A model generated the notes under the pieces. That model did not search any database. It was not told the DNA's origin and saw nothing but the letters and a program-made list of their open reading frames with translations. This document shows, one piece after another, positions 1 through 64,000 of a stretch of 64,000 nt of DNA. The DNA is from Neoasaia chiangmaiensis (GTDB lineage Bacteria; Pseudomonadota; Alphaproteobacteria; Acetobacterales; Acetobacteraceae). Both the position numbers and the translations under genes were made by a program. The stretch lies in contig NZ_CP014691.1 in the NCBI RefSeq assembly GCF_002005465.1, positions 2,382,501 to 2,446,500 of the forward strand. The letters run 5' to 3'. Each line of letters opens with the position of its first letter. Position 1 is the stretch's first letter.

Positions 1-1226
<1,226 letters not shown>

Positions 1227-1349
1227 TCACACAACGCCTCCTCACCACAGCGTGACGGTAGGCACACACATGCACAGCAGTCATCCACGCAACACACACA
1301 CACAACCCATCACCAACCTATCCCACCCCCAAAAAGGGTGGTTCAGAAG

Positions 1350-1465
1350 ACCTGGTGGCCATGGCGGGAGACTTCCACCCGATCCCTTCCCGAACTCGGC
1401 CGTGAAACGCCCCAGCGCCTATGATACTGCATCTCAAGATGCGGAAAAGTCGGTCGCCGCCAGGT
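1350..1465 (+). rRNA. rrf: 5S ribosomal RNA
   Basis: About 116 nt with the expected 5S landmarks: the CCTGGTGGCCATGGCGGGAG start, CCCGATCCCTTCCCGAACTC in loop B/C, and a GGCGACCGACTT-like complement near the 3' end. It lies about 125 nt after 23S in the standard order 23S-5S-tRNA. The ends are estimated from the pairing of the terminal helix. Confidence 0.93.
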
Positions 1466-1492
1466 CCCCTGAACTACCCACACAATCACCAA

Positions 1493-1569
<77 letters not shown>

Positions 1570-1597
1570 TGAATTAAGCGACTGATATCGCACACTA

Positions 1598-1625
1598 AAA
1601 CCCGCCCTCACCGGCGGGTTTTTTG
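1598..1625 (+). terminator. Rho-independent terminator of the rRNA operon
   Basis: The stem AACCCGCC / GGCGGGTT with a short loop is followed directly by a T-rich run (TTTTTTG). It lies 28 bases after the tRNA-fMet gene. Confidence 0.9.
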
Positions 1626-1832
1626 TTGCCCAAATCACCCCGCAGGAAACACATAGGAAACAAACGGAGTCAAAGACCAGCGTAGTTTCCGCCGGAATCA
1701 CGGACGCGTGATAGCTTGGGGGGATGGCTTCACGTCTGCCCAGGCTATGAACGGGTCCTGTCGAAGCAGACGTGAAACTGGTCGAGGCCGGCCGTCCCCG
1801 GCGAAAGGGGCGAGCGGTCTCGGGCTGAAAGT

Positions 1833-2016
1833 TCAGCCCTGGATAAAGGCAAGGAGGTCGGCGTTGACTGGTCTTGCTGGATCTGGGCCAGGCCGCGACT
1901 TGCGCCTGGATAGATCTTCAGCGTGGCGTTCGGCACCAGCTTGGCCGACAGCAGGGCTGAGGTGCCGATCGGCACGATCTGGTCGTCATCGCCATGGACG
2001 ATCAGGGTCGGCTGGA
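1833..2016 (-). pseudogene. 3' fragment of an alpha/beta hydrolase (non-haem chloroperoxidase type)
   Basis: Read on the minus strand, this fragment encodes the last part of a haloperoxidase-type alpha/beta hydrolase: LIVHGDDDQIVPI (the acid-residue strand), then NATLKIYPGASRG where the family has GAxHG. A one-base frameshift follows, after which another frame reads VNADLLAFIQG and stops. The catalytic His is replaced by Arg, and everything upstream, including the Ser nucleophile, is missing. It abuts a helicase fragment at about 2016 with no intervening DNA, so the point marks a recombination junction. Confidence 0.75.
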
Positions 2017-2428
2017 CCTATGGGCCGGGCGACAAGGTGATGCAGATCGCCAACGATTATGACCGGGATGTCTTCAACGGGGACCTCGGCGTTATCGACA
2101 GGATTGATGTGGAAGAGGGCGAACTGACGGTCTTATTCGATGGTCGGGAGGTCGTTTATGGTTTTGGGGAACTGGACGAGCTGGTGCTCGCCTACGCCAC
2201 GACCATCCACAAGAGCCAGGGATCGGAATACCCGGCCGTCGTCATCCCGCTGGTGACCCACATTACGCCATGCTGGCGCGGAACCTGCTCTATACGGGTG
2301 TGACACGGGGGCGGAAGCTCGTTGTGCTGGTCGGGCAGAAGAAGGCGCTGGCCATCGCCGTGCGGAATAAGGGCGGGAGGCGGCGGTGGTCGAAGCTAAG
2401 GGAGTGGCTGGCGGGTAGCGTCGCATGA
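2015..2428 (+). pseudogene. C-terminal fragment of a RecD/TraA-like DNA helicase
   Basis: The fragment carries the final superfamily 1B helicase blocks: YGPGDKVMQIANDY with NGDLG (SH3-like insertion) and ATTIHKSQGSEYPAV (motif V). After a frameshift near 2258, a different frame continues with LLYTGVTRGRKLVVLVG (motif VI) and stops at 2426-2428. Walker A and the N-terminal domains are absent. The gene therefore lacks its 5' end and is frameshifted, and cannot make an active helicase. RecD2 or a relaxase-type helicase are the likely parents. Confidence 0.8.
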
Positions 2429-2599
2429 CGGAGTGACGGGGGTGGTCTCGAAGATCGAGCACATGCTGCTGCGCTTCGAAAGCACGCGGGACGAGGCGGT
2501 GCGGAGTCTGGAGGAATGGGCAGCAACATGCGCGCTCGTGGGACGTGCTGGCGCTTGGAAGCGACTGGGAGGTCATGTGCGAGGTCGTGACCTTCGCAG

Positions 2600-3314
2600 C
2601 ATCCTGCGAGGGTGGTGGCATGCGCCTGTATGGTCAGCCGCCTGCGTCTCGACGCCCGTCTATTCGATCCGCCGCCCATCCGCCGACCCGGAACAGTGGG
2701 GCGTCCGCGGCGGACGGGAAACCGGCAGCCCACGCTTGCAAGTCGATTGGATCATCCCGATACACAATGGCGCCTGACGACAATCGCCAACTGCTATGGC
2801 GGCCAGGATCAATGCGTTGAATTCATTTCTGGCACCGCGCTGTGGCATCACCTCGGTCGCGCCGTACCCATCCGCTATGTTCTGGTTCGCGATCCGGGCA
2901 ACCGTTTTCGTCCGCAAGCTTTCCTGTGCACCGATCTCGACGCGGCACCTGAGGATATCGTCCGCTGGTTCGTCCGGCGGTGGTCGATGGAGGTGACGTT
3001 CGCCGAAACACGGCGACATCTCGGTATTGAGACACAGCGCCAGTGGTCCGATCCTGCCATAGCCCGCACGACGCCGGTGCTGATGGGTCTGTTCTCGGTC
3101 GTGACACTGGCTGCCAACGATCTCCACCGGACCAAAACCATCAGGCCGCTCGCCGCGACGTGGTATCACAAGCAGACGCTGACATTCAGCGATGTCGTCG
3201 CTGCCGTTCGAAGAGAATTATGGGCTTCACAGGTCGCCGTCAACGACCGATACTCAAAAAATACCTTCGTTACTTTTCAATGCCTTGCTCACCAATGCCT
3301 GCTACGCGGCGTAA
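2600..3314 (+). pseudogene. Truncated, frameshifted DDE transposase (IS701/IS4-like)
   Basis: The reading frame resembles the C-terminal half of IS4-superfamily transposases: RLRLDARLFDPPP, then PQAFLCTDLD, then IVRWFVRRWSMEVTFAETRRH, which contains the W-x-x-E catalytic region and is followed by LGIETQRQWSD. After ELWASQ the frame shifts, and the family-like ending ALLTNACYAA is found in another frame, stopping at 3312-3314. The N-terminal half with the first two acidic residues is missing. I recognise no gene in the 170 bases before it (2429-2599). This is an inactive insertion-sequence relic. Confidence 0.72.
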
Positions 3315-3809
3315 ACCGCCAAAGTCCAGCTCAGAGTCTGTTTGAAAAAGCACGCCGATGGTGTGTCTCCCAGCACCTTGGCAGGTGTCTTCAGATGATC
3401 GCTGCGTTTCGATGTATGGAGACCTGATCCGGGAGCAGTTCATCAGGCATCCTTTAATGCGTCCTTTGGTATTTCCAGACACATGGTGGATCCGTATTGA
3501 TGCCGTTCAAAGCGGTGTCGAGAGGCGCGTTTCCATTGGGGGCGGGCCATAACAATGCTCGCCGGGATGCAAAAAAGCACCGGCGGTCAGAGATCCCTTG
3601 CAAGCCGTGGTTACCCGGCAGAACAGGCGTGGAAGTCGTCCCGCCCGACCCACCAAGCGTATCGCGGACAACGGGATCTATAATTGCCAATGATAACGTA
3701 CGCGATTTCGAAATACTTTCCTGATCGAAAAGTTCTTGATGCGCAACGTGAGCGGCATACTTTCCTTCGACGAAATTCAGCACCGCGCGATCAATGGATG
3801 GAGAATACT
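3315..3809. other. Gene-poor stretch with a possible IS-end motif
   Basis: I see no convincing gene in these 495 bases. At 3334-3351 there is a GAGTCTGTTTGAAAAAGC motif, one of four similar motifs in the window that look like ends of IS5-type elements. The rest presumably holds the promoter of the receptor gene starting at 3810, but no clear -35/-10 pair stands out. Confidence 0.4.
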
Positions 3810-6260
3810 GTGGCCCGCAGGACAAGTGACGTTTTTCTGGTGTCCACCATCCTTTCGCTGTGCGCAGCCGCTTGGGCTTCCGACGCATGGGCGCAGTCTG
3901 TTGCGCAGGATGCGACTGCGCGTCACCCGTCAGCATCGCATACGGCGCCTACCCGTGCTGCAACACCCCCGAAGCCTACGGGCGACACTCCCGAGGGCGA
4001 GGCCGTGATCGTCACCGGCACCCGCGACAGCCACCGCAAGGCCCGCAACAGCCTGGCCCCGGTCGACATTGTCACGGCGCGGCAGTTGCAGCAGACGGGC
4101 GAAACGGACCCGTCTCGCGCGCTTACGCGCCTGACGCCTTCGATTTCGATGAGTGCCTATGGCAACGATACCGCGGCGTTCAATTCCACGATCCGCATGC
4201 GGGGGCTCAACCCGAATGAAGTGCTGATCCTGGTCGATGGCCAGAGGCGTCATCAGACCAGCATCATGAGCTATGATACGGGGCCCGAGCAGGGTGCCAC
4301 GCCGACCGACCTCGACACGATCCCGGCGAGCATGATCGACCATATCGAGGTGCTGCGCGACGGCGCCGCAGCACAGTATGGCTCGGATGCGATCGCGGGC
4401 GTCGTCAATGTCATTCTCAAGAAGAACGCGACCCGCGGCGGTGCCTACAGCCAGATCGGGCAGACCGAACAGGGAGACGGATTTTCGGTCATTGCGGGAT
4501 TCGACAAGGGATTTTCCTGGGGTCCAGACGGATATGTCCATCTGAGCTACGATTACAAGCATCAGGATCACACGATTCGCAGCGGGCCCGACAACCGGAC
4601 CGGCCAGTTCGACAACAAGACGCTCGGGCAGCCGGAAATGACGCGTCACGCGTTCGGCATGACCTTCGGGAGGGACATTCTTGCCCAGAGTCTGTCGTTT
4701 TTCGGAAATGCGACCTACGCGCACAAGCATGGCGAGAGCTACCAGAATTATCGCCTGCCGTCGTCCTTGCCCGAGATCTACCCGAACGGATACACCCCGA
4801 TCCAGACGGACAACGAAAACGACTATTCGGTGACGCTCGGCTTCAAGGGTGAGCAGTTCCTCGGATTTGACTGGAAACTGTCTTCCACGTGGGGTGAGGA
4901 CATTGCCGATATCGGCAACAAGAACTCGGCCAACCTGTCCTATTACGATACCTACGGTTCCACGCCGACGAATTTCCTGATCGGCCGGTATCGCAATACG
5001 CAGTGGACCAACAATTTCGATCTGCGCCGGTCGGTTGATGTCGGGCTCGCGCGCCCCGTGACGTTCGCAGGCGGTGCCGAATACCGCTACGAGCACTACG
5101 ACATCTCCGCGGGTAGTCCGGCCTCCTATTACGGCAGCGGCTCGCAGGGCTTGGGCGGCATCATTCCGGGTGTCGCGGGTGGACACAGCCGGGATGTCAC
5201 GGCCGGTTATATCGACGTGGACATCCACCCTGTCCGACAGTTCGACGTCGATCTGGCCGGCCGCACCGAGCATTATACGGATGTTGGTGACACGCAGATC
5301 GGCAAGATCGCCGCACGGTATGATCTCTCGCGCCGGGTTGCCTTCCGTGCTGCCATCAGTAGCGGTTTCCGGGCGCCGACGCTTGCGGAGGAATATTTCA
5401 GCAACATCGTGACCGATGCGACCGGCGGCGCCAGCGGCCTGCTGGCGACAGGATCTCCTGGCGCGCGGCAGATCGGCGCGAGCAGGCTGAAGCCGGAGCG
5501 TTCGACGAACGCCAGCGGCGGGATCGTGCTCGAGCCGGTGGATCGCTGGCACGTCGCGGCGGATGTCTATCAGATCAATATCCGCGACAGGATCGTCGGC
5601 GGCGGCCGCGTAAACGGGCAGGAGGCGATCGATGCGATCGAGGCCAACGGCATTCCGCTGCAGACCGCGACGCCGAGCGACGTCTCGGCGAACTACCTGA
5701 CTAATGGTGCGAGCACACGGACGCAGGGTCTAGATATCACATCCGACTATCTGTGGCGCTCAGGACGTTATGGACGGTTCCTGTTCAGCCTTGCACTGAA
5801 TCTGAACCGCACGACGATCTATCACATGGCCCTCAATGCCTCGGGCGAGCCTGAACTGAACAGCCAGCTTGCGACCTATCTGACGAATGCGACCCCGCGC
5901 AGCAAGATCATCATGGGAGTCAACTGGAACTACCGCAATTTCGACGTCATGCTACGTGAGACCCGGTTCGGAAGCCTCGCCGAAAACCTGACGTTTTTCG
6001 CGGCCGGACCGAACCAGTATTCGACGTCCGTGTTCCAGCATTTCATCAACGAACCGCGTTGGAACACCGATATCGAGGTTGGCTACAAGCCTGTGAATTA
6101 CCTCCGCGTGGCCATGGGTGCGCGTAACGTGACCAACATCAAGCCGAGAAAACTGCCGGAGGCGAACAGCTATCTGGGGTCATACTGGTATTCGATCCGC
6201 AACGGTCAGATGGGCTTCAATGGCGGTTTCTACTATCTGCGGGCGAACGTGACGTTCTGA
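3810..6260 (+). CDS. TonB-dependent outer-membrane receptor
   Basis: A 22-stranded-barrel receptor of about 816 residues for TonB-driven uptake of a siderophore or other large ligand. A signal peptide (hydrophobic FLVSTILSLCAAAWA, cleavage near DAWAQS) is followed by a TonB-box-like EAVIVTG. The plug domain comes next (RMRGLNPNEVLILVDGQR, then IEVLRDGAAAQYGSDAIAGVVNVI), then the barrel, ending in an aromatic residue (RANVTF). I chose the GTG at 3810 because GGAG sits six bases before it and it puts basic residues just ahead of the hydrophobic segment; ATG at 3798 is an alternative. The ligand cannot be told from sequence. It lies about 4 kb from the catabolic island but is separated from it by an IS element. 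Confidence 0.9.
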   Translation: MARRTSDVFLVSTILSLCAAAWASDAWAQSVAQDATARHPSASHTAPTRAATPPKPTGDTPEGEAVIVTGTRDSHRKARNSLAPVDIVTARQLQQTGETDPSRALTRLTPSISMSAYGNDTAAFNSTIRMRGLNPNEVLILVDGQRRHQTSIMSYDTGPEQGATPTDLDTIPASMIDHIEVLRDGAAAQYGSDAIAGVVNVILKKNATRGGAYSQIGQTEQGDGFSVIAGFDKGFSWGPDGYVHLSYDYKHQDHTIRSGPDNRTGQFDNKTLGQPEMTRHAFGMTFGRDILAQSLSFFGNATYAHKHGESYQNYRLPSSLPEIYPNGYTPIQTDNENDYSVTLGFKGEQFLGFDWKLSSTWGEDIADIGNKNSANLSYYDTYGSTPTNFLIGRYRNTQWTNNFDLRRSVDVGLARPVTFAGGAEYRYEHYDISAGSPASYYGSGSQGLGGIIPGVAGGHSRDVTAGYIDVDIHPVRQFDVDLAGRTEHYTDVGDTQIGKIAARYDLSRRVAFRAAISSGFRAPTLAEEYFSNIVTDATGGASGLLATGSPGARQIGASRLKPERSTNASGGIVLEPVDRWHVAADVYQINIRDRIVGGGRVNGQEAIDAIEANGIPLQTATPSDVSANYLTNGASTRTQGLDITSDYLWRSGRYGRFLFSLALNLNRTTIYHMALNASGEPELNSQLATYLTNATPRSKIIMGVNWNYRNFDVMLRETRFGSLAENLTFFAAGPNQYSTSVFQHFINEPRWNTDIEVGYKPVNYLRVAMGARNVTNIKPRKLPEANSYLGSYWYSIRNGQMGFNGGFYYLRANVTF

Positions 6261-6281
6261 ACGCGCATCAGGGACGCGACG

Positions 6282-6313
6282 AGGATCCGGTGCCAACATG
6301 GCACCGGGATCCT
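6282..6313 (+). terminator. Hairpin after the TonB receptor gene
   Basis: A strong inverted repeat, AGGATCCGGTGCC / GGCACCGGGATCCT with a 5-base loop, starts 22 bases after the receptor stop codon. No clear T-run follows, so it may be a processing or Rho-assisted terminator rather than a classical intrinsic one. Confidence 0.6.
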
Positions 6314-6418
6314 GCGGGGTGCCGGCCTGATGTGCTTCCGCGCGGATTTCGCGTAGGTATGGAGCCTGTTCCGAAATGAGGGCGGAGCGCGAGCGCCAGT
6401 TTGAAGATGCATGCTAGA

Positions 6419-7462
6419 TGTTTGGTCCCGGGGTTTGATGGTGCAGTCTTTTCGCCGGAATGGAAGGAAGCACTATGGGCCAGGTTCACCACGGGAGCGC
6501 CACAACGACAGCGGCAGTCCGTCGAGCGATACAACATAGTCAAGCGAGCTTGAGGGCACTGGCGAAACGCTACGGGATCAACCAGAAGACGGTCGCGAAG
6601 TGGAAGAAGCGGTCCGACGTTCTGGATCGCCCAACGGGACCACGGCCAGTATCTTCACCAGTCCTTTCGGTCGAAGATGAGGCGATCATCGTGGCGTTTC
6701 GTCGCCATACGCTGCTGCCGCTGGACGACTGCCTTTACGCGTTGCGGGCGACGATCCCGCATCTGACCCGGTCGTCACTGCACCGGTGCCTCCAGCGGCA
6801 TGGTATATCCCGGCTGCCCGACACCACGGGCGACAAGCCCAAACGCTCGAAGTTCAAGCGCTATCCGATCGGCTACTTCCATATCGATCTGGCCGAGGTT
6901 CGGACGGAAGCGGGGCGCCTTTACCTGTTCGTCGCCATCGACAGGACATCAAAATTTGCCTTTGTCGAACTACATGAAAAGGCAACACGGCGCGTAGCCG
7001 GCGATTTCCTTCGGACCCTGGCCGCTTCCGTGCCGTATCGCATTCACACGGTCCTGACAGATAACGGCACGCATTTCACCGATCCGTCCGGCAACAGTTG
7101 GACGCCCGAAGACATCAAGGCAATGCGTGCCGAAAAAATCCTGTTCCGTTGCCATTCCTTTGAACTGGCCTGTGCCGATCTGGACATCGAGCACCGCCTG
7201 ACCAAGCCGCGTCATCCATGGACAAACGGCCAGGTCGAGCGGATGAACCGGACAATCAAGGACGCGACCGTCAAGCGCTTTTACTACGAGACGCACGACC
7301 AGCTTCGCCAGCATCTCAGCGACTTCGTTGCGGCCTACAATTTCGCGCGCCGTTTGAAGACCCTTCGGGGCCTCACGCCCTATGAATTCATTTGCCAGCA
7401 ATGGCAGCACGAGCCATCAAGGTTCACGCAAAACCCGCACCATCAAACCATGGGACTAAACA
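6419..7462 (+). mobile_element. Complete IS481-family insertion sequence
   Basis: A 1044-bp element bounded by 28-bp imperfect inverted repeats (24 of 28 matching) at 6419-6446 and 7435-7462, both beginning TGTTT at the outer end. It contains one transposase gene. No target-site duplication is visible beside the repeats (CTAGA before, CGGCA after), which suggests rearrangement since insertion or a non-duplicating event. Confidence 0.85.
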
Positions 7463-7494
7463 CGGCAGAAAGCCTTCGGATCGCGGCGTTCTGA
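6475..7494 (+). CDS. IS481-family transposase
   Basis: A cut-and-paste transposase of 339 residues. An N-terminal helix-turn-helix (ASLRALAKRYGINQKTVAKWKKR) precedes an rve-type DDE core: first Asp in YFHIDLAEV, second in VLTDNGTHFTD, Glu in NGQVERMNRTIK. AAGGAAG lies just before the ATG. The last codons run through the right inverted repeat and 32 bases into host DNA before meeting a stop. In this family the stop is often supplied at or beyond the repeat, so the extra tail (after GLNTA) is host-derived. No frameshift is seen, so the enzyme may be active. Confidence 0.92.
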   Translation: MGQVHHGSATTTAAVRRAIQHSQASLRALAKRYGINQKTVAKWKKRSDVLDRPTGPRPVSSPVLSVEDEAIIVAFRRHTLLPLDDCLYALRATIPHLTRSSLHRCLQRHGISRLPDTTGDKPKRSKFKRYPIGYFHIDLAEVRTEAGRLYLFVAIDRTSKFAFVELHEKATRRVAGDFLRTLAASVPYRIHTVLTDNGTHFTDPSGNSWTPEDIKAMRAEKILFRCHSFELACADLDIEHRLTKPRHPWTNGQVERMNRTIKDATVKRFYYETHDQLRQHLSDFVAAYNFARRLKTLRGLTPYEFICQQWQHEPSRFTQNPHHQTMGLNTAESLRIAAF

Positions 7495-7953
7495 CGTCGG
7501 GAAACCTGACCTTGGGCGTGACCCTTCAGGCTGCTTTCATGCATACTGCGACATTTCCAGACAGGCTCCGAGCGCTGCACGCAAGGAATACACGCGCGTG
7601 CGGTTCTCCGGCATCGGGGCGCAGTGACGATGATAGCCGCCCTTCGCAAGCTGCCGCGCGCAGCTGGAGGATGCGCCCTCAGCGCGCATCGTCCAGACAT
7701 CGTTGCAGGCCCCTGCCTCGATCACGGGCTCTCCCAAAACGACACACTGGGGTGGCAGGCTCGGTCTGCCCCTGCGCTAAACCGGACTGTTGCGCCCGGG
7801 CGATGCGACACATGGTCATCATGGCGCGCTGCGCGGTGGGGACGACGTGTGCAGCGGCCGCGTGGCATGTCGAACGTACCGGCAGGCCCCGTAGAAGCCG
7901 TGCGCCATGCACGATCTTCCGGCCGGGCCGAGCGATGTTGTCTCGCCTTGGGG
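7463..7953. other. Region between IS481 and putA, no confident gene
   Basis: About 490 bases with no gene I can name. On the minus strand, 7537-7737 encodes a stretch that looks more protein-like than random (AGACNDVWTMRAEGAS, then MPENRTRVYSLRAALG), but it has no ribosome-binding site and no family I recognise. It may be the remains of a gene cut by the neighbouring IS. The putA stop codon lies at the right edge. Confidence 0.4.
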
Positions 7954-10900
7954 TCAGACCATGGCCATCAGCGCCACGTTGCCGCCGGCGGCTGTCGTAT
8001 TGGTAGTGCAGACGCGTTCTGCGACCAGCCATTCCAATGAATAGGCGCCCTGTGCATCGCCCGTATGCAGGGTGACGATCGGCCCGTCGCGGTCCGCGAG
8101 CCTGCGCGCCACGTCCCGCACGACATCGCCCTGTCCGCCGCAGAGCGCCGCGTCGATCGCTGACGCGGACCGGTCGGATCGTATCCTGCCGTGCAGATCG
8201 TCCGGCAGCGGCGGGAAGGACTGATAGATCGGCATCGGCACGAGGCAGTCATTGCCTGTGGCCAGTGCTGCGACGATCTGCTGGCAGACATCCGCCAGTG
8301 TCGGTCCGGCACACAGGACAGCCCCGCGTGGGGCCAGGCCATAGGTATTCGTCTCGCCGACCGGGCCAGGCAGCGTGAGAATGGCGCCAAGTGGCGTGGA
8401 GGCTGGTATGACAACGGGACAGGCCGGAAGGTTCGTGCCCACCCAGCGCGCAAAGGCGCCGCACGGAGCGGGCAACGCGCGTTCCAGTTCGGCAGGGATC
8501 GCACTAGATGCCGCTACAAGACGCCTCAGATAAAGCGGCCCACCTGCCTTGGGCCCGGTGCCCGATAGTCCGTGACCGCCGAACGGCTGCACGCCGACCA
8601 CGGCGCCGACAAGGTTGCGGTTGACATAGACATTCCCGGCTGCCGCTTTTGCGGTTAGGGTCTCGATCGTATGGTCGACCCGTGAATGCACGCCAAAGGT
8701 CAGCGCGTAGCCGGTGGCATTGATTGCCTTCATGAGGGCCGGCAGGGCATCTCTCGCATAACGCACCACGTGCAGGACCGGGCCGAAGACCTCTTGCCCA
8801 AGGGTATTCAGATCGTCTATCTCGATCAGTGTTGGCGCTACGAATGTGCCCTGCGCGCATTCGAGTGTGGGGTCCGTCTGGAACACCGGGTATCCGCGCG
8901 TGCGCATGGCTTCGACGTGATCGAGAATGCCGGCGCGGGCCTCGGCGGAAATAACAGGTCCGATGTCGGTCTGCGGATGCGCGGGATTGCCGACCCGCCA
9001 TTCGCGCATCGCGCCCTTGAGCATTGCAAGTACGCGATCGGCGCAGTCGTCCTGCAGGCAGAGGACCCGCAGGGCACTGCATCGCTGGCCTGCGCTGTCG
9101 AACGCCGAGGACATGACGTCGGCCACGACCTGCTCGGTCAACGCCGAACTGTCGACGATCAGGGCGTTCTGGCCGCCTGTCTCCGCAATGAGCGGCACCG
9201 GGCGCCCGTCCGGATTGAGGCGGGTGGCGAGCTGTTTCTGGATCAGGCGCGCAACAGCGGTCGAGCCCGTGAACAGCACGGCGTTCACGCGCGGATCGCC
9301 GACCAGATGTGCCCCGGCTTCTCCATCGCCCGGAACGAAGTGCAGCGCATCGTGCGGGATGCCGGCGTCGTGGAGAATGCGGACGGCGGCGCGCGCGATG
9401 AGCGGTGTCTCTTCGGCGGGTTTTGCGAGCACTGCATTTCCGGCCGCAAGGGCTGCGGACACCTGACCGAGGAAAATGGCCAGCGGGAAGTTCCACGGGC
9501 TGATGCAGGTCACAACGCCCAGCGGACGCACTGTGGCATCCGCAGCGTGCGCGCGGATGCCTGCGGCGTAATAGCGCAGGAAATCCACCGCCTCGCGAAT
9601 TTCGGACACCGCATTGGCCAGTGTCTTGCCGGCCTCGCGCATGATCAGGCCCATCAGCGGCGCCATGTCGCGCTCCACCATGTCGGCTGCCATTTCCAGC
9701 ATCCGCGCACGATCCGTAGCCGGAACCGCAGCCCACGCCAGAGCTGCACGCGTGGCCCGGGCCAGAGCATCCTCACGTGCTTGCAGCGTGGCGAACGCGA
9801 TATGGCCGACGACATCCGACCTGTCGGCCGGGTTGAGAACGGCAACGCCGTGGATCTCGCCGAAAGGCGTTGCTGGCTTCGTCAGACACGCGCCGAGTGC
9901 GCGCAGGGTATTCTCGTTCGTGAGGTCCAGACCGACCGAATTGCGGCGCTCGGGCCGGAAGAGGTCCAGCGGCGGCACGATGGCCTGATCCGGCTTCAGC
10001 CTGGCGAGCAGCGTCACGGGATCACAGATCAGATCCTCCACGCTGACGGAAGGATCCTGAATGCGATTGACGAATGAAGAGTTCGCGCCGTTTTCGAGCA
10101 GGCGGCGGACGAGGTAGGCCAGCAGCGTCTCATGCGTCCCGACCGGTGCGTAAACCCGTACGGGGCGGTCAAGTTTTTTCGACCCGACGACTTCATTGTA
10201 GAGGCTTTCGCCCATTCCGTGGAGGCACTGGAATTCGAAACGGCCTGGAGAGAAATCCGGCCCGGCCAGAGTATAGATGCTGGCCAGCGTCTGGGCGTTG
10301 TGCGTGGCGAACTGGGGGAAAACCGCATCCGGCGCATCGAGCAGCTTCCGTGCGCATGCGAGATAGGAGATATCGGTATGGACCTTGCGGGTGAATACCG
10401 GAAAATCCGCAAGGCCATCGACCTGCGCGCGCTTGATCTCGCTGTCCCAGTAGGCACCTTTCACAAGGCGGACCATGATCCGGTGGCGGGTCCGCCGGGC
10501 AAGGTCGATCACCCAGTCCAGCACGAAGGGCGCGCGTTTCTGATAGGACTGCACGACGAAACCGATCCCCTGCCAGCCGGCAAGGGCCTCGTCGAGACAG
10601 AGGGCCTCCAGCAGGTCGAGCGAAAGCTCCAGCCGGTCCGCTTCCTCGGCGTCGATGTTGAAGCCGATGTCGTAATGGCGCGCCAGACGGGCGAGTGCTG
10701 CGAGATGCGGGAGAAGTTCGGCCATCACGCGATCGCGCTGGAGGCGGTTGTAGCGCGGATGCAGTGCTGAAAGCTTTATGGAAATTCCCGGACCTTCATA
10801 AACGCCCGCGCCCTGCGCTGCCCGCCCGATGGCGTGAATGGCTCTCTCGTAATCCCGATAATAGCGCGCGGCGTCGGCCGCGGTCATCGCGGCTTCCCCC

Positions 10901-11529
10901 AGCATGTCATACGAGTAGCGAAAACCGCGCGTGACGAACGGCCGGCTGTTCTTCAGGGCGTCCTCGATCGTCTGCCCGGTCACGAACTGCTCGCCCATGA
11001 GACGCATCGCCATGTCCACGCCGCGCCGGATCACGGGTTCGCCGCAGCGGTGGAGCAGGGCATCGAGCGTCCGGGGCAGACGCGAACCGTCGCGTTCGGC
11101 CAGGAACCGGCTCGAGATCACTAGTCCCCATGTGGCCGCGTTGACGAAAAGAGGCGTCTTGCGATCGAGATGGCCGCGCCAGTCGCCATAGGCGATCTTG
11201 TCGCGGATCAGCGCGTCCCGGGTCGCGGCGTCAGGAATGCGCAGGAGGGCCTCTGCGAGACACATCAGGGCAACGCCTTCCCGCGACGAAAGGTCATATT
11301 CCCGGACCAAGCCCTGCACGATGCCGGAAGCACCACCGCTCCGAAGCGCCTCGACCAGTGTCCGTGCCGACGTATCGGCGAGGGCCGCCTGTTCGGCCGT
11401 AAGCCGCGCGCCCGCGGACAGGTGCGCGACCCGGTCCGCCTCGGGTGCCAGCGTATGATCGGTGATGGCGCGACGCAGGGCGCAACGATCCGGCACGGCG
11501 GCGCCGAGGGCGAAGAAAAAGCTGTTCAT
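7954..11529 (-). CDS. putA: Bifunctional proline dehydrogenase / L-glutamate-gamma-semialdehyde dehydrogenase
   Basis: PutA oxidises L-proline to glutamate in two steps on one membrane-associated polypeptide (1191 residues). The FAD-binding PRODH barrel shows GPGISIKLSALHPRYNR and MVRLVKGAYWDSEIKRAQ. The aldehyde dehydrogenase half shows TCISPWNFPLAIF, the base Glu in AETGGQNA and the catalytic Cys in GQRCSALR (roughly residues 783 and 817). The C-terminal tail ends GGNVALM, as in full-length PutA. There is no N-terminal ribbon-helix-helix, so it cannot repress itself; the divergent Lrp-type gene probably fills that role. The start was chosen at 11529 because GAGGG sits eight bases before it; an ATG 15 bases upstream is less well placed. 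Confidence 0.96.
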   Translation of the reverse strand: MNSFFFALGAAVPDRCALRRAITDHTLAPEADRVAHLSAGARLTAEQAALADTSARTLVEALRSGGASGIVQGLVREYDLSSREGVALMCLAEALLRIPDAATRDALIRDKIAYGDWRGHLDRKTPLFVNAATWGLVISSRFLAERDGSRLPRTLDALLHRCGEPVIRRGVDMAMRLMGEQFVTGQTIEDALKNSRPFVTRGFRYSYDMLGEAAMTAADAARYYRDYERAIHAIGRAAQGAGVYEGPGISIKLSALHPRYNRLQRDRVMAELLPHLAALARLARHYDIGFNIDAEEADRLELSLDLLEALCLDEALAGWQGIGFVVQSYQKRAPFVLDWVIDLARRTRHRIMVRLVKGAYWDSEIKRAQVDGLADFPVFTRKVHTDISYLACARKLLDAPDAVFPQFATHNAQTLASIYTLAGPDFSPGRFEFQCLHGMGESLYNEVVGSKKLDRPVRVYAPVGTHETLLAYLVRRLLENGANSSFVNRIQDPSVSVEDLICDPVTLLARLKPDQAIVPPLDLFRPERRNSVGLDLTNENTLRALGACLTKPATPFGEIHGVAVLNPADRSDVVGHIAFATLQAREDALARATRAALAWAAVPATDRARMLEMAADMVERDMAPLMGLIMREAGKTLANAVSEIREAVDFLRYYAAGIRAHAADATVRPLGVVTCISPWNFPLAIFLGQVSAALAAGNAVLAKPAEETPLIARAAVRILHDAGIPHDALHFVPGDGEAGAHLVGDPRVNAVLFTGSTAVARLIQKQLATRLNPDGRPVPLIAETGGQNALIVDSSALTEQVVADVMSSAFDSAGQRCSALRVLCLQDDCADRVLAMLKGAMREWRVGNPAHPQTDIGPVISAEARAGILDHVEAMRTRGYPVFQTDPTLECAQGTFVAPTLIEIDDLNTLGQEVFGPVLHVVRYARDALPALMKAINATGYALTFGVHSRVDHTIETLTAKAAAGNVYVNRNLVGAVVGVQPFGGHGLSGTGPKAGGPLYLRRLVAASSAIPAELERALPAPCGAFARWVGTNLPACPVVIPASTPLGAILTLPGPVGETNTYGLAPRGAVLCAGPTLADVCQQIVAALATGNDCLVPMPIYQSFPPLPDDLHGRIRSDRSASAIDAALCGGQGDVVRDVARRLADRDGPIVTLHTGDAQGAYSLEWLVAERVCTTNTTAAGGNVALMAMV

Positions 11530-11672
11530 GCGGAGCACCCTCATCGTTTCAGTCTGATAACGGCGTTCCTTACGCGGCCCGTGTCCGAATTTGGTGCGGA
11601 TCTTGCCGCCTGCCGTCGTATAAAACCCTGTTGCAGGGCATTCCTGCCGTATGAAATTTGGCGGAGAGGAAT

Positions 11673-12128
11673 GTGTTGGACGAGATCGACCGCAGGATTC
11701 TCAGGCATCTCCAGAGAAGCGGCCGCATGACGAATATCGAACTGTCGCGCGCCATCCATCTGAGTGCCACGGCCACTCTCGAGCGTGTCCGGAGGCTGGA
11801 GCAGGGCGGCGTCATTCGCGGCTACATGGCCCGGCTCGATCCGGAGACGCTCCAGCTCGGGCTTGTCGTGTTCGTCCAGGTGACGCTGGACCGGACGAGC
11901 CCTGATATTTTCGATGCATTCTCGCAGGCGGTCCGGTCCATCCCGCAGGTCTGCGAATGCTATATGGTGGCCGGCGGTTTCGATTATCTGGTCAAGGCGC
12001 GCGTGCGTGACATGAACGCCTACCGGACGTTTCTTGGCAGGACGCTGGCGCGCCTTCCCGGCGTGCGCCAGACTCACACCTACACGGTCATGGAGGAAAT
12101 CAAGGCCGATCCGGAACTGCCGCTATGA
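11673..12128 (+). CDS. putR: Lrp/AsnC-family regulator, probable activator of putA
   Basis: A feast/famine regulator of about 151 residues. The N-terminal winged helix-turn-helix (LDEIDRRILRHLQRSGRM, then ATATLERVRRLEQGGVI) is followed by the RAM ligand-binding domain (VCECYMVAGGFDYLVKARV). It is divergent from putA across 143 bases, the arrangement of PutR in Agrobacterium and Rhodobacter, where PutR senses proline. The start is taken as GTG 11673 or TTG 11676, because GGAGAGGA lies at 11663-11670; upstream TTG or ATG codons would place that site inside the gene. The stop codon overlaps the convergent reductase gene by six bases. The symbol is inferred from context. Confidence 0.88.
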   Translation: MLDEIDRRILRHLQRSGRMTNIELSRAIHLSATATLERVRRLEQGGVIRGYMARLDPETLQLGLVVFVQVTLDRTSPDIFDAFSQAVRSIPQVCECYMVAGGFDYLVKARVRDMNAYRTFLGRTLARLPGVRQTHTYTVMEEIKADPELPL

Positions 12129-13022
12129 TGGCCGAGCGCGGGCGGCGAGCCGACAGGCTGCCAGATCCCACGCCGCACACCCGACGCTCTTAAAAAAGAT
12201 GGGGCGGCCATCTGCCGGCGGCGTGTTCAGGCAACTCGCGAGTGAGCGCACCCCGGACCACTCCTTCCCGGCCTGGATGATGTCGCCCGCCTCTGTCGGC
12301 GCGCCGATCGGATCGTCCACCACGCAAAGACTGCCATGCACGATTCCGGGACCGATCTCGATCATCTCGGGGCGGAACGCGCCGACGCCGATGACGAGCG
12401 TGTCGGGTGCAGGCTTGCGGTCGTACAGAACGTCCCGGCTGCTCGTGACGGTCAGGACGACATCGTAATGCGCATCGGGCGTCTGCGTGTCCTCGGATTG
12501 CAGACGCAGATGGGGAAAGGAGCTGGCCATGAGACGTGCCACGGCCTCCGGGCGCCGCCCGCGGATCGAAACGGTCAGTCCCGGGTAAAGCGCATTCAGC
12601 GCCTCGAGATGCACCCGCGCCTGAGCGCCAGTGCCAATCAGCAGTACATGTTCGAGTGCGGGCGGCCTGAAGCAGGAGAGGCCCAACATCGAGATCGCCG
12701 CCGTGCGGCGTTCGGTGACGGTGATGCCATCCAGTGCGAACAGGAAACGGCCGCAGGCGGCGTCGAGGGCGGTCACCTGCCCCTGCAGGGTGGGCATGGT
12801 CTGGTTGCCGGGGAAGATGGTCAGCAGCTTGTGTGCGAGCAGGTCATCACCGCACGCGACCATCGAAAGCACGGTTCCCGCCCGGTCGCGCGTGGGAACG
12901 ACCAGACGCTCGGGGCAGACGATGTCGCCCCGGGCATATTCGGCGATTGCCGCGCGCAGCGTGTCGATGAGTGGCTGGAACGGAAGCGCCTGCCCGGTTT
13001 CTTGGGCATTGAGTGTATGCAT
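12123..13022 (-). CDS. Ornithine cyclodeaminase-family reductase (possible delta1-pyrroline-2-carboxylate reductase)
   Basis: A protein of 299 residues from the OCD/mu-crystallin family, NAD(P)-dependent. It has the substrate-binding region with LLAHKLLTIFPGN (Lys near residue 65) and a Rossmann motif LLIGTGAQARVHLEAL. Members either cyclise ornithine to proline or reduce cyclic imines such as delta1-pyrroline-2-carboxylate to L-proline. The reductase role is favoured here because the gene sits downstream of a D-amino-acid transaminase and ridA and close to putA, which would consume the proline. It is the last gene of the dat-ridA group, 65 bases after ridA. The start at 13022 fits the family N-terminus; no strong ribosome-binding site is visible. 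Confidence 0.85.
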   Translation of the reverse strand: MHTLNAQETGQALPFQPLIDTLRAAIAEYARGDIVCPERLVVPTRDRAGTVLSMVACGDDLLAHKLLTIFPGNQTMPTLQGQVTALDAACGRFLFALDGITVTERRTAAISMLGLSCFRPPALEHVLLIGTGAQARVHLEALNALYPGLTVSIRGRRPEAVARLMASSFPHLRLQSEDTQTPDAHYDVVLTVTSSRDVLYDRKPAPDTLVIGVGAFRPEMIEIGPGIVHGSLCVVDDPIGAPTEAGDIIQAGKEWSGVRSLASCLNTPPADGRPIFFKSVGCAAWDLAACRLAARARPS

Positions 13023-13087
13023 CGGTGTTCTCGGCGGCAGATCGGGCGACGGGCGCCCGGAGCAGGGGTGACCGGCAGGGGTGACGA

Positions 13088-13438
13088 TCAGGGGATGCGG
13101 GCGACCAGCGTCATCTCGACCTTCCACCCTGGGTCCGCCAGGCGGGCTTCGACCGTGGCGCGGGCCGGCTTGCAGGCGGCATCGAGCCAGGCATCCCATG
13201 CCCGGTTCATGGCGTCGATCGTGGTGATGTCGGGCAGGAAAATCTGTACCGAAAGAATGTCGGCCTTGCTGCTGCCGGCCTGCGCGAGCAGCGCGTCGAT
13301 CTGTTTCAGCACGTCGGCGGTCTGCCGTTCCGTGTCCAGCGCCGGATCCTGTGTCACCTGTCCCGCGAGCCAGACGAGGCCGCCATGGATGACGGCGCCG
13401 GACAGGCGCTCGTGGGGATCGAGCCGTGTGATGCTCAT
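13088..13438 (-). CDS. RidA/YjgF-family protein (imine or enamine deaminase)
   Basis: A protein of 116 residues with the RidA fold signature: HGGLVWLAGQV near residue 18, ADVLKQIDALLAQAG in the helix, KPARATVEARL with the substrate-binding Arg, and a terminal WKVEMTLVA strand. RidA enzymes hydrolyse reactive imines or enamines made by PLP enzymes and amino-acid oxidases. AAGGGAGA lies about eight bases before the ATG. The gene starts 29 bases after the end of the D-amino-acid transaminase gene, which fits clearing imines formed in that reaction. The exact Rid subgroup is not resolved. Confidence 0.92.
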   Translation of the reverse strand: MSITRLDPHERLSGAVIHGGLVWLAGQVTQDPALDTERQTADVLKQIDALLAQAGSSKADILSVQIFLPDITTIDAMNRAWDAWLDAACKPARATVEARLADPGWKVEMTLVARIP

Positions 13439-13467
13439 GATTAAGTCTCCCTTGAAGTCCGGATCGT

Positions 13468-14340
13468 TCAGATCACCACGTCCGTGAGCGCCATGACAGC
13501 GTCCATGTAGGCGGTATAGAGCTGGGTGAAGACCGGCCCCGGCCGACCGGGGCCGATGGCATGCCCGTCGATGTCGACCACGGGAATGGCGATCGTGGAT
13601 GCGCTCGTATAGAAGGCCTCGGCCGCCGTGAGCGCCTCGTCGCGCGTGAAGGGACGCTCCACGATGCGCAGTCCGCGCTCGCCCGCGATGCGCAGGATCG
13701 TCCGCCGCGTGATGCCCGGCAGGATCTCGTGCGACAGGCTGCGCGTGATGATGGCGCCGTCCTGCGTGACGATGTAGGCGGTCGAGGATGCGCCTTCGGT
13801 GATGGTGTCGCCCCGCGTCATCCAGGCTTCCGCCATGCCCGCCTCAGCTGCCGCGCGTTTTGCGAGAACCTGTGCGAGCAGCGATGTGGACTTGATGTCG
13901 CACCGGGCCCAGCGGAGATCGGGAAGCGTCATGATCCGCGCTCCTGTTCTGGTCAGAGGATTGTCCTGAACGGGCGAGAACTGGGGGAACATGACGACCG
14001 TCGGCTGAAGATCGTCGGGGTATTTGAATGCACGCTCGGCGACGCCTCTGCTGACCTGGATATAAATGAGGCCGTTGCGCAAGGCGTTGCGCCGGACAAT
14101 GCCTTCCTCGATGCGACGCCAGTCATCGGCGGGAAAAGGGTTCGAGATGCCGATCTCCCGTAACGACCGATCCAGTCGGGCCAGATGCGCCGCATCGTCC
14201 ACCAGACGCCCCTCGATCACGGCGGTCACTTCATAGACGCCGTCGCCGAACAGAAATCCTCTGTCCATGACGGGGATCGTGGCGTCCGCCAGCGGCATGA
14301 ATTGTCCACGAATATAGCCGATACGGTTGTCTGTCGTCAC
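13468..14340 (-). CDS. dat: D-amino-acid aminotransferase (PLP class IV)
   Basis: An enzyme of 290 residues transferring the amino group of D-amino acids (typically D-alanine or D-glutamate) to 2-oxo acids. Fold-type IV features are MDRGFLFGDGVYEV at the start of the core, the PLP lysine in RCDIKSTSLLAQ (about residue 151), and the cofactor loop ITEGASSTAYIV. GTG at 14340 is preceded by AGGGGA with seven bases of spacing. It heads a group with ridA and the OCD-family reductase and is divergent from the hydantoinase-like gene across 208 bases. Branched-chain transaminase is the main alternative in this fold, but the motif pattern fits Dat better. Confidence 0.88.
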   Translation of the reverse strand: MTTDNRIGYIRGQFMPLADATIPVMDRGFLFGDGVYEVTAVIEGRLVDDAAHLARLDRSLREIGISNPFPADDWRRIEEGIVRRNALRNGLIYIQVSRGVAERAFKYPDDLQPTVVMFPQFSPVQDNPLTRTGARIMTLPDLRWARCDIKSTSLLAQVLAKRAAAEAGMAEAWMTRGDTITEGASSTAYIVTQDGAIITRSLSHEILPGITRRTILRIAGERGLRIVERPFTRDEALTAAEAFYTSASTIAIPVVDIDGHAIGPGRPGPVFTQLYTAYMDAVMALTDVVI

Positions 14341-14548
14341 GTGTAATTCCCCTGATCCGGCCCCGGGCGGTTGTTCTGAAATGCCATCATAGGAACTTCG
14401 GGTGCAGCGCGCGTATCGGATATCGCCCGAGCCTATTTGCCGTCCTGATAGTGCCGTTCGTTTCGCGATACGACAGCAGCGCGGGGGCACTGGTAGCATG
14501 GCACGCGTTTGAAAGCCGGATATGGCATTGGCGGGAGCACAGGCGGAC

Positions 14549-15868
14549 ATGCAGCATTTCGATATCATTTTGCGATCCGGGACCATCGTTGCCGACGGGG
14601 CCGGAACAGTTGCCGATATCGGATGCCGCGACGGCAGGATTGTCGCACTGGGCGATTTGCGCGCGGCCCACGCCACCGACATCATCGACTGTCGCGGCCT
14701 GCACGTCCTGCCAGGGATCATTGACCCGCACGTCCATCTGCGTGATCCGGGCGATCCGGCTGTCGAGACGATCCCCGACGGAACCCGGGCCGCCGTCCTT
14801 GGCGGAGTGACCGCGGTTTTCGACATGCCGAACACGCAGGATCCGGTCATTTCCGCGGCAGCACTCGATCGCAAACGGACGATAATCGCGGCCGAGGCAT
14901 GGTGCGACGTCGGTCTATATGTCGGGGGGACCAAGGGCAACATCGCCGACCTGGGCATGCTGGAGGCCGAGCCGAATGTCTGCGCGATCAAGGTCTTTGC
15001 GGGATCGGCACCGCCTGCGAACCTTGTCGAGGACGATGTCAACCTTGAGGCGCTGATGCGCAGTGGTGCCCGCACGGTCTGCTATCATTCCGAGGACGAG
15101 GCGCGTCTGCAGGCGCGCAGGGCACTGTTCGGAACAGGCGAACCCTATCGTATGCACATGCAGTGGCGCGACGAGGAATGCGCGTTTCTGGGCACGCGGC
15201 GTCTCATGGCGCTCGCCCGGAAGACCGGTCGCCGCGCGCATATCCTGCATGTCTCGACGGCCGAGGAACTCGCCTACATGCGCGATTTCAAAGGGCTGGG
15301 GACGGTCGAGGTTCTGGTCAATCATCTCACGCAGGTTGGGCCGGAGGTGTATGACCGCCTGGGTGGTTACGCGATCATGAATCCTCCGATCCGCGACCGG
15401 CGTCATTACGAGGCGGCCTGGGCGGCTGTAAATGCCGGCGATGTCGACTGTATCGGCTCCGATCATGCCCCGCATAGCCGGGAGGCCAAGGAGCGCCCGT
15501 GGCCGCTCACGGCGGCCGGGCTGACGGGCGTGCAGACGCTGGTGCCGATCATGCTCGATCACGTGGCGGCCGAGCGGCTGTCGCTGCACCGTATGGCGCA
15601 ATTGATGTCGTCCGGGCCGGCCCGTGTCTATGGCGCGGTCGGCAAGGGACGGATCGCCGTGGGGTATGATGCGGATTTCACCGTCGTTGATCTTCGGAAA
15701 ACCCGCGTGATCGAGGAAAGCTGGATTGCATCGCCATGCGGGTGGACACCCTTTGCGGGGCAGGCATGTACCGGCTGGCCGATCATGACCATCGTGCGGG
15801 GCCATACGGTCATGCGAGAGGATGAAGTGCTCGATGCGCCAGCGGGTCGGCTCGTATCGTTCGCCTGA
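14549..15868 (+). CDS. Dihydroorotase/hydantoinase-family cyclic amidohydrolase
   Basis: A zinc cyclic amidohydrolase of 439 residues. The metal-ligand set is complete: HVH at 61/63 (GIIDPHVHLRDPG), carboxylated Lys at about 148 (CAIKVFAGSA), His about 180 (VCYHSEDE) and 234 (HILHVSTAEE), and Asp about 305 (GSDHAPHS). These enzymes open cyclic ureides such as dihydroorotate, hydantoins, dihydropyrimidines or allantoin. The surrounding D-carbamoylase, hydantoin-type racemase and Dat suggest a 5-substituted hydantoin or similar, not pyrimidine synthesis. The start is uncertain: ATG 14522 is also in frame, but 14549 matches the family N-terminus. Confidence 0.85.
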   Translation: MQHFDIILRSGTIVADGAGTVADIGCRDGRIVALGDLRAAHATDIIDCRGLHVLPGIIDPHVHLRDPGDPAVETIPDGTRAAVLGGVTAVFDMPNTQDPVISAAALDRKRTIIAAEAWCDVGLYVGGTKGNIADLGMLEAEPNVCAIKVFAGSAPPANLVEDDVNLEALMRSGARTVCYHSEDEARLQARRALFGTGEPYRMHMQWRDEECAFLGTRRLMALARKTGRRAHILHVSTAEELAYMRDFKGLGTVEVLVNHLTQVGPEVYDRLGGYAIMNPPIRDRRHYEAAWAAVNAGDVDCIGSDHAPHSREAKERPWPLTAAGLTGVQTLVPIMLDHVAAERLSLHRMAQLMSSGPARVYGAVGKGRIAVGYDADFTVVDLRKTRVIEESWIASPCGWTPFAGQACTGWPIMTIVRGHTVMREDEVLDAPAGRLVSFA

Positions 15869-15891
15869 ACCGACTGCCTGAGCTGGTGTCA

Positions 15892-16050
15892 GAGCCCGTC
15901 TCGAAATGTCCGCAGGTGCCTGAAAGCGGCATCAGGGAGTGCTTGCGGGTCAGATTTTCGGGTGGCGGAACGCCGCGAACCTGAGAAAACCTGCTGCAAA
16001 GTATCGGAGGCACCCGGAAAACAAATCGTCAGCATATATTTTCAGGCAGT
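15892..16050. repeat. Probable insertion-sequence remnant
   Basis: A GAGCCCGTCTCGAAATG motif at 15892-15908 resembles the IS5-type ends seen elsewhere in the window. The following bases, read on the minus strand, encode a short stretch (LRYFAAGFLRFAAFRHPKI) that recalls the tail of a transposase. It lies between the convergent hydantoinase-like and racemase genes. Identification is tentative. Confidence 0.35.
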
Positions 16051-16053
16051 CTC

Positions 16054-16716
16054 TCAGGGCCGCACGGGGCCAAGCATCAGGTCGCCGATCAGGAGCGCGA
16101 CGGCGGCCTTTGTCGGCTCGATGACCGGTCGGCCGCAACTCCGTTCGATCTCATTCTGAAAATGGGCCATGCCCGCGCAGCCGAGAATGACGACATCCGC
16201 GCCGTTCGCGACCAGACGCCGGGCGGCATCGCTCATGCGGGCCAGCAGCGTGCCGTCCGTCGCACCTTCGGCTGTGGTTTCGACCGGAAAACTGCCGGAA
16301 TAGCGCTCGCATGTTCCCATCATGCGCACGAGGCGGCGCTGCCTCAGCACGGATGCGTGGGACAGCGCCACGATGCCGAAGCGATCACCCCGGGTCAGCG
16401 CGTGCAGGATCGCGCTTTCGCCGATGCCGCGCAGAGGGATGGTGGGCGTGCGCTCGCGCGCGCCGTGCACGCCGGGGTCGCTGAAGCATGCGATGGCATA
16501 TGCCGAGGCCCGGTGATCGGCGATGGCCGCCTGTACCAGCGGTGCGACCGTGTCCGCGTCGGTCTGCAACGTAACGCCCGGCGGAGCCTCGGGAATGTCC
16601 ATGACATCGATCGTGAACGGGCTGCGTGCCCGCACGGGATCGAGCGCCGTATCGATGGCCGCGGTGACCCGTGCGGATGAGTTCGGATTGATGACGAGGA
16701 TGCGTTCATTGTTCAT
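16054..16716 (-). CDS. Aspartate/glutamate/hydantoin racemase-family protein
   Basis: A cofactor-independent racemase of 220 residues. The pseudo-symmetric pair of catalytic cysteines is visible at about 77 (AIACFSDPG) and about 180 (VILGCAGMA), and the N-terminus VINPNSSARVT is characteristic of the HyuE branch. It would interconvert enantiomers of 5-substituted hydantoins, so that a D-specific hydantoinase and carbamoylase can use a racemic substrate. It is the last gene of a minus-strand operon running from 23309 and overlaps the upstream binding-protein gene by four bases (ATGA). Arylmalonate decarboxylase-like activity is a less likely alternative. Confidence 0.85.
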   Translation of the reverse strand: MNNERILVINPNSSARVTAAIDTALDPVRARSPFTIDVMDIPEAPPGVTLQTDADTVAPLVQAAIADHRASAYAIACFSDPGVHGARERTPTIPLRGIGESAILHALTRGDRFGIVALSHASVLRQRRLVRMMGTCERYSGSFPVETTAEGATDGTLLARMSDAARRLVANGADVVILGCAGMAHFQNEIERSCGRPVIEPTKAAVALLIGDLMLGPVRP

Positions 16717-17561
16717 GGGCGGTCACAGTCCGTCGGGAGGGGGCAGTCTTTGGGTCGGGCGGTGGTAATGGCGCTGCTGGGCGGCAGCTGCCACTTGCGG
16801 ATCAGGGCTGCATAGGTGCCATCCGTCTGGAGCGCCGCGAGTGCGGTCGCGGTCCGGCAGGCCAGCGCAACGTCATCTTTCGGCAGGCCGATCCCGAGCG
16901 GTGTCATGTCAAACGGGTCCCCCAGCAGAAGGAACAGGCCGCCGGTCGCGTGAGCCGTCCATGGCGCGGTCAGACTGTCCTGCAGCACGGCGACGACACG
17001 TCCCTCGCGCAGTTGCAGTCGGGCATCGGCCGAGTTCTCGGTGGCGAAAAGCCGCACGGGGGGCCTGTGCTCACGGACGCAGTTCTGATCGCTCCATGCG
17101 ATCAGGCTGGCCGGCTCGGACGTGATGCGGCTGGCTCCGACCATCCGCCCGCACAGGTCCGCCGGTGTACGGGGCGCGTGATCGTCGCTGGCGAGTATTA
17201 TGAACTGCAGGCCGGACTGGAGGTAATCCACGAACGCGATGCTGTTGCGTCGCGCGGGCGTGTCCATCATGCCGTTGAAAAACATCGCGATGCGTCCGGT
17301 CAGTAGAGACGGAATGAGCTGGGCGAACGATGTTTCGACAATCCGCGGCGTACGTCCCATGCGACGGGCAAGCATTTGGCCGAGATCGACGTCGAAGCCT
17401 TGCAACTCGTCGGTCCGGGGATCGCGCATGTCCAGTGGCGGATAGCTCGGATACAGCCCGACCGTAACGGGTGTTGCGTCCGATGCACAGGCCGGCACCC
17501 GGGCCAGCACCAACGCCAGAAGCGTCATCACCCGCCATGACCGGATCCGCCGTCCCGTCAT
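16713..17561 (-). CDS. Periplasmic amino-acid-type ABC substrate-binding protein (first of two)
   Basis: A family 3 solute-binding protein of 282 residues. A signal peptide (VMTLLALVLARVPACAS) is followed by YPSYPPLDMRDP, LQGFDVDLGQMLARRMG and a C-terminal DGTYAALIRKWQL, the usual pattern of polar amino-acid binders. A CGRMVGA...NC cysteine pair matches one in the second binding protein of this operon (21553-22356). Both must share a single permease and ATPase, giving the importer two ligand specificities. It overlaps the genes on both sides by four bases, which indicates translational coupling. Confidence 0.9.
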   Translation of the reverse strand: MTGRRIRSWRVMTLLALVLARVPACASDATPVTVGLYPSYPPLDMRDPRTDELQGFDVDLGQMLARRMGRTPRIVETSFAQLIPSLLTGRIAMFFNGMMDTPARRNSIAFVDYLQSGLQFIILASDDHAPRTPADLCGRMVGASRITSEPASLIAWSDQNCVREHRPPVRLFATENSADARLQLREGRVVAVLQDSLTAPWTAHATGGLFLLLGDPFDMTPLGIGLPKDDVALACRTATALAALQTDGTYAALIRKWQLPPSSAITTARPKDCPLPTDCDRP

Positions 17562-19015
17562 GGGGATGTGGGATAAGTAGCAGGGACAAGTTCGCCTACG
17601 GAACGTCCCAGTCGGTCTCGCTGCGAGACCGAACCTATAATTCGTGCCTGCTCCCGCACCAGACGGGCCGTCGCGCCTTCATAATCCATCGTCAGCACGC
17701 GGCCGTTTTCCACGATCTTGCGCCCGCCGACATAGACGGAGGCGATGGCCCGGTCGTCGCAGGAGAAGATCAGCGACCGGACGGGATCAATGGATGGGCG
17801 CATCATTGGATGGTCGAGATCGACGAGCACCAGATCCGCGCGGCCGCCTACGGTCAGGCGCCCGATATCGTTCCGGCCGAGCAGCGAGGCGCCGACATGG
17901 GTTGCGGCATCGAATACATCGCGGGCCGAGACGGCCTGCGGTGTCTGTTCCTGCACCCGTCCGAGATAGGCCGCAAGCCGCAGATCATCGAGAATGGTGT
18001 GCGGGTAGGTGTCGGTGCCGATGCCGAGTCGTACGCCCGCGCGGGCGTAGCGCCCGAAATCACGCAGGACATAACCGCGGCGCGCGAACACCGTCGGGCA
18101 GTGCGCGATGGCGGCATTGCGTTCGGCGAGAATGGCGAGATCCCGTTTGGTATGCCATGGCGTGGACGGGTGATCGTCGAGGAAGATGCCATGCCCGATG
18201 ATGCTGCGACGGTCGAGCACGCCCAGCCCGTCGAGCCACTGGATCGGTGTCGTGCCGTGCCGGCGGGTGATTTCCTGAAACTCCACGATCGACTGCGCGG
18301 CATGGGTCTGCCACGGCACGTCACGGCGGGTGGCGGCGTCGAACGAAGCCTTCAGGATTTCCGGTGAACAGGTATCGACCTGCGCGGGCACGACCATGCC
18401 CGACAGGCGATCCGAGCCATGGCGCGCCGCGGTATCGACGATGTCCAGCGCCTCGTCCATCGCACGGCGTCCGCCGTCCTCGGCCCACGTATAATCGACG
18501 GTGAAGCCGTTCGTGGTTTTCCATGCGGCGGAGCGGAACATCGGCCCGAGACAGACGCGCAGTCCGCTTTCGGCCGCGATATCCAGCCAGCCGTCCCACG
18601 GCGTCGAAAGATCCACGACCGTCGTCACGCCCGACAGGAGCATCTCGCTGTAGGCTACCCGCGCGCAATCGGGCTTGCTGGCCGCATCGGCCCGGAAAAC
18701 CGGCATGTATTCGTAGAGAGACGAGTAGAACAGGCCGGGCGATCCCAGCTCGTCGAACATGCCGCGGCTCATCGGCTCGGTCGCCGGATGGGAGTGGATG
18801 TTGACCAGTCCGGGCATGGCAAGCAGGGTGCGGCCGTCGACGTCCACCGGCAGTGCTGCAAATTCGTCGGGCATCCGCCCGGCCGGTCCCGCGAAGACGA
18901 GACGACCGCCCTGCAGGATCAGGTCGATATCGTGCGCATAGCAGTGACCGCCGGCTACCGTATCCCACAGCACGGCCGTCTTCAGGCTGCTGATGCGTAC
19001 AGGGCGGCCGTTCAT
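17558..19015 (-). CDS. Metal-dependent amidohydrolase (TrzA/cytosine-deaminase-like)
   Basis: An amidohydrolase-superfamily enzyme of 485 residues. The N-terminal beta-sandwich is followed by the metal motif VNIHSHPA, then WQTHAAQS, IIGHGIFLDDH and the catalytic Asp in GIGTDTYPH; the C-terminal GRADLVLVDLDHP closes the sandwich. This pattern fits deaminases and chlorohydrolases acting on nitrogen heterocycles (TrzA, SsnA, guanine deaminase). The start at 19015 overlaps the upstream deacetylase gene by four bases (ATGA); longer in-frame starts would run far into that gene. It could deaminate or hydrolyse the imported heterocycle before ring opening. The substrate is unknown. Confidence 0.85.
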   Translation of the reverse strand: MNGRPVRISSLKTAVLWDTVAGGHCYAHDIDLILQGGRLVFAGPAGRMPDEFAALPVDVDGRTLLAMPGLVNIHSHPATEPMSRGMFDELGSPGLFYSSLYEYMPVFRADAASKPDCARVAYSEMLLSGVTTVVDLSTPWDGWLDIAAESGLRVCLGPMFRSAAWKTTNGFTVDYTWAEDGGRRAMDEALDIVDTAARHGSDRLSGMVVPAQVDTCSPEILKASFDAATRRDVPWQTHAAQSIVEFQEITRRHGTTPIQWLDGLGVLDRRSIIGHGIFLDDHPSTPWHTKRDLAILAERNAAIAHCPTVFARRGYVLRDFGRYARAGVRLGIGTDTYPHTILDDLRLAAYLGRVQEQTPQAVSARDVFDAATHVGASLLGRNDIGRLTVGGRADLVLVDLDHPMMRPSIDPVRSLIFSCDDRAIASVYVGGRKIVENGRVLTMDYEGATARLVREQARIIGSVSQRDRLGRSVGELVPATYPTSP

Positions 19016-19902
19016 GTGCGGGCTCCTGCGGCGTGCTCCTGCTCGCAGGTCTCGAAGTGCCGGGCGATCTGCTCGCCGGTTGTGATCCAGACATCGCGAC
19101 ATTCGATTGCATACTGCAGAAAATGGCGCAGCAGGCGCAGGCGCATCGGACGCCCGCTGACAAGCGGGTGCAGCACGGTCGTCACCATGGCGCCCCAGGC
19201 CCGCGTTTCGTCGAGTTCGTCGCGCCACATCGACAGAACGTGCTCTTTCGGAAAGATCGGCCGCGCGCCAAAACGCGTGCTCATGCCGTGCATCCAGTCG
19301 TCATAGCTGGAGGTGGGCGGTATCTCGATCACGCCGGCCGCACCGTTCGGCAGGACCTGACGGTAGGGGCGTACGTCGTCGCGCCAGCTGCTGGAATAGA
19401 GCATGCCTTCGCGCTTAAGGGCGGTGCGCAGTTCGTCGCAGCTTTCCCCGTAAGGGGCGCGATAGCCGACCGGGCGTACGCCGAAGCGGGCGAGCGCCTC
19501 GAACCCGCGGGCGAGTTCGCTTTCGATATGCGGGGCGCCCGGATCAGGAAGCAGATGATGATAACCGTGATGGCCGATTTCATGCCCGTCCCTCAGGACG
19601 GATTCGACCATGCCCGGATAGGCGTCCGCAGCCCAGCCGGTGGTGAAGAACGTCGCTTTCAGTTCCAGTTCCCGCAGCAGCTCGAGCACCTTTGGCAGGC
19701 CGACGCGCGCCTCGTATCCGCCATAGGACATGGAGACGAGCTTGTCCGCGTGGGCGGGATCCTTCGAGGTGATCGCGCTCTCGGCGTCGATGTCGAATGA
19801 CAGCATCATCGCGGCCCGCAGCCCCTGCGGCCATGGAAATTCCGGGGCGGGGCCAGCCATGTTCGACGGACGGACCGGAACATCGTCGTAGCTGCGGATC
19901 AT
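19012..19902 (-). CDS. Polysaccharide deacetylase-family hydrolase (PuuE/PgdA-like)
   Basis: A NodB-fold hydrolase of 296 residues. Motif 1 is SFDIDAE in place of TFDDG, motif 2 is [11 protein letters not shown] and motif 3 is GYRAPYG. There is no signal peptide, so it acts in the cytoplasm. Such cytoplasmic members include allantoinase PuuE and cyclic-imidase-like enzymes rather than cell-wall deacetylases. The operon context of ureide-handling enzymes suggests a cyclic amide or imide bond as target. It overlaps the neighbouring genes by four bases at each end. Confidence 0.83.
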
Positions 19903-20705
19903 TGTGTGGTCTCCTGGAATGCGTCGGTGCGCGGCCGATGGCCGGGTACGGCCGAGAGAAAAGCTTTTGTCCGCTCGTGTCGCGGATGATCGAAAAAGGT
20001 CTCGGCGGGTGCGTCTTCGACGATGGTGCCCCCGTCCATGAACAGGATGCGGTCGGCGACCTCACGTGCGAACGCGAGTTCATGCGTGACCACCAGCATC
20101 GTCACCCCGCTGGCGGCGACGGTCTTCATGACGGCGAGTACGTCGCTGACCGATTCCGGATCGAGTGCGCTGGTCGGTTCGTCGAACAGCATGACGGAGG
20201 GGTGCAGCGCCAGCGCGCGGGCAATGGCGACGCGCTGCTGCTGGCCGCCGGAGAGTTGGGACGGGTAGTGGCCCGTGCGATGCTCCATGCCGACCTGTCG
20301 CAGCAGGTCCAGCGCTTCTGCCCGCACATCCGCGACAGGGCGTTTCTGGACCCGTGTCGGCCCTTCGATCACGTTTTGCAGGGCCGTCATGTGCGCGAAC
20401 AGGTTGAAGCGCTGGAACACCATGCCCGCCTGCAGCCGATGGCGTGCGATGTCCCGGGGGCTGCGCGGCACGAGACGACCGCGATGTTCCTGCTGGCCAA
20501 GCAGTTCGCCGTTCATGACAATCAGGCCGCGCTCGGGCGTTTCGAGCTGCGCGATGCAGCGCAGCAGGGTCGTCTTGCCGGAGCCCGAGCTTCCGAGGAC
20601 GCAGACGACCTCTCCGGGCGGGATATCGAGCGAGATCCCCTTGAGGACCGGACTGGCGCCAAAGGCCTTGTGTACGTCACGCAGCCAGATCGCAGGTTCG
20701 GTCAT
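19899..20705 (-). CDS. Polar amino-acid-type ABC importer ATP-binding protein
   Basis: A nucleotide-binding subunit of 268 residues. It has Walker [15 protein letters not shown]-loop after [10 protein letters not shown], signature [15 protein letters not shown], Walker [15 protein letters not shown] and the H-loop His in VVTHE. It pairs with the permease immediately upstream (one-base overlap) and would power uptake for both binding proteins in the operon. It is of the GlnQ/HisP type. Confidence 0.95.
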
Positions 20706-21556
20706 CAGCGCGCTCCTGTCGCAAAACGACGTTCGAGGAGATGCTGGAGTGGCGCTAGGACGGTCACGGCCAGCAGGTACCAGAACCCCGCGACGATCAG
20801 GAGTTCGATGACGCGCGTGTTCGCGTAGTAGATGGTTTCGGCATTGTGCAGCACTTCCGGATACTGGATCACGCTGGCGAGCGACGTGAGCTTGATCATG
20901 CTGATGAACTCGTTGCCGAGCGGTGGGATTACGGTCCGGAATGCCTGCGGGACGATGATGCGCCGCATCGCCATGAGACGCGTCATGCCAATGGCGGATG
21001 CCGCCTCATACTGCCCGGAATCGACGCTCAGGAAGCCTGCGCGGAAGATCTCCGCAATATAGGCCGCCTGATTGAGCCCGAGCCCGAGCAGGGCGGACAG
21101 GAACGGGGTCATCAGATCCACGGTCCGGTACGTGCCCATGCCCGGCAGCGCGATACGAGGAAAGATCAGCGCCAGATTGAACCAGATCAGCAGTTGCAGG
21201 ATCACCGGCACGCCCCGGAACAGCCAGACATAGAGGCCCGAGACGATCCGCGGCAGCCTGGGCTGCGATACGCGCCCCAAGGCCAGGACCAGGCCGACCG
21301 CCATTCCCACGGCCATGGCGCAGATCGCCATCAGCAGGGTCGCGCCGACACCGCGCAGGATGGACGGCACGAACAGGAACTGCGCGACATAGGCCCAGGC
21401 GATCTGTCCCACTGCGAAGGCATGGACGATCCACGCGAGCACCAGCACGAGCGCGACGCCGGTTGCGATATGACCCCAGCTTGTGCGGCGTCCCTTAGGC
21501 AGCTGGAGGCAGTGCCCGGCATCGGCGGTCGTAAGGCGGCTGACGGGCTGGGTCAT
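20705..21556 (-). CDS. Polar amino-acid-type ABC importer permease
   Basis: A HisM/GlnP-type inner-membrane permease of 283 residues. The first transmembrane segment ([15 protein letters not shown]) is followed by the conserved block [16 protein letters not shown]. The EAA loop that contacts the ATPase is [22 protein letters not shown]. It is the only permease gene in the operon, so the transporter is probably a homodimer. It shares four bases with the upstream binding-protein gene and one with the ATPase gene. Confidence 0.94.
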
Positions 21557-22356
21557 GGCTGGTGTCCGTCTGAGGGTGTGATGGCGTCCTGATCAAGAGC
21601 CCATCGCCTGAGCAGGCGAGCGTAGGTGCCATCGGCCCTTAGGCTTGCGAATGCCATGCGCAGCGAGGCCTGCAGCCCGGCGGCGCCCTTGGGCAGGGCG
21701 ATGGCAAGCGTCATGTCGGATAGCGGCGGGCCGAGGCGTCGGAACGCATGATGTGTGATGTCGATGAAATAGCCTACCGTTTCGCGGCCCTGCACCATTG
21801 CCGCGACGCGTCCCTGCAGCAGCTGGATACGTGCATCCGCGCCGCTTTCGGAGGGGTAGAAGATCATGTCGGGGCGACCTGCGCGCGCGCAGTGCATCTG
21901 GCTCCATGCCCGGATGATGGCGGGAAACGAGGTGGCCCGGCTGGCGGCGATGGGGCGGCCGCACAGGTCTTCGGCCCGCACGACCGGATCGGCCTTCAGG
22001 ACGAGTACCTGCGCCCCGGACTGCAGATAGGGAACGAAGTCCAGCAGCGCGCGGCGTTTCGGAAGATCGGAAAACCCACTGATGATGAGGTCCGTCCGAC
22101 CGCTCTGCACGGAGGGGATCATCTGCGGAAACGACGTCTCCTCCCATTTCGCCGTCATGCCCATGCGCGCGGCGAGAGCACGACCGAAATCAATATCGAA
22201 GCCCGTCAAGGTATCCGTGACGGGGTCGCGGAATTCCAGGGGAGGGTAGATCGGATTGACTGCGATACGCAGGGCCTGCGCCGCCATCGCGGCAGGCCAT
22301 CCGGCACCGGCGAAGAGCGCCATGCCGAAAAGAAGGCTGCGTATCGCTCCTGTCAT
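21553..22356 (-). CDS. Periplasmic amino-acid-type ABC substrate-binding protein (second of two)
   Basis: A family 3 binding protein of 267 residues with a signal peptide (LLFGMALFAGAGWPAAMAA). Conserved blocks are NPIYPPLEFRDP, LTGFDIDFGRALAARMG and the C-terminal RADGTYARLLRRW. It is paralogous to the binding protein at 16713-17561, sharing the FD(V/I)D(L/F)G region and the internal CGR...HC cysteine pair, but clearly diverged in the ligand lobes. The ATGA overlap with the upstream carbamoylase gene couples their translation. Confidence 0.92.
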   Translation of the reverse strand: MTGAIRSLLFGMALFAGAGWPAAMAAQALRIAVNPIYPPLEFRDPVTDTLTGFDIDFGRALAARMGMTAKWEETSFPQMIPSVQSGRTDLIISGFSDLPKRRALLDFVPYLQSGAQVLVLKADPVVRAEDLCGRPIAASRATSFPAIIRAWSQMHCARAGRPDMIFYPSESGADARIQLLQGRVAAMVQGRETVGYFIDITHHAFRRLGPPLSDMTLAIALPKGAAGLQASLRMAFASLRADGTYARLLRRWALDQDAITPSDGHQP

Positions 22357-23309
22357 GCGGGTGATTCGTCTTCCGGCAGGATGACGCCAGTCTGCCCCGT
22401 GATGCGCCGGTAGTGTTCCGGGCGTCTGTGAGCCGCGAAATTGAACATCTTGCTCTTGCCCTGCTGACAGAGATCCAGATCACAGTCCGCGACGATGACC
22501 TCATCTGCAAGGGTGCGCGTCCCGGCGACGATAAGCCCGTTGGGGTCCACGATACAGGTGCCGCCGATCAGGCCCGAGCCGTCCTCGTCACCGGCCTTTG
22601 CGACGGCGACCGCCCAGCAGGCGTTCATGTAGGCATTCGCCTGCGCGACGAGCTGGGCATGGAAAGTGCGCAGCTCTGCGCTCTCGCTTTCACCTCCGTT
22701 AGGGTCGTAGGCCGCTGAATTATAGCCGACGCAGAGCAGTTCCATGCCCTGCAGCGCCAGCGTGCGCCATGCTTCCGGCCAGCGGCGATCATTGCAGATC
22801 AGCATGCCGAGCAGCGCGTCCTGCCAGACCGGCCCGGCGCGAAACACGGGAAAGCCGAGTTCGCCGTATTCGAAATAGCGTTTTTCCAGTTGCTGATATT
22901 GTGCGCCGGCACGGGGCTCGACCGAGCCGGGGAGATGCACCTTGCGGTATTTGCCGAGAATGGTGCCATCTGGCGTCACGACGATGCTGGAATTGTACCG
23001 CTGCCCTTCCGGCGTCCGTTCTGCATACCCCACGCTAAATCCCACCCCGAGCTCCCGTGCACGATCAAAGAGTGGCTGCACGTCCGGATTCGGCATGGAC
23101 GGTTCGTAATAGGGCTGCAGTTCGTTGTCATCCAGAAGCCAGCGTGGAAAGAACGTCGTGAACGCCAGCTCCGGAAACACCACCAGGGTCGCGCCTTGGG
23201 CTGCGGCCTCATCGAGCAGCCGGATCATGCGTTCGAGCGTGTGGGCGCGGTGATCGGCGCGCTGTGTGGGACCCATCTGGGCCGCGGCGATGCGGATTAT
23301 GCGACTCAT
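22353..23309 (-). CDS. N-carbamoyl-D-amino-acid hydrolase (nitrilase superfamily)
   Basis: An enzyme of 318 residues with the catalytic triad in place: Glu47 (VVFPELAF), Lys123 (YRKVHLPG) and Cys172 (MLICNDRRWPE). Length and triad spacing match D-carbamoylases (EC 3.5.1.77), which release a free D-amino acid, CO2 and ammonia from N-carbamoyl-D-amino acids made by hydantoinase. It is the first gene of an eight-gene minus-strand operon whose members overlap by one to four bases, divergent from a LysR gene. Beta-ureidopropionase and other C-N hydrolases are alternatives, but the EPRAG and RRWPE blocks favour the D-carbamoylase branch. Confidence 0.88.
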   Translation of the reverse strand: MSRIIRIAAAQMGPTQRADHRAHTLERMIRLLDEAAAQGATLVVFPELAFTTFFPRWLLDDNELQPYYEPSMPNPDVQPLFDRARELGVGFSVGYAERTPEGQRYNSSIVVTPDGTILGKYRKVHLPGSVEPRAGAQYQQLEKRYFEYGELGFPVFRAGPVWQDALLGMLICNDRRWPEAWRTLALQGMELLCVGYNSAAYDPNGGESESAELRTFHAQLVAQANAYMNACWAVAVAKAGDEDGSGLIGGTCIVDPNGLIVAGTRTLADEVIVADCDLDLCQQGKSKMFNFAAHRRPEHYRRITGQTGVILPEDESPA

Positions 23310-23439
23310 CTGTTCATCATCTCGACGGGGAGGGCCAGCGACCCTGATGGAAGGCTAGAAAATCATTGCCATTCTGTTCCGCTTTCTTCAATTATCACTG
23401 CAATCACATATACGCCCCCTATATTCAAATCGGTTATAG

Positions 23440-24357
23440 ATGAATCTGCGCCAAATCGAGATCCTTCGCGCGATCATCCGTCACAATACGACGGTGGCGG
23501 CTGCCCGGGTTGTGGGGCTGTCCCAGCCGGCAATCAGCAATGCCATCAAAACGATGGAGGAGCAGGCCGGGTTCGCTCTGTTCCAGCGCGTCAATAACCG
23601 TCTCTACCCGACGCCGGAGGCGACCATCCTCGCCGAGGATGCTGAAGCCATCTTCGATCTGCACGACAAGCTGGAGCGCCGGATCAGGGATCTGCGCGAC
23701 AGCAGGGCCGGACAGCTGCGCCTCGTTGCGACGCCGCCGATCGGTTACGGCATCATCACCTCCGCCATTCAGGAGACCCAGCAGGCACGGCCGAAAATCC
23801 GGACCTATTTCGACGTCCGTCGTTACGAAGGGGTCATGAACGGCATCGAAAGTCACAACGCCGAACTCGGATTCATCTTGGCATTCGGTGGCAAGCCGGG
23901 CATCCAGTCCGAGCTTCTGTGTCACTGCGACATGGTCTGCGTCATGCCGCCCGGGCATCCGCTTAGCGCACGTGCGCAGCTCGGGCCGCGGGACTTGCGT
24001 GACTACCGGTTCATCGCGCTTGAGCGGGGAACGCGACTTGGCGAAGCGACGCGGGCGGCGTTCGAGGCTGAACGCGAGGAATTCAATTTCTCGGCTGAAG
24101 TCCGGTATGGAAACACCGCATGCGCCCTTGCCGAAGCGCACGCCGGCCTGGCGGTCGTGGACTCCCTGACGGCATTTTCCGGACGGTTTAAGGTTGCCGT
24201 TCGCCCCTTTCGCCCGGCTATTCCGGTTGGCGCCTATGCGATATGGTCGGAAAATCGTTCGCTTTCACGGCTTGCGCGCTTCTTTCTGGCGCGTGTGCGC
24301 GATGCGGTCGCAAATGTGCCGTCGGCTTCCATCGCGTCGGGCCAGGCAGACGTCTGA
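23440..24357 (+). CDS. LysR-family transcriptional regulator
   Basis: A protein of 305 residues. The N-terminal winged helix-turn-helix (ILRAIIRHNTTVAAARVVGLSQPAISNAIKTME) precedes a type 2 periplasmic-binding-like effector domain (QLRLVATPPIGYGIITSA onward). It is divergent from the carbamoylase-ABC importer operon across 130 bases, so it very probably controls that operon. The intergenic DNA has an AT-rich inverted segment (TATACGCCCCCTATA at about 23410-23424) that could hold its site, though it is not a clean T-N11-A box. No good ribosome-binding site precedes the ATG. Confidence 0.92.
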   Translation: MNLRQIEILRAIIRHNTTVAAARVVGLSQPAISNAIKTMEEQAGFALFQRVNNRLYPTPEATILAEDAEAIFDLHDKLERRIRDLRDSRAGQLRLVATPPIGYGIITSAIQETQQARPKIRTYFDVRRYEGVMNGIESHNAELGFILAFGGKPGIQSELLCHCDMVCVMPPGHPLSARAQLGPRDLRDYRFIALERGTRLGEATRAAFEAEREEFNFSAEVRYGNTACALAEAHAGLAVVDSLTAFSGRFKVAVRPFRPAIPVGAYAIWSENRSLSRLARFFLARVRDAVANVPSASIASGQADV

Positions 24358-24389
24358 ACCGTCGTCTGCAGCAGCGGCGGGGAACTTCC

Positions 24390-24421
24390 GAACCCCGTGA
24401 CAGGGCTGGGGCTCGGGTTTT
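24390..24421 (+). terminator. Possible intrinsic terminator after the LysR gene
   Basis: An imperfect GC-rich hairpin (GAACCCC / GGGGCTC) is followed by GGGTTTT, 33 bases after the LysR stop codon. The stem is imperfect and the T-run short, so support is moderate. Confidence 0.45.
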
Positions 24422-24570
24422 CTGCATTTTCAGCTAGACTATAAATTCCGGTGATGGTGCTGTCGGAAAACCGATAGATCGTTGCGAAGTTAGTACGAGA
24501 TGAACGCGCAATGCTTCGCTTATGCTGCGATCCGAGATTGAAGCTCCATCTGATCGCAGGGATATTGTTC

Positions 24571-26910
24571 ATGAGGCAACGCAGCCGCCAACGTTTCATA
24601 CTGCTTGGCACGACCTGCATCGTTTTGGCTCAGGCTGGCGTTGCGGCCCATGCCGAAGACGTGGTGAGCCCGTTGCAGAATCGTGAAGAAAAAATCACCG
24701 TGCGCAAGGGTATCAGTTCCGCAAATGGCGTTACGAACACGACACCCGGCGGCGGCCTCATGCCGCATCAGACTGCTGCAAAGAGCATCAGTGGTGTCAC
24801 GCGGGACTTTATCGCCAAGCAGTCTCCGACGACGAATGCGCTGACCCTGCTCAAGGCCATGCCGGGCGTGATCGTGGCCGGATCCGATCCTTTGGGCACG
24901 TCGGACCGTATGAACGTTTCGATCCGGGGTCTGAACCAGACGGAGATCGGGACGACTTTCGAAGGCATGCCTGTGGGCGATCGCCTTTACTACAGCCCGT
25001 TTACGTCGGAGTGGGCTGACACAGAAAATCTTGGATTTGTGGATGTTGCGCAAGGATCGCCCGATATCAGCGCTCCTGTCTACAATTCCGTAGGTGGTCA
25101 GATCAACGCGGGTCTGCGCAGCCCTTCCGATCATTTTGGCGGGCTGCTCGATTTCGCCGGGGGAACAAAAGCCGTCAATCGCGAATTCATGCGGATCGAT
25201 ACGGGATATATCGGAAAATCCGGTATCAAGGGTTATACGTCATTTTCGCATAGCGGTAACGATAACTGGCGTGGTGTCGGCGGTCAGACGCGCGATCACG
25301 TGGACAGCCGGTTCGTTAAGGAGTGGGGTGTCGGCAACAGGATTGCTCCGTTCGTTGCATGGAATCTGGTAAAGGCGGATCTGTTTACCAATCCGACGCT
25401 GGCGCAGTGGAACCAGTCGAAGGACTCCTATAATTATTCCGGAAACTACCATTTCAGTAACACCCTCTATCAGAAGTTCCATTTCTATCGCCGTCAGACG
25501 GTCATGCTCGCCGCACCGTCAGAGTTCACCCTCGCGCGCGATCTGACGCTGTCCATAACACCCTATTTCATGTATAATCATGGCATCATCAATGGTGCCT
25601 CGGTGTTGAATGACAGCACGTCCCATTATGGAAACTCGTCAGCCGGTCAACTGGGTCTTCCTTATAGCCAGGATGGGAAGACGACTGTTGAGAACGTTGA
25701 TCCATATACGCAATTTTCTGCCGGTCAGAACGCGTACATCACCTGGAAAAAGGGCCACAACACGCTCCAGGCGGGCTACTGGTACGATTATTTCGATCAT
25801 AACGAGGCCACGTCCTATGCGGTCGCGGACGCCAACGGAAACGTGCAGAATGCCTATGGCCACGCGCCGGTCCGCACCGCGAGCGGCGCTATCCTGCGGT
25901 CGTTCGACGGGCATATCATCCAGCAGATCAACGCGTTGTTCATCAGCGACACGCTAAAGCTTTTCAAAGACCGCCTGACGCTGAACGCGGGCTTCAAGGA
26001 AGTGATGGTCTCGCGTAGCGCGACAAGCGGCGTGCCGGGAACAACCTATGCCGTGACGGCAAACGACGCTATTCCCCTGCCACAGGTCTCGGCGAGTTTC
26101 CGGCTGACGCCGCACGACCAGATCTATATCAACGGCACTACGGCGTTTCGCGAGCCGGCTTCGATCAATTCCTATGTCGACATCTACAGCGTCGCGACAG
26201 GCAAGATGTCGAGCACGCATGCTTCGAATCTGAAGCCGGAATACTCGATTGCCGAGGAACTGGGATATCGGTACGATGGATTCGTCAATTTCTCGGCGGC
26301 TTTCTTCAATTATAACTTCACGAACCGGCAGGTCGCGAGCAGTGCTCTCGTAAACGGAACGCCCGAGACGTTTTCTCTCAACGCGGGTGGGCAGACGTCA
26401 CACGGCGTGCAGGGCGAAATCGGCCTGCGCCCATGGCATCATTTCAGTCCCTATGTCTCTGCACAGTATCTGCACGCAACAATCGACAACAACTTTCAGA
26501 TCAGCGGCGACCTGTTGCCGACAAAGGGGAAAACCGCAACTCAGAGTCCGAAATTTACCGGATCGGTCGGTCTGTCCTATGATGATGGCACGATGTTCGG
26601 CAACTTCGCGCTCACCTATGTAGGGTCGCAATACACCACGTTCATGAACGACCAGAAGATGCCGTCCTACGAAACCGGAAACATAACGCTCGGGTATCGG
26701 TTCAGGAATCTGGGGCCGGCGAAGCATCCCCAGGTGCAGCTCAACCTGATCAATGTCGGTAACGAGAAGTACCTCTCCGGCGCATACGGTGTGACGCCGA
26801 ACGCCAAGACGACGCGCGGCATCTATGGAACCAGCCTGTCCGGTAGCGAACCGACCTATTACGTAGGTGGCGGATTTGCGGCCGTTGCTTCGATCAGCGC
26901 CGGTTTCTGA
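24571..26910 (+). CDS. TonB-dependent outer-membrane receptor (FecA/CirA-like)
   Basis: A receptor of 779 residues with a signal peptide (FILLGTTCIVLAQAGVAAHA). The plug domain contains MPGVIVAGSDPLG and NVSIRGLNQTEIGTTFEGMPVGDR, and the barrel ends in AAVASISAGF with a terminal Phe. The start at 24571 has AGGGA about nine bases upstream and places RQRSRQR before the hydrophobic segment; an ATG 60 bases earlier is less likely. An FAD-linked dehydrogenase follows after 14 bases, so the two are probably co-transcribed and the receptor may bring in the dehydrogenase substrate or a related ligand. Confidence 0.92.
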   Translation: MRQRSRQRFILLGTTCIVLAQAGVAAHAEDVVSPLQNREEKITVRKGISSANGVTNTTPGGGLMPHQTAAKSISGVTRDFIAKQSPTTNALTLLKAMPGVIVAGSDPLGTSDRMNVSIRGLNQTEIGTTFEGMPVGDRLYYSPFTSEWADTENLGFVDVAQGSPDISAPVYNSVGGQINAGLRSPSDHFGGLLDFAGGTKAVNREFMRIDTGYIGKSGIKGYTSFSHSGNDNWRGVGGQTRDHVDSRFVKEWGVGNRIAPFVAWNLVKADLFTNPTLAQWNQSKDSYNYSGNYHFSNTLYQKFHFYRRQTVMLAAPSEFTLARDLTLSITPYFMYNHGIINGASVLNDSTSHYGNSSAGQLGLPYSQDGKTTVENVDPYTQFSAGQNAYITWKKGHNTLQAGYWYDYFDHNEATSYAVADANGNVQNAYGHAPVRTASGAILRSFDGHIIQQINALFISDTLKLFKDRLTLNAGFKEVMVSRSATSGVPGTTYAVTANDAIPLPQVSASFRLTPHDQIYINGTTAFREPASINSYVDIYSVATGKMSSTHASNLKPEYSIAEELGYRYDGFVNFSAAFFNYNFTNRQVASSALVNGTPETFSLNAGGQTSHGVQGEIGLRPWHHFSPYVSAQYLHATIDNNFQISGDLLPTKGKTATQSPKFTGSVGLSYDDGTMFGNFALTYVGSQYTTFMNDQKMPSYETGNITLGYRFRNLGPAKHPQVQLNLINVGNEKYLSGAYGVTPNAKTTRGIYGTSLSGSEPTYYVGGGFAAVASISAGF

Positions 26911-26924
26911 GGAGCGGTCGCGTC

Positions 26925-28334
26925 ATGACGGCGGAGCAAGACCAGTCCTGCAACGCTCTCTCGGCCTTGCAGGCGATTGTCGGGGTAGAGCATGTTCTCG
27001 TCGGGCAGGCTGCCGAGCGGTGGTCTACCGACTGGACTGGTGCCTATCGTGCAATGCCCATTGCGGTCGTGCGGCCAGACAGCCGGGATGAGGTCTCCGC
27101 CATTGTGCGGTTAGCTAATACTTTCCGGATTCCGCTCGTGCCGGTGTCAGGGAACACAAGTCTGAATGGTGGTGCCATCGGTCGCGATGCCATCATCATA
27201 TCGGTCGATCGTATGCGACGTATTCGCGAGATCAGGCCGCAGGCGCGCGTTGCGGTGGTGGAAGCCGGCGTGATCGTCTCGGCGCTTGACGATGCCGTCG
27301 GGCAGTATGGCCTGACCTTTCCCCTGTCCTTTGGGGCTGCCGGATCGTCATTGATTGGTGGTGTGCTCTCCACAAATGCGGGTGGCGCCAACGTCCTGCG
27401 TTACGGAAATGCGCGCGATCTGTGTCTCGGTCTTGAGGTCGTTCTGCCAGACGGGCAGGTGCTGGACCTAATGACAACGCTGAAAAAAGACAACTCTGGT
27501 TTCGATCTTCGTGATCTCCTGATCGGGTCGGAGGGGCAGCTGGGGATCATTACCGCAGCAGTCCTGCGGTTGCATCCGCGCGCCGGTGAGCAGGTGACGG
27601 CGATTCTGGGCATGCAAGATCTGTCGCGCGCGCCGGCGCTGCTGAACAGGTTGCAGGACGCCTCGGGCGGTGCTGTCACCGCATTCGAATTCATGTCCCG
27701 ATCCTATATGGAAAAGGTTCAAGGTCACGTTCAGGGAGCACGCTGCTTTCTTGAGACGATCTATCCGGCCACTATCCTTGTCGAAATGTCCACAACGCGC
27801 GAAATGGATCTTGGAAGCCTGCTGGAAACAGGTCTGGAGGAAGCCATGGAAACCGGCGATGTGAGCGACGCGGTCGTGGCGCAGAACAACGGGCAGCAGC
27901 GAGATATGTGGGCACTTCGAGAGGCGGCAGCGGAAGTTGCCTTTCACCGACATCCAGTTGTCGATACGGATATTGCTGTTCCTGTCGATCGTGTCGCGGA
28001 TTATCTTGAGGCCATTCCGCAGCGCATGGCTGAAATTGATGCTGGTTTCGACGATATCGCGGTGGCACACCTGGGTGACGGAAATATCCATTATACGGTT
28101 TGGCCGTCTTGCGACGACCCCGCCATAGAGGCCGCTTTCCGGGCCGCGATCGACGCACTGGCGGTCGAAATGGGCGGAACGTTCTCGGCCGAGCATGGAA
28201 TAGGTCTGTCGAAGTTGCCCTCCATGGCCCGGCACAAGAACAGGGTTGCGCTGGACGTTATGCGGAAAATCAAGACTGCGCTTGATCCGAACGGCATTCT
28301 CAACCCCGGCAAGACGTTGCCTGCAGAAATCTAG
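26925..28334 (+). CDS. FAD-linked D-2-hydroxyacid dehydrogenase (GlcD/D2HGDH-like)
   Basis: A flavoprotein of 469 residues. The FAD_binding_4 domain shows PVSGNTSLNGGAIG and GGVLSTNAGGANVLRYGNARD. The FAD-oxidase C-terminal domain has GDGNIHYTVWPS and the metal and active-site block AEHGIGLSK near the end. Relatives oxidise D-2-hydroxyglutarate, D-lactate or glycolate, passing electrons to a quinone or cytochrome. There is no Fe-S domain, unlike the GlcF-fused forms. GAGGAG precedes the ATG, and the gene is coupled to the TonB receptor 14 bases upstream. The substrate cannot be fixed from sequence. Confidence 0.88.
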   Translation: MTAEQDQSCNALSALQAIVGVEHVLVGQAAERWSTDWTGAYRAMPIAVVRPDSRDEVSAIVRLANTFRIPLVPVSGNTSLNGGAIGRDAIIISVDRMRRIREIRPQARVAVVEAGVIVSALDDAVGQYGLTFPLSFGAAGSSLIGGVLSTNAGGANVLRYGNARDLCLGLEVVLPDGQVLDLMTTLKKDNSGFDLRDLLIGSEGQLGIITAAVLRLHPRAGEQVTAILGMQDLSRAPALLNRLQDASGGAVTAFEFMSRSYMEKVQGHVQGARCFLETIYPATILVEMSTTREMDLGSLLETGLEEAMETGDVSDAVVAQNNGQQRDMWALREAAAEVAFHRHPVVDTDIAVPVDRVADYLEAIPQRMAEIDAGFDDIAVAHLGDGNIHYTVWPSCDDPAIEAAFRAAIDALAVEMGGTFSAEHGIGLSKLPSMARHKNRVALDVMRKIKTALDPNGILNPGKTLPAEI

Positions 28335-28422
28335 AGGTTTTGGGCGTTGTTAGCGCTTGAAATTGTTCCTGTATCGTAGAGATGGAAAAAAGTGCCGGAA
28401 TAGGTAGTTTCATCGATGAAAC

Positions 28423-28613
28423 ATGGCGATCTCGGAGGCACTGATTGAGGCTGTTCGCTCACGGGGCAAGACACCGCCGCATGATCTTCGGCGTAAGGTA
28501 GCAGCGACTTTCTGGCGTCATAAGAATGACGAGAAATGGCAGAGCGTCCCCGTCGAACTGGGGCCGTGGTGGCGGGCGGCGCGGCTTTTCATCCACTCTG
28601 GGCGCTGGAAAAG
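28423..28613 (+). pseudogene. N-terminal fragment of an IS5-type transposase
   Basis: About 60 residues (AATFWRHKNDEKWQSVPVELGPWWRAARLFI) resembling the N-terminus of IS5/IS1031-like OrfA, which has a W-x-x-(V/L)P-x-x-(F/L)GPWW pattern. The frame then runs into an AAGCCTGTTTGAAAATGC motif at 28611-28628 that looks like an IS end and terminates. The rest of the transposase is missing. Confidence 0.5.
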
Positions 28614-28642
28614 CCTGTTTGAAAATGCATGTTGATGGTAGC

Positions 28643-29010
28643 TCATCCAGATGTTTCCGGTGCCTTCGGCAGGCGGCATCCGTCAGCGCGTGAATCCTGG
28701 TCGTGCGCCCGCCGCGCGATCGATCGGTGGGCTGGTTTCGTTCTGCCAGAAGTGCGGCGATGGGCCTTTACGGCGTAGCTGTCGATCAGAAGTTGGGCAG
28801 ACGCTCCACCGTTCTGCGCCAGCGCCTCGAACAGGCGCGCCCAGACGCTCTTTTCGCAGGCTAGCGCTGAAACCGATTGTAGAGCGTCTTGCGCGGGCCA
28901 TACGCGGCCGGCGCATCCTTGCATCGCGCGCCGGACAACAGGATCTGAATGATGCCGCTGATCACTCATCGATCATCCACGCGCGGCTGGCTTGCCACGC
29001 GTATGGGAGC
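28643..29010 (-). pseudogene. IS5-family transposase OrfA remnant
   Basis: Read on the minus strand this gives RVDDR, then a TGA, VISGIIQILLSGARCKDAP, AYGPRKTLYNRFQR, then a second in-frame stop, VWARLFEALAQNG and QLLIDSYAVKAHR with the first catalytic Asp. This is the order of IS5-group OrfA. Two in-frame stops and the absence of OrfB make it inactive. An IS-end-like motif lies just beyond its 3' side at 28611-28628. Confidence 0.7.
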
Positions 29011-30035
29011 CGCCGAAACGCACCCTGGGCGGCGTCGACGACGTCCTGGGCCGCATGCGTCTGCCCGGCGATCCCCTCGCCGGTCCGATGCATCGGGTTC
29101 CGCTTCTCCAGTGGCAGACATGGGTAAGGCTGGCGTTTGTCGAGGCCGGAAAAGACTGGCGCTCGCTGCAGCGTCTCGCCGTAGAAAATGGCGTGCTGCG
29201 CGACTACGCTCTTATGGCCGACCAGGGCTGGTGAAGCGGGCCGCTGGGTGTCGTCCCGTGGCATGAAGCCGTCGGTGTCGTGGCCGGTCGGTCGAGCCCG
29301 ACAAATGGGGCGTTCAGTGTCGCTGACCCCCGGATCGACGGACACGACCGATCTGTGCAGCATGGCGTCCGGCGGTGGCACGATCCGGCACCTGTCGTGA
29401 CCGGCAAGATGCTGGTCGGAGGCGGTCCGCACGCGGTTGCCGATCCCCGTCATCCCGTTCCAGCCAAACAGTCGAACGAGTATCGTATCGTGCCCTGGAG
29501 CGATGTCGCGCGCTGCATCACCGGCGCACATGGCACTGGACAGTGCGTTGCCGATCCGCGACCCAATCTGTCACGCGGCAAGGGTGACGCTTACCTGACC
29601 GCCGGACACTACGGCGTGGTGTCGTGGACCGACAGCACGGGCGCGGTGAGTGCGGCGGCCGGCCACGACAACGGCCGCTGGGCTGTTGCCGATCCGCGAA
29701 CCCGGCTTCCGGCGTCAGCCGACAAACTGGTCGCGGTCATTCGTTCCCTCGACGGAACGTGGCATCGTCCCTTCACCACCGCCGAGCTGGCGGCCTTGCA
29801 GTCCCTGTTCGACCCGGAAGAGCAGGCCGAGCTCGACGGTCTGAACGACGCCGCCTGGCGCGAGAGGATCGGCAATGCCGTTCCACCGAACGCTGCCCGG
29901 GCGATTGCCGAAACGATGGGACGCACGCTGCTCGCGGCCTGGAGCGGCGAAAGCTTCATGCTCAGCGCCGAACCGATCTGGGTGCAGCCGATCGCGATCG
30001 CCGCAAGCGTCGCCCAGCCTTCTGTCGATCTCTGA
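28995..30035 (+). pseudogene. C-terminal part of a C5 cytosine DNA methyltransferase with VADPR repeats
   Basis: This is the target-recognition and C-terminal region of a large cytosine-5 methyltransferase. Four VADP-R units (about 29328, 29436, 29550 and 29688) are spaced by 35-45 codons. They are followed by SLDGTWHRPFTTAELAALQ and motif X, ERIGNAVPPNAARAIAETMG. Motifs I-VIII, including the PCQ catalytic Cys, are missing because the 5' part was cut off at the IS5 junction near 28995. A single in-frame TGA at 29232-29234 breaks the remainder while the same frame continues on both sides. Restriction-modification or orphan methylation was the probable ancestral role. Confidence 0.72.
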
Positions 30036-30318
30036 ACCGCATGCGGCACGCGGAGAGCGGCCGCAAACAGGTCGAAAAAGCGACTGGGCCAATTTGCCGG
30101 TCCGGGTTTGCGCGGTCTGAAGCGTCCGTCGTCGCACGCAAGCCCCAAGCCTTCGGTCGTCCCGGTCCCGTGAAGCCGCAAGCGGCTTCCGCGCCAAGAC
30201 CGGGCCGAGGGCGTGCGCCCGCCGCCTGAGGACGCTTCCCGTCGACCGCACCCGGAACGGCAAACCGACAGATCGCCGGAATGAGCAGACGGGAAAACAT
30301 TCAGAAGGAGTGTCCACC
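30036..30318. other. Intergenic stretch after the methyltransferase remnant
   Basis: About 280 bases with no recognisable gene. It includes a GC-rich inverted segment (GTGAAGCCGCAAGCGGCTTCCGC around 30170-30191) that can form a stable hairpin. AGAAGGAG at 30303-30310 serves as the ribosome-binding site of the small gene that follows. Confidence 0.5.
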
Positions 30319-30462
30319 ATGTCAGACAAACGAGGGTTAGGCCGCAACACCCGATACATGAAGAAAGGGCGCGCGGAAGAGAGCAGTCGGACGTCGGGAC
30401 GCGGCACCTCGCGCCATGCGTCGACACAACCGTCGAGCAACCCGCCTGCCTTGCAAGGCTGA
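30319..30462 (+). CDS. Small basic hypothetical protein (47 aa)
   Basis: A short frame beginning MSDKRGLGRNTRYMKKGRAE and ending SNPPALQG. It is rich in Arg, Lys and Ser, with no predicted membrane segment, and is preceded by a near-perfect AGAAGGAG eight bases before the ATG. The strong ribosome-binding site argues that it is translated. I do not recognise its family. It lies between the methyltransferase remnant and the IS110 remnant, so it may have belonged to a mobile element. Confidence 0.5.
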   Translation: MSDKRGLGRNTRYMKKGRAEESSRTSGRGTSRHASTQPSSNPPALQG

Positions 30463-30501
30463 CCCGGAGGACGCCCCGACCGGCGTCGGACGCCCATGTC
30501 G

Positions 30502-31116
30502 TCACATCATCTGCCCCGAAAGAAATATGCCATGTCTGGTTCCCTGATCCATGCCGGGACCGTCGCGCGGCAGCATGTCCTTGGCGATCATGGCTTTGAT
30601 GCGCTGGTCGATCGCGCTGATCTGGGTCGAGAGCAACGCGATCATGGTGTTGATCTGCTCGGCGATGTCGTCATGGCCTGCACTGTGACGACGCAACTTC
30701 TCGGCCTTGCGCATGTCGACCAACTGCCTGCGGCGACGTAGGAAATCGGCCAATGTCGCACGGGCCGGACTGATGGGCCGGGTGACAGGCAAATCCAGGG
30801 CTGCGCCCATCTGGGCCAGCACGCGGGCGTCAACGCGGTCGGTTTTGGCCAGAACGCCGGTCGCGCGGGCGAACTCGCGCGCCTGACGCGGATTGACGCG
30901 CGAGAACGGATGCGCGCGTTCGGTCAGGGCGGCGATGAGAGCGCCGTCGCAGCCGCTGGTGGCTTCGAAAACGACGAGGTTGTCGGGCGTGAGCGTTTCG
31001 GTCCATTCGGCGATGGCGTCACGCGTATTGGGAATGCGCAGCATCCTGCCGGAAGGAAGGGCGCAGAGATCGAGGAAGGCGCGCGAAAGATCGCAACCGA
31101 TGACTGGCTGTGGCAT
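30502..31116 (-). pseudogene. IS110-family transposase, 3'-truncated
   Basis: The N-terminal DEDD nuclease domain is present: VIGCDLSRAFLDLC with the first Asp, LVVFEATSGCDGAL with Glu, and LAKTDRVDARVLAQMG with the last two Asp residues. Then comes the coiled linker. The frame is only 204 codons against roughly 310-340 normally and ends MDQGTRHGIFLSGQMM, unlike the family. The C-terminal Transposase_20 domain with its Ser nucleophile is lost, so the product is inactive. Confidence 0.82.
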
Positions 31117-31428
31117 GGTGAAGGTTCCTGTCCATGTCGTGCGGGATCGGAAGTCCCAAGCAACTGTTCAGGGTTGAGCAAAGGCGGAAGGGGCCCATGC
31201 TCCCAAACGGGCTCCAGACCCTCGGGGGGGGGGGGGGACGGGCTCCCTTCCGCTGCCCACTCTCTCACATCACCAACAGACAGGGGGGGAAGCTGTCTGT
31301 CCGGTTTCGGCAAAAGGCTCTAGGAAGCAGCCATTCGTGCGCAGAGCCATGTTACTTATTTCCATAACTCTTTCATGTGCGTGCGACGGTTTTCCTGATC
31401 CGACGTTCAGTAGCGTAAGCACTCGTCA
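31117..31428. other. IS110 left-end DNA with a 14-G homopolymer
   Basis: No gene in 312 bases. The stretch next to the transposase start is the expected non-coding end of an IS110 element, where bridge-RNA-type sequences are encoded. It contains a run of 14 consecutive G at 31224-31237 and a second G8-like tract near 31282. The last bases lie just past the stop codon of the exporter operon that ends at 31429. Confidence 0.5.
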
Positions 31429-33867
31429 TTACCCGGTTCGGTTAAGAGCCGCAGCAGGCGGCTGGGATGCTGCGCGAGCGGTCTGGCCGAGGATCGTGAC
31501 GGCCGCAATGCCGACTGCGATCAGTGTGACTGCGACGAAAGGAAGCGGCGTCAAGCCGATTCGTTCATCGAAGCCGGAAAGCCAAGCACGCATCAAGACC
31601 CATGCGAGCGGCCATGCGAGGAAAGTGGCGATCAGAACGGGACGCAGGAACTGTCCGATCAGAAGCATGAGAATATCCTGCGTACGCGCGCCCAAGACTT
31701 TACGAATACCGATCTCCTGCATTCGGCGTGTCGCCGTGAAGGTGGAAAGTCCATATAGACCGAGACAGGCAATGCCGATGGCAATGGCCGATCCGAGGCC
31801 AAACAGCGCGCCATGACTTGCGTCGGTTCGGTAATCTTCCGCGAAAACGTCGTTCGCGGTGCGGGCCGTGAATGCGACATTCGGCGCAATTTCCTCCCAT
31901 GCGGCACGCAGGCGGGCGATCTCCACCTGCTCGGATGCACCGCTGTAGCGAACGATGCCCCAGACATAAGAAATCGGCCCGTTCGTCCCATAATAGAGCA
32001 GAGGCGCCATAGGGCTGCGCGCGCTCCGAAACCGAATATCGTCGACCACGCCGATGATACGATAAACCTGTGCAGAGCTGTCTTGAGCCGCCTCCTGAAC
32101 TTCCTGTCCCACCGCCGCCTGAGGGGAAGCAAACCCGAGACGCTCCACCGTAAAACGGGAAATAACGACGCTTGTTCCATTTCCGGCCACCATCGGGTCG
32201 GGCGTATAATCCTGACCATGCGCCCTGTCGAACAGGCGCCCCGCGATCACATGGGCGCCGATGGCTTCAAAATATCCCTCTGTCGCCTTGCCCCAGCGTA
32301 ATTCGTGCTTATCCGCGTGTCCGGGACGCCGCCAGTCGAAGCCGTCAACGAGGTTGTGCGGCACGACGTCGGACCGGGTCGCAATCGTAACGCCGGGAAC
32401 CGCCGCCAATCGCCGCATGATCTCGCTCTGGCGGTTCTGCAAGGTCGCGTCGGCCAATGACGGGATCAGAATCAAGCCGCCCGAATTCATGCCCCGGTCC
32501 AAACGGCGTACATGCGACGCCTGCTGCGTCATCACGAGCGTACAAATCGCCAGCGTGATGGCGAAGCTGAACTGCAAAACCACCAGCACCGAGCGCAGCA
32601 GGCTTTCGATACGTCCCCCCGCCGGCGTCTTGCTTGCAGCGAGCACTGGCGCCGGTTGGTACGCCGACAGCACCAATGCGGGATAACCCCCCGCTAAAAC
32701 TCCGGTGAGCAGCACGATAACGAGGGTGATGGGCAACATGAAAACCAAGTCGAAACCAAGCCGCCAGCCGCCCCATTCATTCACCCAGTGTAAGGAGAGT
32801 TCCGTCAGAGCCAGCCCCGCGAGGCCGGCAAGAGCGACCAGGACGACTGCCTCGACGATCAGTTGCATGGCCAGTGCGAAGCGGGTCGCGCCCAGAACCT
32901 TGCGCATGGCGATATCCCTCGCACGCAACACGGATCGGGCAGTCGCGAGATTGATATAATTGATGAGTGCCGCTGTCAGCGCAGCAATTCCCACGAAACC
33001 GAGAATGTCGACGAGTGTCCGATTATTGCCGCCGTCGCCGATCGCGGCGGAATGGAAATGCACGGCACGCAGCGGCACCAGTTCGAGGCCGCCGTCGCCA
33101 AAAGCCTCGCGGATCGTGTCAGCCGTCCAATTGCCTGGATGGCGCGCGGCATAACCGGCAAGCCCATGATTGACGCGCAGGGCGGCTTGCGGATTGTTGA
33201 TCCGCACCCACATCGTTCCCCATTCTGAGCCCCAGTTCGTGAAGGGCGGTTTAGTGAACCAGCTTGTTGGTGTAACGCCGATGATATCGAACGCCATCGA
33301 GCGATTGGTTGGCGGATCGGCGAGTACGCCCGTGACGACGGCTTCGTTTCGTTCATTGTCGATCTGGAGCTTCCGCCCCAGCGCGGCGGTCGTGCCAAAA
33401 TATTTGCGCGCTTCGGCAGCCGAGATTACCACCTTGCCGGGACCGTTGAGCGCCGTGCCTTTGTTGCCGGCGACGAGCGGCAGATCGAACACGGAAAAGA
33501 AGGACCGATCTGTGAACGTGACCTGCTCGCATGCCACCGTATTCCCCACACGCACGACGAGAGGCTCCTGCAGGACACGGATGCTGGCGGCGATCTCCGG
33601 GAAGTCCACTTTCAAAAACGGAAACGAGACGAAACTGACGGTACTATTCTCCTGCGGTGCGTGACCGGCAACATGCGCGAGTTCGTCCACCTGATAGATC
33701 TGTGCTGCGTGGGGAATATCGGCGTCATAGCCATATTCATAGCGAACGATGAGCGCCATCGTCAGAAAGACGGCGATGCCCAGCGCCAGCCCGAACAGGT
33801 TGAGAACGGTGTAGAGTTTGTGCCGCGAGAGTGTCCGGTAGATCGACGTTGCAAGACCCGTGAACAT
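31429..33867 (-). CDS. ABC exporter permease with duplicated MacB/FtsX domains (third copy)
   Basis: A permease of 812 residues made of two MacB_PCD-FtsX units. A first transmembrane helix (YTVLNLFGLALGIAVFLTMAL) and periplasmic domain are followed by three helices from about ATARSVLRARDIAMRKVLGATR, then a second unit ending with IGIRKVLGARTQDILMLLI and the last helices. It carries no ATPase domain and must use the ATPase at 40231-40914. ATG 33867 has GGAAGAG just before it. It is the last gene of the exporter operon, starting 15 bases after the TolC-type gene. Confidence 0.88.
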   Translation of the reverse strand: MFTGLATSIYRTLSRHKLYTVLNLFGLALGIAVFLTMALIVRYEYGYDADIPHAAQIYQVDELAHVAGHAPQENSTVSFVSFPFLKVDFPEIAASIRVLQEPLVVRVGNTVACEQVTFTDRSFFSVFDLPLVAGNKGTALNGPGKVVISAAEARKYFGTTAALGRKLQIDNERNEAVVTGVLADPPTNRSMAFDIIGVTPTSWFTKPPFTNWGSEWGTMWVRINNPQAALRVNHGLAGYAARHPGNWTADTIREAFGDGGLELVPLRAVHFHSAAIGDGGNNRTLVDILGFVGIAALTAALINYINLATARSVLRARDIAMRKVLGATRFALAMQLIVEAVVLVALAGLAGLALTELSLHWVNEWGGWRLGFDLVFMLPITLVIVLLTGVLAGGYPALVLSAYQPAPVLAASKTPAGGRIESLLRSVLVVLQFSFAITLAICTLVMTQQASHVRRLDRGMNSGGLILIPSLADATLQNRQSEIMRRLAAVPGVTIATRSDVVPHNLVDGFDWRRPGHADKHELRWGKATEGYFEAIGAHVIAGRLFDRAHGQDYTPDPMVAGNGTSVVISRFTVERLGFASPQAAVGQEVQEAAQDSSAQVYRIIGVVDDIRFRSARSPMAPLLYYGTNGPISYVWGIVRYSGASEQVEIARLRAAWEEIAPNVAFTARTANDVFAEDYRTDASHGALFGLGSAIAIGIACLGLYGLSTFTATRRMQEIGIRKVLGARTQDILMLLIGQFLRPVLIATFLAWPLAWVLMRAWLSGFDERIGLTPLPFVAVTLIAVGIAAVTILGQTARAASQPPAAALNRTG

Positions 33868-33881
33868 GAGCGCTCTTCCTT

Positions 33882-35279
33882 CTACCAACCAGCCTTGTCC
33901 AGCGCGGAAATGGGGGCCTGCAATGGCTCCCAGCCGCGCGCGCGGGCGCGCTGCAGGTTCGCATCCGCATCGTAATGATGTTCGTCCGGCAGCAGGTCGC
34001 GTGCCTGCAATCGACCCATCGCGGCCAGAAGCGTGGCTTCAGCCACGATCGTGTCATGCCGACTGCCCGCAAGCTCCACCTGCGCCGTGCGCAAATTCTG
34101 GTCGGCATACAGCACGTCCGTCGTGCTGCGCAGGCCATAGCCATATTCGAGCTGGTAGCCTTTCAGGGCCGTCTCGCCGGATTGCACCTCGGCCATGCCG
34201 GCCCTGATCGCCTGAAGGCCGTTTTCCACGGCACGCCAGTTGGTCACCACGTCTTGTAAGGCTGTTCGATGGGCAAGTTCGACGTTCTGCCGCGCCTGCT
34301 CGTCCTTCGCGCGCGCCTGCCGGATCTGGGAATTATAAAGGTCGCCGTTATAGATCGGCTGCACGAGCGACACGGTACCGGCAAGCTGCTCCCCATATTC
34401 CCGGCCCCGGAACGGCGAGGCCGGTCCGATTGTACCGAACGTGCCTTGCACCTGAATTTGCGGTCCCCACTGCGAGCGCGCTGTATCGATATCGGCGGCT
34501 GTCGCGTCCTTGGTCTCGCGCATCCGGGCAAGCTGGGGATTGGCCGCGATCGCCGCCGTCACCGCTTGTCCGACGCTTGGCGGCATGCCCGGAAGTCCAT
34601 CGGGCATCGTTAGGTTTTGAGGTTCCACGCCAATCACCGCGCGAAACAGTGCTTCCGATGCCGCGAGCGTTGCCCGCGCCTGCGTTAGCGCCACTTCCGC
34701 CGAACGACGACGTGTTTCCGCCTGCTCCACATCGGTCCGCGTAACCTGCTCGGTTGGTTGGCCGCCAAGATTGTAGCGCGAGGTGGTCAGTTGCACCTGC
34801 CGCGTCAGCATATCCAGATCGGCGCGTCGAACCTCCAGAACGTTCCGGTCACGCAAGACATTCATGTAGGCGGTAATCGCGTTGGTAAAAACCTGCGATT
34901 CCGTCAGACGCAGCGCATGACCCTCCGCCCGTGAGCGGGCATCCGCGGCCCGGACCTGATTGGCGACATGCCCAAAGGAATACAGGGTCTGCCTGGCTGT
35001 GACATAGCCTTCGGCATAGTTCGACGTGTAGGTGCCGAGTGCGAAGGCGTCCGTATAGGGACCCTGTTGATAGTTGGCGTCCATGTTGACAGAGACCGTC
35101 GGGCGCCAGCCGGAACGGGTCTGGGCGGAGTTCTCGGTCACAGAACGCTGATTGGCTTGCTCGCCCAGCAGGGTCGGGTTGCTTCGATAGGCCAGTGCCA
35201 GGGCTTGAGTCAGGGTCTGGGCCGAGGCGGACGTCGCGGGCAGAACGACAAGAAGCGGAAGAAGAAAGCGTTTGGTCAT
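33882..35279 (-). CDS. TolC-family outer-membrane efflux channel
   Basis: An OM factor of 465 residues with a signal peptide (FLLPLLVVLPATSASAQ) and the two OEP repeats. The first starts LTQALALAYRSNPTLLGEQAN and the second QAVTAAIAANPQLARMRE. GTVSLVQPIYNGDLYNSQIRQAR in between is the typical strand-helix block. It supplies the exit duct of the tripartite exporter, working with the adaptor at 40931-42253. It sits between two permease genes, an unusual position. Confidence 0.94.
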   Translation of the reverse strand: MTKRFLLPLLVVLPATSASAQTLTQALALAYRSNPTLLGEQANQRSVTENSAQTRSGWRPTVSVNMDANYQQGPYTDAFALGTYTSNYAEGYVTARQTLYSFGHVANQVRAADARSRAEGHALRLTESQVFTNAITAYMNVLRDRNVLEVRRADLDMLTRQVQLTTSRYNLGGQPTEQVTRTDVEQAETRRRSAEVALTQARATLAASEALFRAVIGVEPQNLTMPDGLPGMPPSVGQAVTAAIAANPQLARMRETKDATAADIDTARSQWGPQIQVQGTFGTIGPASPFRGREYGEQLAGTVSLVQPIYNGDLYNSQIRQARAKDEQARQNVELAHRTALQDVVTNWRAVENGLQAIRAGMAEVQSGETALKGYQLEYGYGLRSTTDVLYADQNLRTAQVELAGSRHDTIVAEATLLAAMGRLQARDLLPDEHHYDADANLQRARARGWEPLQAPISALDKAGW

Positions 35280-35285
35280 GGTCGG

Positions 35286-37754
35286 TCAGTCCGCACGAAG
35301 AGCGCGCGCGGGCTTGGCGCGGGCGACGCGAAGGGTCTGGGTAAAAACGGTCAACGCCGCGATCAGTAGCGCTATCGTCACGACGAAGACGAAATAGAGC
35401 GGCGAGAGCGCGATCCGCTGCTGGTATACCGAAAGCCAGGCGCGCATGAGCGCCCAGGCAGGAGGGATCGCGCAGAGACAGGCACCGACGACCGGGCGCA
35501 GGAAATCGCCGAGCATAAGCCCCAGAACATTGCGCGTCGTGGCGCCGAGCGTTTTACGGATGCCGATCTCATGTGTCCGACGCAGAGCTGTGAAAGAAGC
35601 AAGACCGTAGAGACCCATGCAGGCGATGACGATCGCGAGGACGGAGGCGATCGTGTAAAGCCGCCCCTGCCGCCGTTCGGAGCGGTAGAAGGTGGAGATG
35701 CGGTCCTGCACCGAGCGGAAATAGCCCGGCTCCTCGGGCAACGTCGCGTTCCACACCTGCTCGACCCGTGCCTTCATCATGGATTCCGGCACATGGGAGA
35801 AACGAACAGAGAGGTTGGGATAGCTCAACGCAGCAGAAGACGTGTGTAGGGTGAGCGTCGCCGAAACCTCTTCGCGCGCCGAGACGAAGCGCATATCGTC
35901 CTCGACGCCGATAATCCTTACGCTTACAGGACCGTCCGTGAGGATTTGTCCCACCGCCTGCTCAGGGCTCTTAAAGCCGAACTGTTGCAGGGCACTACGA
36001 TTGAGGATGGCACTGAATGTCCTCTTCCCGGCCTGCTCCAGGGTCGCAATGCCAGGACTTTCGTCTTCGCCGTGCGCGGAATCAAACCAGCGACCGGCGA
36101 GAAGGCGTGGTCGATAGGTCTCGAAATAGCCGTCTGAAACGGTATCAACGAGGATATGTCTCTGGACTGGATGTGTGCCCGTGGACGAGAGTGTGACACG
36201 CCAGTGATTGGTAATATTCGGCTCCAGCATCGAGAGAGCCGCGGATGTCACGCCCGGAACGTGGCGCATGGCATCAAGGACGTGCCGCTGAGTGCCCAGG
36301 TCCTGCGTCGTCATCATGGGGCTGATGAGCAGGCCGCTCTGTACGAAGCCGAGATCGATCTGTTGAAGGAATCTTGCCTGCCGGTCGATGACGAGCGTGC
36401 AGATCGCGAAGGTTACGGCAAGAAAGAATTGCGCGACGACGAGGCCGGCGCGCAGGCGCGCGGCGTGCCGGCCGCCTGAGGGCATTCGTGTGCTTGCCAG
36501 TGTCGATGCGGACGGATAACGCGAGAGGAGAAGGGCTGGATACAGGCCGGATGCGAAACCCGTGACAAGCACCACAGCGACAAGGAACGGCAGCACGAAC
36601 GTGTAGTCCATTCGTAACGTACTCCCCATCAGCGATGCCACGCCGGGTAGTGCGACCTCGGTGAGAGCGAGCCCGAGCAGACTGCCAAGGATCGCGTTTA
36701 CGAGTGCCTCGCCCATGAACTGGACGAACAAAGTGCGCCGTGTCGCGCCAAGCACCTTGCGGACAGCGACCTCTCGAGCGCGGAGGGTAGACCGTGCCGT
36801 CGCAAGATTGACGACGTTGAGCGTCGCTAGCATCAGGGCGCAGGCACCGATGAGGCCGAGCATGTTCACGACACGCCGATCCGTCGCCTCGTCGCCTTCG
36901 TTCACGTCCAGATCGTGAAAATGCGTCTCACGCAGGCTTACGAGCGTAAGCGCGAATCGTCGCTCCGGGTGGCGTCCCAATGCCACGTCATCGTTTGGCG
37001 CACCGCTGGCATGTGCGATGACGAAGTCGCGAAGGCGACTTGCGATGGCCGCGCGATCTCGGGCACTTCCAACGCGGATGAAGATCGAGCCTGAACTCGC
37101 ACCCCAGTAACGATAGGCGCTGTCGTCGAGACGATAGGCTGGAATACCGGTCAACAGATCCGGCGCGAGAGTTACAGGCTGGGCTGGCGGCGCGAGAACG
37201 CCCGTCACTGTGAGGTCAAGCCGATGACCCTCTCGGCTCACCAGCACTGTGCGACCGAGCGCTGCCGTTGTACCGAAAAGGGCCCGCGCTTTCTCCGCCG
37301 AGAGAACCACAGAGCCTGGGCGAGCAAGCGCAGTTTTCGGATCGCCACGCTCAAGCTTTAACGGGATCGTCTCGAAAAACGTCGGATCGACCATAGCGCC
37401 ATTCGTTGATAGATGCCTGTCGCCCATATGCATGACGAATACATCGCTGTCGTAACGCGTTGCGGCGAGGATCTGCGGAAAGTCCACCTTCAGAAAGGGA
37501 AACGCGATGAACGGAACATCCGCGTGCTCGCTGACTGGCAGGCCGGGATTGGACAGGCGCTGTCCGACGCGCAAAATGTTCGTGGCGTTAGGAATTGAGA
37601 CATTGAACTCATATTCGTGGCGGACCTGCAGCGCGAGAACGAGGCAAATCGCCATACCGAGGCCGAGGCCCAGTACGTTCAGCCCAACGTAGAGCGGGTG
37701 ACGCTGCGCCTGCCGGACGGCGCCGCGAAAGATTGTCATCAGCATCGGCGTCAC
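35286..37754 (-). CDS. ABC exporter permease with duplicated MacB/FtsX domains (second copy)
   Basis: A permease of 822 residues paralogous to its two neighbours in the operon. The N-terminal helix is YVGLNVLGLGLGMAICLVLAL. The first FtsX block is ATARSTLRAREVAVRKVLGATRRT and the second HEIGIRKTLGATTRNVLGLML. The C-terminus ends in FTQTLRVARAKPARALRAD, as MacB-like subunits do. Eight transmembrane segments are expected. The start codon overlaps the stop of the preceding permease gene by four bases, so the two may be made in equal amounts as a heterodimer. Confidence 0.9.
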   Translation of the reverse strand: MTPMLMTIFRGAVRQAQRHPLYVGLNVLGLGLGMAICLVLALQVRHEYEFNVSIPNATNILRVGQRLSNPGLPVSEHADVPFIAFPFLKVDFPQILAATRYDSDVFVMHMGDRHLSTNGAMVDPTFFETIPLKLERGDPKTALARPGSVVLSAEKARALFGTTAALGRTVLVSREGHRLDLTVTGVLAPPAQPVTLAPDLLTGIPAYRLDDSAYRYWGASSGSIFIRVGSARDRAAIASRLRDFVIAHASGAPNDDVALGRHPERRFALTLVSLRETHFHDLDVNEGDEATDRRVVNMLGLIGACALMLATLNVVNLATARSTLRAREVAVRKVLGATRRTLFVQFMGEALVNAILGSLLGLALTEVALPGVASLMGSTLRMDYTFVLPFLVAVVLVTGFASGLYPALLLSRYPSASTLASTRMPSGGRHAARLRAGLVVAQFFLAVTFAICTLVIDRQARFLQQIDLGFVQSGLLISPMMTTQDLGTQRHVLDAMRHVPGVTSAALSMLEPNITNHWRVTLSSTGTHPVQRHILVDTVSDGYFETYRPRLLAGRWFDSAHGEDESPGIATLEQAGKRTFSAILNRSALQQFGFKSPEQAVGQILTDGPVSVRIIGVEDDMRFVSAREEVSATLTLHTSSAALSYPNLSVRFSHVPESMMKARVEQVWNATLPEEPGYFRSVQDRISTFYRSERRQGRLYTIASVLAIVIACMGLYGLASFTALRRTHEIGIRKTLGATTRNVLGLMLGDFLRPVVGACLCAIPPAWALMRAWLSVYQQRIALSPLYFVFVVTIALLIAALTVFTQTLRVARAKPARALRAD

Positions 37755-40216
37755 TCCGCACGCAAGGCGCGTGCAGGTTCGGCGCGCGACAGGCGCAGCG
37801 TCTGGCCCAGCACCGTTAGCGTCGCGATGGCCAGCGCGCCCGCGACCGCGATCATGAATGACACCGGTCCGAGCGTGATCCGCTCGTCGAAGCCCGAGAG
37901 CCAGTCGTGCATGATTGCCCAGCCGATCGGGCAGGCGATGACGCAGGCAATGACGACCGGGCGGAGGAAATCACGCAGGAGCAGCGCGATCACCTGCCCC
38001 GACGTGGCCCCAAGGGTTTTTCGTATGCCGATCTCATGCAGTCGTCGCGCGGTGGAGAACGCGGCCAGACCATAGAGTCCAAGTGCGGCGATCACCACGG
38101 CCGCCACAGCGCCGAGGGCGAAGATGCGGCCGCGCTGCTCGTCGGCACGGAAGTAATCCTCCATGCGCTCGTTGGCGGCCTGAAAGTGGGCGGATACATC
38201 GGGCAGCACGCTCGCCCACGCGCGGTCGAGGCGGCGCTCCATCTCCTGCTCCGGCACGCCGGTGAAACGTACGGCGGGGATGGGTCCCTCGTAAGGTCTG
38301 CCCTTCAGCGGATCGTATGCAATTACGCCCGGATAGACAGGATCGCGTGGTGATCCGAAGCGCATGTCGGCAACCACGCCGACGATCGTCACATGAACCC
38401 AACGTGCATCGAGAACCTTGCCAATCGCGTCGGCGGGCGTGGCGAAGCCGAATCTCAGTGCGGCGGTCGAGTTGATTACGACATTGCCGACCGCATCGTG
38501 AACATCCTTGCCATAGGTGGGCCAGACATCCTGACCGTGGATGTCGTCGAACCATCGACCGGCGATGAGCCTCGGCCGGTAGGTGTTCCAGTATCCGCCG
38601 TCGACGACATCCCGAAGGAGGTGAACTCTTATCGTCCCGTGTGAACCAACATAGGAATAGTCACTCTGACTCGTGCTGTTCGGATTCGGCGCCAGCTTGC
38701 CGTAGGCGATGGACTGCACGCCAGCGACTAAACGCAATGCCTCACGCACTCTTCGCTGGATCGTGACGTCCTTGATTGGAATAGCCCTGCCGATCAAGAG
38801 GCCCGAGCGCGCGAACCCGCTATCGGCGCTGCGGAGAAACCCGGTCTGCCGGTGGATGACGACCATGCCGATGACGATGGTCACAGCGATGGTGAACTGT
38901 GCGATCACCAGACCGTCGCGCAGACGCGCAGCGGCCCGACCACCCGAAGGCATCTTCGCCGCTGCCAGCACCGCCGCCGGTCGCGTGCCCGAGAGCACCA
39001 GCGCCGGGTAGATCCCGCTCGCCATTCCGCAGCCGAACACGATCAGGGGCAGCACGGCAAGGACGAAGCCGTAGGGTATGGCGATGGATTCGCCCGTCAA
39101 CGTCGCGGCCTCCGGCACCAGCACTTCGCAAAGCGCGAGGCCCAGCACGCCGGAGATGGCCGTAAGCATTATCGCCTCGCCGACGAACTGCGCAAAGAGC
39201 GCGGATCGCGTGCCGCCGAGAGTCTTGCGGATCGCCATCTCCCGGGCGCGCAGCACTGAGCGCGCGGTGGAGAGGTTCACGGTATTGGCGCAGGCCAGCG
39301 CGAGCGCCAACAGCCCGACGAGTCCGATCCCGTCGATCACGTTCCGGTCGGCCCCGTTGGAGGCTTCGACAACGTTGGCATCGTAAAAACGTGCATTGCG
39401 CATCGGCACCAGATTCAGCGCAAAAGTCTCCTCAGGATGAGTGCCGAGGCTTGAATCACCGCTCCCTGATCCCGAAGCGCGACGAATGATGAAATCGCGC
39501 AGTCGGCTTTGAACAGAAACAATGTCGGAGGGGTGTCGGAGCTTGAGATAGACGGAACCGCAATCGCTGCCCCAGCTTATGAAGCAGGATCTGGTGCGCT
39601 CATCTTCCGGAGGAATCGGGATGATCATCTCCAGATCGGCGAGAAAATTCGGCCCTCGCGCTCCGTTCATGACCGCCGTGACGACATGCCTGCTGCTCAC
39701 TCCTGACCGGTCGATCGTGACCGTCCTGCCCAGCACGTCCGACGTTCCGAACAGGCGCGTGGCGGCCGCGCGCGAGAGCACCAGCCCATCCGGTCGCGTC
39801 AGTGCATCGTCCGTTCCGGCCGCCAGGCGGATGCCGAACATCCGAAGAATGGACGGGTCCGCCAGCGTTGCATCAAGGCTTGCCAGCTCGTCTTTCTGTT
39901 TGATCTGGACGTCTTCCGGCTTTATTCGAGCGGCATCCACGATCTCGGGGAAGTCCTGCCGCAGGAAGGGCAGGGCGCGGAAGGTAACGGAGTCATATTC
40001 CGCCCGCGCCGTGCCCGGCTCGGTCGAAATTCCATCGACTCGCACGAGACGGTCTACGTCCCTCAGCCCCGCGTTGTAGCTGTATTCGAACCGCACGAGC
40101 AGGGCGAGCGCGAGAAACACGCCGATGCCGAGCGCCAGACCGAACACGTTTAAACCGACGTAAAGTGGGTGACGCCGTGCCTGTCGGATGACACTGCGAA
40201 AGATTGTTGCCAGCAT
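37751..40216 (-). CDS. ABC exporter permease with duplicated MacB/FtsX domains (first copy)
   Basis: A permease of 821 residues with the same two-unit plan: LYVGLNVFGLALGIGVFLALALLVR, then STARSVLRAREMAIRKTLGGTRS, then EIGIRKTLGATSGQVIALLLR, ending LSRAEPARALRAE. It follows the ATPase gene by 14 bases. Periplasmic parts differ clearly from the other two copies (for instance VDAARIKPEDVQIKQKDE), suggesting specialisation after duplication rather than redundancy. Such duplicated orphan permeases are known from Acidobacteria and other Gram-negatives and work with a separate ATPase. Confidence 0.9.
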   Translation of the reverse strand: MLATIFRSVIRQARRHPLYVGLNVFGLALGIGVFLALALLVRFEYSYNAGLRDVDRLVRVDGISTEPGTARAEYDSVTFRALPFLRQDFPEIVDAARIKPEDVQIKQKDELASLDATLADPSILRMFGIRLAAGTDDALTRPDGLVLSRAAATRLFGTSDVLGRTVTIDRSGVSSRHVVTAVMNGARGPNFLADLEMIIPIPPEDERTRSCFISWGSDCGSVYLKLRHPSDIVSVQSRLRDFIIRRASGSGSGDSSLGTHPEETFALNLVPMRNARFYDANVVEASNGADRNVIDGIGLVGLLALALACANTVNLSTARSVLRAREMAIRKTLGGTRSALFAQFVGEAIMLTAISGVLGLALCEVLVPEAATLTGESIAIPYGFVLAVLPLIVFGCGMASGIYPALVLSGTRPAAVLAAAKMPSGGRAAARLRDGLVIAQFTIAVTIVIGMVVIHRQTGFLRSADSGFARSGLLIGRAIPIKDVTIQRRVREALRLVAGVQSIAYGKLAPNPNSTSQSDYSYVGSHGTIRVHLLRDVVDGGYWNTYRPRLIAGRWFDDIHGQDVWPTYGKDVHDAVGNVVINSTAALRFGFATPADAIGKVLDARWVHVTIVGVVADMRFGSPRDPVYPGVIAYDPLKGRPYEGPIPAVRFTGVPEQEMERRLDRAWASVLPDVSAHFQAANERMEDYFRADEQRGRIFALGAVAAVVIAALGLYGLAAFSTARRLHEIGIRKTLGATSGQVIALLLRDFLRPVVIACVIACPIGWAIMHDWLSGFDERITLGPVSFMIAVAGALAIATLTVLGQTLRLSRAEPARALRAE

Positions 40217-40230
40217 GTTCCGTTTCTCCC

Positions 40231-40914
40231 TCAGATCGCGTTGCGCACGGAGACCACGACCTGGCCGTCGAGCATGTCGATGCGGCGGCGGGCGAGGTCG
40301 GCGTGGCTGGGGGAGTGGGTGACCATGACGATGGTGGCGCCTTCGTCGTTGAGGCGCTGGAGGATATCCATCACCTGCGCGCCATTTTCGGTGTCGAGAT
40401 TGCCGGTCGGTTCGTCGGCGAGGATCAGGCGCGGCGCGCCGACGATCGCGCGGGCGATGGCGGCGCGCTGCTGCTGTCCGCCGGAAAGCTGCGACGGGTA
40501 ATGCCGCGCGCGATGCGCGATGCCAACCCGATCCATGGCATGCGCCACGCGCGTGCGGCGTTCACCTTTCGGCATGTTGCGATAGACCAGGGCAAGCTCG
40601 ATGTTTTCCTCGATCGTCAGTTCGTCGATCAGGTTGAAGCTCTGGAACACATAACCAAGATGTTCACGCCGGAATTTGGCCAGCGCCGCTTCGTTCATCG
40701 CCGTCAGTTCGTGCTCGCCGAAGCGGTATGAACCCGCCGTCGGACGGTCGATCGTGCCGAGGATGTTAAGCAGCGTGGACTTGCCGCAGCCCGACGGCCC
40801 CATGATGGCGACGAACTCGCTCGCCTCGATCCGCAGATCGATGTCGTGCAACGCCGTGGTTTCCACCTCGTCAGAGCGATAGAGGCGCTGGATGTGCGAG
40901 AGTTCGATCAGCAT
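40231..40914 (-). CDS. ABC exporter ATP-binding protein (MacB/LolD type)
   Basis: An ATPase of 227 residues. It has Walker A MGPSGCGKSTLLN, Q-loop LGYVFQSFNLI, signature [15 protein letters not shown], Walker B LILADEPTGNLDT and the H-loop His in VMVTHSP. The LDTENG sequence after Walker B is typical of mechanotransmission-type exporters. It is the only ATPase gene for three permeases in this operon, 16 bases downstream of the adaptor gene. Confidence 0.95.
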   Translation of the reverse strand: MLIELSHIQRLYRSDEVETTALHDIDLRIEASEFVAIMGPSGCGKSTLLNILGTIDRPTAGSYRFGEHELTAMNEAALAKFRREHLGYVFQSFNLIDELTIEENIELALVYRNMPKGERRTRVAHAMDRVGIAHRARHYPSQLSGGQQQRAAIARAIVGAPRLILADEPTGNLDTENGAQVMDILQRLNDEGATIVMVTHSPSHADLARRRIDMLDGQVVVSVRNAI

Positions 40915-40930
40915 GTATGGGGCCTTTCGC

Positions 40931-42253
40931 TCAGTGGACCGCGAGATGGTTGAAGTTCTTGTAGGAATTGTAGGACGAGACGATCACCCGATCGCCTTCG
41001 TGCAGGCCGCCGGTGATTTCCACCTGCTCAGGGTTACGCCGGCCTGACGTGATGCCGACGCGGTCTGCCGTATGGCCGTTCGACGCCACGACAAAGGCCG
41101 ACGAGCCGCCACTGGCTTCCAGCCACGCCCCGTTCGGCAGCACGAGCGCACGGTGCGTTTCGCCCAGCGTAATGCGCAGATCCACGCTCTCGCCGCGACG
41201 CAAGCCGCCCGGGGGCGCTCTGTCGAAGGTCAGTTCGGCGCGGAACTGACCGTTCGTCACCTGCGGATGGACACGCGAGACGGTCATGGGAATTTTCGTG
41301 TCGCCGAGATCGGCCTCCGCGCGCTCGCCCACGGCGACACGACCGAGATAGAATTCGTCGATATCCGCATCGAGCCGATACAGGCCCTCACTGTCGATCT
41401 GCCCGATCTTGTCGCCTGCCTTGAGCGACTGCCCCGGCTGAAGGTCGAAGTTGGTGAGCCGCCCCGGCAACGGTGCGCGGAGGACGAGAGCGCCAAGACT
41501 GGCCTCGACCACGTCGAGATTGGAGCGCAGACGCTGCGCTTCCTCGTCGATTTCCGCGCCTTGGCGATCCGCCACCTTGCGATCCTGCGTCAGCGCGCCC
41601 TCAAGACGTTTGAGACGCTGGGCGTAGTAATCCGCTTCGTCGCGATAGGATTGGACATTCGCCTCGGATTCAAAGCCCTGTCCGTGCAGTTGTTCACGGA
41701 TCGAAAGCTCGCGCTGCGCCTTGAGGAGATTGTAGCGCGCTTCCGCCAGTTGCGTCTCTTCGGTGGTGCGCGTCTGCTGCAACGTCAGGCGCTGCGCGCT
41801 GACCGCGCCGAGCTGGCTTGCGATCTGCGCTTCGCGCGAGGTGACGTCCAGTTGCAGTTGCGGGTTCGTCAGGCGGGCGAGGATATCGCCCTTTTTCACG
41901 AGGGCACCGTCCCGTGCGACCACCTCGGCCACTTCGCCCCCCTGCACGGCGTCGATGAAGGTGACGTTCAGCGGCGCGACCGTCGCACGGACCGGCAGAT
42001 AATCGAGAAACGGTGCGGACGTGACCGTTGCCGTCGACAATTGGTCACGCGGCACGGACAGCGTGCCGGATGCTGGCACAAGCCGCCACCCGGCCACAAG
42101 CAACGCCACGATCGCGACGGGCGCGCCGTAACGCAAGGCGCGGCGAACCACAATCCTGCGTTTCGACGGCCGCACGGCCCGATCCATGCCGCTGCCCAGG
42201 GCGGAACGTGGCGTGTCGGCAACGGAAAGGCTGCTGGCGACCGGTCGATCCAT
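40931..42253 (-). CDS. HlyD/MacA-type periplasmic adaptor protein
   Basis: A membrane fusion protein of 440 residues. A single N-terminal transmembrane segment (GAPVAIVALLVAGWRLV, about residues 43-60) anchors it. The lipoyl half-motifs are EVVARDGALVKKGDILARL and LRAPLPGRLTNFDLQPGQSLKAGDKIG, separated by a long coiled-coil hairpin (about 130-250), then beta-barrel and membrane-proximal domains. It links the permeases to the TolC-type channel. It is the first gene of the exporter operon, opposite the response-regulator gene across 193 bases. Confidence 0.92.
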   Translation of the reverse strand: MDRPVASSLSVADTPRSALGSGMDRAVRPSKRRIVVRRALRYGAPVAIVALLVAGWRLVPASGTLSVPRDQLSTATVTSAPFLDYLPVRATVAPLNVTFIDAVQGGEVAEVVARDGALVKKGDILARLTNPQLQLDVTSREAQIASQLGAVSAQRLTLQQTRTTEETQLAEARYNLLKAQRELSIREQLHGQGFESEANVQSYRDEADYYAQRLKRLEGALTQDRKVADRQGAEIDEEAQRLRSNLDVVEASLGALVLRAPLPGRLTNFDLQPGQSLKAGDKIGQIDSEGLYRLDADIDEFYLGRVAVGERAEADLGDTKIPMTVSRVHPQVTNGQFRAELTFDRAPPGGLRRGESVDLRITLGETHRALVLPNGAWLEASGGSSAFVVASNGHTADRVGITSGRRNPEQVEITGGLHEGDRVIVSSYNSYKNFNHLAVH

Positions 42254-42359
42254 ACGCTGTTTCTCCTTTGGGAAAACAGTGTATCATGATGAAGACAAAC
42301 ATTAGATTGTTGATAAGAAACGACTATTTGCACGCGCGCCATTTCGGCATGTTCGAAAT

Positions 42360-42402
42360 CGGACACGCTGTCCGGAAGCGGACACCTTCGGACGCTGTGT
42401 CA
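42360..42402. promoter_or_regulatory. Array of CGGACA/TGTCCG operator half-sites
   Basis: Between the divergent adaptor and response-regulator genes are CGGACA at 42360-42365, TGTCCG at 42369-42374, CGGACA at 42379-42384 and CGGACG at 42389-42394, followed by a looser TGTGTC at about 42397. The middle pair forms a perfect 16-bp palindrome TGTCCG-GAAG-CGGACA. Starts are 9, 10 and 10 bases apart, close to one helical turn. This is a likely binding array for the adjacent response regulator. Confidence 0.7.
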
Positions 42403-42446
42403 AGAGGAAAACGGATGGGTAATGTAACGAATCGAGCAGAGCCCTG

Positions 42447-43631
42447 ATGTCGCAGCCTGATGCCAAGCCGCTTCTGCTGTTTGTAGATGACGATCCCGAT
42501 ATTCAATCAGCCGCCCGCCTGCTGTTCAGGCATCGCAGGCTGGAAATCGTGTGCGCCAATGACGCACAATCCGCGCTGACGCAGCTTGCGACGCATGCGG
42601 TCGATCTCGTGCTGCTCGACCTCAATTACAGCAGAGGGGCAACGAGCGGCGCCGAGGGACTGACGCTGCTGAAGGACATGCTCGTTCTGCGTCCTGAGTT
42701 GCCCGTTGTGGTCGTGACAGGGCACAGTGGTGTCACGATTGCTGTCGAGGCGATGCGGGCCGGCGCGCGCGATTTCGTCATGAAGCCGTGGCACAACGAT
42801 CGTCTGGCGACGCTGATCGAGAAGTTGCTTGCAGGCCGGACAACCGGGCGCGAGACGGCGGGTGAGCCTGCCATGATCGTGGCCTCAGCGGCGCTGGGGC
42901 GGATCGTCGGGGAGGCGGATCGCCTTGCGCCGACGCGGGCGCCGATCGTCATCTGCGGCCCACCGGGAAGTGGAAAGACGCTTCTGGCGCGGCGTATTCT
43001 TGCCCTGTCTCGCGATGCGGGGAGTGAAACTCTGATCCGTGCGGAAGAATGCGACACATTGCCCGAGGAACATGGGAACTGGCTGATCCGGGACGTCGAG
43101 ACGCTAACGCCGACGATCCAGCGTCGGCTGGCTGACAGCCTCGAGAGAGTCAATCCGCCGCGCGTCATCGCAGTTTCATCTCTTGATCGGAATGTTCTGG
43201 AGGCGCGACTTGACCCCAGACTGATGCTTCACCTCGGCATGGTGGTCTTGACCATACCGCCCCTGGATCGAAGACCTGATGACATCGTCGCCTTGGTCAC
43301 CCATTTCTCGCATTATTTCGCCACCCGTCACGGCCTGCCCGAGCCTGACGTGGACGACGTCTGTCTCGCGTCCCTGAAAGCGGCGGTCTGGCCCCAGAAT
43401 GTGCGATCCCTTCGCGCCACGGTTGAGCGCGCAGTTTTGACGGGGACCTGGCACGTTCCTTCCTGCGAGCGGCATGGGAGCGCAGATGGTCCGGCGACGC
43501 TTCATGATACGGAACGCATGCTCGTCGAAACGGCGCTGCGCAAGCATGGCTTCAATGTCACACAGGCCGCGCGGGAGTTGGGGCTGACACGCCCGGCGTT
43601 GTATCGCCGGATGGCACGGTACGGGCTATAG
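42447..43631 (+). CDS. NtrC-like response regulator with a degenerate AAA+ domain
   Basis: A regulator of 394 residues. The receiver domain has VDDDPD with acidic pocket, the phospho-accepting Asp in VLLDLNYS and the Lys in DFVMKPW. A shortened AAA+ domain with Walker A CGPPGSGKTLLARRIL follows, and then a Fis-type helix-turn-helix (VTQAARELGLTRPALYRRM). The GAFTGA loop that contacts sigma-54 is absent, and about 40 residues normally around it are missing. It therefore probably does not open sigma-54 promoters but may act as a conventional activator or repressor. It is followed directly (TAG then ATG) by its kinase gene and divergent from the exporter it probably controls. Confidence 0.9.
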   Translation: MSQPDAKPLLLFVDDDPDIQSAARLLFRHRRLEIVCANDAQSALTQLATHAVDLVLLDLNYSRGATSGAEGLTLLKDMLVLRPELPVVVVTGHSGVTIAVEAMRAGARDFVMKPWHNDRLATLIEKLLAGRTTGRETAGEPAMIVASAALGRIVGEADRLAPTRAPIVICGPPGSGKTLLARRILALSRDAGSETLIRAEECDTLPEEHGNWLIRDVETLTPTIQRRLADSLERVNPPRVIAVSSLDRNVLEARLDPRLMLHLGMVVLTIPPLDRRPDDIVALVTHFSHYFATRHGLPEPDVDDVCLASLKAAVWPQNVRSLRATVERAVLTGTWHVPSCERHGSADGPATLHDTERMLVETALRKHGFNVTQAARELGLTRPALYRRMARYGL

Positions 43632-44837
43632 ATGCGCGTCGTTCTCGCCACATTGGCAAAAGTGGCAGGCATCGTCGCAGCTTGTTGTCTGGCGAGGCCC
43701 GTTTGGCAGAACGGATTTTTCGCGACGGCCGTGCTTCTCGTCTGTGTCGCCGTATTTTGCATGGCCTCGCTTATCGCAACGCAGCTTGAGCTGCTGCGCC
43801 GTGCTCAGCGTAAGGAACCATCCGTCGTGCGGCCTGTCGGGCGCGAAACGCTGCGCAATCGCGCTCTTCTCGATCATGCGCCGGTGCCCCTGCTGTTTCA
43901 GCAGACCGACGGCACGCTTCACGCCGCCAATCGGGCGGCGCGCCGCCTGTTCGAGACGGAAGGACGGCTGATTGCGCCGCCTCCGGCGCTTCTTGCCGTC
44001 ATCGAACCTGACAAAAGCGCATCCGAGCATGCTGTCATCCGACTGCCTTCATCCGGCGGCTCATCGCGTGTCTATGCGGTGTCGGTCGGACAGGGCGGTG
44101 GTGCTGGCGGGATCGTCGCTTATCTGGCGTTGATGGATGTCGAGGCGAGCATAAACGCCGCCGAGGCACAGGCGCTTCGCGAGCTGCTCCAGATTCTCAG
44201 CCATGAGATCATGAACTCTCTGACGCCGATCGTCTCCCTCTCGGCGACGGCGGCGGAATTGTTCAGCGAAGTTCCGACGCGTGAGACGGGGCTGATGATC
44301 GGCGAGGCACTCGCGACGATCAGGCGACGCGCCGATGGGCTGGATCGGTTCGTGCGCGGCTATCGCGATCTTGCGCGTCTGCCTGCACCGGACCTGCAGC
44401 CGGTCGATCTTGGGGAACTGCTACGCGAGACGGCGCGACTTTTCGATGCCCGATGGGCTGGACGTGTGGCGCTTGAGCTTGCGTTGCCGCCGAAACGGAT
44501 CATGGTCAGGCTGGACCGGGGGCAGATGGAGCAGGCGCTGCTCAATCTTCTGAACAACGGGGCGGAAGCTGCTTTGGAGCATCCTGCGCCGCGCATACAA
44601 CTCGCCGGGGCATGGATTGACGGTGCCATTCAAATCACGGTGCACGATAATGGCAGTGGCATCGACGCGGCCCAACGCAAGCGTATTTTCGAGCCTTTCG
44701 TTTCCTTCAAGGCGAACGGAAACGGGATCGGGCTCAGTCTCGCACGGCAGATCGTGCGGGGACATGGCGGGGCGCTCATTCTGGAAGACGAAATGGCGCT
44801 CGGACCATGGACAACAGGATTATGTATCCGACTGTGA
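43632..44837 (+). CDS. Sensor histidine kinase
   Basis: A kinase of 401 residues. Two N-terminal transmembrane segments (about 4-22 and 28-48) have almost no periplasmic loop between them. A PAS-like domain (LLDHAPVPLLFQQTDGTLHAANRAA) follows, then the phospho-acceptor His in LSHEIMNSLTPI. The ATPase N, G1 and G2 boxes are NLLNNGAEA, DNGSGID and NGIGLSLARQIV. With so little periplasmic sequence it probably senses membrane stress or a membrane-embedded signal. It starts at the base after the response-regulator stop codon, so expression is coupled. Confidence 0.93.
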   Translation: MRVVLATLAKVAGIVAACCLARPVWQNGFFATAVLLVCVAVFCMASLIATQLELLRRAQRKEPSVVRPVGRETLRNRALLDHAPVPLLFQQTDGTLHAANRAARRLFETEGRLIAPPPALLAVIEPDKSASEHAVIRLPSSGGSSRVYAVSVGQGGGAGGIVAYLALMDVEASINAAEAQALRELLQILSHEIMNSLTPIVSLSATAAELFSEVPTRETGLMIGEALATIRRRADGLDRFVRGYRDLARLPAPDLQPVDLGELLRETARLFDARWAGRVALELALPPKRIMVRLDRGQMEQALLNLLNNGAEAALEHPAPRIQLAGAWIDGAIQITVHDNGSGIDAAQRKRIFEPFVSFKANGNGIGLSLARQIVRGHGGALILEDEMALGPWTTGLCIRL

Positions 44838-44882
44838 GAACGGCTCGGATAATCTTGGATGAGGGCGTAGATAGACGCGCAT

Positions 44883-45674
44883 CTACTGGCTTTTGAGCAC
44901 AGTCCCCGAGCTTCCGTCGCCCAGCACAGCATCCCAAAGCGGTTTCTCCATAAACCGACCATCGGGAGTGCGAGGACTACAGCGCCATCCCGTGACGGAC
45001 CAATGGTAAGGCATATATATTCCTGGTGTCGGGCCGCATTGTGGAGCGTCTGTTACCAGCCGGATATGATCCGCCGGTATCTTCAGTGCCGCATAGGTCT
45101 TTTGCATCCAGCCTGCGCTCACTTCCCGCGCAGCATACATACCCCACCAGTGATCGGCTGGGGTCGCTGACGGTTCGGAGAGCCATGCCGCTATCGAGCC
45201 TGTTGCGTCATAATGGTCCCATGGGCTGGAAAGCAGGATCACCCGCGCCATAGTGAGGTGTTTGGCAAGATAGGCAACGAGACCAGATCCTTGCGAAAAA
45301 CCAGACACTGCGAATGCTTTCCAGCGGGGAGCGCCGTCATCGAGATAGCTGTCCCAATGTTCCGACGGAAATGTGCGGTTCAGATAGTTCAGCATTGATG
45401 ACGTGCGAGCTACCAACGCCTCGGGAGGCACGATCTCCAGTCCTTTCATCAGTGAGCCGCCGAAGACCTTCGCCTGCCGGTATTTCGAGAAACACGGATC
45501 CATTGAGGCATTACACAGTACTGTTCCGGCCGGGTTATAAACGTAATCGATCGTAAGAACACGATAGTGCTGTGCCAAGGCCTCCATCAAAAACGGCCGG
45601 CTCGGCGCGTTCCTCAACGACGATGCGCTTTCGAAGAATACCAGGAGGCGATCGTACTGGTTGCTGTCGCCCAT
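44883..45674 (-). pseudogene. 5'-truncated alpha/beta-hydrolase-like gene
   Basis: A protein of 263 residues with the nucleophile elbow VSGFSQGSGLVAYLA. It resembles a small family of secreted-type alpha/beta hydrolases of unknown substrate (the BPSS1187 group, from memory). The same reading frame stays open and protein-like upstream to about 45798 (DGDFLPPGNTLGRAHPMG) without an ATG, and then meets a stop beside the divergent gene at 45804. The natural N-terminus, including any signal peptide, therefore seems lost. It may still be made from the ATG at 45674, but function is doubtful. Confidence 0.6.
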
Positions 45675-45803
45675 AGGATGCGCTCGTCCCAGCGTGTTTC
45701 CGGGAGGCAGAAAGTCTCCGTCATGTCGAACCGAGAGTGCCGAAATTGCTTCATGTCGGTCGCCGTCGCACGGTAGGATTCGGAGCCGTTGACAGGATGA
45801 TCC

Positions 45804-47192
45804 ATGGCCTCACATGAACTCTCGGGACTGATTCGCTATCTCGATCAGGAAGATTGGCAGGACTGCTTTGCCGAAGTGCTTGACGATCACATCGTTCCGG
45901 CACTGGAAGCGGGCGACATCGCGTTCGAGGATCTGGCGGAGATGATCGGCCCCGACGTCGCCATGACGCTGTGGGGCTGCGCCTTCGAGGATTTTCTCGG
46001 GCAGGACTGGGATAACGGCCGGAATTTCATCGATGTCTATCTGAAGCGGCGAGGCTGGAAAGAGGGGCCGCGCAACAGTGCCTACATGCGGGCACTGAAA
46101 ACCTCGGTCATGAGCCTGTATGAAGTCTCGGATATCGTGCCCGGCAAGAGCCTGATGGCGCGCGACCTGCTGCAGGGTGGTGATCCGGTTCTGGTGCAGG
46201 AGGGCACGGCCACCCGGACGCTGAAACCGTGGGATAGGATCGCTGCCCGTCTCGTCCCGTCGGATGGAAAGATGATCCTGGCGGGCGGGCTGTTGCCCTA
46301 TTCCTCGGCAGCCTGCGAGGATCTGTCGGCGTCTTTTTACGAGGCCTTGCGCAAGCGTCGCGGCAAGGCGGCTTTCCCGAAGCTGGATACGGAGACGCTG
46401 CGTGAACTTGCGCCGGCCTTCACGCTGACCTGGTTGTTCCGGACTATGGAAGATATGGCCCGGCAGATGGAGGGGACGTCTCATCTCCTCTTCAACAGTG
46501 ACGGTGACGAGCTTCTGTTCCATAAAATTCGCTACCCGCTTGCGAAAGGAGTGACGCAGAAGGCCGTTGTAGCAGTGCTGGATGCTGTCCCGAATCTGCG
46601 GCCGGAGAGCCGGACGTTCTGGAACTGGCTGGAAAACCATCAGGGGCCAAAGAAGGCGTTCCGGCCGCAGGGGCGGGCTAAGGAAGGGCTTTCCCTGACC
46701 AGTGAGATGGATGACGGTACAACGGTGCTGGGCACGCTGGAACTGAAGGGGCGGCAGCTTCTTGTCGGGGTCAACTCGCGGGAACGGGCGGTGCGTGCAC
46801 AGGCGATGTTGGCCGAGGTGCTGGGCGGTCTGCTCGGGACGCCGCTGACGCAGATCATGACGCCCGACCAAGCGCTGGCCGAACGGGACGCACGGCACGA
46901 TCCGGAAAATGATCGGGAAGCGCTGGGCCTTTCGTCGGAGGACGAGGCGCGGCTCATCGGTGAGGCGATGGAGCGTCATTACCGGCAGGTGCTGAACGAG
47001 GCTGTGCCCGCCCTCGGAGACGTCACGCCGCGCCAGGCGGCGCGCACGGCCGCCGGTCGGGAAAAGCTTGTCGCATGGCTCAAATCTCTGGAGAACAACG
47101 CCGCGAGGGTCGGGGACGGACAGCGCGGCATGGCCGCCTATGATTTCACCTGGATGTGGCAGGAACTCGGCGTTGCGAAACTCAGGAAATAG
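45804..47192 (+). CDS. Conserved-looking hypothetical protein with a DUF2384-like C-terminus
   Basis: A soluble protein of 462 residues with no transmembrane segment or signal peptide. I do not recognise the first 390 residues, which are acidic at the N-terminus (YLDQEDWQDCFAEVLDDHI). The last 75 residues (HYRQVLNEAVPALGDVTPRQAARTAAGREKL, ending YDFTWMWQELG) look like the short helical module found after SEC-C or DUF2384/MbcA-ParS segments. AGGA lies six bases before the ATG. It stands alone between two minus-strand genes. Function is unknown; the tail is shared with some antitoxins but no toxin gene is adjacent. Confidence 0.75.
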   Translation: MASHELSGLIRYLDQEDWQDCFAEVLDDHIVPALEAGDIAFEDLAEMIGPDVAMTLWGCAFEDFLGQDWDNGRNFIDVYLKRRGWKEGPRNSAYMRALKTSVMSLYEVSDIVPGKSLMARDLLQGGDPVLVQEGTATRTLKPWDRIAARLVPSDGKMILAGGLLPYSSAACEDLSASFYEALRKRRGKAAFPKLDTETLRELAPAFTLTWLFRTMEDMARQMEGTSHLLFNSDGDELLFHKIRYPLAKGVTQKAVVAVLDAVPNLRPESRTFWNWLENHQGPKKAFRPQGRAKEGLSLTSEMDDGTTVLGTLELKGRQLLVGVNSRERAVRAQAMLAEVLGGLLGTPLTQIMTPDQALAERDARHDPENDREALGLSSEDEARLIGEAMERHYRQVLNEAVPALGDVTPRQAARTAAGREKLVAWLKSLENNAARVGDGQRGMAAYDFTWMWQELGVAKLRK

Positions 47193-47315
47193 GCTGCTTT
47201 CGCGCTATTGCAGCCTTACAACCGCCCGTTGTTTCGACAAAAGCACAAACTTATCGGTGCGCACGAAATAATGCTGTTACGTCTGCGATGATCACAACGA
47301 ACACGCTTACGGCCC

Positions 47316-48254
47316 CTATGTTTTTAACCACTTGCACTGATCGTCCACTGCGTTTTTCGCGACGGTCACCGTTTCGAATGCTTCAATAAACGAGTGGGTT
47401 GTTCCCAGATAAACCTTTGCTTCGACGTTGACGTTCGCGTTTCTAAGTTTCTGCGCGAATGCCAGGTTTTCATCTCTTAACACGTCGCACTCGGCAATCG
47501 TCATGCTCACGCGGGGCAATCCGGCAAGGGATGCGCGCAAGGGCGATGCCAGCGGGGACGATCGCATGCCGGGGTCATGAATGTAGCGTGACCAGAACAG
47601 CTCCATCTCGTTTGCTGTCAGCATGTAATTCGGTCCGTCATACAGGGAATACGACGGCCGATCGGTCTCGCTATCGAAAACGCCGTATGTCAGCATCAAT
47701 CCCGTGAGAATATTTTTTCCTGCATCGCGCAGAGACAGGGCCGCTGCGACGACGAGATTGGCGCCAGCCGAATCTCCGCCCGCGAAAAGCGGGAGTCGCG
47801 CCAGGGCTGGAAACCGTTCTGCATCACGCAACGCCAGGATGCCGTCAATGACCTGATGCAGGGCGGTTGGAAAAACGTATTCGGGCGTCAGTACATAGTC
47901 GAATCCGACCACGACCATGCCTGCCCCTATGGCGTAGGCGCGCATGAGGCGGTCGTGTGTATCGAGGCTGAACATCGTCCAACCACCGCCATGAAAATAT
48001 GCGAGTAAGCCACGTGCATCACCGGGAGGGGTGTAGATCCGCAGCCGCAATGCCGGCGCGATATCCTCCAGGACGATTTCCTCGATCCGCGCCATGTCGC
48101 GTGGCGGCGCGGTATGGAGGCATCGGCGGACTGCCTCAGCCTGAGCGCGGGCGGCAGACGGCGTCAACGTCTCGAAGGCGGCCAAGCCGCGTGTCGCCTC
48201 CGCCATCCGGTCGAGAAAGGCGCGGACGCCTGGATCGAGGGACGCACGCGTCAT
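47316..48254 (-). CDS. HSL-family alpha/beta-hydrolase (esterase)
   Basis: An esterase of 312 residues. The oxyanion motif AYFHGGGWTMFS, the catalytic Ser in FAGGDSAGANLV, the Asp in IAECDVLRDE and the His in GTTHSFIEAF are all present. This is the hormone-sensitive-lipase pattern for short acyl esters. I chose the ATG at 48254 because the 64 residues before it are Cys- and Arg-rich and unlike the family; no strong ribosome-binding site is visible. It is divergent from the PaiB-like gene. Confidence 0.88.
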   Translation of the reverse strand: MTRASLDPGVRAFLDRMAEATRGLAAFETLTPSAARAQAEAVRRCLHTAPPRDMARIEEIVLEDIAPALRLRIYTPPGDARGLLAYFHGGGWTMFSLDTHDRLMRAYAIGAGMVVVGFDYVLTPEYVFPTALHQVIDGILALRDAERFPALARLPLFAGGDSAGANLVVAAALSLRDAGKNILTGLMLTYGVFDSETDRPSYSLYDGPNYMLTANEMELFWSRYIHDPGMRSSPLASPLRASLAGLPRVSMTIAECDVLRDENLAFAQKLRNANVNVEAKVYLGTTHSFIEAFETVTVAKNAVDDQCKWLKT

Positions 48255-48501
48255 CGGACAAAAAACTGGTCGGTCATAGGTCAAGGGTAGCATAGAGACC
48301 CCGCACGTCGCTTCCACGCAGGACAAATATCCGCGCGGCTGGGCCAGACACGGCAGGACTTCGCTTGTGCGACTGAACACGCCCTCGCGCCCACAGCGAT
48401 GATGCCGGCATGTCAGTATGACGTCGCACCTGGCCCGTGCCCGCATGAATCCGACCCGCGCGCAGCTTCACGTCTGGCCGCGTCATGCAAGAGTGCACGT
48501 C

Positions 48502-49137
48502 ATGTTCGCACCCGATCCTTATCGTTGTGATGATCCGCACCGGCTGTGGCCGTTGATCGAAGCCATCCGCCTTGGCTCCGTCGCCTGCTGCGACGCAAAA
48601 GGCGCGATTGTGGTCAGCCATGTTCCGATCGTGCTTGATCGCACACGAGGTCCGCTCGGAACCCTCATCGGACACTTCGATCGCCGTAATCCTCACTGCG
48701 CGGCCCTGGCGCAGGCTGACGAGGCGGTCGTGTCGTTTCTCGGGCCTGACAGCGGGGTTTCGCCCGACTGGTACGGAACCGCGCCGCGCGTGCCGACCTG
48801 GCTGTATGTGGCAGTGCAGGCACGCGGACGGGCGACGATGGTGACCGATGTCGCCGGACTGCGCGATAGCGTGGTGCGCGCGAGCGCTTTGGCGCTGGCA
48901 GAGGGCTCGCCATGGTCGGCCGATGGAGTGGAAGACTACATGGCGAAACTGCTGCCTCACATCGTTGGATTTGAAATTCCGCTGCGCCGGCTTGAAGGGC
49001 AGTTGCGGCTTGCCCAGCAGAACGATTCGGACGACCGCGCCCGGGTCGAGGCAGCGCTGAGCGCGGGCTCGCTGCAGCAGCGGCGTATGGCCGAGGCCAT
49101 GCGCCGGTTCGCGGACGACCTGCCGGTCATGGCGTAA
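48502..49137 (+). CDS. PaiB-family FMN-binding protein
   Basis: A protein of 211 residues starting MFAPDPYRCDDP. It has the split-barrel flavin-binding fold: ASHVP-like VVSHVPIVLD, then LIGHFDRRNPHCAALA and PDWYGTAPRVPTWLYVAVQARG, followed by a C-terminal helical part with GFEIPLRRLEGQLRLAQQ. PaiB represses sporulation and protease genes in Bacillus, and Gram-negative homologues are of unknown role. ATG 48502 matches the family start better than the ATG 84 bases upstream. Its last 11 bases overlap the end of the convergent permease gene. Confidence 0.88.
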   Translation: MFAPDPYRCDDPHRLWPLIEAIRLGSVACCDAKGAIVVSHVPIVLDRTRGPLGTLIGHFDRRNPHCAALAQADEAVVSFLGPDSGVSPDWYGTAPRVPTWLYVAVQARGRATMVTDVAGLRDSVVRASALALAEGSPWSADGVEDYMAKLLPHIVGFEIPLRRLEGQLRLAQQNDSDDRARVEAALSAGSLQQRRMAEAMRRFADDLPVMA

Positions 49138-50596
49138 GCCTGCGCCCGCTGCGCATCATCCGTTCGATCAGAATGGCGCCGGCAACGATGTAAGCGCCTA
49201 GGAAAATCAGCGGAGCCGGATGACCGGTCGCCGCCTGAAGCGTGAGGTCGGTCACGACGACCCCGATCATCGTGCAGCAGACGGCGAAGGCCGCGACCGG
49301 GACGATCCCGAACCAGAGCCCCCAGCGCGCGACGCCACCCAACGGTATGCGAAAGCGTCGCGGCAGGTCGGGTTCGCTGACACGCAGCCGCATGGCACTC
49401 AGCGCAACACCGGCGAAGGCCGCCATGGTGCCGAGGCTGACCACATCCGCCAGGATCGAGATCGGGAACAGGGCTGCAACAACGCCCGCGGCAAACGCGG
49501 TTGCCGCGATTCCAGCGCGTGGCGCGCCGGAGGTCTTATCAACCCGCGCCATCCAGCCCGGCAGAACGCCCGCACGCGCCATGGACAGGCAGATACGGGA
49601 GTGTCCATAGGTGTTCACCAGCATCACCGATCCCAGCCCGGCCAACGCACCGACCTTGATAAGCGATGAGAGGCCGCAATATCCGATCGCACTCATGACC
49701 CGTGCGACCGGGTCCGGCACGTCGAGCTGCCGGTAGGGCACGATGCCGGTCACCACGAGTGCCACGGCGATATAGAGCGCCGTGCTGACAAGTAATGTCA
49801 TGATCAGGCCGAATGGCACGTCCCGGCCGGGGCGGCGTGCTTCGGCCGCCCCGTTGGCGACGGCATCGAACCCGAGATAGGCGAAGAACACAATGCTCGT
49901 CGCCCGGACGAGGCCGCTTGGCCCATAGTGGAACGGGCCGTCCGACGGCGGCAGAAACGGATGCCACAACCTTGGATGAACGTGGCTGAAGCCCACGACG
50001 AGAAACAGCGCGAGTACGCCGATCTTGACGGCGACCAGTGCCGTATTGGCGTGAGCGGTCACGCGTGCGCCGAACATCAGGGCAAAGCCTGCAAGCCCCA
50101 GAGCAAGCACGGCCGCGATATCCGCACGTGGGCCGGTCGACGATGCCGCGCCGTGCGCGGGTGCTATGGTCGCCGTCACGAGGAATTGCGGCATGGACAT
50201 ACCCATGTCGCGCAGCAGGCTTTGCAGATAGGCGATGAAACCGGTTGCGACCGTGGCACCCGCGAGCCAGTATTCCAGCATCAGCATCCAGCCGACCCAG
50301 AGGGCCGGACGGGGCCCGAATGCGCGTGCGGCATAAAGATAGGCTGCCCCGGCTTCCGGCATGGCGGCGGCGAGTTCCGCATAGCACAACCCGGTCAGCA
50401 GACACCCCGCGCCTGCCAGCAGGAACGCGATTGTCACGGCGGGCCCGGCATAGTCGGCTGCCGCCACGCCGGGCAGGATATAAATCCCGGCGCCAACGAC
50501 GCATCCAATACCGAGCAGCACCAGATCGCGTGCGCCTAACGTGCGGTGGAGAGCGTTGCCGCTGGCACGCACGCCGGATCCAACAGGCAGGCTCAT
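49127..50596 (-). CDS. APC-superfamily amino-acid permease
   Basis: A permease of 489 residues with about 12 transmembrane segments. The first carries the APC substrate-binding glycine motif GIGCVVGAGIYILPG, and VFFAYLGFDAVANGAAEARRPGRDVP is the conserved TM6 and following loop. It resembles the cationic amino-acid transporter branch. The start is fixed by an ATGA overlap at 50593-50596 with the stop codon of the S9 peptidase gene, so the pair is co-translated and the permease may import the amino acids released by that peptidase. Confidence 0.92.
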   Translation of the reverse strand: MSLPVGSGVRASGNALHRTLGARDLVLLGIGCVVGAGIYILPGVAAADYAGPAVTIAFLLAGAGCLLTGLCYAELAAAMPEAGAAYLYAARAFGPRPALWVGWMLMLEYWLAGATVATGFIAYLQSLLRDMGMSMPQFLVTATIAPAHGAASSTGPRADIAAVLALGLAGFALMFGARVTAHANTALVAVKIGVLALFLVVGFSHVHPRLWHPFLPPSDGPFHYGPSGLVRATSIVFFAYLGFDAVANGAAEARRPGRDVPFGLIMTLLVSTALYIAVALVVTGIVPYRQLDVPDPVARVMSAIGYCGLSSLIKVGALAGLGSVMLVNTYGHSRICLSMARAGVLPGWMARVDKTSGAPRAGIAATAFAAGVVAALFPISILADVVSLGTMAAFAGVALSAMRLRVSEPDLPRRFRIPLGGVARWGLWFGIVPVAAFAVCCTMIGVVVTDLTLQAATGHPAPLIFLGAYIVAGAILIERMMRSGRRLTP

Positions 50597-52575
50597 TGCA
50601 CCAAAGTCCCACGCAACCATGCCAGTACCCGGGCCTGCACGTCGGTTTCAGTTGCAGAAGACACCGATTCCCCAAACCAGTGCGGTGCCCCGGCATAGGT
50701 CACGCGTTCCACGCGACGCCCGCGCGCCCGGAGCGCATTGAACAGCATCCGGCTCTGCTCCGGCGGTACGCGTGCATCTGCCGCGCCGTGCATCAGCAGC
50801 ATCGGAATCGTGATCGCATCGACGGCGAATAACGGCGAATGGGCGTCGTAAAGCGCGCGCTCGCGGATCGGATCGCCGAAATACGGCGGGAGGAATCCGG
50901 TCGTGACGTCTGTACTCAGCGCCATGGCCGAAAGCTGGGTCGGCCCCGCGCCGTCGATTGCCGTGCGAAAGCGGTCGCTATGTCCGGCAAGCCACGCCGC
51001 CATGAACCCGCCATAGCTCCAGCCGCTGATCGCGATACGTCCGGCAGCAGCCGTGCCATCGCGCTCCAGCGCATCGATGCCATCGAGGATATCCTGCGCA
51101 TCGACCCCGCCCCAGTCGTGCACGGTCGCACGGGCGAATTCCGGGCCGCGCCCGTCCGATCCGCGCGGGTTCGGCATGAACGTCGCAATACCGTTCGCCG
51201 CGAGCATCCGCGCCCAGTTGTGCCACGATCCGAGCCATCCGTTCGGCCAGGCGTCATACGGGCCGCCATGGATTTGCACCAGCAACGGCACGTTCCGCGT
51301 CGCGCCCGGCGGCAGGACGAGCAAGCCGGACAGCGTCGTGCCATCCTTGCTCCGCCAATGAACGATACGCTGCGTACCGAGCGGCCAGCCGTGAACCTGA
51401 GGATCAAGATCGGTGACGCGTGTGGCCTGTCCGTGACGCACTACCCAGATGTTGTCCGGATCATCCGGCCGGCTCGCGATGACGGCGACCGTCCCATCCT
51501 TCGTCATCGAAAAATCGTAAGGTTCGCCGCCCAAAGGCGTCGTCGGCGTCACGTGGCCGGTCCCTGCATCAACATGGGCGAGCGTGGGTGTCACATCCTC
51601 GATGCCGATCGCTGTCAGCCCCCTGCCGTCCGCATCCCAGTGCAGCGCGCGCAGGGACCCGCTCCAGTCGGCGCCGATCGGATGGGCGGTGTGACCGTCG
51701 CAGTCATAACGGCGGATCTCGCCTGAAATTCCGTCAGCGGCGAACACGCCATAGACGATATGGCGTCCGTCCGGCGAGAAGCCTGGGTGAACGGCGGTCG
51801 CATGGCCGGGAAGACGCGCCAGTTCATGCCCATCGAGATCTACGACCGTCACGTGCGAGCGATACCAGAACGCATCCAGGCTGGGATCGTCGCTGCTGCG
51901 TACAAGAAGGCTTCGGCTGTCCGGCGCCCAGGCGGCATCGAATACCGCAGGGTCCGCGATGGTAAGCGCATGCGCTCGGCGACCATCAAGCGGGACGAGA
52001 AACAGCCTGGCGCCCTTCTGCCCGGATGTCGCACGAGCACCGGAAGCAGAGGGGTGATCTTCACGCGTTACCAGGACCAGGAGCGTTTTTCCATCAGGTG
52101 CCCAACGGAATGAATTGATGTTGCCGGGCGGCGTAGCGAGCGAGCGCACTCTCGCAGGCCTCTTAGCTCCCGGAGAGCCTGTGAGCCACAAACGTGCGGT
52201 CGGCCCACCATGGGTGCCAATCCAGGCGAGCGTCCTTCCGTCCGGGGACCATTCTGGCGCGTGATCGCCTGAAAAACTGCCGGGAAGGGCAACCATACGG
52301 CCGGAGGATGTAGTTGCGCTTATCCAAAGTCGAGTCCTAGGCGGCTTATCTGGAGGGGCTGCGTCATCCAGTTCGAACACAACCTGCGTTCCATCAGGAG
52401 ACAGGACGACGTCGGCCGGGTGCCGCAGGTGAGTGATTGCATAGGGGGTGATCGGATTTGGTGGCGATATCGCAGGATGTCCGATGGCATCGCCGCCGAT
52501 CAGCATGCCTGCCAGCGCAAGTACCCGGCCGGCGGAGATGAGACGCCGGCATACGTGCGACGGTCGGTGCAGCAT
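50593..52575 (-). CDS. Secreted S9-family prolyl-oligopeptidase-like serine peptidase
   Basis: A peptidase of 660 residues with a signal peptide (VLALAGMLIGGDAIG). The N-terminal seven-bladed propeller contains repeated WSPDGRT- and WAPDSR-type strands. The C-terminal catalytic domain has the Ser in ISGWSYGGFMAAW, the Asp in GAADARVPPEQ and the His in GAPHWFGE. It should release dipeptides or short peptides in the periplasm. AGGGA lies about ten bases before the ATG. It forms an operon with the APC permease and is divergent from an AraC gene. Confidence 0.93.
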   Translation of the reverse strand: MLHRPSHVCRRLISAGRVLALAGMLIGGDAIGHPAISPPNPITPYAITHLRHPADVVLSPDGTQVVFELDDAAPPDKPPRTRLWISATTSSGRMVALPGSFSGDHAPEWSPDGRTLAWIGTHGGPTARLWLTGSPGAKRPARVRSLATPPGNINSFRWAPDGKTLLVLVTREDHPSASGARATSGQKGARLFLVPLDGRRAHALTIADPAVFDAAWAPDSRSLLVRSSDDPSLDAFWYRSHVTVVDLDGHELARLPGHATAVHPGFSPDGRHIVYGVFAADGISGEIRRYDCDGHTAHPIGADWSGSLRALHWDADGRGLTAIGIEDVTPTLAHVDAGTGHVTPTTPLGGEPYDFSMTKDGTVAVIASRPDDPDNIWVVRHGQATRVTDLDPQVHGWPLGTQRIVHWRSKDGTTLSGLLVLPPGATRNVPLLVQIHGGPYDAWPNGWLGSWHNWARMLAANGIATFMPNPRGSDGRGPEFARATVHDWGGVDAQDILDGIDALERDGTAAAGRIAISGWSYGGFMAAWLAGHSDRFRTAIDGAGPTQLSAMALSTDVTTGFLPPYFGDPIRERALYDAHSPLFAVDAITIPMLLMHGAADARVPPEQSRMLFNALRARGRRVERVTYAGAPHWFGESVSSATETDVQARVLAWLRGTLVQ

Positions 52576-52766
52576 CAGGAGAATCCCTAGGTCGATTTAA
52601 TCGTGCCGAGATTTTCATTGCGATTGTGACTTGTCCATCCGTGCAGGGACATGCATGGGCTCAATGGCCCTTTCAAGATGGCTGTTGGCCCTTATGGAAA
52701 AGACGCGGGGTCGAAACATTGATTACGTTTCAAACTCGGAACGTAACGTTTTGGGGCGGCAGGATC

Positions 52767-53582
52767 ATGACGGAGGAGGCGAAAGTCGTGATATTCAAAC
52801 GAAGTGCCGATCTGCCATTCAGCGTCCAGCCGGTCGTGGGACTCGAAGATCGTTACCCGTCCGGTTTCAACGATCCGTTGCATGCCCATGAACAATGTCA
52901 GCTCGCCCTCACGCTGTCGGGCATGATGACCGTGATGACAGCGGAGACGAGCTTCATCCTGCCGCCGTTTCGCGCAATGTGGATCCCAGCCTCGACTCAC
53001 CATCAGGTGACCACCCGAGGCGCCGTGGTGTTCAACACGCTCTATATCGACAAGTCGCTTCGGGCCTGGGGCAACCACTGCCGCGTGTTCGACACGACAC
53101 CGCTGGTTCGCGCGCTGATCGGCGAGATCCTGCATTTCCGCCTGCCTTATGCCCCGGACAGCCGTGAGGGGCGTTTGACCGCGCTTCTGCTGGACGAACT
53201 GGACCGGATGCCTGATCTCAATCTGCAGGTCACCATGCCGTCCGATCCGAGACTGGCCCGGGTGTGCCGGACGATCCTGTCCGATCCGTCCGATACATGC
53301 GATCTCGATCACTGGTCACGGGAGGCAGCGATGGGACGACGCACCTTCACGCGACTGTTCCGGCAGCAGACCGGCATGGGGCTTGCCGCCTGGCGGCAGC
53401 AGGCGCGGATGGTGGAGGCCATCGCCATGCTCGAACAAGGAATTTCCGTTACCGAAGTCGCCTACAGTGTCGGTTACGACAGCCCCAGCGCCTTCAGCGC
53501 CGTCTTTCGACGCATCTTCGGTGCAGCCCCCAGTGCTTATGCTGCGAACCGGGCCGTGCGCACCGCCTCCACCATAATCTGA
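52767..53582 (+). CDS. AraC-family transcriptional regulator
   Basis: A regulator of 271 residues. A cupin-like N-terminal sensor (HAHEQCQLALTLSGMMTV, then ILPPFRAMWIPASTHHQV) is followed by the double helix-turn-helix: WSREAAMGRRTFTRLFRQQTGMG and ISVTEVAYSVGYDSPSAFSAVFRRIFG, ending with the usual SAY. It is divergent from the S9 peptidase operon and 28 bases upstream of a TonB receptor gene, so it may control both. The start at 52767 suits the domain; an upstream ATG in frame would add 47 atypical residues. Confidence 0.9.
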   Translation: MTEEAKVVIFKRSADLPFSVQPVVGLEDRYPSGFNDPLHAHEQCQLALTLSGMMTVMTAETSFILPPFRAMWIPASTHHQVTTRGAVVFNTLYIDKSLRAWGNHCRVFDTTPLVRALIGEILHFRLPYAPDSREGRLTALLLDELDRMPDLNLQVTMPSDPRLARVCRTILSDPSDTCDLDHWSREAAMGRRTFTRLFRQQTGMGLAAWRQQARMVEAIAMLEQGISVTEVAYSVGYDSPSAFSAVFRRIFGAAPSAYAANRAVRTASTII

Positions 53583-53610
53583 CGCCGATTTTTTCAGGAA
53601 GGATCGCCCA

Positions 53611-55959
53611 ATGTCTTGCAGGGTCCGGGCCGCAACACGCTGCCTTCTCACAGCGGGTGTTGCCACCATGATGGCATCTTCCGCGCTGGCACAGACTCCA
53701 GTCGCGTCGCGGCATGCCCGGGCTGCCCGTTCGACGACACGTCCAGCGACGCATCCCGGCACGCGCCCGGCGGCGCAGGCCGTTCCCGGTGTTCATACCG
53801 GTTCGGGAACCCCGGATCAGACTGTTGATGCCGCGCCGGGAGAGGCTATCACGGTTTCCGCCACGCGTCGGCGCACGACCACACATGACGTCGCCAACTC
53901 CGTGACTGTGCTCACAGGGAAAAAGCTCGAACAGATCGGAGCACAATCCTATGAGGACTACATCAAGCTCATTCCGGGGGCGACGTTCACGCCGACCGTC
54001 CCCGGCATCTCGACCATCACGTTTCGTGGCATTTCCACGACGGCTGGTCTCGATCAGGGGCAGGGCACGACGGGGTATTTCCTGAACGACATTCCTCTGA
54101 CCGAGCCGGGATTCGCGATCGACATTCCCAATATCGACACGTTCGACGTGGCCCGTGTCGAGGCGCTGCGCGGGCCACAGAGCACACTGTTCGGATCGGC
54201 GACACTGGGCGGCGCCATCGACTACATTCCCAATCAGGCCGATGCGTCGAAATGGGACGCGGCCGCGCAGTCGACCATCGACGGCATGCCGGGTCACGAA
54301 GTCGGCTATGGCGAAAAAGGGATGATCAACATCCCGCTTATCAAGGGTAAACTCGCCATTCGCGGCGTGCTCGATTATCGTCAGGATCCCGGCTATATCA
54401 CCAATCTCGGCGTCGGACGCAACACGAACACGACCTATACGCGCAACGCCCGCGCAAGCATCGTCTTCACGCCAGTGGACGGCACCAAGATCGCCTATAC
54501 CTATCTCGGACAAAGCGTCCAGGTGTCGGACGACCCCTATTCCGAACCCCAGGCTTTGGGCGATTACACCAAACAGCGCGGCATTACGGAGCGCGTCTAT
54601 ACCCAGACCCAGATGCATGAACTTAGGCTCGATCAGGAACTGCCATTCGCGACATTGTCCGCCATGGGCGCATTCCTTCGCAAAGGGCAGAGCAGCTACT
54701 GGGACGACACACCCTTTTTCGGACAGGTCGTACCTGGCCTAAACTCACCGACCTACGCGCCACAGGACGGCGACAGCAAGTCAATGTATTACGAGGTGCG
54801 GCTGGCTTCCCATCAACATAGCAATTTCACCTGGCTGCTCGGCGCCGCATTCTACGAGACGTGGAAACGGATCAGCGCGCCTGTGCTGACACCTGGAATC
54901 GAGCCTGCACTTGCCGGAATTTATGGGCCAGCACTTGCGAGTCAGCTTGTATCTCAGGGCGACGACTGGGAAAATCCGGATGTCGCGAAGTATGACGGTA
55001 CCGAAAAGTCGATCTTCGGCGAGATGTCCTATCGCTTTTTGCATGACTTCACTGTGACCGGCGGCGCGCGCGTGTTCAACATGTCGCAGAATTCCTCAAG
55101 CGAGCTCGGCGGCTACGGTGCCTATCTCGATTATGGCACACTGTATCATCGGGGTGCGTCCACCGTCTCACAGACGAGCGCACTGCCGAAATTCTCGATC
55201 AAATACGAGCCGAACCGGCAGGTTATGGCGTATTTCCTCCTGTCTGAAGGTTACCGGTTCGGCGCGCCCAACACCAATCCGATCAACCCGAAATACCCGA
55301 CACCCGCAGGCACCAAGTCGGACAGCCTGATCAACTACGAGACGGGTGCGCGCCTTAACTTTTTCCATAACCACCTTGTTCTCGAACCGACACTCTACTG
55401 GATCGACTGGAGCAATATGCAAACGCGTCTGTCGCGTCCGGACGGCATCACGTATGGCGCGAATGTCGGCAGTTCGACCAGCCGGGGTTTCGAATTTACC
55501 GGCACATGGTTCACGCCGCTGCCTGGCCTGTCGCTGAACGTGAACGCGACATATGACGACGCGCATACGAACCATACCATCACCGAGGCATTCGGCACCG
55601 TCATCGCCAAAGGATCTCAACTTGCCTCCAGCCCGAAATGGCAGTTCAGCGAAATCCTCAGCTATCAGAGCGATACCCTGCCGTTGCATCCACTGTTTTC
55701 AGTCGTGCATCACTATCAGGGCAGTGCGCCCGGTTTGCTCGGCAATTCCTTCCGGATTGGGGATTATAACACGGTCGATATCCGGGCCACGGGCACGTTC
55801 AAGACGCGGATCGGCACGTCTTCCATCAGTCTCTACGTCAACAATCTCAACAACTCGCATGGCGTGACGATGGGCTACATCAACGGTGCCCCGACGCTGG
55901 ACCAAATTTACTTGATGCCGCCCCGCCTCATCGGCATGACAATGAACTGGCATCTTTGA
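53611..55959 (+). CDS. TonB-dependent outer-membrane receptor
   Basis: A receptor of 782 residues with a signal peptide (CLLTAGVATMMASSALAQ), a Thr/Pro-rich linker, a TonB-box-like EAITVSATRR, plug motifs (TITFRGISTTAG, then VEALRGPQSTLFGSATLGGAIDYI) and a barrel ending GMTMNWHL. The plug resembles receptors of the sucrose/oligosaccharide and siderophore group. AGGAAGGA lies about ten bases before the ATG. It is downstream of the AraC gene and near the S9 peptidase and APC permease genes, so a peptide or peptide-like ligand is a fair guess. Confidence 0.92.
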   Translation: MSCRVRAATRCLLTAGVATMMASSALAQTPVASRHARAARSTTRPATHPGTRPAAQAVPGVHTGSGTPDQTVDAAPGEAITVSATRRRTTTHDVANSVTVLTGKKLEQIGAQSYEDYIKLIPGATFTPTVPGISTITFRGISTTAGLDQGQGTTGYFLNDIPLTEPGFAIDIPNIDTFDVARVEALRGPQSTLFGSATLGGAIDYIPNQADASKWDAAAQSTIDGMPGHEVGYGEKGMINIPLIKGKLAIRGVLDYRQDPGYITNLGVGRNTNTTYTRNARASIVFTPVDGTKIAYTYLGQSVQVSDDPYSEPQALGDYTKQRGITERVYTQTQMHELRLDQELPFATLSAMGAFLRKGQSSYWDDTPFFGQVVPGLNSPTYAPQDGDSKSMYYEVRLASHQHSNFTWLLGAAFYETWKRISAPVLTPGIEPALAGIYGPALASQLVSQGDDWENPDVAKYDGTEKSIFGEMSYRFLHDFTVTGGARVFNMSQNSSSELGGYGAYLDYGTLYHRGASTVSQTSALPKFSIKYEPNRQVMAYFLLSEGYRFGAPNTNPINPKYPTPAGTKSDSLINYETGARLNFFHNHLVLEPTLYWIDWSNMQTRLSRPDGITYGANVGSSTSRGFEFTGTWFTPLPGLSLNVNATYDDAHTNHTITEAFGTVIAKGSQLASSPKWQFSEILSYQSDTLPLHPLFSVVHHYQGSAPGLLGNSFRIGDYNTVDIRATGTFKTRIGTSSISLYVNNLNNSHGVTMGYINGAPTLDQIYLMPPRLIGMTMNWHL

Positions 55960-56405
55960 ATTTTTTAGAACCAGTCTTCACCTCCATAGTCGTGGCACAA
56001 ATTTGGAGGCATGCAATGTGAGGAAGTACGAAAGTCCGGTTGGCTGCCTTTATGCGCGCAGAGCCTACATGCGTCCTAACACCACAAATCCCCTGTCGGC
56101 TTAGCGGAAATAGAGCGGACAGGCGGCTGTCGCCCTCATTTCGGACGCAGGCGAAGTGACTTGCGTTTCCTGGAATCGGACATGTGAACAGATTGGCGGA
56201 GAGTCGGTGTCCGTTGTTCTCGATGCGATTCATTCCCTTGAGATGAACTCCACCGACGATGAGAGGCTATGGAACGAGGCTTCTCCAAGGGAGACAGGCA
56301 GACAACCCGTATTCGCGGCTCGTCGGACCTGGAGCCGGGACTTCACTCACAAAGCGGCGCTGGCGCGCCTTGAAAATCTTGACGGTATCGCCGAGGATGT
56401 CTCCA
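55960..56405. other. Region between the TonB receptor and the retron RNA
   Basis: No convincing gene in 446 bases. A plus-strand frame from 56156 runs through here and across the retron RNA but has no ribosome-binding site and no recognisable family. A CCTGTC...GACAGG inverted repeat lies at 56092-56123, inside a repeat whose diverged partner lies beyond the retron. The promoter of the retron RNA should lie at the right end; TTGACG at about 56379 could be a -35 element, but no good -10 follows. Confidence 0.5.
56091..56153 (+). repeat. Left flanking repeat of the retron locus
   Basis: The sequence CCCTGT...GACAGGCGG-N4-CGCC-N-TCAT-N-TC...CAGGCG also appears at 58321-58396 after the reverse-transcriptase gene, in the same order and orientation with diverged spacers. 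The two copies bracket the retron. Confidence 0.5.
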
Positions 56406-56540
56406 GGCTTACAGGCAGAGTTGTTATCGCGTATCGCGATATAAGACATCGATGTTGGGCAGTGATGCTTCCAACTACCCTTATTGCAGCTGCAAAGCTG
56501 AGCGGACGATCGATCGGTCGCATAGGAGTGCCTGTAAGCC
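56406..56540 (+). ncRNA. Retron msr-msd non-coding RNA (Ec67-like)
   Basis: The template and primer RNA for msDNA, about 135 nt. It is bounded by a perfect 12-bp inverted repeat, GGCTTACAGGCA (56406-56417, a1) and TGCCTGTAAGCC (56529-56540, a2). Directly after a1, GAG offers the branching guanosine at 56418, by analogy with Ec67. The msr part has a 7-bp hairpin TATCGCG-TAT-CGCGATA (56425-56441) and a second stem GTTGG/CCAAC (56454-56475). The msd part has the palindrome TTGCAGCTGCAA (56484-56495) and a GC-rich stem around ACGATCGATCGGT (56505-56517). The edges AGGCAGA-TTGTT and AGGAGTGCCTG closely recall those of retron Ec67 from memory. It ends 19 bases before the reverse-transcriptase gene. 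Confidence 0.85.
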
Positions 56541-56559
56541 GCCAATTTAAGGAAGAAGA

Positions 56560-58302
56560 GTGTCGAGCCTGGCAAAACTACAATCGGCCAAATCGCTTGA
56601 CGAGCTGGCCGCGATCCTAGGGTATAAGCCAGCAGCACTTGCTTATCTCCTTTATCATCTACCCACCGCGCGGAAATACACCACCTTCACTATCCCCAAA
56701 CGCGACGGTACTCCGCGCGACATTCTGGCGCCGACGCCAAAATTGAAGTTGCTCCAGCGCCGTCTCGCCAATGTCCTCTATCTGGCGCTGGCGGATATCG
56801 ACAAAGCGGGTGCGCCTCGCCGACACCTCTCGCATGGCTTTGCCAAACATCTGTCGATCGTCACCAACGCAAACGTCCATAGGCGGCGACGCTATGTGCT
56901 CAACCTCGACCTCAAGGATTTCTTTCCGTCAATTAATTTTGGCCGGGTGCGTGGTATGTTCATCAAGGACAAGCGCTTCGCGCTCGACCCAAAAATCGCG
57001 ACCCTGATCGCGCAGATTGCCTGTCATAACAACGTGCTGCCGCAGGGCAGCCCATGTTCTCCGGTCATCTCAAATGTCATCGGCCATCTACTCGACATTC
57101 GGCTGGTCCGCCTCGCCAAGGCACAGAAATGCACATATTCCCGCTATGCTGATGACATCACCTTCTCCACGAACGCTAAGTTGTTCCCTGCCGATATGGC
57201 CGCTCTGGTCGCTGGAACGGAGCATGAATGGACGCTAGGCGCGGCGCTGATCGAGGAGATCGACAAAGCCGGCTTCGCAATCAATCCGGTCAAGACACGG
57301 ATGCAATACCGTGGATCGCGTCAGGTAACGACCGGCCTTCTAGTCAACGAAAAGCCAAATATCCTCCCGGAATATTATCGCCCTGTCAGGGCGATGTGTT
57401 GGTCTCTATTCAACAACGGCAGCTACTATCGTGTGGTCCCTGCCACTTTGGCGGGCGGCAAACCAGGTGATCCCGATGTGCAGGAACCAGCAACCTCGCT
57501 CGCGCCGCTGCAAGGGATGCTCGGCCACATCTATCATGTGCGCGATCAGATCGACCAACGGTCTTCTGCTGAAAAGAAGAAAGAGACGACGGCCACCGCG
57601 ACACGTAAGCTCTACCACCGGTTTCTATTCTATCGAAACTTTATTGTGGCGCCCAAGCCTCTTATCATCCCCGAGGGCAAGACTGACTCGATCTATCTCC
57701 AGGCAGCGATAGAAAAGCTCATCGCCTATCATCCGCAGCTCGGCCGCATGGACAAAGGTAAGTTCAAGTCTGCACTCAAATTCATGAATTTTTCGAGTAC
57801 AGTGCATGCCGTGCTTCAGCTCGGCAGCGGATCTGGAGATCTATTTCACTTCATAAGGAAGTATCATGAACTACTAAAGCATTACCATCATAGGCCTTTG
57901 CCCAACCCGGTGATCGTACTGATTGACAATGACGACGGTGCCAAGGAGATTTTCGGGGCTGCTAAGGGACTTGGCGCTATAGGGATTTCACTCACGTCCA
58001 CAGATGCCTTCTATCGGCTCGGCCCCAATTTGTATCTCATCAAAACCCCGGAGACTGGCCCAAAGGGTAAGAGTTGTATCGAAGATCTATTCGATCCAAC
58101 GCTCCTGAAAGCAGAAATCGACGGTAAGAAATTTGACGTCAATAAAAAGCATGGTGAACCTGGAAAATATGGGAAGCAGATATTTGCTGAGAAAGTTGTG
58201 CGACCGAAGAAGGATATTATAGACTTTTCAAAATTTTCCGGGTTGCTTGATCGCATTGTATCGGCTCTCGATGACTACACAGCAAGCCCACCGCCACCTT
58301 GA
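56560..58302 (+). CDS. Retron reverse transcriptase fused to a TOPRIM domain
   Basis: A protein of 580 residues. Retron reverse-transcriptase landmarks in order are NANVH (the NAxxH motif, 103-107), LDLKDFFPSI with the first catalytic Asp (116-125), QGSPCSPVISN (162-172), YADD (196-199) and QVTTGL near 255-260 (VTG-type motif that reads the RNA). From about 365 a TOPRIM nuclease domain follows: LIIPEGKTDSIYL with the Glu at 372 and VIVLIDNDDG with the DxD at 456-458. This fusion is the architecture of retron Ec67, classed as type I-C to my knowledge. GTG 56560 has AAGGA six bases upstream. The last quarter is AT-richer than its neighbours, suggesting transfer. Expected role: makes msDNA and acts in anti-phage defence. 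Confidence 0.95.
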   Translation: MSSLAKLQSAKSLDELAAILGYKPAALAYLLYHLPTARKYTTFTIPKRDGTPRDILAPTPKLKLLQRRLANVLYLALADIDKAGAPRRHLSHGFAKHLSIVTNANVHRRRRYVLNLDLKDFFPSINFGRVRGMFIKDKRFALDPKIATLIAQIACHNNVLPQGSPCSPVISNVIGHLLDIRLVRLAKAQKCTYSRYADDITFSTNAKLFPADMAALVAGTEHEWTLGAALIEEIDKAGFAINPVKTRMQYRGSRQVTTGLLVNEKPNILPEYYRPVRAMCWSLFNNGSYYRVVPATLAGGKPGDPDVQEPATSLAPLQGMLGHIYHVRDQIDQRSSAEKKKETTATATRKLYHRFLFYRNFIVAPKPLIIPEGKTDSIYLQAAIEKLIAYHPQLGRMDKGKFKSALKFMNFSSTVHAVLQLGSGSGDLFHFIRKYHELLKHYHHRPLPNPVIVLIDNDDGAKEIFGAAKGLGAIGISLTSTDAFYRLGPNLYLIKTPETGPKGKSCIEDLFDPTLLKAEIDGKKFDVNKKHGEPGKYGKQIFAEKVVRPKKDIIDFSKFSGLLDRIVSALDDYTASPPPP

Positions 58303-58640
58303 GCGGCCAGGCCGGTTTCCCCCCTGTACTGCCTATCCGCTCAAGGAATATGAAGCAGACAGGCGGGATACGCCGTCATGTCAGTCATTCAGGCGGTTGG
58401 GAGAGCTTCCCGAAAGCTGACATGAATCATCCGATGCTCTACCGGAAAAGGCGGATAGCGGACTTGTGCGCGCATTCTATCCAGTCGAGGTTCGAATCTC
58501 GGCGGACGGGCCGAGAACGGTGAAGATGGGCGGTATTCCTACGCCATAGCCACCTGAGGCACGCCAAGCCTCTCCTATGCTGTGGCCCTAATCGAACAGA
58601 TACAATTGGTACGTTCTCGGTTCGGTTTTCCAAGATGAGG
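58303..58640. other. Region between the retron and the DUF3732 remnant
   Basis: No gene in 338 bases. It contains the right copy of the flanking repeat (58321-58396) and a hairpin-forming AGCTTCCCGAAAGCT at 58406-58420. At about 58487-58510 lies a tRNA-T-arm-like GAGGTTCGAATCTCGG, the sort of sequence left by integration at a tRNA gene; no complete tRNA can be folded around it. Confidence 0.5.
58321..58396 (+). repeat. Right flanking repeat of the retron locus
   Basis: This is the partner of the repeat at 56091-56153: CCCCTGT, then GACAGGCGG, four bases, CGCC, TCAT, and a final CAGGCGG in the same order. It begins 19 bases after the reverse-transcriptase stop codon. Confidence 0.5.
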
Positions 58641-60200
58641 TTAAGCTCGGGCGTCGATCCAGCTTTGCGGCACCAGCCCTTGTCCTCTCCAACGAGCGAC
58701 GACGGCATCGGCGAACCATTTGTCCCGCAGATCAGCATGATCGGTCACAATCACCTGGAAATTCGGCGCCAGTTCGACCGCCACCTCAAACATCAGCTTG
58801 AAAAGTTTGAACACGGCCTCGCGATCCGCGTCCGGAAGATCCGACAAGTCTCCGGCGCGATCCTGCTCCGCCGGATAATGAGCCTGCGAAGGCTGGTCGA
58901 AGAAGATGAAGCCGGGGACGGGACGATTCTTCTGCCGGAACCAGCGATGCAGCGCGAGATGTGCGAGCACGTGATAGCCTACCCAGTTCTCGCCGCTCCC
59001 CATGCGGAATAGCGGGACTGGGCCATCGAGCGTATCGGCGACGACCGCGAGCTGCCGGATATCCAGCCGCAGGCGGCTACCACTATGCTCCAAGTCTAGC
59101 TTTTCTGAATCCCGCGTCATGTAGTCGCCGATCAGATTGAGAGTCGAGGTCAATCGCTCAGCGGTATTCTCTGGGTCGACAAGCTTCTCGAGCGCTTCAA
59201 CGCGTTTGCGCGCCGCGTCCAATTCGTCGACCGACGTCGTCGCGGCTGGCGGAGGCGGCAAGGTTTCTAGGAAATAGGCAATGCGGCCCATCGTCCGAGC
59301 GAGGCGAAGCTGGCTGTCCCGCTCCGTTCGAAAGGCGTCGTCCTGTTTGGCCAGCGCGTCGATCTGGCCTTGGTTATGCTTGAGTGCATCCTCGACGTCG
59401 TTCTGCTTCGCGACCAGTTCGCCCTGGGCTTCCTGCAGACGGGGTACCTCTCGCCGGACCTGGCTCAGTTGTTCGTCGATCCCGCTCAAGGTTTTATGCA
59501 TCTCGGCTACCAATGGGACATGCAGATCGGTCGATCCGCACAAGGCGCAGGTCTCCACGTCACCCTTGGCGACCAACCCGAGGGTCGCCAGCCTGGCGCG
59601 CTGCTCATCAGCTTCGTGCGCAAAGCCTCCGGCCACATCTTCGACATGCCTGATCTGGCGAAGCCGTTCTTTCAGGACTCCAAGCTCACGCCGCAACGAC
59701 GTTCGCTCGCGCCGAAGGATCGCGATCGGTTCGGTCGAGTCCGGTGGGACTGGGACTTCCTGGATCACCGGGTTGATGGCACGAAGGCCGCTGAGAGCTA
59801 TGTCCTGCGCCGGTGGTTGTCCTGGAGGGATCAGACCAACGGATTGCGCCTCGCGGAACATTTCTTCCGTACGTGCGCCAGAGAGATTGGCGAGTTGCTC
59901 GCGCTCCCCAGCGAGCTTCTGCAGCTTCCTCAGCTCTTTCCGCTCAAGATCGAGCTGTACCTTCCGCCGTAGCAGATCCTCGTCGATCGCGCCGAGAAAG
60001 TAAGGGAGCACGTCCTTGATCGTTTGCGGCAGGAAGGGCTCGCTCTGACGGTGAAACAGTATCTTCCGACTATCGATCTCGTCTTGATCCTGGATACAGA
60101 ACATCAAGGCGTGGCGGATGTTGGCTGCAATCGGCCATGCCATATCGGCATTCTGTATCTGGACGGATTTCATCTCGATATCCTTCGTTCTGCTTTGCAG
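58641..60200 (-). pseudogene. 5'-truncated DUF3732 (SMC-like ATPase) gene
   Basis: About 510 residues of a Rad50/SMC-type protein of the DUF3732 family. Present are NADMAWPIAANIRHALMFC and LFHRQSEPFLPQTIKDVLPYF, two long coiled-coil arms joined by a hook with CALCG (Zn-hook-like CxxC), a signature-like SGENWVGYHVLAHLALH, and Walker B FIFFDQPSQAHYP. The N-terminal Walker A domain is missing: the frame has no start that fits and runs into the neighbouring hydrolase gene at about 60206. DUF3732 proteins occur in multi-component conflict (ABC-3C-type) systems, so this is probably a dead defence gene beside the retron. Confidence 0.75.
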
Positions 60201-60205
60201 GCTCG

Positions 60206-61123
60206 TTACGCCAGCTTGGCCTGAAAGAACGGCGCGAGCACGGAAACGGCTTCGGTCACGAAGGCTTTTCCATCGTAGAGATCCATGTGATTGGCGCCTT
60301 TCACGATATGGACCGACTTGTCCGCACTGGCAGCGCGGTCATACAGATCGTCACTCATCCATTTGCTGCCCGCGTCGCTGCCGACGACGATCTGGATCGG
60401 TTGCGTCAGATAGGTTTCGGCCATGTGATAGGCATCATAGGTGACAATCTGGTTCAGGCTCCGCAACGTAGCAAAGCCCGGCGCGGTCGCGCATTCGGCG
60501 CGGGGCGTGTGATAATACTCCCAGGCCTGACGCAGCTCCTCGTTCGGCGCATCTTTCTCCGTCAGCGGCGCGAGTGGCATGGTGGCGTAACCGTTGCCTG
60601 CGGCATCTGCGGTGCGGGCATTGGACCCGGCTTCGATCAGCGGAAGCGCGTCGATCGAACGCACCGAATTGTCCCAGCCATTGCGGAACATGGAGCCGAT
60701 ATTGACTGCGCTGACGGTGCCGATTGCCTTGATGCGACGGTCCTGAATGGCGGCATTGGCCGTATAGCCCGCGCCCGCACAGATGCCCATCGCGCCGATG
60801 CGGTTCTGGTCGATGTAGGGCAGCGTCGTCAGATGGTCGATAACGGCGCTGACGTCTTCCGTACTGACGTAGGGGTTTTCAAGCTGGCGTGGCTCACCGC
60901 CGCTTTCACCCTGACAGGACCGGTCGAACGCAATGGTGACAAAGCCCTGTTCCGCGAGTTTCTGCGCGTAGGTGCCAGCCGTCTGCTCCTTCACGCCGCC
61001 GCCAGGGTGGGAGACGACAATGGCAGGCCATTTTTTCGCCTCGTCGAAGCCATTGGGGAAATTGATTACGGCAGACATGGTGATTGTGGGGTTGTTCGAA
61101 TTGGTAAAGCTGATCTTGCCCAT
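60206..61123 (-). CDS. Alpha/beta hydrolase (YcjY / dienelactone-hydrolase-like)
   Basis: A hydrolase of 305 residues. It has IVVSHPGGGVKEQT (oxyanion), the nucleophile elbow AMGICAGAGYTAN with Cys in the nucleophile position, VVGSDAGSKW near the acid residue and the His in KGANHMDLYDG. The Cys nucleophile is typical of the YcjY/DLH-related group whose substrates are poorly known. ATG 61123 is preceded by AGGAGA with about eight bases of spacing, better than the ATG 24 bases upstream. It is divergent from the LysR fragment at 61217, a classic regulator-target pair before that gene was broken. Confidence 0.87.
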   Translation of the reverse strand: MGKISFTNSNNPTITMSAVINFPNGFDEAKKWPAIVVSHPGGGVKEQTAGTYAQKLAEQGFVTIAFDRSCQGESGGEPRQLENPYVSTEDVSAVIDHLTTLPYIDQNRIGAMGICAGAGYTANAAIQDRRIKAIGTVSAVNIGSMFRNGWDNSVRSIDALPLIEAGSNARTADAAGNGYATMPLAPLTEKDAPNEELRQAWEYYHTPRAECATAPGFATLRSLNQIVTYDAYHMAETYLTQPIQIVVGSDAGSKWMSDDLYDRAASADKSVHIVKGANHMDLYDGKAFVTEAVSVLAPFFQAKLA

Positions 61124-61216
61124 GGCTTTGTCTCCTGTTGATGACATCAGGATAAGACAGGTGCATTGTGTGGATTAGAGAGATAATTTGTCATGGCCCT
61201 ATCACTGGAGTGATCA

Positions 61217-61706
61217 ATGAGGCGGGATGAAATCGCCGATCTGGCAGCTTTCGTCGTGGTGGCCGAGGAAGGCAGCTTCACCAAGGCGGCCCGTCGTCTT
61301 GGCATTGCACAGTCCGGTCTGAGCCAGATCGTGCGGCGGACGGAAGAACGGCTGGGCATGCGCCTGCTGTCACGCACCACCCGCAGCGTGGCACCGACGG
61401 AAGCGGGCGAGCGGCTGCTCGCGACACTTGGCCCCATGCTGCATGATCTGGACGCGGCGGTGGCCTCTCTGGGTGATTTGCGGGACCGTCCATCGGGCAC
61501 CATCCGGGTGACGACCGTGGAACATGCGGCGAAAACCATTCTCCTTCCCGGCGTGAAGCAGCTTCTGCGAGACAATCCCGATATCCGCGTGGACGTGACC
61601 ATCGATTACGGACTGGCGGATGTGGTGGCAGATCGCTTCGACGCTGGCATCCGGTTGGGCGGCGAGATTGCGAAAGACATGATCGCTGTACGGATCGGTC
61701 CGGATA
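61217..61706 (+). pseudogene. LysR-family regulator, 3'-truncated
   Basis: The N-terminal helix-turn-helix (FVVVAEEGSFTKAARRLGIAQSGLSQIVRRTEE) and the first lobe of the effector domain are intact up to AVRIGPDMP at about residue 163. The sequence then switches to a luciferase-like monooxygenase. About 130 residues of effector domain are missing. The fused frame continues to 61867 without matching the family. It is divergent from the hydrolase gene at 60206-61123, which it probably once controlled. Confidence 0.8.
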
Positions 61707-62061
61707 TGCCATGCTGGCCGTCAATGCGATTATTGGAGATACACCAGCCGAGGCGCAGCATGCAGCGACTTCACTGGAGCAACATTTTGTTGCGCTGCGT
61801 CGAGGGCGTCCGACGCAATTTCCAGCATCTCGCGCTGTTTCGTGGAGCGAACCGGAACAGGCTCTGATCGACAGAACCCTGCGTTATACGTTTACAGGAA
61901 CGGCAGATGTCGTGGCTGCAGGCATTTCCGCTTTCATAAAACAGCATCAGCCTGACGAACTCATGATTGGTGCGCCTCTCTTCTCACAGGTCGCGAGGCG
62001 GGCAACTCTTGCCGGCATTGCGCAGAAGCTGATAAATCATCAGTCAGTGGAAGTTTCGTGA
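61707..62061 (+). pseudogene. 3' fragment of a luciferase-like flavin monooxygenase
   Basis: About 117 residues from the C-terminal end of an LLM-class flavin-dependent oxidoreductase: LAVNAIIGDTPAEAQHAATSLEQHFVALRRG, then DELMIGAPLFSQVARRATLAGIAQ. This is the tail seen in MsnO8-type proteins. The TIM-barrel core and flavin site are absent. It begins exactly where the LysR fragment ends, so one deletion fused the two. Its last 18 bases overlap the end of the convergent dnaE2 gene. Confidence 0.78.
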
Positions 62062-63999
62062 CTTTACCACCAGATGTTCGGATCTGGAGTCCTGTAGTTC
62101 TAAACCAATGTCTTGCAAGGAGCGGTTCCCGACATCCGCCAGCAATCCCGATAGGTCCCTGATCTCCTTCGCCACCAGATGCACGACCTCGCCCTCCCTC
62201 TGCAGCATGCCTTTTACGGCCAGCATCTGTCCGCCCAATATCATCCGTCGGTTCGCATCGAATAGATCCGGCCAGATGATGACGTTCATGTTGGCCGTCT
62301 CATCCTCCAGCGTCATGAACACCACGCCTTCGGCTGAGCCGGGGCGTTGCCGAACCAGCACTAGCCCAGCGACAGTCAGGCGCTTTCCATCCTTTGCCGC
62401 CAGCGCCTGCCGACAGGTGACGATGCCCTGTGCCAGCAGATCACCCCGCAGAAAAGTCAGCGGATGATCCCGCAGGCTCAGGCCAAGCCGGTTGTAATCG
62501 CGCACCACTTCCGCCCCGTCGTGCATGGGCTGCAGCAGCACATCCGGCTCCTCCGCTTCCCGCGTTACCTGGGCTGCCGCGAACAGCGGCAGCGGTTCGT
62601 CCCGTAGCGCCTTGATTGCCCACTGCGCCTCGCGCCGTGGCAACCCGAGCGAAGGCCGGAACGCATCCGCTTCTGCCAGATGGGTCAGTGCTGTCGCCTT
62701 CACGCCAACCCGACGCCACAGATCATCGATCGAGGTAAACGTGCGCGAGGTCCGTGCGGCAACAATTCGGGCCGCATCGTCATTGGCCAGCCCCTTGACC
62801 AGACTCATACCCAGTCGCACGGCGAACATCCCGTCTGGTCTTTCCGGCCCTTCCAGTGTGCTGTCCCAGCGCGAGGCATTCACACAAACTGGCCGGATTT
62901 CCACGCCATGTTCCCGCGCATCGCGAACCAGTTGTGCTGGTGCATAAAATCCCATTGGTTGACTGTTCAGAAGCGAGGCCAGAAACACATCCGGATGGGT
63001 GCATTTCATCCAGGACGACGAATAGGCCAGAATGGCGAAACTGGCGGCATGGCTCTCGGGAAATCCGTAAGACCCGAACCCTTCGAGCTGCTGATAGATC
63101 CGTTCTGCAAATTCTTCCGGGTAACCGTTGGCCCGCATGCCTTCGATCAGACGTCTCTGGAACTGTGAGACAGTGCCGGTATTTTTGAACGTCGCCATGG
63201 CCCGACGCAACTGATCGGCCTCAGCGGCAGTAAACCCCGCACAGATCATGGCGACCTGCATCGCCTGCTCCTGAAATAAGGGAATACCCAGTGTTTTCCT
63301 CAGAACCTTTTCCAATTCCCGGGTGGGATAGTTTTCCGGTTCGATCCCTTCGCGCCTTCGGAGATACGGATGCACCATATCGCCCTGAATTGGTCCGGGC
63401 CTTACGATCGCCACTTCAATGACGAGATCGTAGAACACACGCGGTTTGAGCCGTGGTAGCATGGACATCTGGGCGCGGGATTCAATCTGGAAGACGCCAA
63501 TGGTGTCAGCCTTCCTGATCATGGCGTAAGTGCGTGGATCCTCCGCCGGGATGGTCTGAAGGGTGAAGTGCTGATTCTTATGGTCCGCCAGCAGATCCAG
63601 CCCCTTTTTCATGCAAGTCAGCATGCCCATAGCGAGGATATCGACCTTCATGAATTTCAGGACGTCGATATCGTCCTTGTCCCACTCGATGATCTGGCGC
63701 TGCTCCATCGATGCAGGCTCAATGGGCACAAGCTCATCCAGCCGGTCATGCGTCAGCACAAATCCTCCGGGGTGCTGTGACAGGTGACGAGGTACACCAA
63801 TCAGGCAGCGGGCCAGATCAAGGGTCAGACGGATGCGCCGGTCGGACAAATCAATGCTGCTGTCAGTCAGGGCGTCATCGTCCAGCTTGCGCCCCCAGCC
63901 CTGAATCTGGCCCGACAGTGTGCGGATCAGGTCTTCCGGCAAGCCCATGACCTTGCCGACATCGCGTAAGGCCCCCTTGGCGCGATAGCGGATCACCAC
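62044..63999 (-). CDS. dnaE2: Error-prone DNA polymerase III alpha subunit DnaE2 (C-terminal part)
   Basis: The C-terminal 651 residues of the polymerase used in translesion synthesis with ImuA/ImuB; the 5' part lies outside the window. Visible are the palm block with [27 protein letters not shown] (two catalytic Asp region), [22 protein letters not shown], the helix-hairpin-helix region and the OB-fold ([18 protein letters not shown] with [20 protein letters not shown]). It lacks the tau-binding tail of DnaE1 and ends SRNFH, as DnaE2 proteins do. No frameshift is seen. Confidence 0.94.
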
Positions 64000-64000
64000 G

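What the first reader, a model, noticed from the sequence alone, without database searches (positions are those of the whole stretch)
56406..58302. Ec67-type retron in an alphaproteobacterial genome
A structured RNA with matching a1/a2 arms lies 19 bases before a retron-type reverse transcriptase carrying the NAxxH, YADD and VTG-like motifs, fused to a TOPRIM domain. Retrons of this architecture are characterised mainly from enterobacteria. A copy with its own RNA in this lineage would be a new experimental member and a likely anti-phage system.
Basis: partly seen in the sequence, partly recalled or inferred. Interest (0 to 1): 0.9.

Follow-up and report, generated by a model that had tools for sequence, protein, structure and literature searches.

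The report
Ec67-type retron in acetic-acid-bacteria family
This stretch holds an intact, well-kept copy of a known bacterial anti-virus device, a retron of the Ec67 kind, in a relative of the acetic acid bacteria; the find is real, but the kind is already known and is already annotated in related bacteria.

Summary
Window 56406-56540 encodes a retron RNA with a perfect 12-bp a1/a2 stem, ending 19 nt before a 580-aa reverse transcriptase-Toprim fusion (56560-58302, GTG start). The protein scores 693.9 bits against NCBI's curated Ec67 model (cut-off 450) and 717 against PADLOC type I-C. It aligns nearly end to end with the solved Ec67/Eco2 protein (220 of 566 residues identical), with YADD and most named Toprim residues kept. 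On 26 RNAs the structure covaries; in the msr hairpin, not used to select them, 6 of 7 pairs show two-sided changes. By the Ec67 rule it should give a 74-nt msDNA. dN/dS to the two nearest relatives compared is about 0.06. The host looks like Acetobacteraceae; the nearest copies (83-89%) are in sphingomonads and one MAG, so the cassette moves horizontally. Novelty is low: the family is already annotated in Sinorhizobium, Rhizobium and Sphingomonas, and a review reports msDNA from rhizobia. New here are the member, a broad alignment of type I-C RNAs, and two direct copies of a dispersed intergenic repeat flanking the cassette, whose meaning is open. No msDNA or phage test was possible.

The parts
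56406..56417 (+). a1 arm of the retron RNA
   Evidence: 12-bp perfect pairing with 56529-56540; 11 of 12 pairs changed on both sides in some of 26 sequences. The sequences were selected by this pairing, so the percentage paired is partly by construction.
56418..56418 (+). predicted branching guanosine (CAGA context, as in Ec67)
   Evidence: aligned with rG15 of Eco2; CAGA context of Eco2 stated in PMC6868368 (passage)
56425..56441 (+). msr stem-loop (counterpart of the RSL of Eco2)
   Evidence: 7 bp, 94% of cells paired, 6 of 7 pairs with changes on both sides; not used to select the sequences
56454..56527 (+). predicted msd template, giving a 74-nt msDNA (first dT opposite A56527, last base opposite G56454)
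   Evidence: columns of the Ec67 start and stop carried over the alignment; the same columns give 67 nt for the Ec67 locus L130; folds as three short hairpins
56529..56540 (+). a2 arm of the retron RNA
56560..58302 (+). retron Ec67-family RT-Toprim fusion protein, 580 aa
   Evidence: NF038237 693.9 bits, cut-off 450; PADLOC RT-Toprim_I-C 2.9e-216; PDB 9lm3/9i2f 8.7e-109; dN/dS 0.058 and 0.061 to L002 and L004
56866..56880 (+). NAxxH motif (NANVH, aa 103-107)
57145..57156 (+). YADD catalytic motif (aa 196-199)
   Evidence: aligned with Y199-D202 of Eco2
57658..58299 (+). Toprim effector domain (aa 367-580; boundary carried over from Eco2 residue 369)
   Evidence: E372, D376, D456, D458, E508 match E374, D378, D460, D462, E515 of Eco2; S513 is C506
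56072..56191 (+). left copy of a dispersed intergenic repeat
   Evidence: found by nhmmer at 56090-56186, E 5.3e-11, with a profile that did not contain it; cmsearch with R1, 84.8 bits, but this copy is among the sequences R1 was built from
58312..58431 (+). right copy of the same repeat, same orientation
   Evidence: nhmmer E 2.6e-35 and cmsearch 121.5 bits, but this copy is in the seed of both

Best explanation
An intact type I-C (Ec67/Eco2-like) retron: a one-gene abortive-infection system. Inferred steps: the msr-msd RNA is transcribed with the gene. a1 and a2 pair, and the RT primes on the 2'-OH of G56418 and copies 56527 back to 56454. The resulting branched msDNA (about 74 nt) stays bound to the RT-Toprim protein and holds the Toprim nuclease off. 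When a phage factor damages or alters the msDNA (in Eco2 probably the DenB nuclease), the Toprim domain cleaves RNA and stops the infected cell. Shown here: the gene, motifs, most catalytic residues, RNA structure with covariation, purifying selection and horizontal spread. Not shown: transcription, msDNA, complex, trigger, nuclease activity, protection.
For: Curated family score above cut-off and PADLOC I-C. Alignment to the solved Ec67 protein over residues 2-573, 220 of 566 identical, with YADD, F46, R184, E374, D378, D460, D462 and E515 kept. RNA covariation in 26 sequences: 97.8% of cells paired and 17 of 19 pairs with two-sided change, each reached by 0 of 500 shuffles; slid versions pair 24-44%. 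RNA upstream of 25 of 28 other RT-Toprim loci and of 36 of 39 viral-contig loci examined. dN/dS 0.058 (L002) and 0.061 (L004), while the RNA keeps 127 of 135 and 125 of 136 positions although pS is 0.55 and 0.67. The RT domain groups with L002 and L003 inside the retron RTs. Genes beside the retron at L002 and L004 match defence models. Mechanism of Eco2: PMC12405507.
Against: No sigma-70-like promoter found in 55900-58700: 0 found, 2.2 expected in shuffles; alphaproteobacterial promoters may differ. R332 of Eco2, needed for its defence, is Q333 here in a poorly alignable loop; H281 is W281, S513 is C506, and VTG is TTG. The printed catalytic K562 could not be mapped: residue 562 of the aligned chain is D. 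The predicted msDNA folds as three small hairpins, whereas PMC12405507 describes one long hairpin for Eco2. One covariation measure, the number of further pair types, is reached by 4 of 500 shuffles. Three of 28 loci lack the RNA by my rule, though two of these had little or no upstream DNA. Two genomes of the host family carry broken copies (G013, G031).
Confidence: 0.88

Rival explanations
1. The locus is a retron by descent but is silent or inactive in this host: a recent arrival with no working promoter, or damaged at residues needed for assembly.
For: No promoter-like site found; detectable homology to L003/L004 begins at 56404, two bases before a1, so no conserved promoter was seen to travel with the cassette; R332 not kept; broken copies in family members G013 and G031.
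Against: Open frame intact, most named catalytic residues kept, RNA arms perfect, dN/dS about 0.06. This selection is summed over the branches to L002 and L004 and does not prove activity in this host.
Confidence: 0.12
2. The retron works, but by another chemistry: the Toprim domain cuts DNA (as in Gabija) rather than RNA.
For: Toprim domains of related defence effectors cut DNA (PMC12405507 Discussion); the domain matches no Pfam Toprim model at E 0.001, so the annotation rests on the Ec67 family.
Against: The solved relative Eco2 has RNase activity that falls when E374 and D378 are changed (PMC12405507), and E372, D376, D456, D458, E508 are kept here.
Confidence: 0.12
3. The RT is not a retron but another defence or intron RT that happens to stand beside a hairpin.
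For: RVT_1 matches many RT classes.
Against: 693.9 bits for NF038237 against 43.8 for the group II model; RT tree; covarying RNA at a fixed place before the gene.
Confidence: 0.01

Closest known systems
Retron-Eco2 (Ec67), type I-C, E. coli; PDB 9lm3, 9i2f
   Same: Single RT-Toprim protein, 39% identical over 566 aligned residues; same order msr-msd then gene; CAGA branch context; same msr hairpin; start and stop columns of the msDNA alignable.
   Different: msDNA predicted 74 nt, not 67; msd folds as three short hairpins; TTG for VTG, W for H281, Q for R332, C for S513.
Retron Ec67 family copies in Sphingopyxis witflariensis (L003), Sphingomonas turrisvirgatae (L004) and a Trueperaceae-labelled MAG (L002)
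   Same: 83-89% identical protein; RNA 94% (L002) and 92% (L004, same RNA as L003) identical; gap between a2 and start 19 or 18 nt against 19.
   Different: DNA homology found spans 56368-58304 (L002) or 56404-58302 (L003, L004) only, in the flanks held; neighbours are pAgo and SIR2 at L002 and PD-Lambda-3_B at L004 (L003 not scanned).
Plasmid copies in Sinorhizobium meliloti GR4, Rhizobium indicum, Sphingomonas sp. AP4-R1
   Same: Annotated 'retron Ec67 family RNA-directed DNA polymerase/endonuclease' in alphaproteobacteria.
   Different: 38-47% identical; other branches of the tree.
Type XI (RT-protease) and XII (RT-TIR) retrons
   Same: Related RT domain, single-gene fusion.
   Different: Other effector domain; PADLOC scores 325-332 bits against 717.

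Membership tests
Type I-C retron (Ec67/Eco2) | Retron RT with NAxxH, YADD and VTG motifs | tested here: met
   NANVH 103, YADD 196, TTG 257 in place of VTG
Type I-C retron (Ec67/Eco2) | C-terminal Toprim fusion with the catalytic glutamate and DxD | tested here: met
   E372, D376, D456, D458, E508. The printed K562 of Eco2 could not be mapped. No Pfam Toprim hit at E 0.001.
Type I-C retron (Ec67/Eco2) | Score above the curated cut-off of the family model over full length | tested here: met
   NF038237 693.9 bits, cut-off 450, residues 4-573, profile 1-572
Type I-C retron (Ec67/Eco2) | msr-msd RNA with a1/a2 and a branching G just before the gene | tested here: met
Type I-C retron (Ec67/Eco2) | RT groups with retron RTs rather than other RTs | tested here: met
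   33 retron rows split from 2 other RTs (L064, L066; taken as group-II-like, not tested) at 100/100
Type I-C retron (Ec67/Eco2) | RT lies in a type I-C clade | tested here: inconclusive
   The window joins I-C rows L002 and L003 at 100/100, but I-C as a whole is not resolved as one clade: forks among I-C rows are often weak, L043 falls outside (82/81), and the 9 other-type rows group together (92/97) within the same unresolved fork.
Type I-C retron (Ec67/Eco2) | Produces branched msDNA | not testable with these tools
   needs RNA/DNA from the host or a clone
Type I-C retron (Ec67/Eco2) | Autoinhibited RT-Toprim:msDNA trimer | tested here: inconclusive
Type I-C retron (Ec67/Eco2) | Protects against phage | not testable with these tools
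   no experiment possible
Group II intron or maturase RT | Scores above the group II maturase model cut-off | tested here: not met
   TIGR04416 43.8 bits, cut-off 300

The most novel reading that the evidence does not exclude
In this family of bacteria, defence modules such as this retron are swapped as cassettes between copies of a dispersed, hairpin-bearing intergenic repeat. The retron lies between two direct copies, of at least ten in the 3.4-Mb genome at E below 0.001. Comparable repeat-gene-repeat units, one of them a CHAT operon in Gluconobacter, would then be members of one exchangeable set, with homologous recombination between repeats as the means of exchange.
Probability: 0.1. Interest if true: 0.5.

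Novelty: new member of a known kind. Interest (0 to 1): 0.25.

Why it matters
It adds an intact type I-C retron from what looks like the acetic-acid-bacteria family to a set whose solved example is from E. coli, with a predicted msDNA of different size and folding. That makes one question directly testable: whether the trigger follows the msd sequence or the protein. The alignment of 26 RNAs could serve as a model for finding type I-C RNAs; the Rfam search of the window reported only rRNA and tRNA at the curated thresholds. It does not change what is known of retrons.

Tried and rejected
Group II intron, DRT and other RT readings were rejected on scores and tree. The RVT_1 search of the genome gave this one match, so no second RT confuses the picture.

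Prophage or plasmid origin: a megablast of 55960-58640 against plasmids found only one record with 4% of the query, from the repeat. The best phage-record match was 33.9% identical. blastn found no homology to L002-L004 outside the cassette in the flanks held, about 3 kb on each side but only about 1.3 kb on the right of L003. So no carrier element was identified. An empty site could not be shown, because the genus search held no genome but the own one.

tRNA-based integration: the region after the right repeat holds a GGTTCGAATCTC tract that looks to me like a tRNA T-arm, but ARAGORN finds no tRNA there. Not pursued.

Repeat as a defence-specific boundary: the evidence is mixed and I did not adopt it. 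In other records PADLOC families such as HerA, LmuA, type I methyltransferase and type IV restriction appear among 48 flanking ORFs (48 of the 80 listed). The tool shows 25 of 126 matched families and not the number of distinct matching ORFs, and no matched control was run. In the window's own genome 0 of 10 ORFs tested, from six of the nine regions fetched, match PADLOC. Their Pfam names are mostly ordinary: efflux, FAD oxidase, protease, with one resolvase and a sub-threshold PIN domain.

Literature: retron + type I-C + Alphaproteobacteria gave 0 papers, and retron + Acetobacteraceae gave 1 paper, on another bacterial family by its title. Most subscription papers are not in that library.

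Full report
WHAT IS THERE. The window holds a 580-aa ORF (56560-58302, +, GTG start). Its RNA arms pair perfectly: a1 56406-56417 with a2 56529-56540; a2 ends 19 nt before the start codon. The stretch 56400-56560 folds at z -3.3 against shuffles. The protein matches NCBI model NF038237 (retron_Ec67_fus) over its whole length at 693.9 bits (cut-off 450) and PADLOC RT-Toprim_I-C at 2.9e-216. Pfam sees only RVT_1. In the PDB the best chains are Ec67 (9lm3, 9i2f) at 8.7e-109 over residues 2-573.

CATALYTIC RESIDUES. Using the alignment printed and the residues named in PMC12405507 (abstract, Results and Discussion read, not Introduction or Methods), I mapped 30 functional positions. Kept, 20: F46, R56, K66, R70, R184, Y199, D201, D202, K245, R247, S253, Q329, D331, E374, D378, D460, D462, E515, R555, K557. 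Changed, 8: T249 to Q, R264 to E, H281 to W, R332 to Q, K383 to Q, H387 to E, K418 to T, S513 to C. Y333 falls in a gap. The printed catalytic K562 is D in the aligned chain and could not be placed; K539 of the window is invariant in the 27 rows of A4, the window included.

THE RNA. In one search I looked for a1/a2 pairs upstream of RT-Toprim loci by a rule that requires an a2 after GAGT-like letters. Of 28 distinct loci other than the window's own, 25 have the RNA. The misses are L043, L007 (only 186 nt upstream held) and L079 (a partial gene with no upstream held). L045, a divergent RT-Toprim row by PADLOC, did not pass the length filter and was not examined. A free search for the longest stem also found 11-bp chance stems at L007 and L043, so stem length alone proves little. 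In viral contigs, 36 of 39 loci examined have the RNA, counting identical copies. The 39 are of 59 loci found: two were dropped for lack of upstream DNA and 18 because the match covers the RT only. Control with the rule that also asks for GA after a1: 11 bp or more in 2 of 5000 Markov-shuffled upstreams and in 0 of 43 upstreams of other RTs (43 of 63 listed), against 25 of 25 type I-C upstreams, which however had been chosen as those with the RNA.

COVARIATION. The alignment has 26 RNAs: the window, 24 loci (L004 dropped as identical to L003) and the Ec67 locus L130. 97.8% of cells pair and 17 of 19 pairs show changes on both sides. Four of five measures are reached by 0 of 500 shuffles and the fifth, further pair types, by 4 of 500; slid structures pair 24-44% of cells. 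The a1/a2 helix was used in selection, so its 100% pairing is partly circular. The msr hairpin was not, and it has 94% paired cells and 6 of 7 pairs with two-sided changes.

PREDICTED msDNA. Eco2 starts its DNA with dT linked to rG15 and ends it opposite rG52; the DNA is 67 nt (PMC12405507). L130 encodes the solved Ec67 chain exactly over the 576 residues compared. On L130, counting back from rG52 puts the first template base at the A before GUG, which gives 67 nt. The same columns on the window give 74 nt, from A56527 to G56454. The 74-nt DNA folds as three short hairpins, while PMC12405507 describes one long hairpin for Eco2. The branching G lies in CAGA, as PMC6868368 (passages only) states for Eco2. 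Size and ends are inferred.

SELECTION. Against L002 and L004 the gene has dN/dS 0.058 and 0.061, with pS 0.55 and 0.67, while the RNA keeps 127 of 135 and 125 of 136 aligned positions. So RNA and protein are both held by selection across these lineages.

HOST AND SPREAD. Among plasmid records the 23S-5S stretch ranks Acetobacter aceti first (91.9% over all of it), then Roseomonas (90.2% over 91%) and Oecophyllibacter (92.6% over 84%), with Phyllobacterium at 86.9%. I read this as Acetobacteraceae; that the first three belong there or nearby is recalled, except Acetobacter. Matches over the family cut-off occur in 6 of 385 genomes of the class, 6 of 398 of the phylum and 6 of 395 of the order, the own genome counted in each and the samples overlapping. 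Two of the six in the class sample have internal stops (G674, G538). In a sample of the family, 22 of 299 genomes have some RT match; six have matches to both the RT and the Toprim part, two of these broken (G013, G031). The nearest relatives found are L002 (89%, labelled Trueperaceae MAG, perhaps misbinned), Sphingopyxis L003 and Sphingomonas L004 (83%). In the tree the window joins L002 and L003 at 100/100, and other copies from its family stand in four other places, one of them weakly supported, which I read as repeated horizontal transfer. An RT-domain tree with other retron types keeps it with L002 and L003 among retron RTs but does not resolve type I-C as one clade.

CASSETTE AND NEIGHBOURS. 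DNA similarity to L002 covers 56368-58304, and to L003/L004 56404-58302; blastn found none outside in the flanks held. Beside the retron the window has a 5'-truncated LmuB (Lamassu) gene (58641-60173, -; profile 141-608 of 611). L002 has pAgo and SIR2 genes, and L004 has PD-Lambda-3_B.

A REPEAT ON BOTH SIDES. An nhmmer profile of an intergenic repeat, built from the right-hand copy and four other copies, also finds a left-hand copy at 56090-56186 (E 5.3e-11). In the 64-kb window these are the only two, apart from weak reverse-strand echoes of their hairpin. They are direct copies that bracket the retron. The own genome has 10 matches at E below 0.001, with 150 of 1313 candidates scored and own copies among the model's sequences, so this is a lower bound. 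Similar repeats occur in 17 of 200 sampled genomes of the family, the own one included and with at most four candidates scored per genome, and in 7 plasmid records: six of Gluconobacter, Komagataeibacter or Acetobacter and one of Zymomonas. In a Gluconobacter plasmid, copies bracket a CHAT operon near dnaE2, and the window also has a dnaE2-like gene nearby. In the own genome 0 of 10 neighbouring ORFs tested match PADLOC, so the repeat is not limited to defence genes.

NOVELTY. Plasmid records already name the family in alphaproteobacteria, enterobacteria, enterococci and staphylococci. PMC6868368 (passage) reports msDNA in 10 of 63 rhizobia isolates. The listings showed no report of this locus by title or start of abstract; one search showed 10 of 15 and 10 of 683 papers. 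For PMC12548924 I saw one passage; other papers only in listings. The locus is a new member of a known kind.

Noticed in passing
window 56072-56191 and 58312-58431: Two direct copies of a dispersed hairpin-bearing intergenic repeat flank the retron; at least ten copies in the genome at E below 0.001, and others in the family and on its plasmids.
   Followed up: partly
window 58641-60173 (-): LmuB/DUF3732 gene lacking the first about 140 positions of the profile; the next gene on that strand is a hydrolase, so it looks like a broken Lamassu remnant.
   Followed up: partly
window 60116-61710: Segment 93% identical over 1595 bp to G000:C1 near 3363269 (L033), with a further partial copy at 95% over 590 bp (L037). 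Its left end lies inside the LmuB ORF and its right end inside a short LysR-type ORF, as if the duplicated segment had cut both.
   Followed up: no
window 62044-63999 (-) and L197 12481-15621: A DnaE2-like polymerase stands near the defence region in the window and also beside a repeat-flanked CHAT operon in Gluconobacter albidus: a possible shared insertion hot spot.
   Followed up: no
L002 4858-7688: The closest retron copy stands next to a pAgo (Class I) and SIR2 gene pair.
   Followed up: partly
L011, L012, L042, L044: RT-Toprim copies with stops or frame breaks whose RNA arms still pair over 12 or more bases, G-U allowed.
   Followed up: no
L043 1339-3495 (-): A 719-aa RT-Toprim relative over the family cut-off with no recognisable type I-C RNA upstream by my rule, and a long branch in the tree.
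   Followed up: no
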